Of a stretch of 52,640 nucleotides of DNA, positions 1 to 52,640 are shown in pieces. This DNA comes from Desulfuromonas sp. GTDB taxonomy: Bacteria; Desulfobacterota; Desulfuromonadia; Desulfuromonadales; Geothermobacteraceae. Each line of letters starts with the position of its first letter. Within the stretch, counting starts at the first letter, position 1. The stretch lies in contig PKUA01000027.1 of the NCBI GenBank assembly GCA_002868905.1, forward strand, positions 1-52,640, given 5' to 3'. The notes beneath the pieces were generated by a model. The model ran no database searches, was not told where the DNA came from, and saw only the letters and a list, made by a program, of their open reading frames with translations. The position numbers and the translations under genes are program-made.

Positions 1-308
1 CCCCCGGTCGGAGTAAAATGACAATCGTAGCAACCGGGAACATCCTCATCTCCGCGAAGATCTCTATAGTGGCATGAGGAGCAAGACTTCGTTCCCGCCT
101 CCATCACCAGGTCACCGTGGAACCCGAACTCCTCCGTCGCTTGAGGATTCATCCAGGATGCGCCATGGACAGCCGTCTCAGGTCCCCCGCCATTCTGGGC
201 ATCATCAGTCTGTGTACCGTCCGAGCTGCTGCGATTGGAGCATCCGGCCGTCGCCAGCAGAACCAGGAATAGAAGACAAATCCATGATTTCCGAACAAAT
301 CTTTCCAT
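1..308 (-). CDS. multihaem c-type cytochrome lipoprotein, partial (3' part beyond the left edge)
   Basis: This open frame reads leftward from an ATG at 306-308 and is still open at base 1, so only the first 102 codons are present. The N-terminus MERFVRKSWICLLFLVLL is followed by ATAGC, which fits a lipoprotein signal peptide with the lipid-modified Cys at residue 23. A Ser/Asp/Gly-rich linker follows. Two haem-binding motifs are visible, CSSCH near residue 80 and CYDCH near residue 95. The ribosome site GGGGAG lies just upstream of the ATG. The family knowledge is that CxxCH binds covalent haem c in the periplasm or on the outer membrane; a surface-exposed electron-transfer role is inference. 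The total number of haems cannot be seen. Confidence 0.85.
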   Translation of the reverse strand, partial: MERFVRKSWICLLFLVLLATAGCSNRSSSDGTQTDDAQNGGGPETAVHGASWMNPQATEEFGFHGDLVMEAGTKSCSSCHYRDLRGDEDVPGCYDCHFTPTG

Positions 309-389
309 GTGAGTCTCCCCAAGGGGTTTTCCAGCTGTTTTCATCGAACCACCGTCTCTTTCTCCGGGCCTATCCAGTTTCCAATGACT

Positions 390-417
390 TTTGTAATATC
401 ACCGCACCAAGTGTCAA
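390..417 (-). promoter_or_regulatory. possible sigma-70 promoter of the haem lipoprotein
   Basis: On the minus strand a perfect -35 box TTGACA (412-417) is followed after 16 bases by TACAAA (390-395), which matches the -10 consensus at four of six positions. It would give a leader of roughly 75 bases before the ATG at 308. The rest of the 309-697 gap shows no gene on either strand and no convincing riboswitch. The -10 is weak, so this is only a candidate. Confidence 0.35.
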
Positions 418-697
418 TTCTTGTCATGGAGTTTTTTTGTATATATGTGAAAAACCATGTTAATTATAACCATCCCTGTTGTCTTTTTAGATAGTTAGGT
501 CCGACAACGACCAAAGCAACCCGACTGCAGCCCCATACAATTGCGAATAACGCGCCAATCCTGACTACAGGCCTGGTTCAAAATCACTGAACGGCTTGAA
601 GCGAATTCTGTTTGTCAAACATTCAGCACGACTTAGATGGTGGGACCGGGGAATGTGGGGAGGGAAAAGTCAGTCAGGAGGGCAAGAAGGCTGGAAC

Positions 698-1603
698 CTA
701 AAGCAGGACCATAATCAGCGGGAGGGTCACCAGGCTGACGAGAGTCGAGACCAGAACCACTGACGTTACGAAACCGGGGACGATATCATTTTCCCGGGAG
801 ATGATCGCGACCAGGATGGCGGTCGGCATGCCTGCCTGCAAGACACCGGCGGCATAATCGAGATGTCCCAGGCCTAAAGGGATGGCGATCAGGCAGGCCA
901 GGGTCGGGGCGAGTAACAGGCGAATGCCGCTGGCGACCCAGACGGTGGTATTCCATTCGACGCGCTTTTGTTCCAGCAATTGCAAGCCGAGAGCGAAAAG
1001 CATCACCGGGATCATTGCGTCGGCCAGCAGACCGATCATGCGCGACGCCATCAGTGGCACTGTGATCCCACCATTGGAGACGATCAACGCCGGAACCGTC
1101 GCCCAGAGGGCCGGCGTCCTCACCAGGCCGCTCAACGCCCCCTTGCTCCCTCCCCGCGCCCAGCCGGCCGCTCCGACGCAGACCACGAAAGCGGTGATGG
1201 TGATCGCGACGAAATAAATGGTCGACGGTGCCACCGAGGCATCGCCGAGTCGGAAGCGGATCACGGCGAGACCGTAATTGCCGACATTGCCGAAAACGGC
1301 GATCATCACGAAAGCGGCGACCGTCTCACGCGAGAGCCGCATCAACCGGGCAATTCCGCCCGCGATGAAGGCGGCGGCCAGGTGAGTCGCCGTTATGAAG
1401 CAGAGCATCCTGGCGGCGCTCTCCAGCGGGATATTCGATTTGCCGATCGCTTCGAAAATAAATGCCGGCACAAATACATAGTAGGCGACACGGGTCAGGG
1501 TCTGTGCCTGGAGCTGCAGTCGACCGCCGAGGAGAAAACCGAGCAGAACGATGCCGAACACCGGCAGGACGACATCTATAAATATCTCGAAAAATTCAAT
1601 CAT
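698..1603 (-). CDS. AEC (auxin efflux carrier) family permease
   Basis: The 301-residue protein is almost wholly hydrophobic, with about ten predicted membrane helices and no soluble domain. It begins MIEFFEIFIDVVLPVFGIVLLG, typical of the AEC/malonate-transporter family, whose members are 300-320 residues long. The second half has the usual family pattern, with GLGHLDYAAGVLQAGMPTA preceding the final helices. Family members export or exchange organic anions across the inner membrane, but the substrate cannot be read from the sequence. It stands alone, divergent from nifU with a 172-base gap. The ribosome site before the ATG is weak. The family call is firm and the substrate is unknown. Confidence 0.85.
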   Translation of the reverse strand: MIEFFEIFIDVVLPVFGIVLLGFLLGGRLQLQAQTLTRVAYYVFVPAFIFEAIGKSNIPLESAARMLCFITATHLAAAFIAGGIARLMRLSRETVAAFVMIAVFGNVGNYGLAVIRFRLGDASVAPSTIYFVAITITAFVVCVGAAGWARGGSKGALSGLVRTPALWATVPALIVSNGGITVPLMASRMIGLLADAMIPVMLFALGLQLLEQKRVEWNTTVWVASGIRLLLAPTLACLIAIPLGLGHLDYAAGVLQAGMPTAILVAIISRENDIVPGFVTSVVLVSTLVSLVTLPLIMVLL

Positions 1604-1705
1604 GTCCGTTTGAAATCCCGGGCACTGCAGCTTGACTCATGGGAAAGAGAAAATGATGATCCATCTCACTCATCGAAGCTGCCATCTTAATCGTTCCGCC
1701 CAGAG

Positions 1706-1742
1706 TTGAAAACCGAATAGTGTGCCGCGCACATGGTAAAAT
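1706..1742 (+). promoter_or_regulatory. possible nifU promoter overlapped by a 13-bp inverted repeat
   Basis: Upstream of nifU there is a TTGAAA box (1706-1711) and a TAAAAT box (1737-1742), but they are 25 bases apart, too far for an unaided sigma-70 promoter. Between them lies TGTGCCGCGCACA (1721-1733), with perfect 5-base arms around CGC. An inverted repeat in this position could be an operator for a regulator of Fe-S assembly, but no particular regulator is recognised. The leader to the ATG at 1776 would be about 25-30 bases. Confidence 0.3.
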
Positions 1743-1775
1743 TAAGGCATAACCATACGGCAACAGGAGTTGATC

Positions 1776-2726
1776 ATGCCTTGGGAGTACAGTGACAAGG
1801 TCGTACAGCTGTTCATGGACGCCGTCAAGGGGGCCGCCGGCACCCACATGGGAGAGATCGAAGACCCCGACGGCTACGGCGAACACGGCTCCATGGTCTG
1901 CGGCGACACCCTGCGCTTCACCTTCCGGGTGGAGAAGCATCCGACCGACCCGACAAGAGACATCATCACTCAAGCCCGCTACCTGACATTCGGCTGCACC
2001 TCGGCCATCGCCTCCTCCGAAGCGCTCTGCACCCTGCTCGAACAGGAACGAAAGACCCCGATCGAAGCGTTGCAGGTCAGCAACGAGGACCTGGTCGATT
2101 TTCTCGGCGGTCTGCCGGAACAAAAAATTCACTGTTCGGTCATGGGGGCCGAGGCGCTGCAGAGCGCCGTCGCCGACTGGGCTTCCAAGCGCGGGGTAGA
2201 CCTGGCAGCGATCGTCCCGGACAAGGTCCACGCAGACGAAGACGAAGGGCGGGTTGTCTGCAAATGCTACTCGGTGACCGAACCGTACCTGCGTCGCAAG
2301 ATTCGTGAACTTGGACTCCGCTCCATCGCCGAGATCACCCACGCCCTCAAGGCGGGTGGCGGCTGTACCGCCTGCCACCATGAGCCCGGGGGGCTGCAGG
2401 ACCTGCTGGATGAAATCTGGGCGACATCCCATGAAACCGACGACGCAGGGCAGGCGACAGCCGCGGAAACTCACGACACTGCCGGGGAACTCTCCCCCTT
2501 CCAACTCGGACGTCGCATCGAAACGGTGATCGATGATTCGATCCGCCCCATGTTACGAGAAGACAATGGAGATATCGAGCTGATTGATATCAAAGACAAT
2601 ATCGTCTACTGCCGCCTGCTTGAGCCTCCCGGGGGTTGCCCGGGCGGTGCCGACAGGACCCGCTTGATCGTTGAACGGCAGCTTGGGGAGGAAGTCGATG
2701 ACCGGATCCGTGTCATCGCGATTTAA
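1776..2726 (+). CDS. nifU: NifU-type Fe-S cluster scaffold protein
   Basis: This 316-residue protein has the three-part NifU layout. Residues 1-140 form an IscU-like scaffold with cluster-ligand cysteines C42 (VCGD), C74 (FGCTSAIAS) and C120 (KIHCSVMG). Residues 155-215 form the central [2Fe-2S] ferredoxin-like domain with C162, C164, C197 and C200. Residues 240-316 form the C-terminal NifU domain. The ATG at 1776 is chosen because AGGAG lies 6 bases upstream; a TTG at 1770 is the alternative. nifS follows 22 bases later, so scaffold and sulfur donor are co-expressed. No nitrogenase genes are nearby, so the pair probably serves general Fe-S assembly. The C-terminal CxxC is odd: it reads PGGC, with Pro285 replacing the first Cys. 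Confidence 0.93.
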   Translation: MPWEYSDKVVQLFMDAVKGAAGTHMGEIEDPDGYGEHGSMVCGDTLRFTFRVEKHPTDPTRDIITQARYLTFGCTSAIASSEALCTLLEQERKTPIEALQVSNEDLVDFLGGLPEQKIHCSVMGAEALQSAVADWASKRGVDLAAIVPDKVHADEDEGRVVCKCYSVTEPYLRRKIRELGLRSIAEITHALKAGGGCTACHHEPGGLQDLLDEIWATSHETDDAGQATAAETHDTAGELSPFQLGRRIETVIDDSIRPMLREDNGDIELIDIKDNIVYCRLLEPPGGCPGGADRTRLIVERQLGEEVDDRIRVIAI

Positions 2727-2748
2727 ACGGCGTTAAAAGGTCAGGATC

Positions 2749-3945
2749 ATGAAAACCGTCTATGTCGACAACAATGCCACGACCGCCATCGCTCCCGAGG
2801 TGTTGGAGGTCATGCAGCCCTATTTCACCCGCGATTATTTCAATCCGAGCTCCATGTACGACGCCGCCCGCTCCCCCGCCGAGGCTATCCGGTCGGCCCG
2901 CGAAACCGTCGCACGCTGCCTCGGCGGTATCGACCCCGACCAATTGCTGTTTACCGGCTCGGCAACCGAGAGCAACAACGCCGCCATCTTCGGCGCCGTC
3001 CAGGCAAACCCGGCGCGGCGCCATGTCATCACCACCGCGGTCGAGCACCCATCAGTCCTTGAGATCGGCAAGGAACTTGAGCGGCGCGGTCTCGACGTCA
3101 CCTTCCTGCCGGTCGACGGTCATGGTGAAATCTCTATCGACGCGTTCGTCAAGGCGCTGAGAAGCGACACTCTTCTGGTGAGTGTGATGATGGCCAACAA
3201 CGAAACCGGGGTCTGCTATCCGGTGGCGGAACTGGCACGAATCGCCAAGCAGACCGACCAGGAGATCGTGGTGCATACCGACGCGACCCAGGCGATCGGT
3301 AAGCTTCCGGTCAACCTGTCGAGCGACCTGAAGGATGTGGACCTGCTCGCCTTCTCCGGTCACAAGATTCACGCCCCGAAAGGGGTCGGAGTGTTGTTCG
3401 TCCGGCGCGGCTGCCGCTGGCGCCCGTTCATCCTCGGCGGCCACCAGGAGAAAGGACGGCGCGCCGGCACCGAGAATGTCCCCTACATCGTCGGCATTGC
3501 CAAGGCGTGCGAACTGGCAGTGCAGAATCTCGCAGATGAGCAGACCCGGGTGAGAGGACTTCGGGATCGCTTGGAACATGAATTAACGGCGCGGATTCCT
3601 GCGGTCGAAGTTAATGGACGCGACGCCAAGATCCGCCTTCCCAACACGCTCAATCTGGCGATCCACGGCATCGAGGGGGAGGCGATCCTGTTTGAACTGA
3701 GCCGCCACGGTATCTGCGCCTCCAGCGGCTCGGCCTGCACCTCCGGGTCCCTCGACCCGTCGCACGTCCTCAAGGCGATGAACGTCCCTTTCTCGGCGAT
3801 TCACGGCTCACTGCGAATCAGCCTCAGTCGTTACAATGACGACACCGACGCCGAACGTATCATCGAGGTCCTGCCGACGATCGTCGCCAACCTCCGTCGA
3901 CTCTCTCCTTACTGGGACGATGCCAACAACTGCCTGCAAATATAG
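2749..3945 (+). CDS. nifS: cysteine desulfurase NifS
   Basis: The 398-residue PLP enzyme removes sulfur from L-cysteine as a persulfide and passes it to the NifU scaffold. Visible motifs are the N-terminal YVDNNATT, HTDATQAIGKLPV, the PLP lysine in FSGHK (K206), RRAGTEN, and the catalytic cysteine in SSGSACTSG (C330). Length and motif order match the NifS/IscS class I family. It follows nifU by 22 bases and is very likely co-transcribed. After it comes a 180-base convergent gap that carries the first copy of a dispersed repeat. No odd features were seen. Confidence 0.95.
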   Translation: MKTVYVDNNATTAIAPEVLEVMQPYFTRDYFNPSSMYDAARSPAEAIRSARETVARCLGGIDPDQLLFTGSATESNNAAIFGAVQANPARRHVITTAVEHPSVLEIGKELERRGLDVTFLPVDGHGEISIDAFVKALRSDTLLVSVMMANNETGVCYPVAELARIAKQTDQEIVVHTDATQAIGKLPVNLSSDLKDVDLLAFSGHKIHAPKGVGVLFVRRGCRWRPFILGGHQEKGRRAGTENVPYIVGIAKACELAVQNLADEQTRVRGLRDRLEHELTARIPAVEVNGRDAKIRLPNTLNLAIHGIEGEAILFELSRHGICASSGSACTSGSLDPSHVLKAMNVPFSAIHGSLRISLSRYNDDTDAERIIEVLPTIVANLRRLSPYWDDANNCLQI

Positions 3946-4030
3946 AACAGGTCCGAATGATGGTCGTTTGATGACGAGGAAGCGCGATCGGGGAGTCATC
4001 CCGGGACCGTCCCAGGCTTTGCTATTCCTC

Positions 4031-4109
4031 CGGTGATTAAACTCATTGAACTCTAGGGGCGGCAAACAGCGCCCCCACCAAATCCCGGATTTCGATATTT
4101 GTCCACTGG
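4031..4109 (+). repeat. dispersed hairpin repeat, copy 1 (short form)
   Basis: This copy lies between the converging nifS and serine-hydrolase genes. It begins CGGTGATTAAAC, continues with a G/C-rich inverted repeat (AGGGGCGG ... GCGCCCCC) and ends with a conserved tail containing GATTT, GATATTT and TCCACTGG. The same arrangement is found at 16757-16856 in the same orientation, where the hairpin core is longer. It has no coding capacity. Its form resembles REP/MITE-like non-autonomous repeats, but no transposase or target duplication was identified. Confidence 0.7.
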
Positions 4110-4125
4110 GAACAAAACATCCTCT

Positions 4126-5208
4126 TCAGTTGCCGAGGTCTGTCGCATCGACAAATGCCTGCTTGAGCTGTAAAAAGGCGGGCCAGTCATCAGCGGGACG
4201 GCCATTGAACAGCGCCACCAGAACCCGGCCGCGCATGTCGCGCAGTACCAGGGTAAAGACCCCGGGCATCGCGCCGTAATGGGTCAGCAATGGCCCGTCT
4301 TCGGGGAAAACCCGCCAACCGAGTCCGTAATAATCGGCATGTTCTTCACCGGTCGGAGTCTTGAGCACCCTGCTGTCGATGCTATCAGAGGCGAACGCAA
4401 AGAAGTCTCGTGCCCTCCCCTGCCAACCACCGGCCGGACCAACTATTTGCGGCACCAAAAGAGGAAATGTTTTGTTTAAATCCAAGATTTCATCAATCGA
4501 CATATTCCCTGGGGAGAGCGACAGACCTGCCTGCCGGGTCCGCACCAGGTCATGCACTGCCCTCTCGTAGGGTTCTCCGGTGACCTGTTCGATGATCAGG
4601 CCGAGCCAGCAATAACCGAGATTGGAATAGGCGTAGCGCTCGCCCGGCGAGAACTGCAGTTCATGCTTCAACATGGCGATGGCGACGGGACGGCAATCCT
4701 GAAGGGCCGGGATCGGGCCGAGCCATTCTTCGGCCGTTGTCCTGTCGAGGAAGAATGGATCGAACGTTTGTTGGAAGTCCCATCCTCCGCGGTGTTGCAA
4801 AAGATTGCGGACCGTGATCTTCGGCAGACGCGGATCGGCCGCTTTTGCAACCATGGGAAACAGGTCGGACAACCGGGTTTCAAGCTTGAGATTGCCGGAG
4901 TCGATCAAGGCAAGGACGGCAGCTGCCGTCACGGGTTTGGAGAGGCTCGCCAGCCGGAAAATGTGATCGTGGCCCAACGGGGGCGGGTTGGAGCCGGCGG
5001 CAACACCGTAGGCTTTTTCAACTTCGGGGAGCCCCCTGGTGCCGTAAACGACCACGGCACCGGAAATTCGGTGGCGGGCCATGAAGTTCTCGATAACGGC
5101 ATCGATCGCTTGTTCCCGAGAGGGAGGTTCGGTTCTCCCCGCCACGACGAGATAAAAAACGGTAGCGAGGAGACTCAAAGCAACTATGCACAGGGCACTC
5201 CTGACCAA
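4126..5208 (-). CDS. serine hydrolase, class C beta-lactamase fold
   Basis: The 360-residue protein starts with a hydrophobic segment (about residues 4-24) suggesting export or an inner-membrane anchor. The penicillin-binding-type active site is visible: SxxK as SLSK (S88, K91) in FRLASLSKPVTAA, the YxN motif as YSN in RYAYSNLGYCWLG, and a late HYGAMPG in place of the KTG triad, as is usual in esterase-type members. The family includes beta-lactamases, D-Ala-D-Ala peptidases and esterases, and sequence alone does not separate them. No ATG or GTG exists in frame at this position, so the start is probably the TTG at 5208. It ends convergent with nifS and lies downstream of the efflux operon. 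Confidence 0.8.
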   Translation of the reverse strand: MVRSALCIVALSLLATVFYLVVAGRTEPPSREQAIDAVIENFMARHRISGAVVVYGTRGLPEVEKAYGVAAGSNPPPLGHDHIFRLASLSKPVTAAAVLALIDSGNLKLETRLSDLFPMVAKAADPRLPKITVRNLLQHRGGWDFQQTFDPFFLDRTTAEEWLGPIPALQDCRPVAIAMLKHELQFSPGERYAYSNLGYCWLGLIIEQVTGEPYERAVHDLVRTRQAGLSLSPGNMSIDEILDLNKTFPLLVPQIVGPAGGWQGRARDFFAFASDSIDSRVLKTPTGEEHADYYGLGWRVFPEDGPLLTHYGAMPGVFTLVLRDMRGRVLVALFNGRPADDWPAFLQLKQAFVDATDLGN

Positions 5209-5270
5209 ACCGACATCACCCCACTCGCCACGGCCTCACATCCAGCCGGGCTGCGTCTGTCCCCGTTCCG

Positions 5271-6898
5271 TTAGCGATAATACCCGGTCACGTCCCGGGA
5301 GAGAGTCACCCCGCGACGCTCCAGCAGGCTCCCCTCGGCCAGGTAGAGCTGCACCAGGGCGACCCGGTAATCGACGACCGCCTCTATTTCAGCGATCTGG
5401 CTCTCGAGCAGATCGCGTTGGGCCTGCGCGACCAGGAGCGCCGTCCCGGTTCCGACATCGAACCGCTCCTTCTCGGCCTTGAGCGACTGCTCCTGAAAAG
5501 CGCGTGTCGCACGCGTGGCGTCGATCTGCTGCCGGGTCCGCTCAACCTCGTTGGCGGCGATTCGCACCTCGTATTCCACCAGCTGCCGCAGGTTGGCCAC
5601 GGCCTCGCGTGCCTGCTGGCGTGAGGCACGGGCGGCCAGGTTTTTCGCATCCCCGGCCCGGTCACCGATTAAATGACTCAGCTGAATCCCGGCGGTCAGG
5701 TCGTAGGTCTTGCCGTCCATCTTATTGAAAGAGTCGGAAAACGTTGTCCCGTATCCGGTCTTGCCAAGGGAGAAAAACAGATCGAGTTTCGGCAGCACCC
5801 CGTTGCGCGTTACGACGGTTTCAAGACGTCTCTGCTGTAGTCGAAGCCGCGCTTCATTCAAATCGGGCCGGGACTGTTCCGCCAGCAACAGCCGATCTTC
5901 AAGATCGACAATCGGTCTCGCGTGAAGTCGCAATTCGCTTACGGCGGCCAACTGCTGGTTGAGTTGCCCGGCGGGAGACGGACTGATCATGCGCAACAGA
6001 CGGAGCCTTCGATCTTCAAGCTGGCTGCGACCGTCAATCAAAGCCTGCATCCGCAGGGCTTCCTCGGCGCGGGCCGCGGCCACCTCGATTTCTGGGAGAA
6101 TCCCGACCTCGATTCGGAGTTCGACCTCTTCCTTCTGTTTCCTGGCAACCGCCAGCGACTCCTCGTAGATGGCGATCTCTTCGCGGGCCAGCACAAAATT
6201 CCAGTAAGCGATCTCGGTCTCAGACAGCAGAGCCTCGGCAAAACCGCGCAATTGATAGCGACTGGCGAGGGTATCCAGTTCGGCCTGTCGTACACTGGCG
6301 AGGTTGGCGGCAGGACCAAAGCCACGCAAAAGGGACTGGGTCACCGATAAACCGGCACGGGCAGTCTGCTGTTCCGGCGCCCGGTTGGAGATGGAACGCT
6401 CCTGTTCGAGGCTCGCCTCAACGGTCGTCCCGGTCGGCAATGTCTGGCGCAACCCTACGATGCCGCTGGTTTCCTCGGCCGCCACGTCGAATTGTTCCCC
6501 CGTCGAACGTGAGGATTCACTCGATCGTTCCCGAAAATACTCGACTTCGGCGAACAGCTCGGGATCGAAATCCCCCCGTTCGATCAGTTCGAAGGTGCCG
6601 GTGATGACCGGGCCATGACGCTCGACCTGCAGATCGCGGTTGTTGGTCAGGGCCATCATGACAGCCTGCTCGACGGACAGCTTGATCGGTTGATCGGCCA
6701 GAACGGCAGACAGCGGAGACAAACCGTCTTCGATTTGCAATTCGACCGGTTCCACCTTCAAATCCGGCCCCACCGGCAACCGTTCGTATTCAACCTTGTC
6801 GGCATATACCGACCATCGGTCGACCGGTGTGCACCCTGCCGCCAGAATGAATGAAGCGACAACCATGACCCGGACCCAATGGTTGATCAGAAATCGTG

Positions 6899-6902
<4 letters not shown>
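5271..6902 (-). CDS. TolC-type outer membrane efflux lipoprotein
   Basis: This is the outer-membrane exit duct of the adjacent RND pump. The 543-residue protein has a lipoprotein signal ending ILAAGC, and then two internally similar halves rich in heptad-like coiled coil (around residues 200-300 and 410-520), as in the OEP family of trimeric barrels with long periplasmic helices. The start is GTG and overlaps the pump's TGA stop as GTGA (6899-6902), so translation is probably coupled. It is the last gene of the adaptor-pump-duct operon. The substrate is not evident. Confidence 0.88.
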
Positions 6903-9987
<3,085 letters not shown>

Positions 9988-9988
<1 letters not shown>

Positions 9989-11202
9989 CAGCGGCCCCCT
10001 GCGTCAGCGCCCGTACCGAGCCTGGTCTCGGTTGAAATAACAATCTGCGAACCGTCCTCCAGCATCTGCTGGCCGAGGGTGACAACCCGACCTTCAAGAC
10101 CCTCGCCAAGTAACTGGACACGTTCACCGTCCCGAATGCCGACCTGAACCTCCTGCCAACGGACGTTGTTGCCATCTGCGCTCACCAGGAAGATCCCGAC
10201 GCCGTCACCCCGCTTGGTCAGAGCCCGCTCCGGGACAACGACGGCGTCGGCGACGCTGGCGAGGACCACCGTGGCCCGGATGAACATACCCGGCTTCAGG
10301 CGCTGCTGCGGGTTGTCAATGACCAGTTCGACCCGCGCCTGGCGGGTCGCCTGTTTAAACACCGGCGCGATCCGTTCGATCTTCCCGACGAACGTCTCTC
10401 CAGCAAAGGCGTCGGTCGTCAAAGAGACCTCCTGGTCCCCCTGAAGCTTGGCATAATCTCTCTCGGTGACGTACACCACGCCGGTGATCGGGTTGAGTTC
10501 GACAATCCTGAGCAGCGGCGCATTAGCCCCGACCGTCTCCCCTTCATCGACAAACCGCTCGGCCACGATGCGTAGATCGTCGCCCCCGCTCCAGCCAGCG
10601 GTCACCCGGGTATAGCCGAGTCGGATTTTCGCCGATTCCAGGATCGACTCGGCCCGAACGACCTGGGCTTTGGCGACCTCGAGTTCCGCCTGCCTCGCAA
10701 GTTCCCCGGCCTTGACGGCATCCAGTTGCGACTCTGATGCGACTCCGCGTTCACGCAGGGTGGTAATACGGGCCAGCTCCCTGCGCGAAATTTCCAGGGC
10801 GTTGCGTGCTTCAACCAGGTTCGCCTGACTCACTGCCAGGTTGGCCCGCGCCTGAGCCACCTCCTGAACGTATTCGTCGCTGTCGAGTTCTGCAACCACC
10901 TCACCCCGCTTCACGGAATCGGAGATATTGGCCACCAGGCTCTCGACCCGCCCGGCAACCTTGGGCGCAACGACAAATTCCGCCCTGGCTTCCAGGGTGC
11001 CACTGAACGTGCGGCGCAATTCGAGCGGGCCATGCTCGATCGTCGCAACCTCCACCGGGACCGGCTTTTTCTTGTTCTCCCTGGATGGAACCTGAGATTG
11101 ATCAGACGTTTCGCAACCACCAGCAAGAAGCGCGAGGAAGACAACACCCTGCACGAAAAAGAAAAGGGAACAAGATCTCAATATTTTATTCATCGTGGTC
11201 AT
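9988..11202 (-). CDS. RND pump periplasmic adaptor (membrane fusion) lipoprotein
   Basis: This 404-residue HlyD/AcrA-type adaptor links the inner-membrane pump to the outer-membrane duct. It has a lipoprotein signal ending LLAGGC (lipidated Cys about residue 30), a split lipoyl/barrel-sandwich domain ([19 protein letters not shown]), an alpha-helical hairpin rich in Ala and Glu (about residues 110-190) and a beta-barrel with membrane-proximal domain. An in-frame ATG three codons later (11193) is an alternative start. It is the first gene of the efflux operon. The upstream 138-base gap is shared with a divergent hydrolase and contains no clear sigma-70 promoter. Confidence 0.9.
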
Positions 11203-11340
11203 TTCTCAATTGTGTATAAGGTCATGTCCATCAACCTGTTCATTATTTATAAATACCAGATTTCACTCGAGGGGTGGTTGCCCCCATGTCAATTAACGGT
11301 ATGATGAACGACATTCTCGAATAGTCAATTCTATTTATTC

Positions 11341-12165
11341 ATGACACGTTCTCAAAAAGAAAAAAGATTTCTCGGTCTCAGCGTAAAACGGTGGCTTTGG
11401 CTGCTGGTTCTTTTACCCGGCATCCCTTTCATTGCCGCCTCGCTCTTTATCGTAGTCTACTCCAATATACCCTGGCCGATTGGAGAGGACGTCCGGATGA
11501 CCCGGATCAGTAATGACATCAACGAACTGATCATCCTGATTCACGGCAAAGGGGATAATCCTTCATCCTGGGCAGAGGGATTCGCCGCGGAGCTCGAAAA
11601 AAATATCCTCACCTCGCAGCAGCAGGCGGTTACCGTCGACTGGGGCCAATATTCCAACGACCTTTTCCGCAGCACCCTCAACGGTCGTCGCATCGGCCAT
11701 GATATCGGCTCCAAGCTGGTGCGGAACAACAAGCTTCAACGCCTGCATCTCATCGGCCACAGCGCAGGCTCATTCGTTGTTTACGGTATCTGCGAAATAG
11801 TCAGGAAAAAGCGTGCGGAGGTCTTCATTCAAACAAGCTATCTGGACCCGGTCAGTATTTACGGTGGGATTGATTGGGGATACGGAACACGAAATTTCGG
11901 CAGTTGCGCCAACATCAGCGATGCCTACATCGACCGGGACGATGGCGTGCCCGGCAGCAATGCCCCCCTCGATTATCCACACACCTTTGATGTGACCGCC
12001 CTGAAAAACGGGGCAAGCTTCAACGGCTCACCCCACGTGTGGCCGATTGAATATTATCGCCGCGCCGTCTTGCAACAACGATTGCCTTATTGGAATCCTA
12101 CCCGCAAAGTCTTATCCGATTTTCCACCGGCCAGCGCCACGGAGTTGAAGCATTTCAGCCTATGA
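11341..12165 (+). CDS. membrane-anchored alpha/beta hydrolase
   Basis: The 274-residue protein has one hydrophobic segment (about residues 17-42) and then an alpha/beta-hydrolase core. ILIHGKGDNPSSW is the oxyanion-hole strand-turn, and LHLIGHSAGSFVVYG contains the nucleophile elbow GHSAG. A late LDYPHTFD region could supply a catalytic His. The fold covers lipases, esterases and acyltransferases. The lack of a cleavage site suggests it stays bound to the inner membrane facing the periplasm. There is no recognisable ribosome site before the ATG, and no closer in-frame ATG. It stands alone, divergent from the efflux operon. The substrate is unknown. Confidence 0.7.
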   Translation: MTRSQKEKRFLGLSVKRWLWLLVLLPGIPFIAASLFIVVYSNIPWPIGEDVRMTRISNDINELIILIHGKGDNPSSWAEGFAAELEKNILTSQQQAVTVDWGQYSNDLFRSTLNGRRIGHDIGSKLVRNNKLQRLHLIGHSAGSFVVYGICEIVRKKRAEVFIQTSYLDPVSIYGGIDWGYGTRNFGSCANISDAYIDRDDGVPGSNAPLDYPHTFDVTALKNGASFNGSPHVWPIEYYRRAVLQQRLPYWNPTRKVLSDFPPASATELKHFSL

Positions 12166-12427
12166 CCGCATGGCGATTCACCGAAAAGCGTCTCTCCCCG
12201 ACGCTGAATACTCAATCCATCATTTACAATCATTTCATGCGGAACAAATTGCCGTGACTCCACGGAAAATAAAAGTTAAAGGCCGCTAAATAACCCACCC
12301 ACTCTCGTACACAGAGAAAAACTTGAGTTGTTTCGGCCTGATAACCATATCGCGGGGACGGCATACGATATGCAATACCCTGCTGATCAACTGCCGTTTT
12401 GTTTCTATTCTGACCCTGGGGGGTTAA

Positions 12428-12835
12428 ATGAAGTTGAGAGTCTTACTCTTCGAGCAGAATCCTTCACTGCAAAGATTGCTGAAATCGTTTATCGAGGGGC
12501 GGGGTCACCGGGTCCAGGTCATGTCCGGAGAATACTCCTGCTCTCTTCATGAACTGGATGCCTGCAGCTGCCCCTCGGAGAAGCCGTGTGCCGATGCCGT
12601 CATCATCAACACCAGGATGGCGACCATTGAGAACATGCAAATCCTCGTTGACCAGGCAAAAAAAGGGTGCAAACTCCCGCGGCAGAATAAAGCGATTATG
12701 AACACGGTCTTCACGGAAAGCCTGGAGCAATCGGTTCGCGATCTCGGTTTCTCGACAATAAAACAACCTTTAAAGATGGCGGAAATCGCCGGATGGCTCA
12801 ACGAGTGTGGAGAAAGGGCTAAACTGGACGTTTGA
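12428..12835 (+). CDS. degenerate receiver-domain protein with a CxCx5C cluster
   Basis: The 135-residue protein has the length and strand/helix rhythm of a single CheY-like receiver: a hydrophobic first strand (KLRVLLFEQ), helix 1 (LQRLLKSFI), a third strand AVIINTRM and a final IKQPLK with the conserved Lys (K112). The acidic pair after strand 1 is E-Q, and the phosphoryl-accepting Asp is replaced by Asn61, so ordinary phosphorylation is not expected. Just before strand 3 it carries C46-x-C48-x5-C54-x-D56. The protein encoded at 12997-13422 has the same cluster at the same spacing but an intact Asp. It has a strong G-rich ribosome site (GGGGGGT). The function is unknown; metal binding or redox sensing is inference. 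Confidence 0.75.
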   Translation: MKLRVLLFEQNPSLQRLLKSFIEGRGHRVQVMSGEYSCSLHELDACSCPSEKPCADAVIINTRMATIENMQILVDQAKKGCKLPRQNKAIMNTVFTESLEQSVRDLGFSTIKQPLKMAEIAGWLNECGERAKLDV

Positions 12836-12996
12836 TACGGAAAAACGACCGGCCCGGAAACAAGGGCGATCGCTTTATTGATTCAACACAACAGCGGACC
12901 AGATGTCGGTCCCCGAAGAAAGGGGCCTGAATATTCAGCTCATTGCAGAACGAGAGAAATACACACAGGACCAAGATTCAATGAACGTCGTTCCTC

Positions 12997-13422
12997 TCAC
13001 GATTCCTCGATCATTGCCTTTTCGCGCTCTTCAATCCACTCGTAAATTTCCTGAAACTCGAACGGCTTATGAAACACTTCACAACCGAGTTCGCGCGCTT
13101 CCTGCTCCTCCTCTTCAACCAGCCAGCCTGAGATTAGAACCGTATTGCGAAAAATCCCGAGGCAACCGCACTGCGACAACTCCCTGACGAACTGAAGTCC
13201 CGTCATGTCCGGCATCTGCTGGTCTATGATGAGAAAGTCGCCGCAGCTTTCACCGGAGCGGCAGGGGCATGTACCATCAGTATCAAGGGGGAAATCACTC
13301 GCCTTCTCGTAGACCTCTACTTCGTGCCCCATTCTTTCCAGGCGTAACTGCAACGCCATCGTAAACCCGACATTGTCATCGATGATCACCGATTTAAAGG
13401 GTTTCCGCGTCGATGGTTCCAT
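12997..13422 (-). CDS. response-regulator receiver protein with a CxCx5C cluster
   Basis: This 141-residue stand-alone receiver has the acidic pair (D15, D16 in IIDDN), the phosphoryl-accepting D67 in LIIDQQMPDMTG, a Ser at the Thr/Ser switch (LISGW) and K119 (HKPF). Just before the D67 strand it carries C52-x-C54-x5-C60-x-D62, and a GC pair appears at residues 86-87. The start at 13422 is preferred over 13437 because GGAGGAG sits 6 bases upstream. It converges with its relative at 12428-12835 and lies beyond the cheA end of the chemotaxis island. It has no output domain, so it presumably acts by protein contact or as a phosphate sink. The role of the cysteines is unknown. Confidence 0.85.
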   Translation of the reverse strand: MEPSTRKPFKSVIIDDNVGFTMALQLRLERMGHEVEVYEKASDFPLDTDGTCPCRSGESCGDFLIIDQQMPDMTGLQFVRELSQCGCLGIFRNTVLISGWLVEEEEQEARELGCEVFHKPFEFQEIYEWIEEREKAMIEES

Positions 13423-13467
13423 GGGGGGCTCCTCCATCAGAATTGCACATGCTGCACTGCAACTAAC

Positions 13468-13495
13468 ATTATATGGTCTATTCCGTGGACATCAA
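13468..13495 (-). promoter_or_regulatory. sigma-70 promoter of the Cys-cluster receiver gene
   Basis: On the minus strand TTGATG (13490-13495) and a perfect TATAAT (13468-13473) are 16 bases apart. Transcription would start near 13461, giving a leader of about 40 bases before the ATG at 13422. This suggests the receiver is transcribed on its own and not only by read-through from cheA. The remainder of the 13423-13751 gap shows no gene and no clear terminator. Confidence 0.6.
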
Positions 13496-13751
13496 ACCGT
13501 TTGACCAGTTTCACTCTGAATAAAGCGTCAAAATGTCCATCAATGACTGCACAGGTAAACGCTTGAATGGTCTGTTGGTCAGTTACTCCCGGGAGAAGAT
13601 CGAGCACCGACCCTTAAATTAACCTGTCCCACTTCTGGGATCATACATCCCTGCCGTCCGAGGAGTCAAACGCCACTCAGTTTCCGGACAAAATAGGGCA
13701 GTGGAAGAGAGCCCGCGTGCCTGTCGCGGCGCACTCAAAGTACCACCCAAA

Positions 13752-15878
13752 TCAAGAGAAGGTCTGAGTCGTGACCGGAACCAGATTCCCATCCTGGCGG
13801 GAGCGCGACTCTTCCAGGCGCATTAATGCAGGGAGGTCGAGGATAAGCGCGAGGCTGCCGTCACCCAGCACCGTCGCACCGGAAAGCCCTGGGATATCCC
13901 GGTACATCCGTCCGAGGGACTTAATGACGGTCTGGTGTTCGCCGATCACCTCGTCGACGGCGAAACCGAGGCGAAAACCATCAAGGTTCGCAATGATGAC
14001 CTGTTCGATATCGGGTATCCGGCCGTTGATCCCGAACTCACGGCGCAGGTGGAGATAGGGTACGATCTCATCACGGATGTGCAGAAGGTCGCGTCCATGC
14101 TGTCGCTCTACATCGGTCCGGTTCTGCTCGATGATCTCCTCGACCTGCGCCAGGGGCATGACAAATCGCTCTCTACCGATGCGGACCAGCAGGCCGTCAA
14201 TAATGGCCAGGGTCAGAGGCAGCTTGACGCGAAAACAGGTGCCCTCCCCACTGCTTGATTCGACCTCGACCGTCCCGCGCAGGTCTTCGATGGCCTTGCG
14301 AACGACGTCGAGGCCGACGCCTCGCCCTGAAATACTGGTTATGGCCTCCGAAGTGGAAAATCCGGCCGAAGAGATCAACTCCCACACGCCAACCTGGTTG
14401 AAATCCTCTCCCGGCTGCAGCATCCCTTTTTCCTCGGCACGCTCCCGGATCCAATCGTAATTCAGCCCGCGCCCGTCATCCCGGACCTCGACCAAAACCG
14501 AGGCACCGCTCTGAAAAGCACTCAACCGAATGCTCCCCTTTACCGGCTTACCGGCTGCGCTGCGTTGTTCCGGGAGCTCCAGTCCATGATCGATGGCATT
14601 ACGCAACAGGTGCAGGACAGGATCCGACAATCGCTCGATGACGGTCTTGTCGAGTTCCGTGTCGCCCCCGGAGGTGAGGAGTTGGACATCTTTGCCGAGT
14701 TCACGCGCCAGATCCCGCACCTGGCGGGCAAAGCGGTTAAAGGTCGAGCCGATCGGCACCATCCTGATGCTGAGAACTTCGTCCCGCAGTTCCCAGGTCA
14801 GCTGCTCGACCTCCTCGGATATTCGCTCCAGGTCAACATCGGAGATCGTGGTGGAGACCTGCTTGAGCCTGGCCTGCACCGTAACCAGTTCTCCGATCAG
14901 GTCAACCAGCTTGTCAAGCCGTTCCGAGCGGACCCGGACCGAGGCGGCGACCCGGGCTGCGTCATCCCCGCTGCCACTTTCCTGGCGTCGATCGGTTGCC
15001 GCCTGACGCCGGTCTGGCGTCATCGAACGTCTTTCCGGCCCGTTGTGTTCCGGCACCGGTTCGTCGTTTTGCGCAATAATGGAGTTGACATCCTCCGCTG
15101 TCGGCTTTTTCCCGGCCTCGAACAGGGGGAGCCAGGCCTGCCAGGCCTGTTCTAAATTCAACCTGCCGGAATCATCGAGCAGCTCAATGCCGAGTTCGCT
15201 CTCGTCTTCGACAAAGATAAACAGGTCCTGGATATCGATCGTGGACTGCGCGGTTGTCAGCAGAATGTTCCAGACGACGTGACAAGCGGTCGGTTCAAAA
15301 TCCTCAAACGATGCAGGAGCGTCATATCCGGCCGAAACCCTGGCATCTCCCATACGCGTCAGCTCACGTACCAGATTGGCAGGGTCGAGGCCGCGCTCGA
15401 AGACATCGACCGGTGGGCGGAACCTTACCCAGAAAGTACTGTGACTCCCCACGGTTGCGGGCATATCGTCCCGGGCTGTTTCCTCTTCGCTGACGACTGC
15501 ATCAATGATATCGACCTGCAACCCGCCCAGATGTTCGACCAAGGAAGCTATGTCCTGTTGACTGACCGAGTCTTCATCGGCTGCCAGCGCCTGAATCGTA
15601 TCCTGGGCCTGCAGGGTCAGGTCGATCAAAACGGAGCTGACCTCGATGCTGCCACTGCGAACGTCCTCGAAGAGTGCCTCGACGTGATGAGTAAAGCCTG
15701 CGAGTCGATCGAAACCTGCCAGTGCCCCGGACCCCTTGATCGTATGCAAGGCACGAAACACGCGGTTAACCGATTCGCTGTCGGATGGCGACTCTTCAAG
15801 CTTAAGGAGCCCACCTTCCAGGTCGGCCAGCAGTTCCTGAAGTTCTTCCCTGAATGTCTCCTGCAGAATATCGCTCAT
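13752..15878 (-). CDS. cheA: chemotaxis histidine kinase CheA (downstream set)
   Basis: The 708-residue kinase has the CheA layout: an Hpt domain with phospho-His H45 in ALHTIKGSG, a middle region (about 145-240) resembling a CheY-binding P2 domain, an acidic/charged linker with repeated RRQ segments (about 280-300), a dimerisation helix pair (about 310-375), the HATPase domain with LLRNAIDHGLE, DDGRGL and GRGVGLDVV, and a C-terminal CheW-like P5 domain ending LPALMRLEE. It autophosphorylates under receptor control and passes the phosphate to CheY and CheB. Its ATG overlaps the cheY stop by 4 bases. It is the last gene of its set and is closely related to the kinase at 24980-27100. Confidence 0.96.
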   Translation of the reverse strand: MSDILQETFREELQELLADLEGGLLKLEESPSDSESVNRVFRALHTIKGSGALAGFDRLAGFTHHVEALFEDVRSGSIEVSSVLIDLTLQAQDTIQALAADEDSVSQQDIASLVEHLGGLQVDIIDAVVSEEETARDDMPATVGSHSTFWVRFRPPVDVFERGLDPANLVRELTRMGDARVSAGYDAPASFEDFEPTACHVVWNILLTTAQSTIDIQDLFIFVEDESELGIELLDDSGRLNLEQAWQAWLPLFEAGKKPTAEDVNSIIAQNDEPVPEHNGPERRSMTPDRRQAATDRRQESGSGDDAARVAASVRVRSERLDKLVDLIGELVTVQARLKQVSTTISDVDLERISEEVEQLTWELRDEVLSIRMVPIGSTFNRFARQVRDLARELGKDVQLLTSGGDTELDKTVIERLSDPVLHLLRNAIDHGLELPEQRSAAGKPVKGSIRLSAFQSGASVLVEVRDDGRGLNYDWIRERAEEKGMLQPGEDFNQVGVWELISSAGFSTSEAITSISGRGVGLDVVRKAIEDLRGTVEVESSSGEGTCFRVKLPLTLAIIDGLLVRIGRERFVMPLAQVEEIIEQNRTDVERQHGRDLLHIRDEIVPYLHLRREFGINGRIPDIEQVIIANLDGFRLGFAVDEVIGEHQTVIKSLGRMYRDIPGLSGATVLGDGSLALILDLPALMRLEESRSRQDGNLVPVTTQTFS

Positions 15879-16240
15879 GGCATGACCATACGGACGACAC
15901 CGAGAACCTGCTCGGGCCGGAAAGGTTTGACAATCCAGCCGGAAGCACCGGCGAGTTTCCCCCTCTGCTTGATACCGTCATTCGTTTCGGTCGTCAGCAT
16001 GATAATTGGCATAAACCGGTTGCCGGGGATTTTTCGCACCTGCTCGATCAACTCGATCCCATCGATCTGTGGCATATTGAGGTCGGTCACCAGCATATCG
16101 AACTGCTGTTCACGCACCATATTCAGAGCCTCACCACCGTCCTGAGCCTCGTAAACTTCGTAGCCGGCCTCACTCAGTGTCAGCCTGAGCAACTGCCTGA
16201 CGGTCGGTGAATCATCGACCGCCAATATTTTTCTCGCCAT
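15875..16240 (-). CDS. cheY: CheY-type receiver (downstream set)
   Basis: The 121-residue single receiver has D9/D10 (AVDDS), phosphoryl-accepting D53 in LVTDLNMPQ, the switch Thr in MLTTE and the conserved Lys in IVKPF. The tail EQVLGVVRMVMP is identical in all three CheY-type proteins of the island. Its stop overlaps the cheA start by 4 bases (ATGA), so kinase and receiver are translationally coupled. It probably receives phosphate from CheA and carries the signal to the motor or to another output. The upstream neighbour is a STAS protein, 38 bases away. Confidence 0.93.
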   Translation of the reverse strand: MARKILAVDDSPTVRQLLRLTLSEAGYEVYEAQDGGEALNMVREQQFDMLVTDLNMPQIDGIELIEQVRKIPGNRFMPIIMLTTETNDGIKQRGKLAGASGWIVKPFRPEQVLGVVRMVMP

Positions 16241-16278
16241 CTCACATCCCCTGGTTCATATGAGCGCTGCTATCTGAC

Positions 16279-16608
16279 TCAAACCGGCTGGGTCAAACTG
16301 TCATAACCGTCTCGCATCCTGGCAAACTGCTCCGAGAACCCGGCCTGCGAAATAAAATCCTCGATGTCCTTGGAAATCGTCCCGACCAGATGGAAAGCCA
16401 GCCCCTTTTGCACGGCAGCGTGACCTGTCGCCAACAGAAGCTGCATTCCACACGTATCGATCTTTTTAACATTAGTGAGATCGATTCTCAAATCATTATG
16501 ATCGTCCATCAGCATTTGCATTTCATCCAGTGCCGCAGGTATAGAATGCAGAGTCAATTCCTGCCGGAACAGATGCGAGTCGGTTTGCATCTCTTCAGTC
16601 TCCATCAT
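16279..16608 (-). CDS. STAS-domain protein (downstream set)
   Basis: The 109-residue protein is a single STAS (anti-anti-sigma-like) domain: LRIDLTNVKKIDTCGMQLLLATGHAA and a C-terminal FISQAGFSEQF. In SpoIIAA the phosphorylated residue is the second Ser of DSSG; here the motif is D-T-C-G, so that site is Cys. This form is closer to MlaB-like or chemotaxis-cluster STAS proteins than to sporulation regulators. The ribosome site GGAAAGG supports the ATG at 16608. It sits just before cheY-cheA, and a relative sits at the same place in the other set, so it is probably a signalling partner. The partner is unknown. Confidence 0.82.
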   Translation of the reverse strand: MMETEEMQTDSHLFRQELTLHSIPAALDEMQMLMDDHNDLRIDLTNVKKIDTCGMQLLLATGHAAVQKGLAFHLVGTISKDIEDFISQAGFSEQFARMRDGYDSLTQPV

Positions 16609-16756
16609 GTTGGCCTTTCCTGTCTGAGCGCAACGTCATCCCCCGGCTCATGTGTAAACCGGTTCTCTGTCATCACGCCCCGGGACGCTGACCGATGCAT
16701 CTCCAATCATACGAACCCCGGTTACATAATCAAGCATGCCGGTCTTATTATTGCTT

Positions 16757-16856
16757 CGGTGATTAAACATTGAACTGTAGGGGCGGCGCTTGCTCCGCCC
16801 TGGGGCGCGGCAAGAAGCGCCCCTACCAATTCAGGATTTGGATATTTATCCACTGG
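16757..16856 (+). repeat. dispersed hairpin repeat, copy 2 (long form) inside a che operon
   Basis: This copy lies in the 272-base gap between cheW (stop at 16881) and the STAS gene (start at 16608). It has the same left end (CGGTGATTAAAC) and right end (GATTTGGATATTTATCC, CACTGG) as the copy at 4031-4109. Its centre holds two hairpins, AGGGGCGG...CCGCCCT and GGGGCGCGG...GCGCCCCT, against one in the short copy. It has no coding capacity. Because cheW and STAS are otherwise in one operon, the element may have inserted there, and its hairpins could reduce read-through. Confidence 0.75.
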
Positions 16857-16880
16857 AGCAATATAAAGGGAAAAGAGATC

Positions 16881-17408
16881 TTAATTTTCGAGAGTTGGCG
16901 GTACTTCTTCCTCTTCAGCAGCGGCGAAGTTGCCAACATCCTGCACCAACGCAAGCTCGTCACTGCTGAACACCCGGTCGATGTTCAAAAGAATAATGAA
17001 CTGGTCGTTCACCCTCCCCATTCCGTGAATGAATTCAGTCTGGAGTCTGGAACCGAGGCGGGGTGCCGGCTCGATCTGATCGTCCCTGATTTCGAGGACT
17101 TCCCGAACAGCGTCCGCCATGGCACCGACCACAATGGGCTCGCCATCGACTTCGACTTCCAGAACGACAATACAGGTATCCCGGCTCTCCTTCCCGGCCT
17201 CCATGCCGAGCTTGAGGCGCATATCGATCACCGGCACGACCTGACCACGCAGGTTAATCACCCCGAGCATGTAGTCGGGGGTCTGCGGTACGGCGGTGAC
17301 CGAGATCAGGGTCAAAACTTCCCGTGTCCGATACACCTCGACGCCAAACAACTCCTCAGCAAGTTGAAAAGTTACGAACTGTCTGCTTGCTACGTTACTC
17401 TCGCTCAT
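16881..17408 (-). CDS. cheW: chemotaxis coupling protein CheW (downstream set)
   Basis: The 175-residue protein is a single CheW/SH3-like domain that couples receptors to CheA. Typical segments are FQLAEELFGVEVYRTREVL, TAVPQTPDYMLGVINLRGQVVPVIDMRLKLGM and the acidic C-terminal tail. It lies 8 bases downstream of the receptor gene, the same gap found between the receptor remnant and cheW in the other set. It is about 20 residues longer than many CheW proteins because of an acidic N- and C-terminal extension. Co-expression with the receptor is very likely. Confidence 0.95.
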   Translation of the reverse strand: MSESNVASRQFVTFQLAEELFGVEVYRTREVLTLISVTAVPQTPDYMLGVINLRGQVVPVIDMRLKLGMEAGKESRDTCIVVLEVEVDGEPIVVGAMADAVREVLEIRDDQIEPAPRLGSRLQTEFIHGMGRVNDQFIILLNIDRVFSSDELALVQDVGNFAAAEEEEVPPTLEN

Positions 17409-17416
17409 ACCTGGCC

Positions 17417-19210
17417 TCAGTAAGCTTCGAATTCATGATCGAGGGAAGAATCGTCCTTCAGGTTGATCTCGACCCCCTGAAAACCGCGACCCTTACCATT
17501 CTCGCCACGAACTGCATCGATCTGGGGAATTCTCGGTTGTGCCGGTTTCCCTGCAGGCGTTCTGCTGGAGGTCTGTTCGGTTTGACGTCTGACTCCGCCT
17601 TCGTTCATGACGAAAAAACTGATCATCTCTGCCAGCTGCTCAGATTGGCTTGAAAGCTCCTCGGCAGTGCTCGCCATCTCCTCGGAAGAGGACGCGTTCT
17701 GCTGAATGACGGTGTCGAGCTGCATGATCCCCTTGGAAATCTGCTCGGCCCCGGAATCCTGCTCTTTACTGGCAGCGGATATCTCCTGAACCAGCTCCGC
17801 CGTTTTCTGGATATTCGGCACCAGACCCTGCAGCACGGTGCCGGCCCTCTCGGCGACGTCGACACTGCTGGTTGAGAGATCATTGATCTCTCCGGCGGCG
17901 ACCTGGCTCCGTTCGGCCAGCTTGCGCACCTCGGCGGCGACCACCGCGAACCCCTTGCCGTGCTCGCCGGCCCGGGCCGCCTCGATCGCCGCGTTCAGGG
18001 CGAGCAGGTTGGTCTGACGTGCGATCTCCTCGATGATCATGATCTTTTCAGCGATGTTCTTCATGGCGCCGACGGTCCGGTCGACCGCATCACCGCCCTC
18101 CTGGGCATCGCTGGCCGCCTGCTGGGCGATCTTCTCGGTCTGAATGGCATTATCGGCATTCTGGCGGATGTTGGCCGTCATCTCCTCGACACTGGAAGAC
18201 GCTTCTTCCGCCGCAGCCGCCTGCTCGGACGCGCCCTGGGACATCTCCTCGCTGGAGGCGCTCATCGCCTGGGCGCCGGCAGAGACGTTTTCGATGGCAA
18301 ACTTAACCCCGAGAATAACCTCTTTCAACTTTCCGACCATGTTGGAGAGAGACTGAATCAGGATATCCTTGTCGGAACGCACTTTCAATTTGACTTCAAG
18401 GTCGCCGGCTGCAATTTTGCCGGCAGCCTCGGCCACCTCCTTGTTCGATGCGACCATCTCCTTCATCGCGGCCAACAACTGTCCGGTTTCGTCCCGGCTG
18501 GTCTCCCTGATGTCGACGGTCATGTCACCGACCGCCATCGCCCGGGCGGTGGTCACGGCGAGGGCGAGCGGACGGGTAATGCTGGTGGTAATGAATATGG
18601 CGATCAGGCAGCCGAGGAGCAGGGCGATACCGCCGAGAATAGCCTGCGAGGTCTTGACCCGATCCGAGGCCGCAAGAATCGAAGCGGCCATCTCGTTGGC
18701 CTCTTCGACCTGGCTCTGCTGAAACAGAGTAACCGCCTTGGCAAGAGAGGACGTATCACCGTCAAACTCTTCCATCACCCGGTTGCCCCCTTCCAGCCCG
18801 TCATTGACATAAGCGGTGACCATCCTCTGCCCGGTCTCGAACGCCTCGTCCATGGCTGCCATCAGATCATCCATCTGCCGCAGGCCATCCGAGTCATTTT
18901 CGCTCCGGAACATGGCCCTGAACTTCTCGACTCCGGCTTTAAATTTTTGGTAGTGGGTTTTTGCCTCCCCGACCGCCTCTTGATTTTGCGTCAAAGCAGC
19001 GTCGGTCATCAGCTGGTTGACCTGCACGGTACTGACAACCATCTCGTCAGCCAGCAGAGTGAAAGGCAGACTCTCATCGATGACATGGTTGGTGCTCTGC
19101 TCCACTGTCTGCAACGCCATGAAGGTCGCGACAAAGGCAACCAGCATGAGTATTAGAACGGCACTGAAACCGACCCCCATCCGCGTTCCGATTTTCAGAT
19201 TTTTCAGCAT
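17417..19210 (-). CDS. methyl-accepting chemotaxis protein
   Basis: The 597-residue receptor has TM1 (about residues 11-33), a periplasmic helical domain of about 150 residues, TM2 ([15 protein letters not shown]), a HAMP domain followed by a second HAMP-like segment, and a cytoplasmic signalling hairpin with tip [22 protein letters not shown]. The tail is a flexible linker ending EFEAY, matching the x-[aromatic]-x-x-[aromatic] pentapeptide that tethers CheR/CheB. The ATG at 19210 is chosen over 19282 because GAGGAG lies 8 bases upstream and the protein then begins directly before TM1. It leads the operon with cheW. The ligand is unknown. Confidence 0.94.
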
Positions 19211-19330
19211 TATTTTCTCTCCTCGTTTATGGTGGAGCACTGATCGCAAGCTGCGTCGTTGCAGGCCTGCGTTGAACAACACCCGCTCTCCCCGGCATTA
19301 TTAGGGACGTGTAAGTGCACTACTTATCTC

Positions 19331-19347
19331 CAGCAATTTATGCACCA
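19331..19347 (-). promoter_or_regulatory. sigma-54-type promoter of the mcp-cheW operon
   Basis: The minus strand reads TTGGTGCATAAATTGCT. It keeps the invariant GG and GC with exactly 10 bases between them, plus the TTGCT block of the -12 element; the CACG part of the -24 element is degenerate. Transcription would start near 19320, about 110 bases before the ATG at 19210. A perfect palindrome pair and a G-rich element lie 150-190 bp upstream, where enhancer-binding activators of sigma-54 usually bind. The 19211-19721 gap holds no gene. Confidence 0.6.
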
Positions 19348-19494
19348 ATCCATAAAAACACCCCAACCAACTGTTTTTATTGACTTTTTCTTCGACAGTA
19401 TTAGAATCTCATCAAAATGAACAGTGGCGATACTTTTAAGAAAGCTCTATAGGGAAGGGCTATAAGGCCTCAGGGTTAGGGAATCCCCGATATG

Positions 19495-19534
19495 TAACCA
19501 TGGTTACCATGAAACCATGGTTGCCCCCTTTTAA
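19495..19534 (-). promoter_or_regulatory. candidate activator site: tandem AACCATGGTT palindromes plus G-rich element
   Basis: TAACCATGGTTA (19495-19506) is a perfect 12-bp palindrome. AACCATGGTT recurs at 19513-19522, with centres 17 bp apart. Directly next to it, the minus strand reads TTAAAAGGGGGCAAC (19520-19534), also found before the other che promoter. The cluster sits about 150-190 bp upstream of the sigma-54-type promoter. Spaced repeats at this distance are typical of activator binding sites; which activator binds is not known. Confidence 0.45.
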
Positions 19535-19721
19535 TGAACGATACTCGTTCAAACGCGGATACAAACCGAAGGATATTCAGGGAAGCTCTGAGAGAAAAAA
19601 TTCAGCCGGGGAGCAGCTGGACAACTTGAAGCAGTCCAGACGGGAGGGTTGTCCGCCTCACTCTCGATGCAGGGGAACGAGGCCATTTCATCTATTGCAT
19701 GTTGGAGGCTTTACAGGACCA

Positions 19722-20108
19722 TTAACGCATTTGATTTATTTTCGCCTGGCTGGCCAAGCTTTTCTTGACATTGTAAAGCAGGCTGGCCCTGTGCACCGGC
19801 TTGACCAGGTAATCAATCGCACCACGGTTTCGTGCATTCACCAACCCTTGTACGCGAGGGTTCCCCGTGATGACGACAATGCCGCAGTGCGGTTGGCGAT
19901 TTTTAAGCTCATCCATCGCCTCGATACTGTTTTCGGAACCGAGGCCAACATCGAGAATAATTAAATCGAAATTCTCTTGATCAACAATCGATCTGCAGTT
20001 TTTCAGGGAGTCAGCCGTTGCAACGGAATATCCCTCAGACTTTAACAACTCGGCAAAACTGAACCGGATCCCCTCTTCATCATCAACCACGAGTATCTTC
20101 TCTTTCAT
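19722..20108 (-). CDS. single-domain response regulator
   Basis: The 128-residue receiver has VVDDEE at strand 1, the phosphoryl-accepting Asp in LIILDVGLGSENS (about D54), a Thr in VVITGNP and a Lys in LVKPVH. It has no output domain. It is the last gene of the long che operon that starts at 29894, 53 bases after the receiver-PAS gene, and the two share an ENIRFSFAE-like first helix (here EGIRFSFAE), which suggests duplication. It could compete for phosphate or act on a protein partner. Which kinase feeds it is not evident. Confidence 0.88.
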   Translation of the reverse strand: MKEKILVVDDEEGIRFSFAELLKSEGYSVATADSLKNCRSIVDQENFDLIILDVGLGSENSIEAMDELKNRQPHCGIVVITGNPRVQGLVNARNRGAIDYLVKPVHRASLLYNVKKSLASQAKINQMR

Positions 20109-20161
20109 GAATCCCCCTAGAACGTGGAAAGCTGATTCCTGGACAGCTGTCGTCGAAGTTG

Positions 20162-20917
20162 CTAAACCGAAAGTCTGAAATTCGGCTTGGATTCATCCCG
20201 AATCACCATGACGAAATCGTCATCGACACCATAATGCGTCTTGACCGGTGACATACAGACACTCACAACCATCCGAGCACCATCGCCCTGATCGAATTCG
20301 AGCTTATAAAGTTCCCCTTCGAGTCGCAGCTCGAGAATCTGTTTGAGAGAATTCAGAATCGCGCTTTTTTTCTTGTCGGCAATTTCGGCAAAATTTATTT
20401 CGAGGTTCTCATCGTTGAGCCCGAGAATGTCTTTTGCGGCGTCGTTCACCTGGACAAGGACATTGTTGGAGTCAAAGACCAGGATACCGTCACTGACACC
20501 ATGGAAAATGGCGCTCATCCGTTTTTGAACCTGATCTCTTTTGTCGAGGGCGTCCTTGTAGGCGACAGCCCGGCCCGCATGCAGCAGCAGCTCTTTTTTC
20601 AAAATCGGTTTTTTCAGGTAATCGAATGCGCCGAGTCTGACGGCATCTGCCGCCGTGTCGACATCGGGGGCTCCGGTCACCATGATCGCAGGGCAATTCG
20701 GGTTACGCTCCTTGATCTCCTTCAACAGGTCAATCCCGCTGTCACCGCCGATGAAAATGTCGAGGAAGACGGCATCATGCTCCACCGTCCTGATCAGCTC
20801 AATCGCCTCTTCGGCGGTCTCCACGGCATCGACGTTGAATCCGCCGCCCGACAGAAATTCGGCAAAGGAGAAACGGATATTCTCATGATCATCGACAACC
20901 AGAACTCTTGGTTTCAT
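20162..20917 (-). CDS. response regulator with C-terminal PAS domain
   Basis: The 251-residue protein joins an N-terminal receiver (VVDDHENIRFSFAEFL, phosphoryl Asp in AVFLDIFIGGDSG, VTGAPD, LKKP) to a short helical linker (about 125-140) and a PAS domain (about 140-245: ILVFDSNNVLVQVNDAAKDILG). There is no kinase, cyclase or DNA-binding output. PAS domains bind ligands or partners, so this could connect phosphorylation to a sensory input such as redox or haem state, but no cofactor residue is recognisable. It lies between the bacteriohaemerythrin and a single receiver. Confidence 0.85.
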   Translation of the reverse strand: MKPRVLVVDDHENIRFSFAEFLSGGGFNVDAVETAEEAIELIRTVEHDAVFLDIFIGGDSGIDLLKEIKERNPNCPAIMVTGAPDVDTAADAVRLGAFDYLKKPILKKELLLHAGRAVAYKDALDKRDQVQKRMSAIFHGVSDGILVFDSNNVLVQVNDAAKDILGLNDENLEINFAEIADKKKSAILNSLKQILELRLEGELYKLEFDQGDGARMVVSVCMSPVKTHYGVDDDFVMVIRDESKPNFRLSV

Positions 20918-20967
20918 AACATTTTCCCTTTATGTCCACGATGGGGACTATCATGCTCGCCATGCTT

Positions 20968-21396
20968 TCAACTGTTGCGAAGCCCCTGATCCTGCAACCT
21001 GACATTTTGCAGATAATAGGTTCCGAATTTTTTATCGGTCTTCAAAATATGATGCTGCAGCCAATTGAAGATGAAGCTCATGACCCCGAGGTAGTCGATC
21101 CCCTCACCTTTTTTTTGATACAAGGCAAACACTTGACTTGTCAGGTGTTCATGTTCTTCCCTGTGCTTTTCGAAGTCATCGTAGTGGGAAGCCTTCATCA
21201 ATTGTTCTTCCGTATCGAAATGCGTCTGAACATAATCGAACAACCCCTGGAGCGCTTGATCCAGCGAAGCCCTGAAATCACCTTCTTCGTTAAGCTGAGC
21301 CAAAAGCTGGTTGTACATCTCCATCAGTGCACGGTGCTGGTGATCAACGATTTCAATGCCGGTTTTATATTCGTCATTCCAAAAAAGTTCTTGCAT
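20968..21396 (-). CDS. bacteriohaemerythrin
   Basis: The 142-residue protein has the diiron-binding pattern of haemerythrins: WNDEYKTGIEIVDHQHRAL (first His), THFDTEEQLM (His and Glu), HREEHEHL (His pair) and WLQHHILKTDKKFG (His, His and Asp). Such proteins bind O2, and sometimes NO, reversibly. Here it is stand-alone, between cheD and the receiver-PAS gene, so an oxygen-buffering or oxygen-sensing role tied to chemotaxis is a reasonable inference. The ribosome site AAAGGCGGG is good. The length agrees with the single-domain family. Confidence 0.93.
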   Translation of the reverse strand: MQELFWNDEYKTGIEIVDHQHRALMEMYNQLLAQLNEEGDFRASLDQALQGLFDYVQTHFDTEEQLMKASHYDDFEKHREEHEHLTSQVFALYQKKGEGIDYLGVMSFIFNWLQHHILKTDKKFGTYYLQNVRLQDQGLRNS

Positions 21397-21434
21397 GTTG
21401 GTTCCCGCCTTTCTCTAAATGCACTTCACTGAAG

Positions 21435-21960
21435 TTACGGTAGCCCCTGGAATTTCTTCTGTTCTTCGAGCAGCGCTTTTCTCTCTCGATAGGACTGATG
21501 CCGTTTCAAGTAAACCCTGCCGGTGTCCGTTGCAAAATAGATTTTCCGCCCCGTGTCCTGACCTGTATCCTGCCCGACGATCGGAATCACCATGTCTGTC
21601 AACATCTCACCAGCGAGATCGACATTCCGCTCCCCGACAGAGACAATCGTTTCATGCCCCCCCCCAGAGCTTGGCCCCACCAAAAACCTTGGCCACCAGG
21701 TCGCGTCGCCTCGATCCGAAATTTTCGAGTTTTTTGACCAATTGAGGGATCGCGATATCCCCGTAACGCGGCAGGGCAAGCCCTTCACCGTTCCAATACG
21801 GCAGCATGTAATGGTTGATTCCACCCAGTTTCAATCTCTCGTCCCACAAGCAGACCGACACGCATGACCCCAAAACCGTGCAGACCAGGGTCGGCGTTTT
21901 CGATGTGTAAATCATCCCCGGGAAAAGATAATGGGATTTCTGGTGAGCTTCAGGCTTCAA
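21435..21960 (-). pseudogene. cheD: receptor glutamine deamidase CheD, interrupted by a frameshift at a run of nine G
   Basis: The two halves of one CheD lie in two frames. The first (21960 to 21652) holds the start MKPEAHQKSHYLFPGMIYT, catalytic Cys33 in VLGSCVSVCLWD and His50 in GGINHYMLP; it stops just after AKLWGGA. The second continues as GGGHETIVSVGERN and runs through GRKIYFATDTGRVYL to a stop at 21435. The break is at a run of nine C on the plus strand (21657-21665); eight would restore a single frame of about 175 residues, the normal length. CheD deamidates receptor glutamines and partners CheC-type phosphatases. The interruption may be a sequencing error, a real mutation or slippage-based switching. 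Confidence 0.85.
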
Positions 21961-21987
21961 AAGAACCTCTTTAAAATCAATTGTTGT

Positions 21988-22860
21988 CTAAAACAGTTGC
22001 ACGTTTCCTGAAAGATAGGTCCCATCATCACCGTCATCATCGTGGCCTGTCGTCACAGATGATGGCAGGACAACTCTCACGGTACACCCCTGCCCGGAAA
22101 GACTGCTGACTTCGATCTCCCCACCGAGTATTTCGACCATAGCCTTGGTCATGCTCAAGCCGAGGCCCTGCCCCGGATAAGCTTTGGTCGACCCTTCATC
22201 CAGCTGCCTGAATCGGTCGAAAATCTTGCCCAGGCTCTCCTGCGGAATCCCCGGACCATCATCATGGACGCTGATCAGGAATCCCCACTCATCGGCATTC
22301 AGTTTGACCTGGATGCACCCGCCCTTCGGGCTGAATTCGGCGGCATTGGCCAGGATATTCATCAGTGCCAGGTTCAGCTTCGGACCATCGGTAAAGATAA
22401 AGCAGTCATCCACGGCCTGGATATCGAAGGTCAGGTTCTTACCAAGAACCAGGTTTTCCAATTCATCGACCATCTCGACGACCATGGCCGAGGCATTCAC
22501 CCTGGCCGGCGCGAACTCGACCTCCCCCGCTTCCAGCTCGGCGGCGGCAAAGATATTCTGCAGGTGGTAATTCAACCTGTAGGCCTCGCTGAAAATCCGC
22601 CCCCCGACCTGGCCGCAGTCACCACCCTGGTCTTTCCCCATGCATTGTTGGGCCAGACCGAGGATAGCGGACAACGGATTGACAATTTCATTCCGGATGT
22701 TCGACAGAAAATTGCTTTTGACGGCCTCGGACTCACGTAATTTTTCATTGGCCCTGGCAAGCTCGTCGTTGAGCCTTTGCAAGGTATCGATATCGCCTTT
22801 TTGCTTATCGAGGCGACTTGCCAGTGCTGTCATCAGTTCCTGATCGCTGAAATCATTCAT
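21988..22860 (-). CDS. histidine-kinase-like protein lacking the phospho-accepting His
   Basis: The 290-residue soluble protein has an N-terminal coiled coil (about 10-48), a HisKA-like helix pair and a full HATPase domain: N box NILANAAEFSP, G1 DDGPGIP, F box FDRFRQLD and G2 GQGLGLSM. The H box reads FLSNIRNEIVNPLSAI, so Asn57 stands where the phosphorylated His should be. Autophosphorylation at the usual site is therefore not possible. The residual ATPase domain could act as a phosphatase, a scaffold or a trans-acting kinase for another protein. It has no sensor domain or membrane segment. It lies 8 bases after cheB in the che operon. Confidence 0.85.
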   Translation of the reverse strand: MNDFSDQELMTALASRLDKQKGDIDTLQRLNDELARANEKLRESEAVKSNFLSNIRNEIVNPLSAILGLAQQCMGKDQGGDCGQVGGRIFSEAYRLNYHLQNIFAAAELEAGEVEFAPARVNASAMVVEMVDELENLVLGKNLTFDIQAVDDCFIFTDGPKLNLALMNILANAAEFSPKGGCIQVKLNADEWGFLISVHDDGPGIPQESLGKIFDRFRQLDEGSTKAYPGQGLGLSMTKAMVEILGGEIEVSSLSGQGCTVRVVLPSSVTTGHDDDGDDGTYLSGNVQLF

Positions 22861-22868
22861 GGAATCCT

Positions 22869-24916
<2,048 letters not shown>

Positions 24917-24979
24917 GGTCGATCGCCTTTCATCTGCATGGTCATGCCGGATTAACCAGTCTTCGGTTGCATTGAAAAT

Positions 24980-27100
24980 TTAATGCGCCATCTGGGATGC
25001 CTTGTCCTCGAAAGCCCTTGTCCTGGCCTCCTCAAGGCGCATCAAGGCCGGCAGGTCCAATATCAGGGCCAGGCTCCCATCGCCCAACACCGTCGCCCCG
25101 GATAGACCCGGAACATCCCGATACATTCTTCCCAACGACTTGATGACGGTTTGATGCTCACCGATGACGGTATCGACGGCAAAACCGATGCGAAATCCTT
25201 CCAGGTTGGCGATAATGACCTGCTCGATCTCCGGCAACCGGCCGTTGATGGAAAACTCCTTGCGCAGGTGCATATACGGTACGGTCTCGCCCCTTACGTG
25301 CAACAGGTCACGCCCATGTTGCTGCTGAATGTCGGATCGAGTCTGTTCGATAATCTCTTCAATTTGCGACAGGGGCATCACGAACCGCTGTTGTCCGATC
25401 CTCACCAGCAAGCCGTCGATAATCGCCAAAGTCAAAGGTAATTTCAGGCGAAAACAGCTCCCCTCACCTTCAACCGTCTGCAGATCGACCGTCCCGCGCA
25501 AGTCATCGATCGATTTGCGCACGACATCGAGTCCGACCCCCCGCCCGGAGATATTGGTAATGGTATGCGAAGTGGAAAACCCGGGAGACGAGACCAAATC
25601 CCAGAGGTTTGCCTGCTCAATATCGTCTTCTGGTTGCAAAAGGCCGGATTTCACCGCCTTCTGCCGAATTTTTTCCAGGTTGAGCCCGGACCCATCATCG
25701 TAGATTTCAATCACAACCGAAGCGCCGCTTTGTCCGGCGCTTAAGTGCAGTGTCCCTTTCTCCGGCTTGCCGACGGAACCACGCTGCTCGGGGCTCTCGA
25801 TGCCATGATCGATGGCGTTTCGCAGCAGATGCATGATCGGGTCGGAGAGGCGCTCGATCACCGTCTTGTCAAGTTCGGTCTCTCCCCCTTCGGTGATCAG
25901 CTGGACATCCTTGCCGAGATCACGGGCAAGGTCACGCACCTGTCGGGAGAAGCGGTTGAAGGTCGAGCCGATTGGGACCATGCGGATACTGAGGACTTCG
26001 TCCCGCAGCTCCCAGGTCAGTTGCTCCACTTCCTCGGAAATCAGTTCAAGGTCAACATCCTCAATAGTCGCAGAGATTTGTTTCAGCCTGGCCTGAACGG
26101 TCACCATTTCACCAATCAGATCGACCAGCTTGTCAAGCCTCTCGGAACGCACGCGAACCGATGAGGAGACAGCGCTCTTTCCGTGATCGCCAATCCCAGA
26201 AGAACGACGGTCTTCACCAGCCTGCCGTCGATCGCTTTGGGAGACCCGTTTCTCCGGTCCATCGTACCAGATTTCATCATGGCGCGAAGAGACGTCCCGG
26301 TAGATGTCTTTCAACCTTTCGAAAAGATCGTCTGGATTGGCCTGGAAAAGCGCCCGGCAAGGCTCCCACACCGCTTGCAGGTCGACCTTCCCTTCAGAAT
26401 CCAGCAGCTCGATACGCAGCTCGCTGTCGTCTTCCACGAAAACAAAGACATCTCTCATGTTCTCGATGGTCTGCCCGGTGGTCAGAAGTACATCCCAGAC
26501 CACCCGGCAGGTCATCGGGTCGAAATTGTCAAGCGCAGGCAGATCGCTCTGCGCTAAAACTTTGGCATCACCTTGACGCCCTAGCTCACGAATAAGGTTG
26601 GCGGGATCAAGCCCCCGTTCAAAGACCTTCGCAGGAGGCACAAACCTGACCCAAAAACTCTTCGTCCCTTCAACGGTCAGCCCTTCATCAGAACCCGAAT
26701 CAGCCTCCCGGGAACCGCTATCATGATCCTTGCTGACTTTGAAATGATCCATCTGGGCAATTAAGGCGTCGATATCCTGTTGCAGGATCTCCTCCTGTTC
26801 CAGGACCATGGCCTGCACCATATCCCGGGCCTGCAGGGTCAAGTCAATCAGAGTGGAATCGACAAGGATCAATCCGGCCCTGACATCCTCGAACACGGCC
26901 TCGACGTGATGAACAAAACCTGCCAACCGATCAAAACCGGCGAGCGACCCTGAACCCTTGACCGTGTGCAGGGTGCGGAACACCCGGTTGACCGCCTCAC
27001 CATCGTCCGGTACCGTCTCCAACTGGAGCAAGCCGTGCTCAAGATCGGCCAGGAGTTCAACCAGTTCCTCCCGAAACGTATCCTGGAGGATATTGCTCAT
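24980..27100 (-). CDS. cheA: chemotaxis histidine kinase CheA (upstream set)
   Basis: The 706-residue kinase has the same domain order as the one at 13752-15878: Hpt with H45 (TLHTVKGSG), a P2-like region, a variable linker, dimerisation helices, HATPase (LLRNAIDHGIE, DDGSGLN, GRGVGLDVV) and a CheW-like end (LPALMRLEE). The two proteins are closely similar throughout the kinase and P5 domains and differ mainly in the P2/linker region, where partner choice is usually set. Its ATG overlaps the cheY stop by 4 bases. It directly precedes cheR and cheB, so this is the set that contains the adaptation enzymes. Confidence 0.96.
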   Translation of the reverse strand: MSNILQDTFREELVELLADLEHGLLQLETVPDDGEAVNRVFRTLHTVKGSGSLAGFDRLAGFVHHVEAVFEDVRAGLILVDSTLIDLTLQARDMVQAMVLEQEEILQQDIDALIAQMDHFKVSKDHDSGSREADSGSDEGLTVEGTKSFWVRFVPPAKVFERGLDPANLIRELGRQGDAKVLAQSDLPALDNFDPMTCRVVWDVLLTTGQTIENMRDVFVFVEDDSELRIELLDSEGKVDLQAVWEPCRALFQANPDDLFERLKDIYRDVSSRHDEIWYDGPEKRVSQSDRRQAGEDRRSSGIGDHGKSAVSSSVRVRSERLDKLVDLIGEMVTVQARLKQISATIEDVDLELISEEVEQLTWELRDEVLSIRMVPIGSTFNRFSRQVRDLARDLGKDVQLITEGGETELDKTVIERLSDPIMHLLRNAIDHGIESPEQRGSVGKPEKGTLHLSAGQSGASVVIEIYDDGSGLNLEKIRQKAVKSGLLQPEDDIEQANLWDLVSSPGFSTSHTITNISGRGVGLDVVRKSIDDLRGTVDLQTVEGEGSCFRLKLPLTLAIIDGLLVRIGQQRFVMPLSQIEEIIEQTRSDIQQQHGRDLLHVRGETVPYMHLRKEFSINGRLPEIEQVIIANLEGFRIGFAVDTVIGEHQTVIKSLGRMYRDVPGLSGATVLGDGSLALILDLPALMRLEEARTRAFEDKASQMAH

Positions 27101-27462
27101 GGCATGACCATCCGAACGACACCGAGGACCTGCTCGGGCCTGAACGGCTTGACGATCCAGCCCGAAGCGCCGGCTATCTTCCCCTTTTTACGGACTCCTT
27201 CATGCGACTCGGTCGTCAGCATGATAATCGGCATGAAGCGGTTTCCCGGAATCTTGCGAACTTCCTCGATCAGCTTGATGCCGTCGATTTCCGGCATATT
27301 GAGATCGGTCACCAGCATGTCGAACTGGTTTTCAGCTACCAGCGACAACGCCTGTTTCCCGTCAGCAGCCTCCGTAACGTCGTATCCGGCGTCGGTCAAG
27401 GTCATGTTAAGCAACTGTCTCACTGTTGCCGAATCATCAACCGTCAGTATTTTCCGCGCCAT
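27097..27462 (-). CDS. cheY: CheY-type receiver (upstream set)
   Basis: The 121-residue receiver has D9/D10, phosphoryl-accepting D53 (LVTDLNMPEID), MLTTES and IVKPFRPEQ. It is very similar to the protein at 15875-16240, differing mostly in helix 2 and helix 4 and keeping the same C-terminal EQVLGVVRMVMP. Its stop overlaps the cheA start by 4 bases. It is expected to be phosphorylated by its own CheA. Whether it reaches the flagellar motor or another output cannot be told from the sequence. Confidence 0.93.
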   Translation of the reverse strand: MARKILTVDDSATVRQLLNMTLTDAGYDVTEAADGKQALSLVAENQFDMLVTDLNMPEIDGIKLIEEVRKIPGNRFMPIIMLTTESHEGVRKKGKIAGASGWIVKPFRPEQVLGVVRMVMP

Positions 27463-27508
27463 AATTTCCCTCTTTCCTTTTCGATATCTAGATGAATCGT
27501 TGTCATTG

Positions 27509-27832
27509 TTAAATCACAGCCCTGGAGCAATCCGCGTCGATCATGTCGTCAAACTGATCGTCAAACCCCGACTCTTTGACAAAGGATTGAATGTTCTGGC
27601 TGATGTCCCCCGTCAATTGAAATTTGCGCCCTTCCTCACGAACGACCTGACAGGCGACGAGCAGAAGCTGCAGACCGCAGGTGTCAATCTGTTCGACATC
27701 CGTCAGGTCGATTGCCACGTCATTCTTGCTGCGAACGAGTTCCTGAATTTCACTCAGCGCGCTGGCGACCGAATGGGCCGTCAATTCGTGTGACAAACGG
27801 TGTGACGTTTTATCCCGGGCATCCATACTCAT
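27509..27832 (-). CDS. STAS-domain protein (upstream set)
   Basis: The 107-residue single STAS domain reads VAIDLTDVEQIDTCGLQLLLVACQVV in its core and SFVKESGFDDQFDDM near the end, matching its relative at 16279-16608. The canonical phosphorylation site is D-T-C-G, with Cys in place of the second Ser. The ribosome site GAGG lies 7 bases before the ATG. It lies 46 bases before cheY. The paired conservation beside cheY-cheA suggests a fixed part in this signalling set; the partner is unknown. Confidence 0.82.
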   Translation of the reverse strand: MSMDARDKTSHRLSHELTAHSVASALSEIQELVRSKNDVAIDLTDVEQIDTCGLQLLLVACQVVREEGRKFQLTGDISQNIQSFVKESGFDDQFDDMIDADCSRAVI

Positions 27833-27861
27833 GGCAAATCCTCTTTCTTTCCATAAATCGA

Positions 27862-28374
27862 TTAAACCAAACCCCGGCTGACCTGATTGCTGGCGTTCTC
27901 CTCTGGGTTCGACATTTTTTTCAACCTGTTTTTCAAGACATGCAAGTGGGCTGTAAACTCCACCAGTTCATCCGGACCACAGATAAAAAGAGGAAAATCG
28001 GGAGAGAGTGTCCGGCAGTAATCATCGCGGCGCAAGTTGAATTTTTCGCGGTCGACAATCAAGACCGGAACACGTAACGACTTCTCCTCAAGTGTCTCAA
28101 GAAAACGCCTGAGATTCTGATTCAGGTCTCCGTGGTTGATAACCAGGCAAAACGGAGCCATCTCGCTGTCCCAAACCTGTTCAAGTCGATTCAGGGCCAT
28201 CTCGCCAACCTCGAAGTCCTCAATCAGGTAATCTTTCAGCTTGAAAAGAAAAACCGTGTTGCTGCGCGTCACATGCTCGCTGTCGACAAGAAAAACAACG
28301 CTTTTTCCTGCCGGCCCGCGTTGCTCCCTGATGGGACTCTTTTCGTGTCCTTTCATGGAAACCACCTTGAACAT
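27862..28374 (-). CDS. receiver-like protein of unknown function in the che operon
   Basis: The 170-residue protein has no close family that I recognise. Its pattern resembles a worn receiver fold: strand SVVFLVDSEH, helix SNTVFLFKLKDYL, strand APFCLVINHG where the phosphoryl Asp would be, strand VPVLIVDREKF and strand FPLFICGPDELVEF. The acidic pocket, the phosphoryl Asp and the KP motif are missing. It lies between cheW and the STAS gene of the upstream set and has no counterpart in the downstream set. The ATG at 28356, with AAGGTGG before it, is an alternative start. A non-phosphorylated adaptor role is inference. Confidence 0.65.
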   Translation of the reverse strand: MFKVVSMKGHEKSPIREQRGPAGKSVVFLVDSEHVTRSNTVFLFKLKDYLIEDFEVGEMALNRLEQVWDSEMAPFCLVINHGDLNQNLRRFLETLEEKSLRVPVLIVDREKFNLRRDDYCRTLSPDFPLFICGPDELVEFTAHLHVLKNRLKKMSNPEENASNQVSRGLV

Positions 28375-28406
28375 TCTGAACTACTCCAATTCACCCGAAT
28401 ATGCCA

Positions 28407-28937
28407 TCAAGACATGGCGACGGTTTCGGCATCCCCGGCTTCATCAGCATTGATCTCCCCGGCGTCCATGACAACAACAAGCTCCTCGCTGCTGAACACC
28501 CTGTCGATATCGAGCAGGATAATGAACTGGTCATCAACCCGGCCCATACCATTAATAAACTCGGTCTTGAGCCGGGAACCGAGCCGCGGGGCCGGTTCGA
28601 TCTGATCTTCACGGATCTCGAGGACTTCGCGTACCGCATCCGCCTGGGCGCCGACCACAACCGGCTCATCTTCGACCATGACTTCAAGTACGACGATGCA
28701 GGTGTCGCGGGATGCTTCCACGGTCGACATACCGAGCTTGCAGCGCATGTCGATCACCGGCACCACCTGCCCGCGCAGGTTGATAACCCCGAGCATATAG
28801 TCAGGGGTCTGCGGGACGCTGGTAATCGAAATCAGGTTCAGAACTTCCCGGGTCCGATGGACCTTGACCCCGAACAGTTCATCTCCCAGTTGAAATGTTA
28901 CGAATTGGCTCGCTTCAACGTTGCTATCGGTCATCAC
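28407..28937 (-). CDS. cheW: chemotaxis coupling protein CheW (upstream set)
   Basis: The 176-residue protein is a CheW domain with FQLGDELFGVKVHRTREVLNL, SVPQTPDYMLGVINLRGQVVPVIDMRCKLGM and an acidic C-terminal extension. It is very similar to the protein at 16881-17408. It lies 8 bases from the end of the broken receptor remnant, the same gap as in the intact set. Since its own receptor is lost, it probably couples CheA to the intact receptor at 17417-19210 or to receptors elsewhere. Confidence 0.95.
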   Translation of the reverse strand: MMTDSNVEASQFVTFQLGDELFGVKVHRTREVLNLISITSVPQTPDYMLGVINLRGQVVPVIDMRCKLGMSTVEASRDTCIVVLEVMVEDEPVVVGAQADAVREVLEIREDQIEPAPRLGSRLKTEFINGMGRVDDQFIILLDIDRVFSSEELVVVMDAGEINADEAGDAETVAMS

Positions 28938-28945
28938 GTCCTCCC

Positions 28946-29430
28946 TCAGTACGCTTCGAATTCTTCATCCAGGGAATCAGCCTTCGACCGAATATCAACC
29001 CCCGGGTTGTCCGTTTTCTTGCCGTTGTCGGTTTTCGCGTCGGTGAGATGTGGTATGTTGGGTTGCTTTTGTACCACAGGCCGCCTTGCCTCGATTTGCC
29101 GCCGTTGACCCGATGGCCCTTCGGCCAGGACGAAGAAATTTCGAGGTCCCGGGCTTACGCCATGTCGACCAGCTTGACGCTCTCCGTCTTGAATTTGACC
29201 CGGCCGGCTGTTGCCGCGTAATCGGTATTGCGGTCGCCGTGATCGCCATGCCTTTCGGCTAATGAGTTCATGGCTACACCCGACCCCGGCTTGGAGGCAT
29301 GACCCGGTTCGACCAGCATCCCGAAAAGAAGCGCCAGGACCAGCAAAACCAACCAAGCGATCTTTCCGACCGCTACTTTGCTTAAGGCTACACAACGACT
29401 CTCGGACTCACGCTTCTTAAAGTTTCGCAT
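28946..29430 (-). pseudogene. remnant of a methyl-accepting chemotaxis protein
   Basis: The remnant begins at an ATG at 29430 with a GAGGAG ribosome site like that of the intact receptor, encodes one membrane helix (VGKIAWLVLLVLALLFGML) and then reads YAATAG...ESVKLVDMA, weakly like the end of a receptor signalling domain, before a stop at 29155. In another frame it resumes with NFFVLAEG and ends SLDEEFEAY, matching the intact receptor's FFVMNEG and SLDHEFEAY. The whole sensing and signalling core, about 450 residues, is missing. Position before cheW with an 8-base gap confirms it once was a receptor. A short functional peptide cannot be excluded. Confidence 0.75.
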
Positions 29431-29525
29431 CAATCTCTCCTCGCCCTTGAGTGAAATCCAATGCACTTGTCAGCCGAAAACAGCATGAAAAAAACAACCG
29501 TAACTTCACAATTTCGAGACAACGC

Positions 29526-29894
29526 TCAGGGCATGACCATGCGCACAACTCCGAGCACCTGCTCCGGCTTGAACGGTTTGGTCAGCCAGCCGCTCGCCCC
29601 GACCCGCTTCCCTTCATCCTTGAGGGATTGTTTGGATTCGGTCGTCAGCATGATGATCGGCAGGAACCGCCACCCCGGCAGCTTGCGAACCTTTTCGATC
29701 AATCCCAGGCCGTTGAGGTTCGGCATGTTGAGGTCGGTCACGAGCATATCGATCGCCTCATGCGCTTCGAACAACCTCAACGCCTCTTCCCCGTCCTCGG
29801 CCTCCAAAACCTCGTACCCTGCATCCCGCAGTGTCATTCCCAGTGCCTGCCGTACGGTCGAAGAATCATCTACGGTCAAAATTCGCCTTGCCAT
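29526..29894 (-). CDS. cheY: CheY-type receiver, first gene of the long che operon
   Basis: The 122-residue receiver has D9/D10 (TVDDSSTVRQ), phosphoryl-accepting D54 (LVTDLNMPNLNG), MLTTES and LTKPFKPEQ. It shares the EQVLGVVRMVMP tail with the other two CheY-type proteins but is more distant from them than they are from each other. It lies upstream of the receptor remnant, a position with no counterpart in the downstream set. A strong sigma-54-type promoter lies about 85 bases before the ATG, so it leads an operon running to 19722. Confidence 0.93.
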   Translation of the reverse strand: MARRILTVDDSSTVRQALGMTLRDAGYEVLEAEDGEEALRLFEAHEAIDMLVTDLNMPNLNGLGLIEKVRKLPGWRFLPIIMLTTESKQSLKDEGKRVGASGWLTKPFKPEQVLGVVRMVMP

Positions 29895-29976
29895 GCTTGC
29901 CCCCTAATCTATTGAGTGACACCGTTTTGGATTGCTTTGTTGAACGCAATTTCAGTGATCGTGAAAGACAAACAGG

Positions 29977-29993
29977 AGCAAGCAAAATGCCAA
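29977..29993 (-). promoter_or_regulatory. strong sigma-54 promoter of the long che operon
   Basis: The minus strand reads TTGGCATTTTGCTTGCT. It matches the sigma-54 consensus at TTGGCA (-24) and TTGCT (-12) with the exact GG-10-GC spacing. Transcription should start near 29966, about 70 bases before the cheY ATG at 29894. The gap 29895-30353 otherwise holds upstream control sites and the dxs terminator, and no gene. Transcription would need a sigma-54 activator. Confidence 0.75.
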
Positions 29994-30149
29994 AAGGAAA
30001 ACTGAATCTAAGAACCTGATTTATAAAAGGATTCTTCATTATCACGCCAAAACACGTTTGGAAACATTTCGAAGTCATCGCTTTGAAGAAATGTGAATTA
30101 GTCTTCTAACCTTTCAATAAAACAGCAGTTTCTTTAAAATTAACAAAAG

Positions 30150-30181
30150 TTTCACATGTGAAATAAGTTGCCCCCCTTTAA
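30150..30181 (-). promoter_or_regulatory. candidate activator site: 14-bp palindrome plus shared G-rich element
   Basis: TTTCACATGTGAAA (30150-30163) is a perfect 14-bp palindrome lying about 160-170 bp upstream of the sigma-54 promoter. A few bases further upstream the minus strand reads TTAAAGGGGGGCAAC (30167-30181), nearly identical to the element at 19520-19534. Its distance to the promoter GG is 176 bp here and 175 bp there. The arrangement fits an enhancer-type activator site. No particular regulator is recognised. Confidence 0.5.
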
Positions 30182-30283
30182 CAGTGATCCCAATAGGCAA
30201 GCCGACTCAGATAGCCATTCCTTTTCGTTCCTTGTCAAACAGGCATCAGAGATTCCCTCTGCAACTAGTCAATGTAGGAGACA

Positions 30284-30320
30284 TAAAAAAGCCCCCCTTT
30301 CAAAGTGAGGAAGGGAGGCT
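30284..30320 (-). terminator. intrinsic terminator of the xseA-to-dxs operon
   Basis: Read on the minus strand, AGCCTCCCTT (30311-30320) pairs with AAGGGGGGCT (30291-30300) with one G-T wobble across a 10-base loop, followed at once by a run of T. It sits about 34 bases beyond the dxs stop, so it ends the minus-strand operon and shields the che promoter region downstream. Confidence 0.85.
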
Positions 30321-30353
30321 CGATCAACTTCTATCAGTAATGAGTTTCGAAAA

Positions 30354-32252
30354 TTACCCGATCACCGGTTTCACGGCGGGAGGCTCCAGAACCTCCCGCA
30401 CCCTGGCAGCAATCCCTTTTGCATCGAGACCGTAACGCGCCCGAAGCTCCGCCTGGCTCCCCTGCTCGACAAATCGGTCAGGAAGACCGATTCTCACCAC
30501 TTTGGCATCCAGGCCGGCGTCGGCCAGGAGCTCGAGAACCGCGGAACCGAATCCACCCTGGAGGACATTCTCCTCAACGGTAAATATCAATCCCGTTCGT
30601 TTTGCCTCACTGCAGATCAACTCTTCATCGAGAGGTTTAAGGAAAACAGGGTCGATGACCGCCAACTCGATTCCTTCCGCAGAGAGGATTTCCGCGCACT
30701 CCAATGCGGCAGAGACGGTACTCCCGGTGGCCAGAATCGTTCCGGCATCACCGTTGCGAAGAACTTCCCCTTTGCCAACCGGTAAGGGTTGTGGCTCCTG
30801 GTCAATCGGAATCCCCTCCCCCGCTCCCCGCGGGTAACGATAGGCCGTCGGTCCGTCGTATTCCAGAGACGTCGCCATAACGCGCCGCAGCATACTTTCG
30901 TCACGCGGCACCATGAAAACCAGGTTCGGGATGTGGCGAAGATAGGAATAGTCGAAGACCCCGTGGTGGGTGGGGCCATCGGCCCCGACCAGCCCTCCCC
31001 GGTCCATGGCAAAACAGACCGGAAGATTCTGCAGACAGACGTCATGCAGCACCTGATCGTAAGCCCGCTGCAAGAAGGTTGAATAAATTGTAACCACGGG
31101 CCGCAATCCGTGGCAGGCGAGACCAGCCGCGAAGGTGACCGCATGCTGCTCGGCAATACCGACGTCAAAGAATCTGCCCGGGAATTTTTCAGCGAACGGT
31201 TTCAGGCCGGTCCCTTCCAACATGGCGGCCGTGATAGCGACAACCCGGTCATCCCGGTCGGCCATCTCGCACAGGGTTGTCCCGAAGACTGAGGTGTAAC
31301 TTGCAGGTCCGCCCTTCCCCCCCTTGACGACCCCGGTCTCCTTGTCAAACGGCCCGACACCATGAAACAGGGAGGGCTTCTCCTCGGCCGGAAGATAACC
31401 TTTCCCCTTTTTCGTTGTGACATGCACCAGAACCGGGCCATCGATCTTGACCACTTTCTGCAAGGTCTCGCACAAGGCATCGAGATCGTGACCGTCGAGC
31501 GGGCCGAAATAATCGAAACCGAAAGCTTCGAACAGCATTCCCGGTGTCAGGAAGCCCTTCAACGAATGTTCCGCCCTCTGGGCAAGGCTGAGCAGTTCCT
31601 TGCCGAACATCGGCATGCTCGACAGGATATGACCGGTCTCCTTTTTGGCGCGCAAGAAAAAATCCGAGGCGAACTTGCTGGAGAGAAATGCCGACAGCGC
31701 GCCGACATTCGGCGAAATTGACATTTCATTGTCGTTGAGAATCACGACCAGCTTCTTTTTCAGATGCCCGGCCTGGTTCAACCCCTCAAAGGCGATTCCT
31801 CCGGTCAGGGAGCCATCACCAATGACGGCAACAACCTTTTCATCCCTCCCCCGACAATCCCTTGCCGCGGCCAGGCCAAGGGCCGCCGAGATCGAGGTGC
31901 TGGAGTGACCGACATCGAAACAATCGTATTCGCTCTCGGCCCGCTTCGGGAACCCGCTGATCCCATCGAGTTGCCGCAGGGTTTTGAATCCCTGTTGCCG
32001 ACCGGTCAGCAGTTTATGGGCATAAGCCTGATGCCCGACATCCCAGACGATTTTGTCCGCCGGAGTGTTCAGCACCCGATGCAGCGCAATCGTCAACTCA
32101 ACCACGCCTAACGAACTGGCAAGATGGCCGCCGTTGCTGCTGACCGTATCAATGATGCTCTCCCGGAGTTCAGCTGCGAGTTGTCGCAGTTCATCATTGG
32201 ATAACTGTTTTAGATTTGTTGGATCAGTCATATTTTCAAGTATTGCTGACAT
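30354..32252 (-). CDS. dxs: 1-deoxy-D-xylulose-5-phosphate synthase
   Basis: The 632-residue thiamine-diphosphate enzyme joins pyruvate and glyceraldehyde 3-phosphate in the first step of the MEP isoprenoid pathway. Visible features are [15 protein letters not shown], the cofactor motif GDGSLTGG...NDNEMS, GPLDGHD, the transketolase-type [15 protein letters not shown] and the C-terminal domain. Length and motif order match the family. It is the last gene of the cluster and follows ispA, so substrate supply and chain building for isoprenoids are encoded together. AAAGGT before the ATG supports this start. Confidence 0.97.
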
Positions 32253-32330
32253 ACCGATTTACCTTTGAAACTGAGAAAAAAAACGAAGCCGTTCTGACCA
32301 GGGAATTGTCCCCGGCGAGCGGACTCGAAA

Positions 32331-33221
32331 CTAGTGAGTACGAGATACGACGTATTCGGCGATTTGTCGCAACGGTTCCGCCTCCCTGCCAAAACCAGCG
32401 AGGGCCGTGATGGCAAGCTCGCACAGCTCTTCTGCCCGCTCCCGCGCTTCGGCGAGGCCGAGCAGAGCAGGATAGGTTGCCTTGCCACGGGCCTGATCGC
32501 TGCCGACATCCTTGCCGAGTTCCGCCTGGTCGCCGACAATATCGAGGATATCATCTGCTACCTGAAAAGCGAGTCCGGTCGCCTCACCGTACCGGGTCAA
32601 GGCGTCGAACTGTGCTTCATCGGCACCACCGAGAAGCGCCCCGCTCTGAATCGAGGCGAGAAGAAGAGCCCCGGTTTTCCGGGTATGAATGTACTGCAGG
32701 GTCGCCATATCGATGGCCTTCCCCTCGGACTCCATGTCGACGACCTGTCCTCCGACCATCCCCTGGGACCCGGCCGCCCGTGCAATGATCGAGATCACCC
32801 GGCGCACGGTCGAGGCATCCAGACCCTTGGCTTGCGAGCTACTCAACAGGATGAACGCTTCTGTCAACAGGGCATCCCCGGCCAGAATTGCGGTCGCCTC
32901 TCCGAAAACTTTATGATTCGTCGACCTGCCGCGACGGAAATCGTCATCGTCCATCGCGGGGAGATCGTCATGAATGAGGGAGTAGGTATGGATCATTTCC
33001 AGGGCACAGGCGGCTGGCATGGCGCCCGCAGCGTCACCCCCAACAGCCTCGGCTGCCGCCAGCACCAGAATCGGCCTGATCCGTTTACCGCCCGCGAACA
33101 TCGAATAACGCATGGCCCGGTGCAGGCTGAAAGGAAGAGTCTCCTCGCTCGGCAGGACTTTCTGCAACTCGGCATCGACCAGGCTGGTCTTTTGCTTCAG
33201 GTATTCCTGCAGGTCAAACAT
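32331..33221 (-). CDS. ispA: geranyl/farnesyl diphosphate synthase
   Basis: The 296-residue prenyltransferase condenses IPP with allylic diphosphates to make C10-C15 chains. The first aspartate-rich motif is IHDDLPAMDDDDFRRG (from about D85) and the second is FQVADDILDIVGD; GGKRIRP binds diphosphate. The ATG at 33221 is chosen because it starts the conserved region and overlaps the end of xseB by 8 bases, as is common in xseB-ispA-dxs clusters; the longer frame to 33302 adds an Arg/Ser-rich stretch read from the xseB region. It is followed by dxs after 78 bases. Confidence 0.95.
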   Translation of the reverse strand: MFDLQEYLKQKTSLVDAELQKVLPSEETLPFSLHRAMRYSMFAGGKRIRPILVLAAAEAVGGDAAGAMPAACALEMIHTYSLIHDDLPAMDDDDFRRGRSTNHKVFGEATAILAGDALLTEAFILLSSSQAKGLDASTVRRVISIIARAAGSQGMVGGQVVDMESEGKAIDMATLQYIHTRKTGALLLASIQSGALLGGADEAQFDALTRYGEATGLAFQVADDILDIVGDQAELGKDVGSDQARGKATYPALLGLAEARERAEELCELAITALAGFGREAEPLRQIAEYVVSRTH

Positions 33222-33471
33222 CCTCACCACTTTCTTCCGTATCGCACTGATTGAGCTGCTCGGTCCGGAAAATCCCCTCCTTCTCCTTGAGCAGCAATTC
33301 AACCTTGTTTGCAGCCGAATTGAGCAGCTGCTGACAACGACCGGCGCTGGCTACACCCTGCTCGAAGACTTCGAGAGATTCTTCCAGACTCAGGTCGCCA
33401 CTTTCCAGCTTTTCCACGGTCCGCTCCAGACTCTTCAGGGCATCCTCGAACGAGGCTATTTTACTCGTCAT
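33214..33471 (-). CDS. xseB: exodeoxyribonuclease VII small subunit
   Basis: This 85-residue helical protein has the standard XseB pattern: FEDALKSLERTVEKLESGDLSLEESLEVFEQGV, followed by a second helix with LLNSAANKVELLL. It assembles in several copies with the large subunit XseA to form the single-strand exonuclease. The tail is acidic and overlaps the ispA start by 8 bases. xseA lies two genes upstream, separated by an M23 peptidase gene. Confidence 0.95.
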   Translation of the reverse strand: MTSKIASFEDALKSLERTVEKLESGDLSLEESLEVFEQGVASAGRCQQLLNSAANKVELLLKEKEGIFRTEQLNQCDTEESGEDV

Positions 33472-33517
33472 TTTCGACTCCAGAATTTGAAATTATCCCC
33501 CGTGTCGCTTCGGGGCG

Positions 33518-34378
33518 TCAAGGCTTTTCCCCGGATAACAGATTCACCACCTGCAGTGGATCAACCCTGGCACCGTGCAATCGCACTCCCCAGTGCAGGT
33601 GGGGGCCGGTTGCCCGTCCGCTGCTTCCAACCGCTCCGAGCCGCGCTCCCCGCTTGACCGTCTCCCCGACTTGACAATCAATTCTGGAGAGATGAGCATA
33701 AACGGAGTAGAGGCCTGCACCATGATCGATCAACACGGTTCGCCCCGTGAAAAACAGGTCGTCGGCAAGGACAACTTCACCGCTGCCCGGAGCAAGGATC
33801 GACGTACCGGCGCCGCTACGAAAATCGACTCCGCCGTGAGGGGACCGAGGCTTGCCATTGAGAATCCGTCGCCGTCCGAATCGGCTGCCAATTTCGTCGT
33901 CAACCGGCAATATCCAAGGCAGCACCTCCAGGCTCCCGCCGTAATCCTCATAAAGTTTATCCAACCGCCGCCTTTCCCTCGAGATCCGGGAGATGACCTC
34001 TTCGGAGCGTGGCGATACCATCTTTTCCGGCAGGGTCAACCTCTCTTCGGGAAACTGTACGGCAGTGACCCGGACCGCCAGCGATTCGGTCAAAATTTCC
34101 CCGTCCGGAAAGACCACCGAGAGGGGGAGAGGATAACTGCCGGGAGCAAGCCCTACGTCGGCTCCGATCATGGCGCGCCAGGCTTGCCCGACCGGATGCA
34201 GGTAGATCACCTTATCCTGCCAACGCGCCATGACGTAGGCCGGTCGTTCCCCGCGCCACTCCACCCAGGTGACGCCGCCGACCGGCAGACTTGATGGGGT
34301 GAGCCTGACTTCGGCGATTGCCGAAGTCCCATAAAGCAAGGCGGTAAACAGGACCGCCAAAACTGTCAGTTTTTTCAT
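33518..34378 (-). CDS. M23-family (LytM) peptidoglycan peptidase
   Basis: The 286-residue exported protein has a signal peptide (MKKLTVLAVLFTALLYGTSAIA) and a Pro/Gly-rich N-terminal beta domain (about 25-110). Its M23 domain keeps the zinc-site motifs: SPHGGVDFRSGAGT (His and Asp), VYAHLSRI and PHLHWGVR (the HxH). So unlike the EnvC-like protein at 38947-40098 it should be an active endopeptidase that cuts peptidoglycan cross-links in the periplasm. Its start overlaps the xseA stop by 4 bases (ATGA), so it is translationally coupled to a nuclease gene with no evident shared function. Confidence 0.92.
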   Translation of the reverse strand: MKKLTVLAVLFTALLYGTSAIAEVRLTPSSLPVGGVTWVEWRGERPAYVMARWQDKVIYLHPVGQAWRAMIGADVGLAPGSYPLPLSVVFPDGEILTESLAVRVTAVQFPEERLTLPEKMVSPRSEEVISRISRERRRLDKLYEDYGGSLEVLPWILPVDDEIGSRFGRRRILNGKPRSPHGGVDFRSGAGTSILAPGSGEVVLADDLFFTGRTVLIDHGAGLYSVYAHLSRIDCQVGETVKRGARLGAVGSSGRATGPHLHWGVRLHGARVDPLQVVNLLSGEKP

Positions 34379-35571
34379 GGATCCACCTCAGTAACTCTTG
34401 CCTTGATAACGCCACGGCCAAGCCGGAGAGTCAGCTGATCGCCCGGGTTGGTTTGCGCCGACTCTCGCACGAGACAACCATCGTCTTCCCGATAAACCAG
34501 GGCATAGCCGCGTTGCAGGACTCCAAGCGGCGACAGAGCGTCCAGGTGCGCGGACAAATTCGCGGCTCGTTTCCTGTTGTCAGCAAGACCGTGGTGCCAC
34601 GCCTGCAGCAACCGACGTTTGAGTTCGGCATGTCTGTGAGCGGCCATATCCAAACGCTGCCGTGGCGGAATAAGGCGACGCTGCAGGCTGGTAACACGTT
34701 CGCTTAACAGTCGCAGGCGGCTATCCATCTGCCGGGCCAGACGCTGGCTGAGATGGTCGAGGTGTCCTTCGAGTTCCTGGCGATTCCGCACCACTAACTC
34801 GGCGCCGGCACTCGGGGTCGGCGCACGCAGGTCTGCTACGAAATCGGCGATGGTCGTATCGGTCTCATGGCCGACAGCGGAAACAACCGGAATAGCGGAA
34901 CAGGCAATGGCACGGGCCACGACCTCTTCGTTGAACGCCCAGAGATCTTCCAGGGATCCTCCGCCGCGCCCGACCAGGAGTACGTCGACTTCCCCGTGGC
35001 GGTTCATCTCCTCGATGGCAGTTGCGATTTCCCCTGCGGCGGCCTCTCCCTGAACCGCCACCGGGCGCAGCAGAATCCTGAGTCCTGTGGCTCGCCGGCT
35101 CAGAACATTCAGGATATCGCGGATGGCGGCACCGGTCGCCGAGGTTACGATGCCTATATTTCTCGGGTAGGCGGGCAGAGGCCGTTTCCGGTCCGGATCG
35201 AACAAACCTTCCTGTTTCAGGCGCTCCTTCAACTGCTCGAAAGCGACCTGCATACTGCCGATTCCGCGTGGTTCCATCCGATCGACAATGAGCTGCAGCT
35301 CACCCCTTTGCCGATAAATGGAAGCACGGCCACGACAGACAACGGACATGCCGTTCTCAGGTTGAAAGCGTAACAACCGTGCCTGCGGCCGGAACATGGC
35401 CACCCGGACCTGGGCTCCTTCGTCCTTCAGGGTCAGGTAGAGGTGACCCGATGCGGGAGCGGAAAAGTTGGAGATTTCCCCCTCCACGACAACCTGCATG
35501 AAGTTGCTCTCCACCACCTCCTGCAACAGGCCCACCAGAACGGAAACTGTCAGGCATTCTCCATCAAACAT
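34375..35571 (-). CDS. xseA: exodeoxyribonuclease VII large subunit
   Basis: The protein (398 residues from the chosen ATG) has the N-terminal OB fold (LTVSVLVGLLQEVVESNF, VEGEISNF) and then the catalytic domain with GIVTSATGAAIRDIL, DVLLVGRGGGSLEDLWAFN and SAVGHETDTTIADFVADLRAPTPSAGAEL. A long coiled-coil region and a short beta C-terminus follow. With XseB it degrades single-stranded DNA in both directions. The ATG at 35571 is preferred because it begins at the conserved region; a TTG at 35610 is the alternative. It heads the operon that ends with dxs. Confidence 0.95.
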   Translation of the reverse strand: MFDGECLTVSVLVGLLQEVVESNFMQVVVEGEISNFSAPASGHLYLTLKDEGAQVRVAMFRPQARLLRFQPENGMSVVCRGRASIYRQRGELQLIVDRMEPRGIGSMQVAFEQLKERLKQEGLFDPDRKRPLPAYPRNIGIVTSATGAAIRDILNVLSRRATGLRILLRPVAVQGEAAAGEIATAIEEMNRHGEVDVLLVGRGGGSLEDLWAFNEEVVARAIACSAIPVVSAVGHETDTTIADFVADLRAPTPSAGAELVVRNRQELEGHLDHLSQRLARQMDSRLRLLSERVTSLQRRLIPPRQRLDMAAHRHAELKRRLLQAWHHGLADNRKRAANLSAHLDALSPLGVLQRGYALVYREDDGCLVRESAQTNPGDQLTLRLGRGVIKARVTEVDP

Positions 35572-35593
35572 GGACCCCGTTCCGTTTCTGCCA

Positions 35594-35622
35594 TTGACTT
35601 GGCACGTCAAATCCCCTATACA
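35594..35622 (+). promoter_or_regulatory. sigma-70 promoter of the ParA-like gene
   Basis: TTGACT (35594-35599) and TATACA (35617-35622) are exactly 17 bases apart on the plus strand. Transcription would start near 35629, only about 8 bases before the ATG at 35637, and no ribosome site is visible, so the message is nearly leaderless. The -35 region contains the inverted repeat TTGAC/GTCAA (35594-35610), a possible operator. Confidence 0.65.
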
Positions 35623-35636
35623 AGAATCCTCTGATC

Positions 35637-36482
35637 ATGACATCCATCAAGCAACCATACATCATTACCATTGCCAGCGAAAAGGGGGGGGTCGGCAAGA
35701 CCACCCTCGCGACCAACCTGGCGATCTATCTGCGTGCGCTCCAAGAAGATCTGCCGATCACACTGTTCAGCTTTGACAACCACTTCTCGGTCGATCGGAT
35801 GCTCCGAATCGGCAACCGCGCTCCCAACGGTTCCGTCGGCAGAATGCTGGCCGGAGAGCCTGTGGCCACCCTGGTTGAGACCGGAGAATTCGGCATCCAG
35901 TTTATCCCGTCCAGTAGCGACCTTAACCTTGTCCGTGACAGCTTCGCCCAGCCATCCCTGCTCGGATCATTGCTCGCCAATGGCCAACTGGAGGGAGTCG
36001 TGATTATCGATACCCGCCCCGACCTGGATGAGCTGACCCGCAACGCCCTTTTCCTGGCCGACAGAATCATCATTCCGGTCAAGGACGCTCCAAGCCTCGA
36101 AAACAGTCGAAAAATCTACGATTTCCTGCAGCAGCACGACATCCCGAAGCAGACTGCCTCCATCCTGCCGTGCCTGATCGATTCACGCATCCATTTTCAA
36201 AAAGGGCCATTCGAGTCGACGCTCGACCTGCTGCGCGCCTATGCCATGCACCGTGGTTGCCATTGCTTTCCGACCTTCATCAGCAAGAGCCCCAAGGTCG
36301 AATCCTTGAATACCAATCCCGATGGCAGGATCTATCCTGTGATCACACATGGCCGTCTTACGGAAGTTCACGGACAGTTGACCGAGTTGGCGACGATCCT
36401 CATGGAAGAGATGGCGCAAACCGGCAAAAGGCGACTCGACCTCTGGACGAGCCGAGGCGACTCAACGGTGCAGCAGGGCTGA
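35637..36482 (+). CDS. orphan ParA/MinD-like ATPase
   Basis: The 281-residue protein has the deviant Walker A motif SEKGGVGKTTLATNLA with K16 and K21, a Walker B VVIIDTRPDLDEL, and ADRIIIPVKDAP typical of ParA/MinD/CobQ ATPases. These dimerise on ATP to position DNA, proteins or organelles. There is no ParB, MinE or FlhF partner nearby. It is divergent from xseA, and its 3' end overlaps the convergent deacetylase gene by 21 bases. Some relatives place chemoreceptor arrays or flagella, but no such link can be shown here. Confidence 0.8.
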   Translation: MTSIKQPYIITIASEKGGVGKTTLATNLAIYLRALQEDLPITLFSFDNHFSVDRMLRIGNRAPNGSVGRMLAGEPVATLVETGEFGIQFIPSSSDLNLVRDSFAQPSLLGSLLANGQLEGVVIIDTRPDLDELTRNALFLADRIIIPVKDAPSLENSRKIYDFLQQHDIPKQTASILPCLIDSRIHFQKGPFESTLDLLRAYAMHRGCHCFPTFISKSPKVESLNTNPDGRIYPVITHGRLTEVHGQLTELATILMEEMAQTGKRRLDLWTSRGDSTVQQG

Positions 36483-37619
36483 TAACGGCACAACCTCGAT
36501 CTGTTCCTGATCCAGGAATGGACCGATGCCCTCCAGGGCCTGCAACGTCTCAGGGTACGGGTGACAGATCGCGATCGCCTCTCCTCTACGACGGGCCAGA
36601 CGCACGGCCTTTTCAATCTGTTCCCTGATCAGACCCACATCCTGTTCGTTGTCCAGAAAAACATCCCGCGCCAGGAACGGTATTCCCACCAGTTTTGCCA
36701 CTTTTTCAGCGACCGTTGCCCCCGATGTGCGGCTGTCGAGGAAGAACATCCCTTCGCGCGACATCCCGGACAGCAGCGCTTCCATGCCGGCTTCATCAGC
36801 GGTAAAGCGTGAACCCATGTGGTTGTTCCCGCCGACAGCGTACGGGACCTGTTCGAGGTAACCAAGGAGACGACGTTGAATTTGCTCGCGATCATTGCGG
36901 ACCAGCAGAGCGTTGCTGCCAGGGTTGACATCCGGATAGCCGATCGGTTCGCTGGGCAGGTGAATAATGACTTCCCGCCCCTTTCGATGTGCCATTGTGG
37001 CGACGCGAGCGGCGTTCTCGGTCCCCGGCATTATGGCCAAAGTCACCGGCAGGTCGATGGCAAGCAGACGGCGTGCCGTAGACAGGCTTCGGCCAAGATC
37101 ATCCATGACGATTGCCATACGACCGGTTGCAACAGCAGGCCCAGGTGGAGGCAGCTCTTTCTCGGGGCGAAGCAACAGGCCGAACCATGCCTGCTGCCCA
37201 CGAAAAACAACATATTCCCCAGATCGGGACTGCTGGAGATTGAAATCCGGGTCGAGGTATTGCAATCGTCGACGCAAATGCTCTATCTGAGCCTGGGGAA
37301 GAACTGCGGCATCGATAATGAACCACTCGATCCCGCCCTTGATTTCGAAAACCAACTGCTCGCTGGAGATGCCGCTGCGGAGCATGGCCCCTTCGAGTTC
37401 GACTCTGACATCGCTTCGCAAATCGTCGAGATCGACCTGTTGAACAGTCACCGGTGGCGGAGTCTCTTTTCGAGTCTCGACCTCTCCCAGGAACACCAGG
37501 CTCACGACAAGGAAAGCAGCCAGAAAGAGGCCGGCCAGGGCAAGCCGCAGTCCACGGTCCAGATGACGAGCTTTTTTACGGATCGGGCCGGTTCTTTTTT
37601 TTGTCGGGCGACGAGGCAT
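36462..37619 (-). CDS. YibQ-like divergent polysaccharide deacetylase
   Basis: The 385-residue protein has a basic N-terminus, one membrane helix (about residues 26-48) and a periplasmic domain. The catalytic-fold motifs are IVMDDLGRS, VTLAIMPGTENA, VIIHLPSEPIGY and NNHMGSRFTAD, as in the divergent polysaccharide deacetylase (DUF610) family, followed by FFLDSRTSG and AICHPYPETL. Members are thought to act on envelope glycans, and they are often encoded near envC and ctpA, as here. The preceding protease gene ends 25 bases before its start. The substrate is unproven. Confidence 0.88.
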   Translation of the reverse strand: MPRRPTKKRTGPIRKKARHLDRGLRLALAGLFLAAFLVVSLVFLGEVETRKETPPPVTVQQVDLDDLRSDVRVELEGAMLRSGISSEQLVFEIKGGIEWFIIDAAVLPQAQIEHLRRRLQYLDPDFNLQQSRSGEYVVFRGQQAWFGLLLRPEKELPPPGPAVATGRMAIVMDDLGRSLSTARRLLAIDLPVTLAIMPGTENAARVATMAHRKGREVIIHLPSEPIGYPDVNPGSNALLVRNDREQIQRRLLGYLEQVPYAVGGNNHMGSRFTADEAGMEALLSGMSREGMFFLDSRTSGATVAEKVAKLVGIPFLARDVFLDNEQDVGLIREQIEKAVRLARRRGEAIAICHPYPETLQALEGIGPFLDQEQIEVVPLSALLHR

Positions 37620-37644
37620 TTACAGGTTGATAACCACGATCGGA

Positions 37645-38934
37645 TTATTGATTCGGGTTCGACATCCGCTGACGAAAAACTTGCCATCCGGTTAAAAGGT
37701 CGACAGCGCGCTGCAGCTGGAAATCGGTCTTTTCCGCGGCCGAAAACTGCATCGCCCCCCCACCGTCTTTGCCAGACGGGGTGGCGGCGAAATGGTTGGA
37801 AAGATCCTTTTCCCTGAACGGGTGAACGTCTTCGTTGGAAATAACAGATGGCGGCACCTCGATATCGGGCCGGATACCTCGTGCCTGGATCGAAGTCCCG
37901 CTCGGCGTAAAGTAACGGGCGGTGGTCAACCTGACCGCAGAGCCGTCACTCAGGGGAATAATCGATTGAACGGAACCCTTGCCGAAGCTACCCATACCAA
38001 CAACGACAGCCCGTCTATGGTCCTGCAATGCCCCGGCGACAATCTCTGAGGCACTGGCACTACCACTGTCGATCAAGACAACAAGCGGGTATCCTGGTTC
38101 GGTCCCCTGCTGATGTGCGGTGAATTTGAGCCTGCTCCCCTCTTCTCGACCTTCGGTATAGACAATCAGCCCCTGCTCGAGGAAAAGATCTGAAACCTTA
38201 ACAGCCTGGTCAAGCAATCCACCCGGGTTGTTGCGCAGATCGAGAACAAGTCCCTTCAACTCAAAGTCATCCGAGGAACTCAATTCGAGGAGAGCCTCCT
38301 GCAAATCCTCGGCAGTACGTTCCTGAAACTGCCTGATTCGGGCATAGCCGATTCCCTCACCAAAGCTTTTCACCTTGACGCTTTCAATCTGGATGATTTC
38401 ACGCGTCATGGTAAATTCCTTAGGTTTCTCAAAGCCGTCCCGATCGATGGTGATGGTGAGTTCCGAACCCGCAGGTCCGCGCATGAGGTCAACCGCTTTA
38501 AGAATATCGATCTCGTCCGTCCACTGATCTTCAATCCTCACAATTTTGTCCCCCGCCTTCAAACCGGCACGGTCTGCAGGGGTTTCTTCGATGGGAGCCA
38601 CTATCATGAGATCATCATCGCGGATGCTTATCTCAATGCCGATACCACCGAATTCACCGCGGGTATCAATCTGCATCTCATTGTAAAGTTCCGGCGGCAG
38701 GAAGGTCGAGTGAGGATCGAGTCCGTCCAACATCCCGGCAACCGCCCCGTCGATCAAGTCCTGAAGAGAGACCTCTTCGACATAACTGTGACGGACAATC
38801 GCCAGCACGTCAGCCAGAACTTGCAAATGCTCATAATCGTTTTTCTCCGAAGCTTGTTCTTCAGCAAAAAGAGCAGCTGGGTAGATGAGTAAAAAAAGGA
38901 CAAGCGCTGTTCGTATTACAAATTTACGTTGCAT
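37645..38934 (-). CDS. ctpA: C-terminal processing protease (S41 family)
   Basis: The 429-residue periplasmic protease has a signal peptide, an N-terminal helical region, a PDZ domain (about 95-165: FGGIGIEISIRDDDLMIVAPIEE) and the S41 catalytic domain. The nucleophile Ser lies in LIDSGSASASEIVAGAL and the general base Lys in GSFGKGSVQ. Family members trim protein C-termini and regulate peptidoglycan hydrolases. It follows the EnvC-like gene by 12 bases, consistent with control of cell-wall enzymes. Confidence 0.94.
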   Translation of the reverse strand: MQRKFVIRTALVLFLLIYPAALFAEEQASEKNDYEHLQVLADVLAIVRHSYVEEVSLQDLIDGAVAGMLDGLDPHSTFLPPELYNEMQIDTRGEFGGIGIEISIRDDDLMIVAPIEETPADRAGLKAGDKIVRIEDQWTDEIDILKAVDLMRGPAGSELTITIDRDGFEKPKEFTMTREIIQIESVKVKSFGEGIGYARIRQFQERTAEDLQEALLELSSSDDFELKGLVLDLRNNPGGLLDQAVKVSDLFLEQGLIVYTEGREEGSRLKFTAHQQGTEPGYPLVVLIDSGSASASEIVAGALQDHRRAVVVGMGSFGKGSVQSIIPLSDGSAVRLTTARYFTPSGTSIQARGIRPDIEVPPSVISNEDVHPFREKDLSNHFAATPSGKDGGGAMQFSAAEKTDFQLQRAVDLLTGWQVFRQRMSNPNQ

Positions 38935-38946
38935 GAATGCCTCAGG

Positions 38947-40098
38947 TCAGTTTGATGACAACCAGGTCATCGGATCGACTGCTTGACTACCCTGCCGAAT
39001 TTCGAAATAGACGATATCATTCCCCTCGAAGCCTGAATATCCGACGACGTCCCCCTTCGCAACCACATCCCCTTTTTTATAACTGAGATGGGATGCCTGT
39101 GCATAGAGGGTGTAATACCCTGCACCATGATCAAGTATCAACAGGTGGCCAAAACCACGAAATGCCTGCGCAAAAGCGACTCGTCCCCCCCACACGGCTC
39201 GAATCGGGACATCACCGGTGACGGCAATTTCGACTCCGCGGCTGTCGTAACGCGTTCCGAGGTCGGGATGGTAACCACGACCGAACGGAACCCTGACTTC
39301 TCCCGGCACCGGCCATGGGAGATGACCCTGAGCAGCTGCGAAATCGGAAGTTCCAGTATAGTTGTCAGGCTTTGTCGTTTCAAGCTGGCCAAGAAGATCG
39401 TTCAAGCGACCGGCTTTCTCTTCAAGTTCCCGCAGAATCGATGCTAGCATCGCCTCGTCCCCGCGCAGCTTTGCGAGTTGTTGCTTCTGCTTTTGCTGAA
39501 GTCGGTTCAGCTCTTTTTGTCGCAGTCGCTGCTTCTCAAGGGCGGCTTGCTGCTCGGCCTGGATCATTTTATATCGTTCCAGTTCCAATTCGGTTCGTTG
39601 TTGTTGGTCACGAAAACTGGCAAGCAATTTCTTGTCATAATGCATCAAGCGCTGCATAAAATCGTAATCCTGCAGTAACTGATTGGGAGACTGGGCGGAA
39701 AACAGCATGCGAACCGAACCGATTTCACCACTTTTGTAAAGCGCAACAAGCCGAGTCTGTAATTGCTTCTGCAAAACAGCGCTCCGCTTCTTTTCATCTT
39801 CCAGCTGAGTCTTCTGTGCCTTGACTTCTTTTTTGAGCCGCACTGATTCACGCTTTTGTTTCTTCAACAGCCTTACGGCCTGGCGCAATTTCCGTCCGGT
39901 TTCCTGTAATTTTTGAAACAGGGATTCGGCATTCTTTTGTACCGAGGCGAGCTGCTGGTGAGTTTCGTCTATCTGACGCTCCACCTGTTCAAGGTTGTCT
40001 TTGGCCTGACGAACTTTCTGTTCATGCTCTTGCTGCGCCGCCTGAACAGATGAAACGAGGCCGGTTAACAGCAGGACAAGCAAGACACACCTGATCAT
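38947..40098 (-). CDS. envC: EnvC-like murein hydrolase activator
   Basis: The 383-residue exported protein has a signal peptide (MIRCVLLVLLLTGLVSSVQA), a long coiled coil (about 22-250) and a LytM domain. The zinc ligands are missing: the HxxxD site reads SRGVEIA and the HxH site reads IVYFEI, so it is not a peptidase. EnvC proteins activate amidases when FtsEX moves them. The ATG at 40098 is chosen because a signal peptide begins there and it overlaps the ftsX stop by 4 bases; the longer frame to 40521 runs through ftsX. It is encoded directly after ftsE-ftsX, which supports the role. Confidence 0.9.
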   Translation of the reverse strand: MIRCVLLVLLLTGLVSSVQAAQQEHEQKVRQAKDNLEQVERQIDETHQQLASVQKNAESLFQKLQETGRKLRQAVRLLKKQKRESVRLKKEVKAQKTQLEDEKKRSAVLQKQLQTRLVALYKSGEIGSVRMLFSAQSPNQLLQDYDFMQRLMHYDKKLLASFRDQQQRTELELERYKMIQAEQQAALEKQRLRQKELNRLQQKQKQQLAKLRGDEAMLASILRELEEKAGRLNDLLGQLETTKPDNYTGTSDFAAAQGHLPWPVPGEVRVPFGRGYHPDLGTRYDSRGVEIAVTGDVPIRAVWGGRVAFAQAFRGFGHLLILDHGAGYYTLYAQASHLSYKKGDVVAKGDVVGYSGFEGNDIVYFEIRQGSQAVDPMTWLSSN

Positions 40099-40997
40099 GG
40101 AGAAATGCGAACGAACCGGCGCAAGGAGACCAGACTGCCGAATAAGCCTAAAAAGGTCCCGGTCAATAGAAGGTAAACCTGGTAAGCCGCGGGAAGAAAA
40201 TGTATCTGGCCGACTCCGCTCGCCATAAACAGGGTTGCGAGTTGGCTGCGCAAGGCAAGGTGATAGAGCCCGAACGTGACCAGCAGGGCAAAAAGTCCCC
40301 CCACGAAACCCTGCAGCCCTCCCTCGAGAAGAAAGGGCGCCCTGACGAACCAGGGAGTCGCTCCGACCAGGGTCATGACCTCCAGCTCCTCGCGGCGTGC
40401 ATAAAGAGTCAGACGAATGGTGTTGGCTACGATGAACAACGCGGCAAACAACAGGAAACCACCCATGATGAAACCACCGACACGGAGTAGCGAAATGATC
40501 GCTCCATAGCGTTCGAGCCACTCCTGACCGTAACGCAAGTCCCTATAACGCGGTTGTTGCCTGAGCCGCTCAACCAACTGCTTCACCCCTGTTTCGGAGC
40601 GCATCTCCTCAGAGAGGTGAAGTTCGTAAGATGCCGGCAGGAAGTCAGAAGGCATTCCCTTGATCAGGTCCTCGTCCGCACCCAACCTCTGACGAAACGA
40701 GTTGCGCGCCTGTTCTGGCGAGATGTAGGCAACACTGACCACCGCCGGGTCGGCACGGAGCTTTTGAATATCCGCATTTCGTTCGGCAGCATCCGGCTTC
40801 GATGCAAGGTAGACAACAACCTGGACCTCTTCACTCCAGTGCCGGGTCACATCGGAGATGTTTTGCACCAGAACGGCAAAAAACGCCAACACGGCCAATG
40901 CGACAGTAACAGTCACGATGGAAGCCGACGTCAACATGGGACTCTGCCACATGTTACGAACGGCCCGAAGCAGGAAATAGAAGGTTTTTCGCAGCAT
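40095..40997 (-). CDS. ftsX: cell division protein FtsX
   Basis: The 300-residue membrane protein has the FtsX topology: an N-terminal cytoplasmic stretch, TM1 (about 22-45), a periplasmic loop of about 110 residues that would hold EnvC, and three C-terminal helices (about 175-290) with the conserved LEVMTLVGATPWFVRAPFLLEG. With FtsE it forms an ABC-type transmission complex that relays ATP hydrolysis to periplasmic amidase activation at the septum. It follows ftsE by 15 bases, and its stop overlaps the envC start by 4 bases. Confidence 0.95.
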   Translation of the reverse strand: MLRKTFYFLLRAVRNMWQSPMLTSASIVTVTVALAVLAFFAVLVQNISDVTRHWSEEVQVVVYLASKPDAAERNADIQKLRADPAVVSVAYISPEQARNSFRQRLGADEDLIKGMPSDFLPASYELHLSEEMRSETGVKQLVERLRQQPRYRDLRYGQEWLERYGAIISLLRVGGFIMGGFLLFAALFIVANTIRLTLYARREELEVMTLVGATPWFVRAPFLLEGGLQGFVGGLFALLVTFGLYHLALRSQLATLFMASGVGQIHFLPAAYQVYLLLTGTFLGLFGSLVSLRRFVRISP

Positions 40998-41012
40998 GAA
41001 TCGCTTTCCGGA

Positions 41013-41678
41013 TCAACTCTCGGTGTCAGCAGACAGTCGACCTGCCTCCAGGCTGACAATGCGACGAGGGAAACGTTGAATCATCTGCCGGTCATGGGTT
41101 GCAAGCAACACGGTCGTTCCCCGGGCATTGGCCGATTTGAACAGTTCCATGATCTCGAGCGTCACTTCAGGATCGAGGTTTCCGGTCGGCTCGTCGGCAA
41201 TCAGTAGTTGCGGTTCAATGACCAGAGCCCGTGCGATAGCGATGCGCTGCTGTTCTCCACCGGAGAGCTCCTTCGGAAACCGTTTAAGTTTATGTTCGAG
41301 TCCGACATGCTTGAGGACCTGGTAGACTTTGTTGCTCACCTCGTAGCGTTTCTTCCCCTGGACTTCAAGTGGGAACGCCACGTTTTCATAGATCGTACGG
41401 CTGTTGATCAGCTTGAAATCCTGGAAGACGACCCCGATTTTTCTCCTCATCAGGGCGATCTGACGATTGCCGAGTCGGCCAAGGTTTTGCCCTCCGATCA
41501 GGATCTGGCCGCGGGTCGGGACTTCAGCGGCAAACAACAGGCGCAGCAAGGTACTCTTTCCGGCGCCGGATGGGCCGGTGATATAGACGAAATCACCCTT
41601 CGGAACCGACAATGTCAGATCCCTCAAGGCATGGAGGTCTCGCCCGTAACTCTTGCTGAGATTGAACAGTTTGACCAC
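41013..41678 (-). CDS. ftsE: cell division ATP-binding protein FtsE
   Basis: The 221-residue ABC ATPase has Walker A GPSGAGKST (residues 35-43), signature LSGGEQQR, Walker B LLIADEPTGNLD and the switch His in LLATHD. FtsE proteins begin MVKLFNLSKSYG-like and drive FtsX. It lies 9 bases downstream of the second pseudopilin, so division genes may be transcribed from the secretion-system promoter. No other promoter was found in that short gap. Confidence 0.95.
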   Translation of the reverse strand: MVKLFNLSKSYGRDLHALRDLTLSVPKGDFVYITGPSGAGKSTLLRLLFAAEVPTRGQILIGGQNLGRLGNRQIALMRRKIGVVFQDFKLINSRTIYENVAFPLEVQGKKRYEVSNKVYQVLKHVGLEHKLKRFPKELSGGEQQRIAIARALVIEPQLLIADEPTGNLDPEVTLEIMELFKSANARGTTVLLATHDRQMIQRFPRRIVSLEAGRLSADTES

Positions 41679-41687
41679 GGGATCTCG

Positions 41688-42095
41688 TCACCAATCCTGG
41701 TAGGGGATGCCGTTCAAGCCGACGAGATCTGACCCGCTCCGAACATCGAAAATACCACCCTCGGCGAGTTCACCGTCGAGTGTTGGCTCCGGAGGTATCT
41801 CCTCCCATGTTTCCTTCGATTTGGTAAAGGGGTCGACCGGAATAGAACGGATGTAGTGTTTATCGACCAGGTCTTCCAGGGAATCGGGATACTTGGCGTT
41901 GTCGGCAAAGTGGGCATCAATAGCACTGCGCATCTGGTATAGGTCCTCCAGGAGAACCGTTTCCCTCGCCTTGATAGAATGCCGCTTAAAGCTCGGTACG
42001 GCAATCGCGGCAAGAATGCCAACGATACTCATGACGATCAGGACTTCAATCAGAGTGAATCCATGATTTTTACGCATATTTGAAATCAAAAGCAT
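41688..42095 (-). CDS. type II secretion pseudopilin, GspG-like (second)
   Basis: The 135-residue prepilin has a short leader ending NHG, the cleavage site G-FTLIEV and a hydrophobic helix LIVMSIVGILAAIAVPSF. A globular domain with the GspG-type signature GGIFDVRSGSDLVGLNGIPYQDW closes it. The E at +5 of the mature protein is present. The ATG at 42095 is supported by AGGG 8 bases upstream; an ATG at 42077 would give a shorter leader. It follows the first pseudopilin by 10 bases and directly precedes ftsE. It would form part of the pseudopilus that pushes substrates through the secretin. Confidence 0.9.
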   Translation of the reverse strand: MLLISNMRKNHGFTLIEVLIVMSIVGILAAIAVPSFKRHSIKARETVLLEDLYQMRSAIDAHFADNAKYPDSLEDLVDKHYIRSIPVDPFTKSKETWEEIPPEPTLDGELAEGGIFDVRSGSDLVGLNGIPYQDW

Positions 42096-42105
42096 TCGTC
42101 AAACC

Positions 42106-42591
42106 CTACCAGTCACGATAGTTTGTGCCATCAATGGCAACCCCGTCACTCTGAGTGTAGACATCATAAATATCGTCCCCCCCCCAGACGGTCGAGTCGG
42201 CGTCATCCTTATACGAGCGCAGCCCCCACCCTTCGTCATATTGGTCAAAAGGATCGCGGGGAATACGCCGCAGGTATTTCCGTTTATAAGGGTAGAGCCC
42301 CTTCCAGTCATCCCCTTCGATCAATTCCTCAAGGCTCTCGGGATAGCCTGTCTCGTTGATGGCTGCCTGGATTTTCTTCTCCTCGACTGCCCGATCAAAG
42401 TCGTCCTTGTAAGCATCGATCGCTGTGCGGATCTGACGCAACGACCTGCGCAACTCAATTTCCTTGTTACGCCTGACGGTCATCTCACTCAGCGGCATCA
42501 CCACAGAGGCCAGCACAGCAAGGATCGCCAGGGCGATCACCATTTCGAGCAGAGAGAGACCCGAATTATTGCGGTAGAGCCATCTCGGCAC
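42106..42591 (-). CDS. type II secretion pseudopilin, GspG-like (first)
   Basis: The 161-residue prepilin has a leader ending NNSG, the cleavage site G-LSLLEM and a hydrophobic helix (VIALAILAVLASVVMPL). A globular domain ends SDGVAIDGTNYRDW, like its neighbour. The GTG start at 42591 is preferred because GGAGG lies 8 bases upstream and it begins 1 base after the secretin stop; the longer frame to 42621 would overlap the secretin. A run of nine G (42177-42185) encodes W-G-G-D in frame. It probably builds the pseudopilus together with the second pseudopilin. Confidence 0.88.
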   Translation of the reverse strand: MPRWLYRNNSGLSLLEMVIALAILAVLASVVMPLSEMTVRRNKEIELRRSLRQIRTAIDAYKDDFDRAVEEKKIQAAINETGYPESLEELIEGDDWKGLYPYKRKYLRRIPRDPFDQYDEGWGLRSYKDDADSTVWGGDDIYDVYTQSDGVAIDGTNYRDW

Positions 42592-42592
42592 C

Positions 42593-45307
42593 TTACCTGA
42601 CCTCCACCACCATTCCTTCAACTTCGATATTCAACCTCTTTCCAGAGGGGGCGCGGAAATTCAATCGCTCAAGATCAACGGACGCCTCACCTTTCTGCTT
42701 GGACCGGAACACCAGGGTGTAGAGCACCCCGGAGCCACTGATTCCAGAACCGCCGGCCGCCTGCTTGTAACCGATGATCAGATTGCCCCTGGCAGGATTC
42801 GGGCTGGTGGTGAAGACCGCCGGGGTTCCATCCTGGCGAAGGAATCCACCCTCATCGGCACGTACGAACTCCAGTTTATCCTTGTCATACTTGACGAACA
42901 TAGGCGCGCTGAACAAGTTGGCGACCTCGGTCACCTCGACGCTCAAAACCACCTCTTCGCCGAGGCTGAGCAGACGACTGCCGCTGATAAAAACTCGTGA
43001 TTCGTCAAGTGCCGCAACCACCGGAGTCACCTCGAGCTGCTCCTCCGGAACCTCGGCCACCTCTTGTGGCGGCGGTTCCGGCGGGAGAAGGCGTCCCGGT
43101 TCGGGTTGGGACGGTTGTTGTGATTCATCCGGCTGAGAACTCACAACCATCCCGGTCTCTGGTTGCTCAGGCATTGTCGCAGGGGCCATATCGGGTGGAG
43201 GAATCTCGTCCGGCTGCTCAACCGTCGCAACTTGCCCAGGAGGCTCGATCGCAACAACCGCCGGTTCCGTCACTTTTGGTTTGGTCGTTTCAGAAGTCAT
43301 TTGCACCGATTGGACCGGCGGGGTCGGGACCGGCTGAACGGCAGGCTCGGTCGCGACGATAGCAGGCACAGGTCTTTCAGCGACCGTCACAACCGCCGGG
43401 GACAAGGTCGGATCAGCTGCGGCTCCCGGCTGGACCCGGGTCTTCAACAGGTTCTGCTCTGCGTCGAATCCACGGGCAAAGGCATCAAAGCTCGGTCCGG
43501 CCTTAAGGTTTTCTTCGCTGCCGGACCAAAGGCTCGCCTCGTCCTCGCGCGGCAGGTTGACCTGCTTAACGATATGCGGTGTGATTGAGAGGAGAATTTC
43601 GCGTTTATTTTTTGTCGAAGAATTATGAGAAAAGAATTTTCCGATAAGTGGCAAGTCCCCGAGAATAGGGATAGTAATATTCGTCGTTGTCTCATTATCC
43701 TGCAACAGGCCACCGAGAACGGTTCGCTCACCGTCCTTAAGTGTCAGTGCGGTCTGTGCATTGGTCGTTTGTATTTGCAGGGCAACCGAGCCATTAGCGG
43801 TTCTAACCTCACTCAATTTATCACTGACTTCGAGAGTAATCTTTGTCACAACACTGTCGTCAAGTTGGACTTCAGGTTCAACATCTAACTTCACTCCAAT
43901 ATCAACATACTGGATATTATCAGTCGATGTATCGCCGGTCGTGGTCACGGTAATAACCGGCTCCCGGGTTCCAACATGGATTTTAGCCTTTTCCTTGCTT
44001 TTTACCCGGATTTTTGGATTCGCCAGGACCTCGGCACTGGTCAAGGTTTTTGCGAATTCAAATGTGGCTGCCGGAAGAGTATAAAAGACGTCGAGATTAC
44101 TTATCCCGCTTACAAGGTTTTCAACCGGGCCTCCGGATTGGAGTCCAGAGGCAACAATTGCCTGGTTTTGCGTCGTAGTGGTCGTTGTATCGTCATCATT
44201 TTCAATCGTCACCACCTGTCCGTTTGAGAGACCAATCCCGATGGAGTAAGCACTAAGCCTTGTGCCAAGAGCTTGTACGTCAGTACCGCTTACGGAAACC
44301 AGTTCAATATCGAAAACTACTTCTGCCTGATCCCGGTCGGATGCTTCCAGAATCTGCTGCGCCAGCTTGATCACCTGGGGCGTATCGCGAATCACCAGAG
44401 CATTCAGCTCTTCGTGCACATAGATTTTACGCAACTGCAGCATGGTGCGAAGCAGGTTGACAGCCTTTTTCGCGTCGATATTCGAGAGGTAGAAGGTCTG
44501 GATCACCAGGTCTTCGTACTGCTTCTTTTTATCGCGCGAATCGGGGTAGACAATCACGGTCTGCGGGTTCAACACGCGCAAGGCCAGGGTATGCATATTG
44601 AGCAAAAGTTCGAGAGCCTGGGCGAAGGTCGCCCTCTCCAAAGAGAGCCGGACGGTCTCGTCCTCAACATCGGTATCAATGATAAAAGTAATCCCCGAAA
44701 GCTTGGAGAGGGTCTTGAACACCTCGCGCATCTGCGCGTCTTTGAACTGAATGGAGATCGGCTCGTTCGAGGCGACTTCCAGTTCGATTCCGTCGATGAT
44801 CGCCGACTTCCTGTCTTTCAAGTCAGCCAACAATTTCTGGGCACGGGCCTGGTCCGGATCGAGCAGCAGAGCCTGGTCGAGGTTTGCGCGAGCCTGGGCG
44901 TAACGGCGTTCCCGGATATAGTCCTTCGCCTCGACAACCAGTTTTTCGGCATCCAGTTTGTATTCAACCCTCTTTCGCTCCTGCAACGCCGTTTCGAGAC
45001 TCGGATCGAGAGCAATGACCTGGGAATATTCGGTCACCGCTTCTTTCAATCGCCCATTCTCCTTGGCCCGACGGGCAGTTTTCAGATGATCGAGAGCTGC
45101 CCGGCTTTTGGCGTCGAACAGCTTCATCCGAAGCTCCTGGCTGTCGGGTAATTCCTCCAATGCTTCCGTATACTGGTAGACCGCTTCGTCGTACCGGCCC
45201 TGACGCACCAGCTCTTCACCGGATTCAAACGCCGGGTGAACAATGCATCCGGTCAGAAGCAGGAGCGTCAACCCAAAAACCAGTTTAAAATTCGTCGTAA
45301 TTCTCAT
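42593..45307 (-). CDS. gspD: type II secretion secretin with C-terminal cohesin-like domain
   Basis: The 904-residue outer-membrane lipoprotein begins with a signal ending LLLTGC. A TPR-like region follows (about 20-165), then N-domains (about 180-350) and the secretin pore domain (about 380-590, with VLANPKIRVKSKEKAKIHVG and LKDGERTVLGGLL). A Pro/Glu/Val-rich linker (about 640-770) leads to a cohesin-like beta domain (last 133 residues: LGEEVVLSVEV, PMFVKYDKDKLEFV, LYTLVFRSKQKGEASV). The ATG at 45307 has AAGGG 8 bases upstream; a GTG at 45331 is an alternative. It forms the secretion pore. The extra domain may bind a partner; its role is unknown. Confidence 0.92.
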   Translation of the reverse strand: MRITTNFKLVFGLTLLLLTGCIVHPAFESGEELVRQGRYDEAVYQYTEALEELPDSQELRMKLFDAKSRAALDHLKTARRAKENGRLKEAVTEYSQVIALDPSLETALQERKRVEYKLDAEKLVVEAKDYIRERRYAQARANLDQALLLDPDQARAQKLLADLKDRKSAIIDGIELEVASNEPISIQFKDAQMREVFKTLSKLSGITFIIDTDVEDETVRLSLERATFAQALELLLNMHTLALRVLNPQTVIVYPDSRDKKKQYEDLVIQTFYLSNIDAKKAVNLLRTMLQLRKIYVHEELNALVIRDTPQVIKLAQQILEASDRDQAEVVFDIELVSVSGTDVQALGTRLSAYSIGIGLSNGQVVTIENDDDTTTTTTQNQAIVASGLQSGGPVENLVSGISNLDVFYTLPAATFEFAKTLTSAEVLANPKIRVKSKEKAKIHVGTREPVITVTTTGDTSTDNIQYVDIGVKLDVEPEVQLDDSVVTKITLEVSDKLSEVRTANGSVALQIQTTNAQTALTLKDGERTVLGGLLQDNETTTNITIPILGDLPLIGKFFSHNSSTKNKREILLSITPHIVKQVNLPREDEASLWSGSEENLKAGPSFDAFARGFDAEQNLLKTRVQPGAAADPTLSPAVVTVAERPVPAIVATEPAVQPVPTPPVQSVQMTSETTKPKVTEPAVVAIEPPGQVATVEQPDEIPPPDMAPATMPEQPETGMVVSSQPDESQQPSQPEPGRLLPPEPPPQEVAEVPEEQLEVTPVVAALDESRVFISGSRLLSLGEEVVLSVEVTEVANLFSAPMFVKYDKDKLEFVRADEGGFLRQDGTPAVFTTSPNPARGNLIIGYKQAAGGSGISGSGVLYTLVFRSKQKGEASVDLERLNFRAPSGKRLNIEVEGMVVEVR

Positions 45308-45373
45308 ATTCAAAACCCTTGTCAGCAACACATCATCGGTGGCAATTCATCAAAACAGGCCATTTCCCGATTA

Positions 45374-45958
45374 TCACTCGGTAGGCTTGGGTTGGCCGAG
45401 TCTCACACTGATCGGCGTATCGAATCCTTGTTCCTGAACCAACAGGAGACCATCCCTGATCTCGTGCGCTCGGAATTTATCCTCCGGGCCGAAACTTTCA
45501 CCGACCCGCACCACATAAAGTTCACTCCCCAAACCAAGAAATACGACAACCCGTTCCTCTTTCACCAATTGCCCGATGAGACGGAAGTTGGCACGTTGCG
45601 GCACGACCGGCTGAATTGCGGATGGCGGCGCAGGAACTTTCGGCTGTTCGACAATTGGCAGCGAAACAATGTCGGGCTCTGGCGTTATTGGCCTTTTTAC
45701 GACCTGTCTGGGGGGCGAATAGAAATTAAATATATCCCTCTTGAAAGTTACAGGCTCCTCATCTGAAACCGCGGGCAAATTAAAATTCAACCGACGAAAG
45801 GTCTTTACGGCAGTGGTTTGTCCCTGTCGTTCCTTGACTCCGGAACCGTTATTGCCAGATGTCACGCGTTGTTGCACCGGCGAATCAAGCCATGCGTAGA
45901 TAACCGCGGTAACAAGCAGTACCACCAAAATAAGGAGTATGCGTTTTTGCCGCATCAC
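45374..45958 (-). CDS. PilP/GspC-like inner membrane protein of the secretion system
   Basis: The 194-residue protein has one membrane helix (about 6-24), a Pro-rich linker (about 75-120, with PITPEPDIVSLP and PAPPSAIQP) and a small beta domain (about 122-170: FRLIGQLVKEERVVVFLGLGSELYVVRVGESF). This is the layout of PilP and of the GspC homology region, which connect the inner-membrane platform to the secretin. Its start overlaps the pilO stop by 4 bases, and the secretin gene follows after 66 bases. Position and layout support the call more than residue identity. Confidence 0.75.
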   Translation of the reverse strand: MMRQKRILLILVVLLVTAVIYAWLDSPVQQRVTSGNNGSGVKERQGQTTAVKTFRRLNFNLPAVSDEEPVTFKRDIFNFYSPPRQVVKRPITPEPDIVSLPIVEQPKVPAPPSAIQPVVPQRANFRLIGQLVKEERVVVFLGLGSELYVVRVGESFGPEDKFRAHEIRDGLLLVQEQGFDTPISVRLGQPKPTE

Positions 45959-46521
45959 GCCTTCCCCATTCGGAAAAATGTCGTCAAAGTTAACTTCAAA
46001 CTGACGACATCCTTCTCACCCCGACCGGACAGAGAAATACTGTCAACGACGATCAGGCGCTCAGAGCTCTCTATCAGGGACAGGAATTGTTTCAATTGGC
46101 GGTAACCTCCAGAAACATCAAAGCTGAGCTTGTAGCTCTGGAGGTTCAATCCATCAACATTCCCCTGCCCGTAGGAGATACTGCTGATATCCAAACCGAC
46201 CTTGTCAGCCAGGGAAAATATCTCACCGATCAACTGCTCAAAATTTTCCCGAAGCGGAACCATTTGACGAAACGTTTTCAGATCATCGCGACCCTGGCTG
46301 ACGATGGATATCTGGCTCCCTTCAGTTGCGGCCATTCGACGAGCCTGCCGTACCTGCTCCTGAAGTTCCATGAAACGTTGCTCAAGATGACCGACCTTCG
46401 GCAGGACCCGTTGGTTGGACCAGACAAATGAAACCACGACAGTGACAAGCAAGCCCAGGCAAAGGCAGGGGAACCAGCGATTCACCCGCCATACGGCTTT
46501 GAAACGCTCGACAACGCTCAT
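45955..46521 (-). CDS. pilO: PilO-like inner membrane platform protein
   Basis: The 188-residue protein has one N-terminal membrane helix (about 17-36), a coiled-coil stretch (HLEQRFMELQEQVRQARRM) and a C-terminal ferredoxin-like domain with LSFDVSGGYRQLKQFLSLIESSERLIVVDSISL, the typical PilO pattern. It pairs with PilN to form the platform that joins the cytoplasmic ring to the periplasm. It overlaps pilN and the next gene by 4 bases each, showing tight coupling. GspM is the equivalent name in type II systems. Confidence 0.85.
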   Translation of the reverse strand: MSVVERFKAVWRVNRWFPCLCLGLLVTVVVSFVWSNQRVLPKVGHLEQRFMELQEQVRQARRMAATEGSQISIVSQGRDDLKTFRQMVPLRENFEQLIGEIFSLADKVGLDISSISYGQGNVDGLNLQSYKLSFDVSGGYRQLKQFLSLIESSERLIVVDSISLSGRGEKDVVSLKLTLTTFFRMGKA

Positions 46522-47066
46522 TTCAAAGCCTCCTTGACGGTGATTGAGAAGTTGATTATATCATCGCTACCTCTGCCTTGGCCTCTTCCCTGCTTTTGAC
46601 TCTTCAGGAAATGATCCCGAAACGTTTCTGATTCACTCAAATCTTTCAAAAGTTCTCGAAGAGCAGCAACATCCCGTGCCTGGCCTGACAAACCGATTGT
46701 CTTCGCCTTGAAGTCGGGCTGAATTGAAATCAGGCGTATCCTGGGGCTGATGACCTCTTCAAGTTGGGAGAGAAGTTCGGTCCAGCGGTAGCGATCCTTT
46801 TCCAGGAGAAGTTTCGCCTGTTCGATACCGTCTGCCAGTTTTTCAATATCTACCAAGGATGTATTGGCACCGGCACGCTTACCTAGCTGGACCTCAAATT
46901 TTTCAATTTCATTCTCGAGATAGGTTTTCTGTCTGTTCCATTGCAGCAAATCGTAACCCTGCAAAACGAGCAAGCAGGTCAAGATCGCCGCAAGCAGACT
47001 ATACCCGAGTAGTAATGCCGGTCGATGTACGTATATCCGTCTGGAAAGATTGATTGCGACGCGCAT
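46518..47066 (-). CDS. pilN: PilN-like inner membrane platform protein
   Basis: The 182-residue protein begins with the NLS-type motif (AINLSRR) that in PilN binds PilM. It has one membrane helix (about 17-38), a coiled coil (WNRQKTYLENEIEKFEVQL) and a C-terminal domain with SPRIRLISIQPDFKAKTIGLSGQARDVAALRELLKDL. It is thus PilN, or the C-terminal half of a split GspL. Its stop overlaps the pilO start by 4 bases, and pilM lies 11 bases upstream. Confidence 0.87.
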   Translation of the reverse strand: MRVAINLSRRIYVHRPALLLGYSLLAAILTCLLVLQGYDLLQWNRQKTYLENEIEKFEVQLGKRAGANTSLVDIEKLADGIEQAKLLLEKDRYRWTELLSQLEEVISPRIRLISIQPDFKAKTIGLSGQARDVAALRELLKDLSESETFRDHFLKSQKQGRGQGRGSDDIINFSITVKEALK

Positions 47067-47077
47067 GAATTATAATC

Positions 47078-47998
47078 TCACATCATCTGCTCAGCGGCAC
47101 CTATTGCGCCGGTTAATCCACGTACCCTCCATGAGGGTAGGTTGAGCTTTCTAATCGCCATCTGTTCCACGCGCGGGTCCAGCACGATCACGCTTTTACT
47201 GAATAAACCCTGAACGGCTTCTGCAAGACCTTCCTGTTGTTCCCAGTCGCTGTGCAACAGGATACCGGCACGGGAAAGGTTTGGGAATTCCTCCTGCATG
47301 GCGGACAAAGACCGATTTATCTCCTGGAAAACTGCTTCCGGCTGCTGCTGTACTCGACGTTGCCGGAAAAACCGAAGCAGTTTTTCCTGGTAACACTGTA
47401 ATGACAATTCTCCACCTTCCAGCGCCACCAGCAATGTTGGCTCGGCAGTATCAAGCCGCCGGTGATAAAACTGACCTATGTGAAGAGGCTGAAAGGCAAT
47501 ATTCAAGCCATGGAGACCTGCACCTTCCAAGGCCGCCTCATACTGCTCCAGTACCGCTCCGGCCATGGCGGCAACAAGATAACGTTGACGACCATTTTCC
47601 AGTGTGTTCAGTCGCTGGAAATCGACCACCGCATCCTGGGATGGTCCTGGGAGACTGTTCTTCATCTGCCAACGAATCAGCTGCGCCCCTTCCTCCTTGT
47701 TTTTGAAGACGGTTTCGAATTCAGCAACGACAACTCTGGCACAACTGGCCGGGAGCGAAAGTGCGATTCGTTTTTCATGTCCCGCCAGGGGGGTAATGAC
47801 TTCCCGCAGACGGGCAATAAATCGAGCGACGTCCTTGATATTTGGTTGATAGGGTGACGGGTCCCATATGCCGTCAGAAAGGGTCAAGAGCCTCCCTCCC
47901 GCCAATTTCGACTGTCGACCATGGCGCAGCAGGGAAACAGCTCGTAATTCCCCGCCCGAGATGGCCAACCCGATATATTTTCGGCGGAACAAACTCAT
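47078..47998 (-). CDS. pilM: PilM-like actin-fold cytoplasmic protein
   Basis: The 306-residue protein starts LFRRKYIGLAISGGELRAVSLL, the actin-like first strand pattern of PilM. It has VALEGGELSLQCYQ as a second nucleotide-binding strand and a C-terminal GLTGAIGAAEQ. PilM binds PilN at the inner membrane and forms the cytoplasmic ring. The ATG at 47998 is 1 base after the gspE stop and has GGGG upstream; a TTG four codons earlier is an alternative. The sequence is diverged, so the call also rests on its place before pilN-pilO. Confidence 0.8.
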   Translation of the reverse strand: MSLFRRKYIGLAISGGELRAVSLLRHGRQSKLAGGRLLTLSDGIWDPSPYQPNIKDVARFIARLREVITPLAGHEKRIALSLPASCARVVVAEFETVFKNKEEGAQLIRWQMKNSLPGPSQDAVVDFQRLNTLENGRQRYLVAAMAGAVLEQYEAALEGAGLHGLNIAFQPLHIGQFYHRRLDTAEPTLLVALEGGELSLQCYQEKLLRFFRQRRVQQQPEAVFQEINRSLSAMQEEFPNLSRAGILLHSDWEQQEGLAEAVQGLFSKSVIVLDPRVEQMAIRKLNLPSWRVRGLTGAIGAAEQMM

Positions 47999-47999
47999 A

Positions 48000-49715
48000 T
48001 CACCCCGCAAAAGTTACCCGGTTAATTTCAGGGAGGCTGGATATGCCGGCCACAACCTTTTCCATGGCTGATTCACGTAAAAACATGGTGCCTGCCCGGG
48101 CCGCGACCTCTTTCAGGTGAGAAACCGAGGCTTTCGTCACAATCAATTCCCTGATTTCGTCGTCCAATTCAAGAAGCTCGATAATGGCACTTCGCCCCAT
48201 GTAGCCGGTTCCATGGCATTCACGACAACCCTCGCCTTCGTAGAACACAACGTCCTGATAATCAGGCCCGATAAAACCGGACTCCTCCAAAACGTTTTCA
48301 TCGTATTCAACCGGCTTGCGACAATGAACGCAGAGTTTTCGCACCAATCTTTGAGCCGCGACACAGTTAAGACAGGAGACGAAATTGTAAGGGTCGATCC
48401 CCATATGCAGGAAACGACCAAGCACATCGAAAACGTTGTTGGCATGAACAGTTGTGAAAACCAGGTGACCCGTCAACGCTGACTGAACTGCTATCTGGGC
48501 GGTCTCCGGGTCGCGAATCTCCCCGACCATGATCTTGTCCGGATCGTGGCGTAAAATCGAACGGAGCCCTTTGGCAAAAGTCAGCCCCTTCTTCTCATTG
48601 ACCGGTATCTGCACCACACCTTTCAGTTGGTACTCAACCGGATCTTCAATGGTGATGATTTTCTCTTCTTCGTTATGAATCTCGGTCAATGCTGCATAAA
48701 GCGTTGTGGTTTTACCACTACCGGTCGGACCTGTCACAAGCACCATGCCGTAAGGTTCGCGAATTTTCCGCCGGAATCGAACCCGTTCACGTTCGGAAAT
48801 ACCAAGGACATCCAGGGTCAGTCCCTTCAGGTCTGCCGCGATACTTTCTTTGTCGAGAATCCGGATAACAGCATCTTCCCCGAAAACACTCGGCATAATG
48901 GAAACACGAAAATCGATCGATTTATTGCCACGTCGCACCTTGAAGCGACCGTCCTGAGGGATGCGCCGCTCAGAGATGTCGAGCTCGCTCATGACCTTGA
49001 TACGTGAAATGATCGGGCTTTGAAACCGGTTATCGAGCGGCTCGGTAGCACGAAACAACACTCCATCGACCCTGTACTTGATAACGACACCATCAAGGTT
49101 CGTTTCGATATGGATGTCGCTTGCCCGTTTGTTCAGAGCATCGAAAAGAGTCGAATCAATGAGCCGAATAATCGGGCTGCTGTCGTCCGTCAGTTTTTCT
49201 ATCGAAAGGACTTCTTCTCCCTTATCCGTCTCCTTGACAAGCTGCAGCTTGAAATCTTCTGAAACTTCCTGCAGAACCTGCTTGGACCCTTCCCCCTTTT
49301 CCAGAAGAAGTTTAATTTTTCCGGGGGCTCCTACCTGCAGGAGTAATGGAGTCCCAAGTTGCATCTCGAGATCGTCGAGGGTCGCGATATCCGACGGGTC
49401 AGCAACGGCAGCCACCAACCCCTCTTCGTCACGCCGCAGTGGCACCAGAAGATGCCGTAGCGGCAAACCACTTGGCAGTTGTTCGAGTAGATCGGTATCA
49501 AGTGAAACGTCATTCAGGTCACAGTATGGGAGACCGAATTGAACGGCGAGGCCCTGTGCCAGATCATCCGCACTGTACAACCCTTCGGAAATACCTGTTT
49601 CACCGAACCTCTTTCCCGATATGGGCATGGCCTCGAGAATCAAGGTGACCTGGGCGGGTGCAATGGCTCCGAGTTCAACCAGAATCTCGCCAATTTTTTT
49701 TCTTTCAAATGCCAT
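48000..49715 (-). CDS. gspE: type II secretion / pilus assembly ATPase
   Basis: The 571-residue ATPase powers pseudopilus assembly. It has an N-terminal MshEN-type domain (about 1-150), a linker, the N2 domain and the AAA-like catalytic domain with Walker A GPTGSGKTTTLY (329-340), an Asp box, Walker B (KIMVGEIRDPETAQ) and the zinc-binding tetracysteine pair CVHC and CREC (about 455-505). These traits are shared by GspE and PilB. It follows gspF by 17 bases and is followed by pilM after 1 base. Confidence 0.95.
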   Translation of the reverse strand: MAFERKKIGEILVELGAIAPAQVTLILEAMPISGKRFGETGISEGLYSADDLAQGLAVQFGLPYCDLNDVSLDTDLLEQLPSGLPLRHLLVPLRRDEEGLVAAVADPSDIATLDDLEMQLGTPLLLQVGAPGKIKLLLEKGEGSKQVLQEVSEDFKLQLVKETDKGEEVLSIEKLTDDSSPIIRLIDSTLFDALNKRASDIHIETNLDGVVIKYRVDGVLFRATEPLDNRFQSPIISRIKVMSELDISERRIPQDGRFKVRRGNKSIDFRVSIMPSVFGEDAVIRILDKESIAADLKGLTLDVLGISERERVRFRRKIREPYGMVLVTGPTGSGKTTTLYAALTEIHNEEEKIITIEDPVEYQLKGVVQIPVNEKKGLTFAKGLRSILRHDPDKIMVGEIRDPETAQIAVQSALTGHLVFTTVHANNVFDVLGRFLHMGIDPYNFVSCLNCVAAQRLVRKLCVHCRKPVEYDENVLEESGFIGPDYQDVVFYEGEGCRECHGTGYMGRSAIIELLELDDEIRELIVTKASVSHLKEVAARAGTMFLRESAMEKVVAGISSLPEINRVTFAG

Positions 49716-49732
49716 TCAAAATGCTCCGCCCC

Positions 49733-50935
49733 TTATCCGGCGACGACGCCACCCAGTTGGAATATCGGGATATACATGGCAACAACGACCCCACCGATCA
49801 ATAAACCCATAGATGCCATCATGATCGGTTCAACAAGGGTTGTCATGCGATCAAGACGACGCTCAACTTCGCTCTCGTAAAATGCCGCCACATCTTCCAG
49901 CATCTGTGCAAGGGCACCACCTTTTTCTCCGACAGCGATCATACGAAGAGCAAGCCCCGGAAATATTCCACTCCCTTCAAACGCCTGACCGATATTCTCC
50001 CCTTCTTCAACCCTTTGAATCGCTTGGACCATCGCTAACTCAAGAATACGGTTGTTTAAAGTTCCACGCGACATTTTCAGGGCTTCAACGACCGGGATTC
50101 CACTCAACAGTGTTGTCCCAAGGGTCCTGCAGAAACTGAGCAGAGCGTATTCCCTCGCTAGATTTCCGAGAAAAGGGACTCGTAAAATCAGGCGATCCGC
50201 AATCAAACCGCCCTTTTCACTTTGCAGGAACCACCGCAACAACGGAACAACTGCAATTAGAAGCGGCACAAAAAAGGGCAAAGCGGCAATGACCCAATCA
50301 GCCAATGACATGACAAACACGGTAATTAATGGCAGGTCGACATTGGCATCCGAGTAAATACTGGTAAAACTTGGCACAACATAAACCAGTAAAAAAACCA
50401 GAACCGCAATAACTGCAAAACTCAACATCGCCGGATAAAAAGATGCATTCTTGACCTTGGCCTTGATCGCCTCGACACGTTTCTGATATTCGATGTACCG
50501 GGAAAGAGTTACCGGTAGATCCCCGGTCCGTTCGCCTGCCTTGATTGACGCCACATAGAGCAACGGGAAAAAGTGCGGGAACTTGGCAAACGATTCGGAT
50601 ACGCTGTTGCCACCACGGATATCTTCCCGAACTTCCTGCAACACTTGCCTCGCAGCCCCCCCCTCATGACGTTCCAGCAAGGCATCGAGGGTTTGCAGAA
50701 TTGGAAGGCCCGCCTTGAGCAGGACCAGAAACTCCTGGTTGAAACTTAGAAAGCGGCGCCCCCCCCAGCCGGCCCCTTTGCTTTTCAGAAATTGAAACGG
50801 CCTTTTCTGAATCTGAAAAACATGAAACCCCTGTTCTTCGAGACTCGCCTGCAATAGCTCCCGGCTCGATGCTTCGAACTCACGGTCGATGACCCGCCCA
50901 TCAGCGGATCCAAGTTTGCATTGAAACGTCGGCAT
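49733..50935 (-). CDS. gspF: type II secretion inner membrane protein GspF
   Basis: The 400-residue membrane protein has the two repeated GspF domains with three membrane helices: FLSFNQEFLVLLKAGLPILQTLDAL at the start of repeat 1 and LLSFCRTLGTTLLSGIPVVEALKMSRG in repeat 2. The hydrophobic segments lie at about 170-190, 220-240 and 375-395. It is the platform core that the ATPase drives. It is the first gene of the long secretion-envelope operon. The ribosome site before the ATG is weak. A run of eight G at 50759-50766 encodes W-G-G in frame. Confidence 0.93.
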   Translation of the reverse strand: MPTFQCKLGSADGRVIDREFEASSRELLQASLEEQGFHVFQIQKRPFQFLKSKGAGWGGRRFLSFNQEFLVLLKAGLPILQTLDALLERHEGGAARQVLQEVREDIRGGNSVSESFAKFPHFFPLLYVASIKAGERTGDLPVTLSRYIEYQKRVEAIKAKVKNASFYPAMLSFAVIAVLVFLLVYVVPSFTSIYSDANVDLPLITVFVMSLADWVIAALPFFVPLLIAVVPLLRWFLQSEKGGLIADRLILRVPFLGNLAREYALLSFCRTLGTTLLSGIPVVEALKMSRGTLNNRILELAMVQAIQRVEEGENIGQAFEGSGIFPGLALRMIAVGEKGGALAQMLEDVAAFYESEVERRLDRMTTLVEPIMMASMGLLIGGVVVAMYIPIFQLGGVVAG

Positions 50936-50983
50936 AAGGTTGGAAAGATAGCATATTTTATTAAGAAAATCGAACCTCTGAAC

Positions 50984-51015
50984 AAAAAAAGCCGACTACA
51001 ATCAGCCGGCTTTTT
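50984..51015 (-). terminator. bidirectional intrinsic terminator after the cytochrome operon
   Basis: A run of seven A (50984-50990) is followed by GCCG, a loop, CGGC and five T. The stem can be extended by the A/T tracts on both sides, so it should work in both directions. It lies just beyond the cytochrome stop at 51037 and before gspF, so it separates the two minus-strand operons. Confidence 0.8.
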
Positions 51016-51036
51016 CCTGTTGAACTCATACGTTGA

Positions 51037-52161
51037 TCAATAACTCTTCGGGTTATGCTCAACGCCGTGACAATTCAACAAACAACTACCGGTTCGTGAC
51101 GAGGCCCCCTGGCTCTCAAAGGCGAGTTTCCCGTCGGCATTCGGCAGCACCACGTCCTCGTTAAAACGGATCAGATATTGATAATTGCTGCTGCCGTGCG
51201 CATCGTGGCAGGTGATGCAGGATGTCCCGTCAACCCCTGCTGCGCTGTTCCCTTGAATATGCTGGGCATGATAGGGGAAACTCTCGTTCCCCAGGATGCT
51301 GGCCCGCTCATGACATTTATAACAGAGCGCATAAGCAAATTCGCTTTCGGGCAAGGCATCGTCCATCTGGAAATTTTCAACCAACAAGCCGCGATAAATT
51401 GAGCCATGCGGTCCCTTGGCACCGTCCGGATCATCATTGCCATGACAGTCTTTGCAGCTTATACGGGAAACCTCGTTCGGTTTCTCAGCTTTTTCAACAT
51501 ACGGATCTTTAAGGCTGATGACGTAAAGGTTCCGGCCTTCCGCCTCAACCGGATGATAGGAGCGATTTTCAATTCTGAACTCGGAGTGCTTGTTCGTCGA
51601 ATTGAACGGGAGGTTTGCGCTGTCAGAATGGCACAGATAACAGAGTTCATACTCTTGTTCGATATCAGCAATCAGGTTTCCGACTCGTTTCCCACGCAGA
51701 CCGGCGAAAGGACGCTCCTTCTCGCTCAGGTGGGGGCTGTGACAATCGACACACTCACTATGACGCGCCACATCAACCTGGTCTTCAGGGAGAATTTCAC
51801 GTCTTTGATGGACCCCGTTGATGGATAAAACCGGGTGATTGTAGGTTTTTTGCAACGAGTTTTCGATATCGGCCAGCTTGGGTTTGCCTTTCAACAATCC
51901 AGCATCTCTCATTGCCTGTCTGGCGTCATCGCCGCCATGGCAGGTCAGGCATCCGCTCTCTTCACCGGTAATCGCAATATTCATTTTCCGGTGACAGGCA
52001 CGGCAGGATCGTGGCAAAAAGCCGCGATTGGCATGAGTCCCCTGGAGAACTTCGCGGCGGCCATCAACAACCGAAGGTGCAGCGTTGGCCGAGGGTGGAA
52101 GAGCCGAAAAAACGATCAGCAGCAACCAGCATGAGATACAGAGAAAAGCCCTTTCAATCAT
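51037..52161 (-). CDS. octahaem-type c-type cytochrome
   Basis: The 374-residue exported protein has a signal peptide (MIERAFLCISCWLLLIVFSALPPSANA). It has seven standard haem motifs in order, CRACH, CLTCH, CVDCH, CYLCH, CKDCH, CYKCH and CITCH, and an eighth with a longer spacer, CLLNCH, near the C-terminus. CHSPH and CHDAH resemble doubled-CXXCH domain repeats. The protein should be periplasmic or surface-associated and carry electrons. Its ATG overlaps the stop of the upstream cytochrome by 4 bases. The partner oxidoreductase is not in the window. Confidence 0.92.
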   Translation of the reverse strand: MIERAFLCISCWLLLIVFSALPPSANAAPSVVDGRREVLQGTHANRGFLPRSCRACHRKMNIAITGEESGCLTCHGGDDARQAMRDAGLLKGKPKLADIENSLQKTYNHPVLSINGVHQRREILPEDQVDVARHSECVDCHSPHLSEKERPFAGLRGKRVGNLIADIEQEYELCYLCHSDSANLPFNSTNKHSEFRIENRSYHPVEAEGRNLYVISLKDPYVEKAEKPNEVSRISCKDCHGNDDPDGAKGPHGSIYRGLLVENFQMDDALPESEFAYALCYKCHERASILGNESFPYHAQHIQGNSAAGVDGTSCITCHDAHGSSNYQYLIRFNEDVVLPNADGKLAFESQGASSRTGSCLLNCHGVEHNPKSY

Positions 52162-52640
52162 AAATTATGCCCATCATTCGGTGGCCCGGTTTTGGCACCG
52201 GCACCGGTATGGCACTGAACGCAGGTCGCATTGTAATCGGCATCTTCATTGGAGGCACCGGTAAACTTGGCCCAGAACGGCAGATTGTACCCGCTCGCTC
52301 CCCGACTGTTGTGATGTGGGTTGTGGCAGGTGGTACACTGCATGCGGCTCTGACTATCGAGGCGGACATCTCTTTCGATATCAGGGTCAGGAACGACATA
52401 GCCGTTGTTGATTCCGTTGGTGTTGATGTAGGCCGCGACCGTATCGTTGTAGACGAAGGAAACGGGGTGTGTCTGGGCAAAATCAAGGGTTGTCCCATCA
52501 AGCGGATCAAAAATCTTGGCAACATCGGTAATATAATTCGCCGTCATGGCAATATTTTTACCCGAAGCAAGCTCTCCGAGGGCCGTGGCGCCATCATGGC
52601 AGGAAAGACAAAGTTTCGTCGAACCGTTCGGGTATTCAAC
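52158..52640 (-). CDS. multihaem c-type cytochrome, partial (5' part beyond the right edge)
   Basis: The frame is open at the right edge and ends at 52158, leaving the last 160 codons. Three haem motifs are visible: CLSCH close to the edge, CTTCH in MQCTTCHNPHHNSRG and CVQCH near the end. NPHH resembles the distal-His pattern of the doubled-CXXCH family. The stop overlaps the next cytochrome start as ATGA, so the two are co-translated. Total haem number and signal peptide cannot be seen. Confidence 0.9.
   Translation of the reverse strand, partial: VEYPNGSTKLCLSCHDGATALGELASGKNIAMTANYITDVAKIFDPLDGTTLDFAQTHPVSFVYNDTVAAYINTNGINNGYVVPDPDIERDVRLDSQSRMQCTTCHNPHHNSRGASGYNLPFWAKFTGASNEDADYNATCVQCHTGAGAKTGPPNDGHNL

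Follow-up and report, generated by a model that had tools for sequence, protein, structure and literature searches.

Conserved cysteines, likely a metal or redox site, in a family of small single-domain receivers found at a Desulfuromonas locus

The window analysed here, a stretch of 52,640 nucleotides from a contig of Desulfuromonas sp. (PKUA01000027.1), contains two neighbouring genes that encode small receiver proteins, named A and B in our study. The genes lie on the plus and the minus strand, respectively, and are convergent, as an earlier note made from the sequence alone had described them. The features needed in what follows are these:

12428-12835, plus strand: gene of protein A, 135 aa, a single-domain pseudo-receiver
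12539-12589, plus strand: cysteine loop of A, with the codons of C38 (12539-12541), C46 (12563-12565), C48 (12569-12571) and C54 (12587-12589)
12608-12610, plus strand: codon of Asn61 of A, which occupies the position of the phosphoryl Asp
12668-12670, plus strand: codon of C81 of A, within KGCK, before strand beta4
12997-13422, minus strand: gene of protein B, a single-domain receiver of 141 aa when translated from the ATG at 13422, or of 146 aa with a start at 13437
13243-13269, minus strand: cysteine loop of B, with the codons of C52 (13267-13269), C54 (13261-13263) and C60 (13243-13245)
13222-13224, minus strand: codon of Asp67 of B, the phosphoryl site
13162-13170, minus strand: codons of C85 and C87 of B (CGC), of which C87 is aligned with C81 of A

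Each protein has six cysteines (C38, C46, C48, C54, C81 and C127 in A; C52, C54, C60, C85, C87 and C114 in B). The earlier note had reported that C46, C48, C54 and D56 of A and C52, C54, C60 and D62 of B form one and the same motif, C-x-C-x5-C-x-D, before a phosphoryl position occupied by Asn61 in A and by Asp67 in B; all of these residues were found where they had been placed. Our alignment of the two proteins shows that they share four cysteine columns among 135 aligned (hypergeometric P 1.7e-5 for six cysteines in each), the fourth being C81 of A and C87 of B, 20 residues past the phosphoryl position. The spacing is C38-x7-C46-x-C48-x5-C54, plus C81, in A, and CxCx5C, plus C87, in B. As a control we used 30 ordinary receivers of the same genome, namely its best 30 matches to PF00072: any cysteine in the 25 residues before the Asp was present in 4 of them, and three cysteines in none. 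An Asp five residues before the phosphoryl Asp was present in 22 of the 30 (one of the 30 had its Asp misplaced by the script), and the Asp of the motif, D56 in A, is for this reason an ordinary receiver residue. The motif is thus real, but it had been drawn without C38 and C81 and with a generic Asp included.

With regard to the active site, B possesses D15, D16, D67, S98 and K119, which is the complete D, D, D, S/T, K set as judged from its sequence; the corresponding residues of A are E9, Q10, N61, N92 and Q113, and the full phosphorylatable set is absent from its translation. B matches PF00072 with an E value of 3.3e-8, above the Pfam cut-off, and A is unmatched in Pfam at E 0.001. No specific family for either protein was found in NCBIfam, and a sequence search of solved structures with B returned generic receivers only. 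A plasmid search with B gave no match, and the viral contigs searched yielded a single weak relative (L262, 31%), with no match to the family model described below at E 1e-6.

The AlphaFold model of B (mean pLDDT 88.2, pTM 0.83) predicts the beta-alpha five-fold receiver fold; its best match among receiver domains is the ArlR receiver (Z 17.4, rmsd 1.9, 118 residues aligned). In the AlphaFold model of A, the predicted order of strands and helices agrees with this fold. Residues 44-62 of B, which include C52, C54 and C60, are modelled as a loop at the position expected for helix alpha2, followed by strand beta3 (63-67), which ends at Asp67; C87 is modelled within the loop 85-93, between helix alpha3 and strand beta4. 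The cysteine loop is the lowest-confidence part of both models, with block means of 68-74 in B and 53-59 in A. Strands beta3 and beta4 are neighbours in the receiver topology, and because of this both cysteine-bearing loops would be located at the sheet end distal to Asp67.

The ATG of B at 13422 is preceded by a GGAGGAG stretch. The next gene upstream on this strand is cheA, separated from B by 315 bases. A promoter-like match is present between cheA and B; the region holds 2 such matches, against 1.3 expected by chance. A chemotaxis-like cluster that encodes CheA, CheY, STAS and CheW extends upstream of B (window positions 13752-19282, minus strand), and it also contains a frame that we read by eye as a chemoreceptor.

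A and B belong to a large family of small single-domain receivers. The genome of the window encodes eight members, of which one is interrupted by an in-frame stop. The alignment of the seven intact ones has invariant columns at C54, C60, D62, C87, N93, P120 and E125 (B numbering), and the phosphoryl Asp is not among these seven columns. A scores 187.5 bits against the family model, for which it is one of the seven training sequences. The possibility that A and B are recent local duplicates was rejected: they are 23% identical, and each is closer to other rows of the family (nearest row to A, 47% identity; nearest intact row to B, 39%). The closest relative of B, at 58% identity, is a broken paralogue with an in-frame TAA (L002 / L181; G000:C69:3302-3688, minus strand), situated directly after a gene whose product we read by eye as a sensor histidine kinase, its N-terminal part resembling a solute-binding protein. 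The same genome also has a receiver-like sequence that matches B weakly and has neither the cysteine loop nor the core cysteines (L009; G000:C17:12884-13195, plus strand). Since only four of the eight members in the genome of the window, A not among them, are recovered by PF00072 above its cut-off, standard annotation undercounts the family.

Members of the family were identified in 74 of the 136 genomes of the window's order (E 1e-16 or better, 30 candidates scored per genome), with up to 9 matches per genome among the 30 candidates scored in each. In a draw from the phylum they were present in 8 of 297 genomes, five of the 8 belonging to the window's order, and in a second draw, made with a different alignment, in 2 of 148. 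The family is therefore frequent in this order and rare in the remaining sample of the phylum. A scan of named genomes gave 80 loci, 34 of which (L182-L215, three of them fragments) reach at least 86 bits against the family model; the other loci listed score 69 bits or less and show no visible cysteine loop. The records of the 34 loci are mostly named as Desulfuromonadales or 'Deltaproteobacteria', and three as Nitrospirota (L192, L193 and L205); the open frame around L192 is 258 aa long and that around L205 is 252 aa long. Cultured species with a member include Desulfuromusa kysingii (L207) and Pelovirga terrestris (L204). The literature searched, the coverage of which leaves out preprints and most subscription papers, gave no account of this family.

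In order to evaluate the conservation of the cysteines, 100 regions were fetched, which yielded 142 distinct stretches matching the model; 26 stretches below 75 bits were set aside and the broken row L002 was dropped, leaving 115 rows, which represent the genome of the window plus the best-scoring matches among those listed from the searches of the order, the phylum and the window's genome. The 75-bit line was placed after a gap in the scores, between 77.4 and 40.3 bits, had been viewed. Alignment A3 has rows in common with these 115 and does not constitute an independent count. In A numbering, three core cysteines are near-invariant (C48 in 114 of the 115 rows, C54 in 112 and C81 in 113) and are present together in 109 rows, A and B included. 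D56 is conserved in 105 rows, C38 in 89, C108 in 74 and C127 in 57; C46, the first cysteine of the motif, is a cysteine in only 61 and hence optional. Accordingly, the proposal of the earlier note that the cysteines are functional is well supported by C48, C54 and C81, which do not vary freely in the family; the free variation that the note had named as a refutation does apply to C46. The phosphoryl Asp is kept in 98 of the 115 rows. When the rows were reduced to 82 at <60% identity, C48 was present in 82, C54 in 80, C81 in 81 and the phosphoryl Asp in 68. Judging from these alignments, the family appears to keep its core cysteines more faithfully than its phosphorylation site.

It is important to consider that the profile was trained on cysteine-bearing paralogues and that the best matches were taken first, so that our sample leans towards cysteine-bearing rows. 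It is doubtful that this bias causes the conservation observed, because typical members score 100 to 200 bits and members without the cysteines should still pass 75; no intermediate scores were seen inside the gap. Nor is the retention of the cysteines a mere matter of recency, given a median pairwise identity of 31% in the family. A core cysteine is missing from the alignment in six of the 115 rows, among them L080, which is apparently misaligned. In four related rows (L175, L177, L208 and L211, the last two being Desulfuromusa records), C54 is replaced by Thr, Glu or Asp. His at a core position is almost absent: a single His is aligned there, and the row concerned has a further Cys next to it.

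Beyond the core, 112 of the 115 rows have an additional cysteine in residues 33-47. In the reduced set, C38 and C46 are both present in 30 of the 82 rows, and three of the 82 have no cysteine in residues 33-47. The idea that C38 and C46 are mutually exclusive as a fourth ligand was not supported (Fisher p 0.58), and the pairs with C108 and C127, tested likewise, were not significant at 0.05.

The phosphoryl Asp is absent from 17 of the 115 rows, where it is replaced by Asn (8), Gly (4), Ser (3), Thr (1) or Gln (1), and all 17 keep the three core cysteines, compared with 92 of the 98 rows that have the Asp. On our tree, which was built from few columns, leaves 45 of 100 inner branches open and has B on a long branch of unsure placement, the Asp was lost at least seven times. 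A belongs to a branch of seven rows that have only Asn at this position (SH-aLRT 92, not starred); C38, C46, C48, C54 and C81 are present in all seven, which represent four or more families within the order (G000, G006, G011, G020, G051, G080 and G132), and the active site of A (E Q N N Q) is the most degenerate among them. There is also a Ser branch (L072, L118 and L119; MIISNRMAKMSG) that lost the phosphoryl Asp and kept five cysteines. Gly occupies the position in L028, L029, L030 and L081, all with the core cysteines and three of the four without C38 and C46.

These observations bear on one account of the cysteines, in which they are a structural or lineage relic with no role as ligands or in sensing. 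The concentration of the family in one order agrees with such a relic, but the near-invariance despite a median identity of 31%, the retention of the cysteines where the phosphoryl Asp was lost and the existence of members in Nitrospirota records argue against it, and we consider it highly improbable. The cysteines very probably constitute a conserved functional site of some kind, and this is likely to be a metal or redox site. Because the cysteines are kept more faithfully than the phosphorylation site, these proteins may be sensors of redox or of metal, either in addition to switching by phosphate or in its stead. The suggestion of the earlier note that the cysteines gate or replace phosphorylation agrees with the data and no more than that, in that all 17 members lacking the phosphoryl Asp retain them.

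The genes around the members do not point to a shared partner. The scan covered 47 same-strand neighbours within 250 bp of members, from a list with 134 others, and HATPase_c was found in 4 of the 47 and HisKA in 4; with only 4 of 47 for each, a conserved partner gene was rejected, and members are mostly not adjoining kinases. The neighbours of the Asn-branch members vary by locus (8 proteins). In a single case, the gene directly upstream of an Asn-branch member codes for a protein with a rubrerythrin domain (L133:1802-2395, plus strand). The flanks fetched around the six other Asn-branch loci gave no second member of the family, so the neighbouring pair, to which the earlier note had attached meaning, is not borne out as a conserved unit.

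If the cysteines bind metal, one form that the site could take is a structural zinc site, in which four thiols would pin the loop that replaces helix alpha2 to the loop between alpha3 and beta4, the zinc would remain unsensed and the signal would be carried by phosphorylation or partner binding. Three fixed thiols and one more suit a tetrathiolate site. A loop that replaces a helix often needs a metal staple, and the loop found in place of the helix in the model of B suits such a role; moreover, the active site is complete in the majority of members (58 of the 82 reduced rows). On the other hand, the fourth ligand is not fixed and the core cysteines are hardly ever swapped for His, both of which are less usual for zinc sites, and the CxCx5C pattern is, to our knowledge, not that of a common zinc knuckle. 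None of these objections is decisive, and we regard structural zinc as somewhat unlikely.

Among the systems already described, the one nearest in kind to the A/B family is FixT of Caulobacter. According to its report (PMC7078487), FixT is a single-domain receiver that binds an Fe-S cluster through C53, C56, C59 and C64; the cluster is oxygen-sensitive and protects FixT from Lon, FixT inhibits the autophosphorylation of FixL, this inhibition of the kinase in vitro is independent of the cluster, phosphorylation of FixT was never observed and the cysteine motif is stated to be restricted to Caulobacter. Like FixT, A (135 aa) and B (141 aa) are single-domain proteins with at least four cysteines and no output domain. 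The cysteines of FixT, however, follow the spacing C-x2-C-x2-C-x4-C in one stretch, from which that of A and B differs, and for this reason we have not filed the family as FixT-type; in addition, the near-invariant candidate ligand C81 comes from the alpha3-beta4 region, and the family occurs in phyla other than that of Caulobacter FixT. An unannotated open frame next to FixJ on pSymA of S. meliloti is putatively FixT1. This frame scored 7.3 bits against the family model (E 0.044), and it has two cysteines shortly before a DDD stretch that we read as strand beta3, which would suggest that C64 of FixT falls in the alpha2-beta3 region, as the cysteines of A and B do.

The family shares the receiver fold with CheY-type single-domain receivers (PF00072), and B has the five active-site residues; it differs from them in having a cysteine loop in the place of helix alpha2, together with fixed cysteines. 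The Asn branch, to which A belongs, and the Ser and Gly branches resemble the pseudo-receivers treated in a review (PMC12632262) in lacking the phosphoryl Asp; the difference is that the loss of Asp in the A/B family goes with a retained cysteine cluster in 17 of 17 cases. The review states that the control of pseudo-receivers is unsolved; it uses none of the words cysteine, FixT, Fe-S and zinc, and it describes switches of the RitR and HP1021 type, as 'Cys' (PMC12632262). RitR and HP1021 (PMC12632262; also PMC5965902) provide a likeness as receiver-type regulators controlled via Cys and not via Asp, and a difference, since they dimerise by a disulfide that involves one Cys and carry a DNA-binding domain, whereas the A/B family has at least four cysteines and no output domain.

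A further reading is a thiol-disulfide switch, formed inside one monomer or between monomers, in which the cysteines would be free of metal. Redox-active cysteines are known in receiver-type regulators, RitR and HP1021/Cj1608 dimerising via Cys in the account of the review (PMC12632262), but these proteins rely on one Cys, situated either in the alpha1-beta2 loop or in a linker. The A/B family has three fixed thiols and one or more others, kept jointly in 17 of 17 Asp-less members, which exceeds what a switch needs. We consider such a switch quite improbable.

Our preferred reading is that the cysteines ligate a metal centre, most likely a labile Fe-S cluster; we give the Fe-S cluster somewhat less than an even chance. 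Desulfuromonadales are mostly anaerobic, and it is these mostly anaerobic hosts, together with the precedent of FixT, the near-absence of His at the core cysteines and the variable fourth ligand, that lead us to favour Fe-S over zinc or bare thiols, none of these reasons being decisive. Counting against the Fe-S reading are the low model confidence of the cysteine loop, a fourth ligand that is not fixed, the six rows that lack a core cysteine, the leaning of the sample towards cysteine-bearing rows and the neighbour scan, in which no Fe-S or redox partner gene consistently adjoined the members. In the mechanism that we propose for an Fe-S centre, four thiolates would meet at the far end of the sheet, across from the phosphorylation site, and ligate the metal centre, most likely an oxygen- or redox-labile cluster, the presence or oxidation state of which would set the stability or the shape of the receiver. 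The receiver would then act through binding; this is proposed because there is no output domain, and by analogy with FixT the target would be a kinase or another partner. Those members in which the active site is complete, such as B, could combine phosphorylation with the signal of the cluster, and Asn members, such as A, could read the cluster alone.

Extended to the family, this leads to a tentative scenario, possible in our estimation and held with some doubt, in which a metal or Fe-S centre, held by cysteines on the domain face remote from the phosphorylation site, would have taken over from phosphate as the input of a whole family of receivers in anaerobes. The Asp members would respond to both signals, and the Asn branch, A included, would be a pure redox or metal sensor that binds partners, as would the Ser and Gly branches. 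The family offers a natural series of receivers with and without the phosphoryl Asp in which the cysteines are kept, and this makes a second input directly testable. Receivers with a cysteine cluster would become a general device through a family that has several paralogues in each genome of anaerobes which reduce metals and sulfur.
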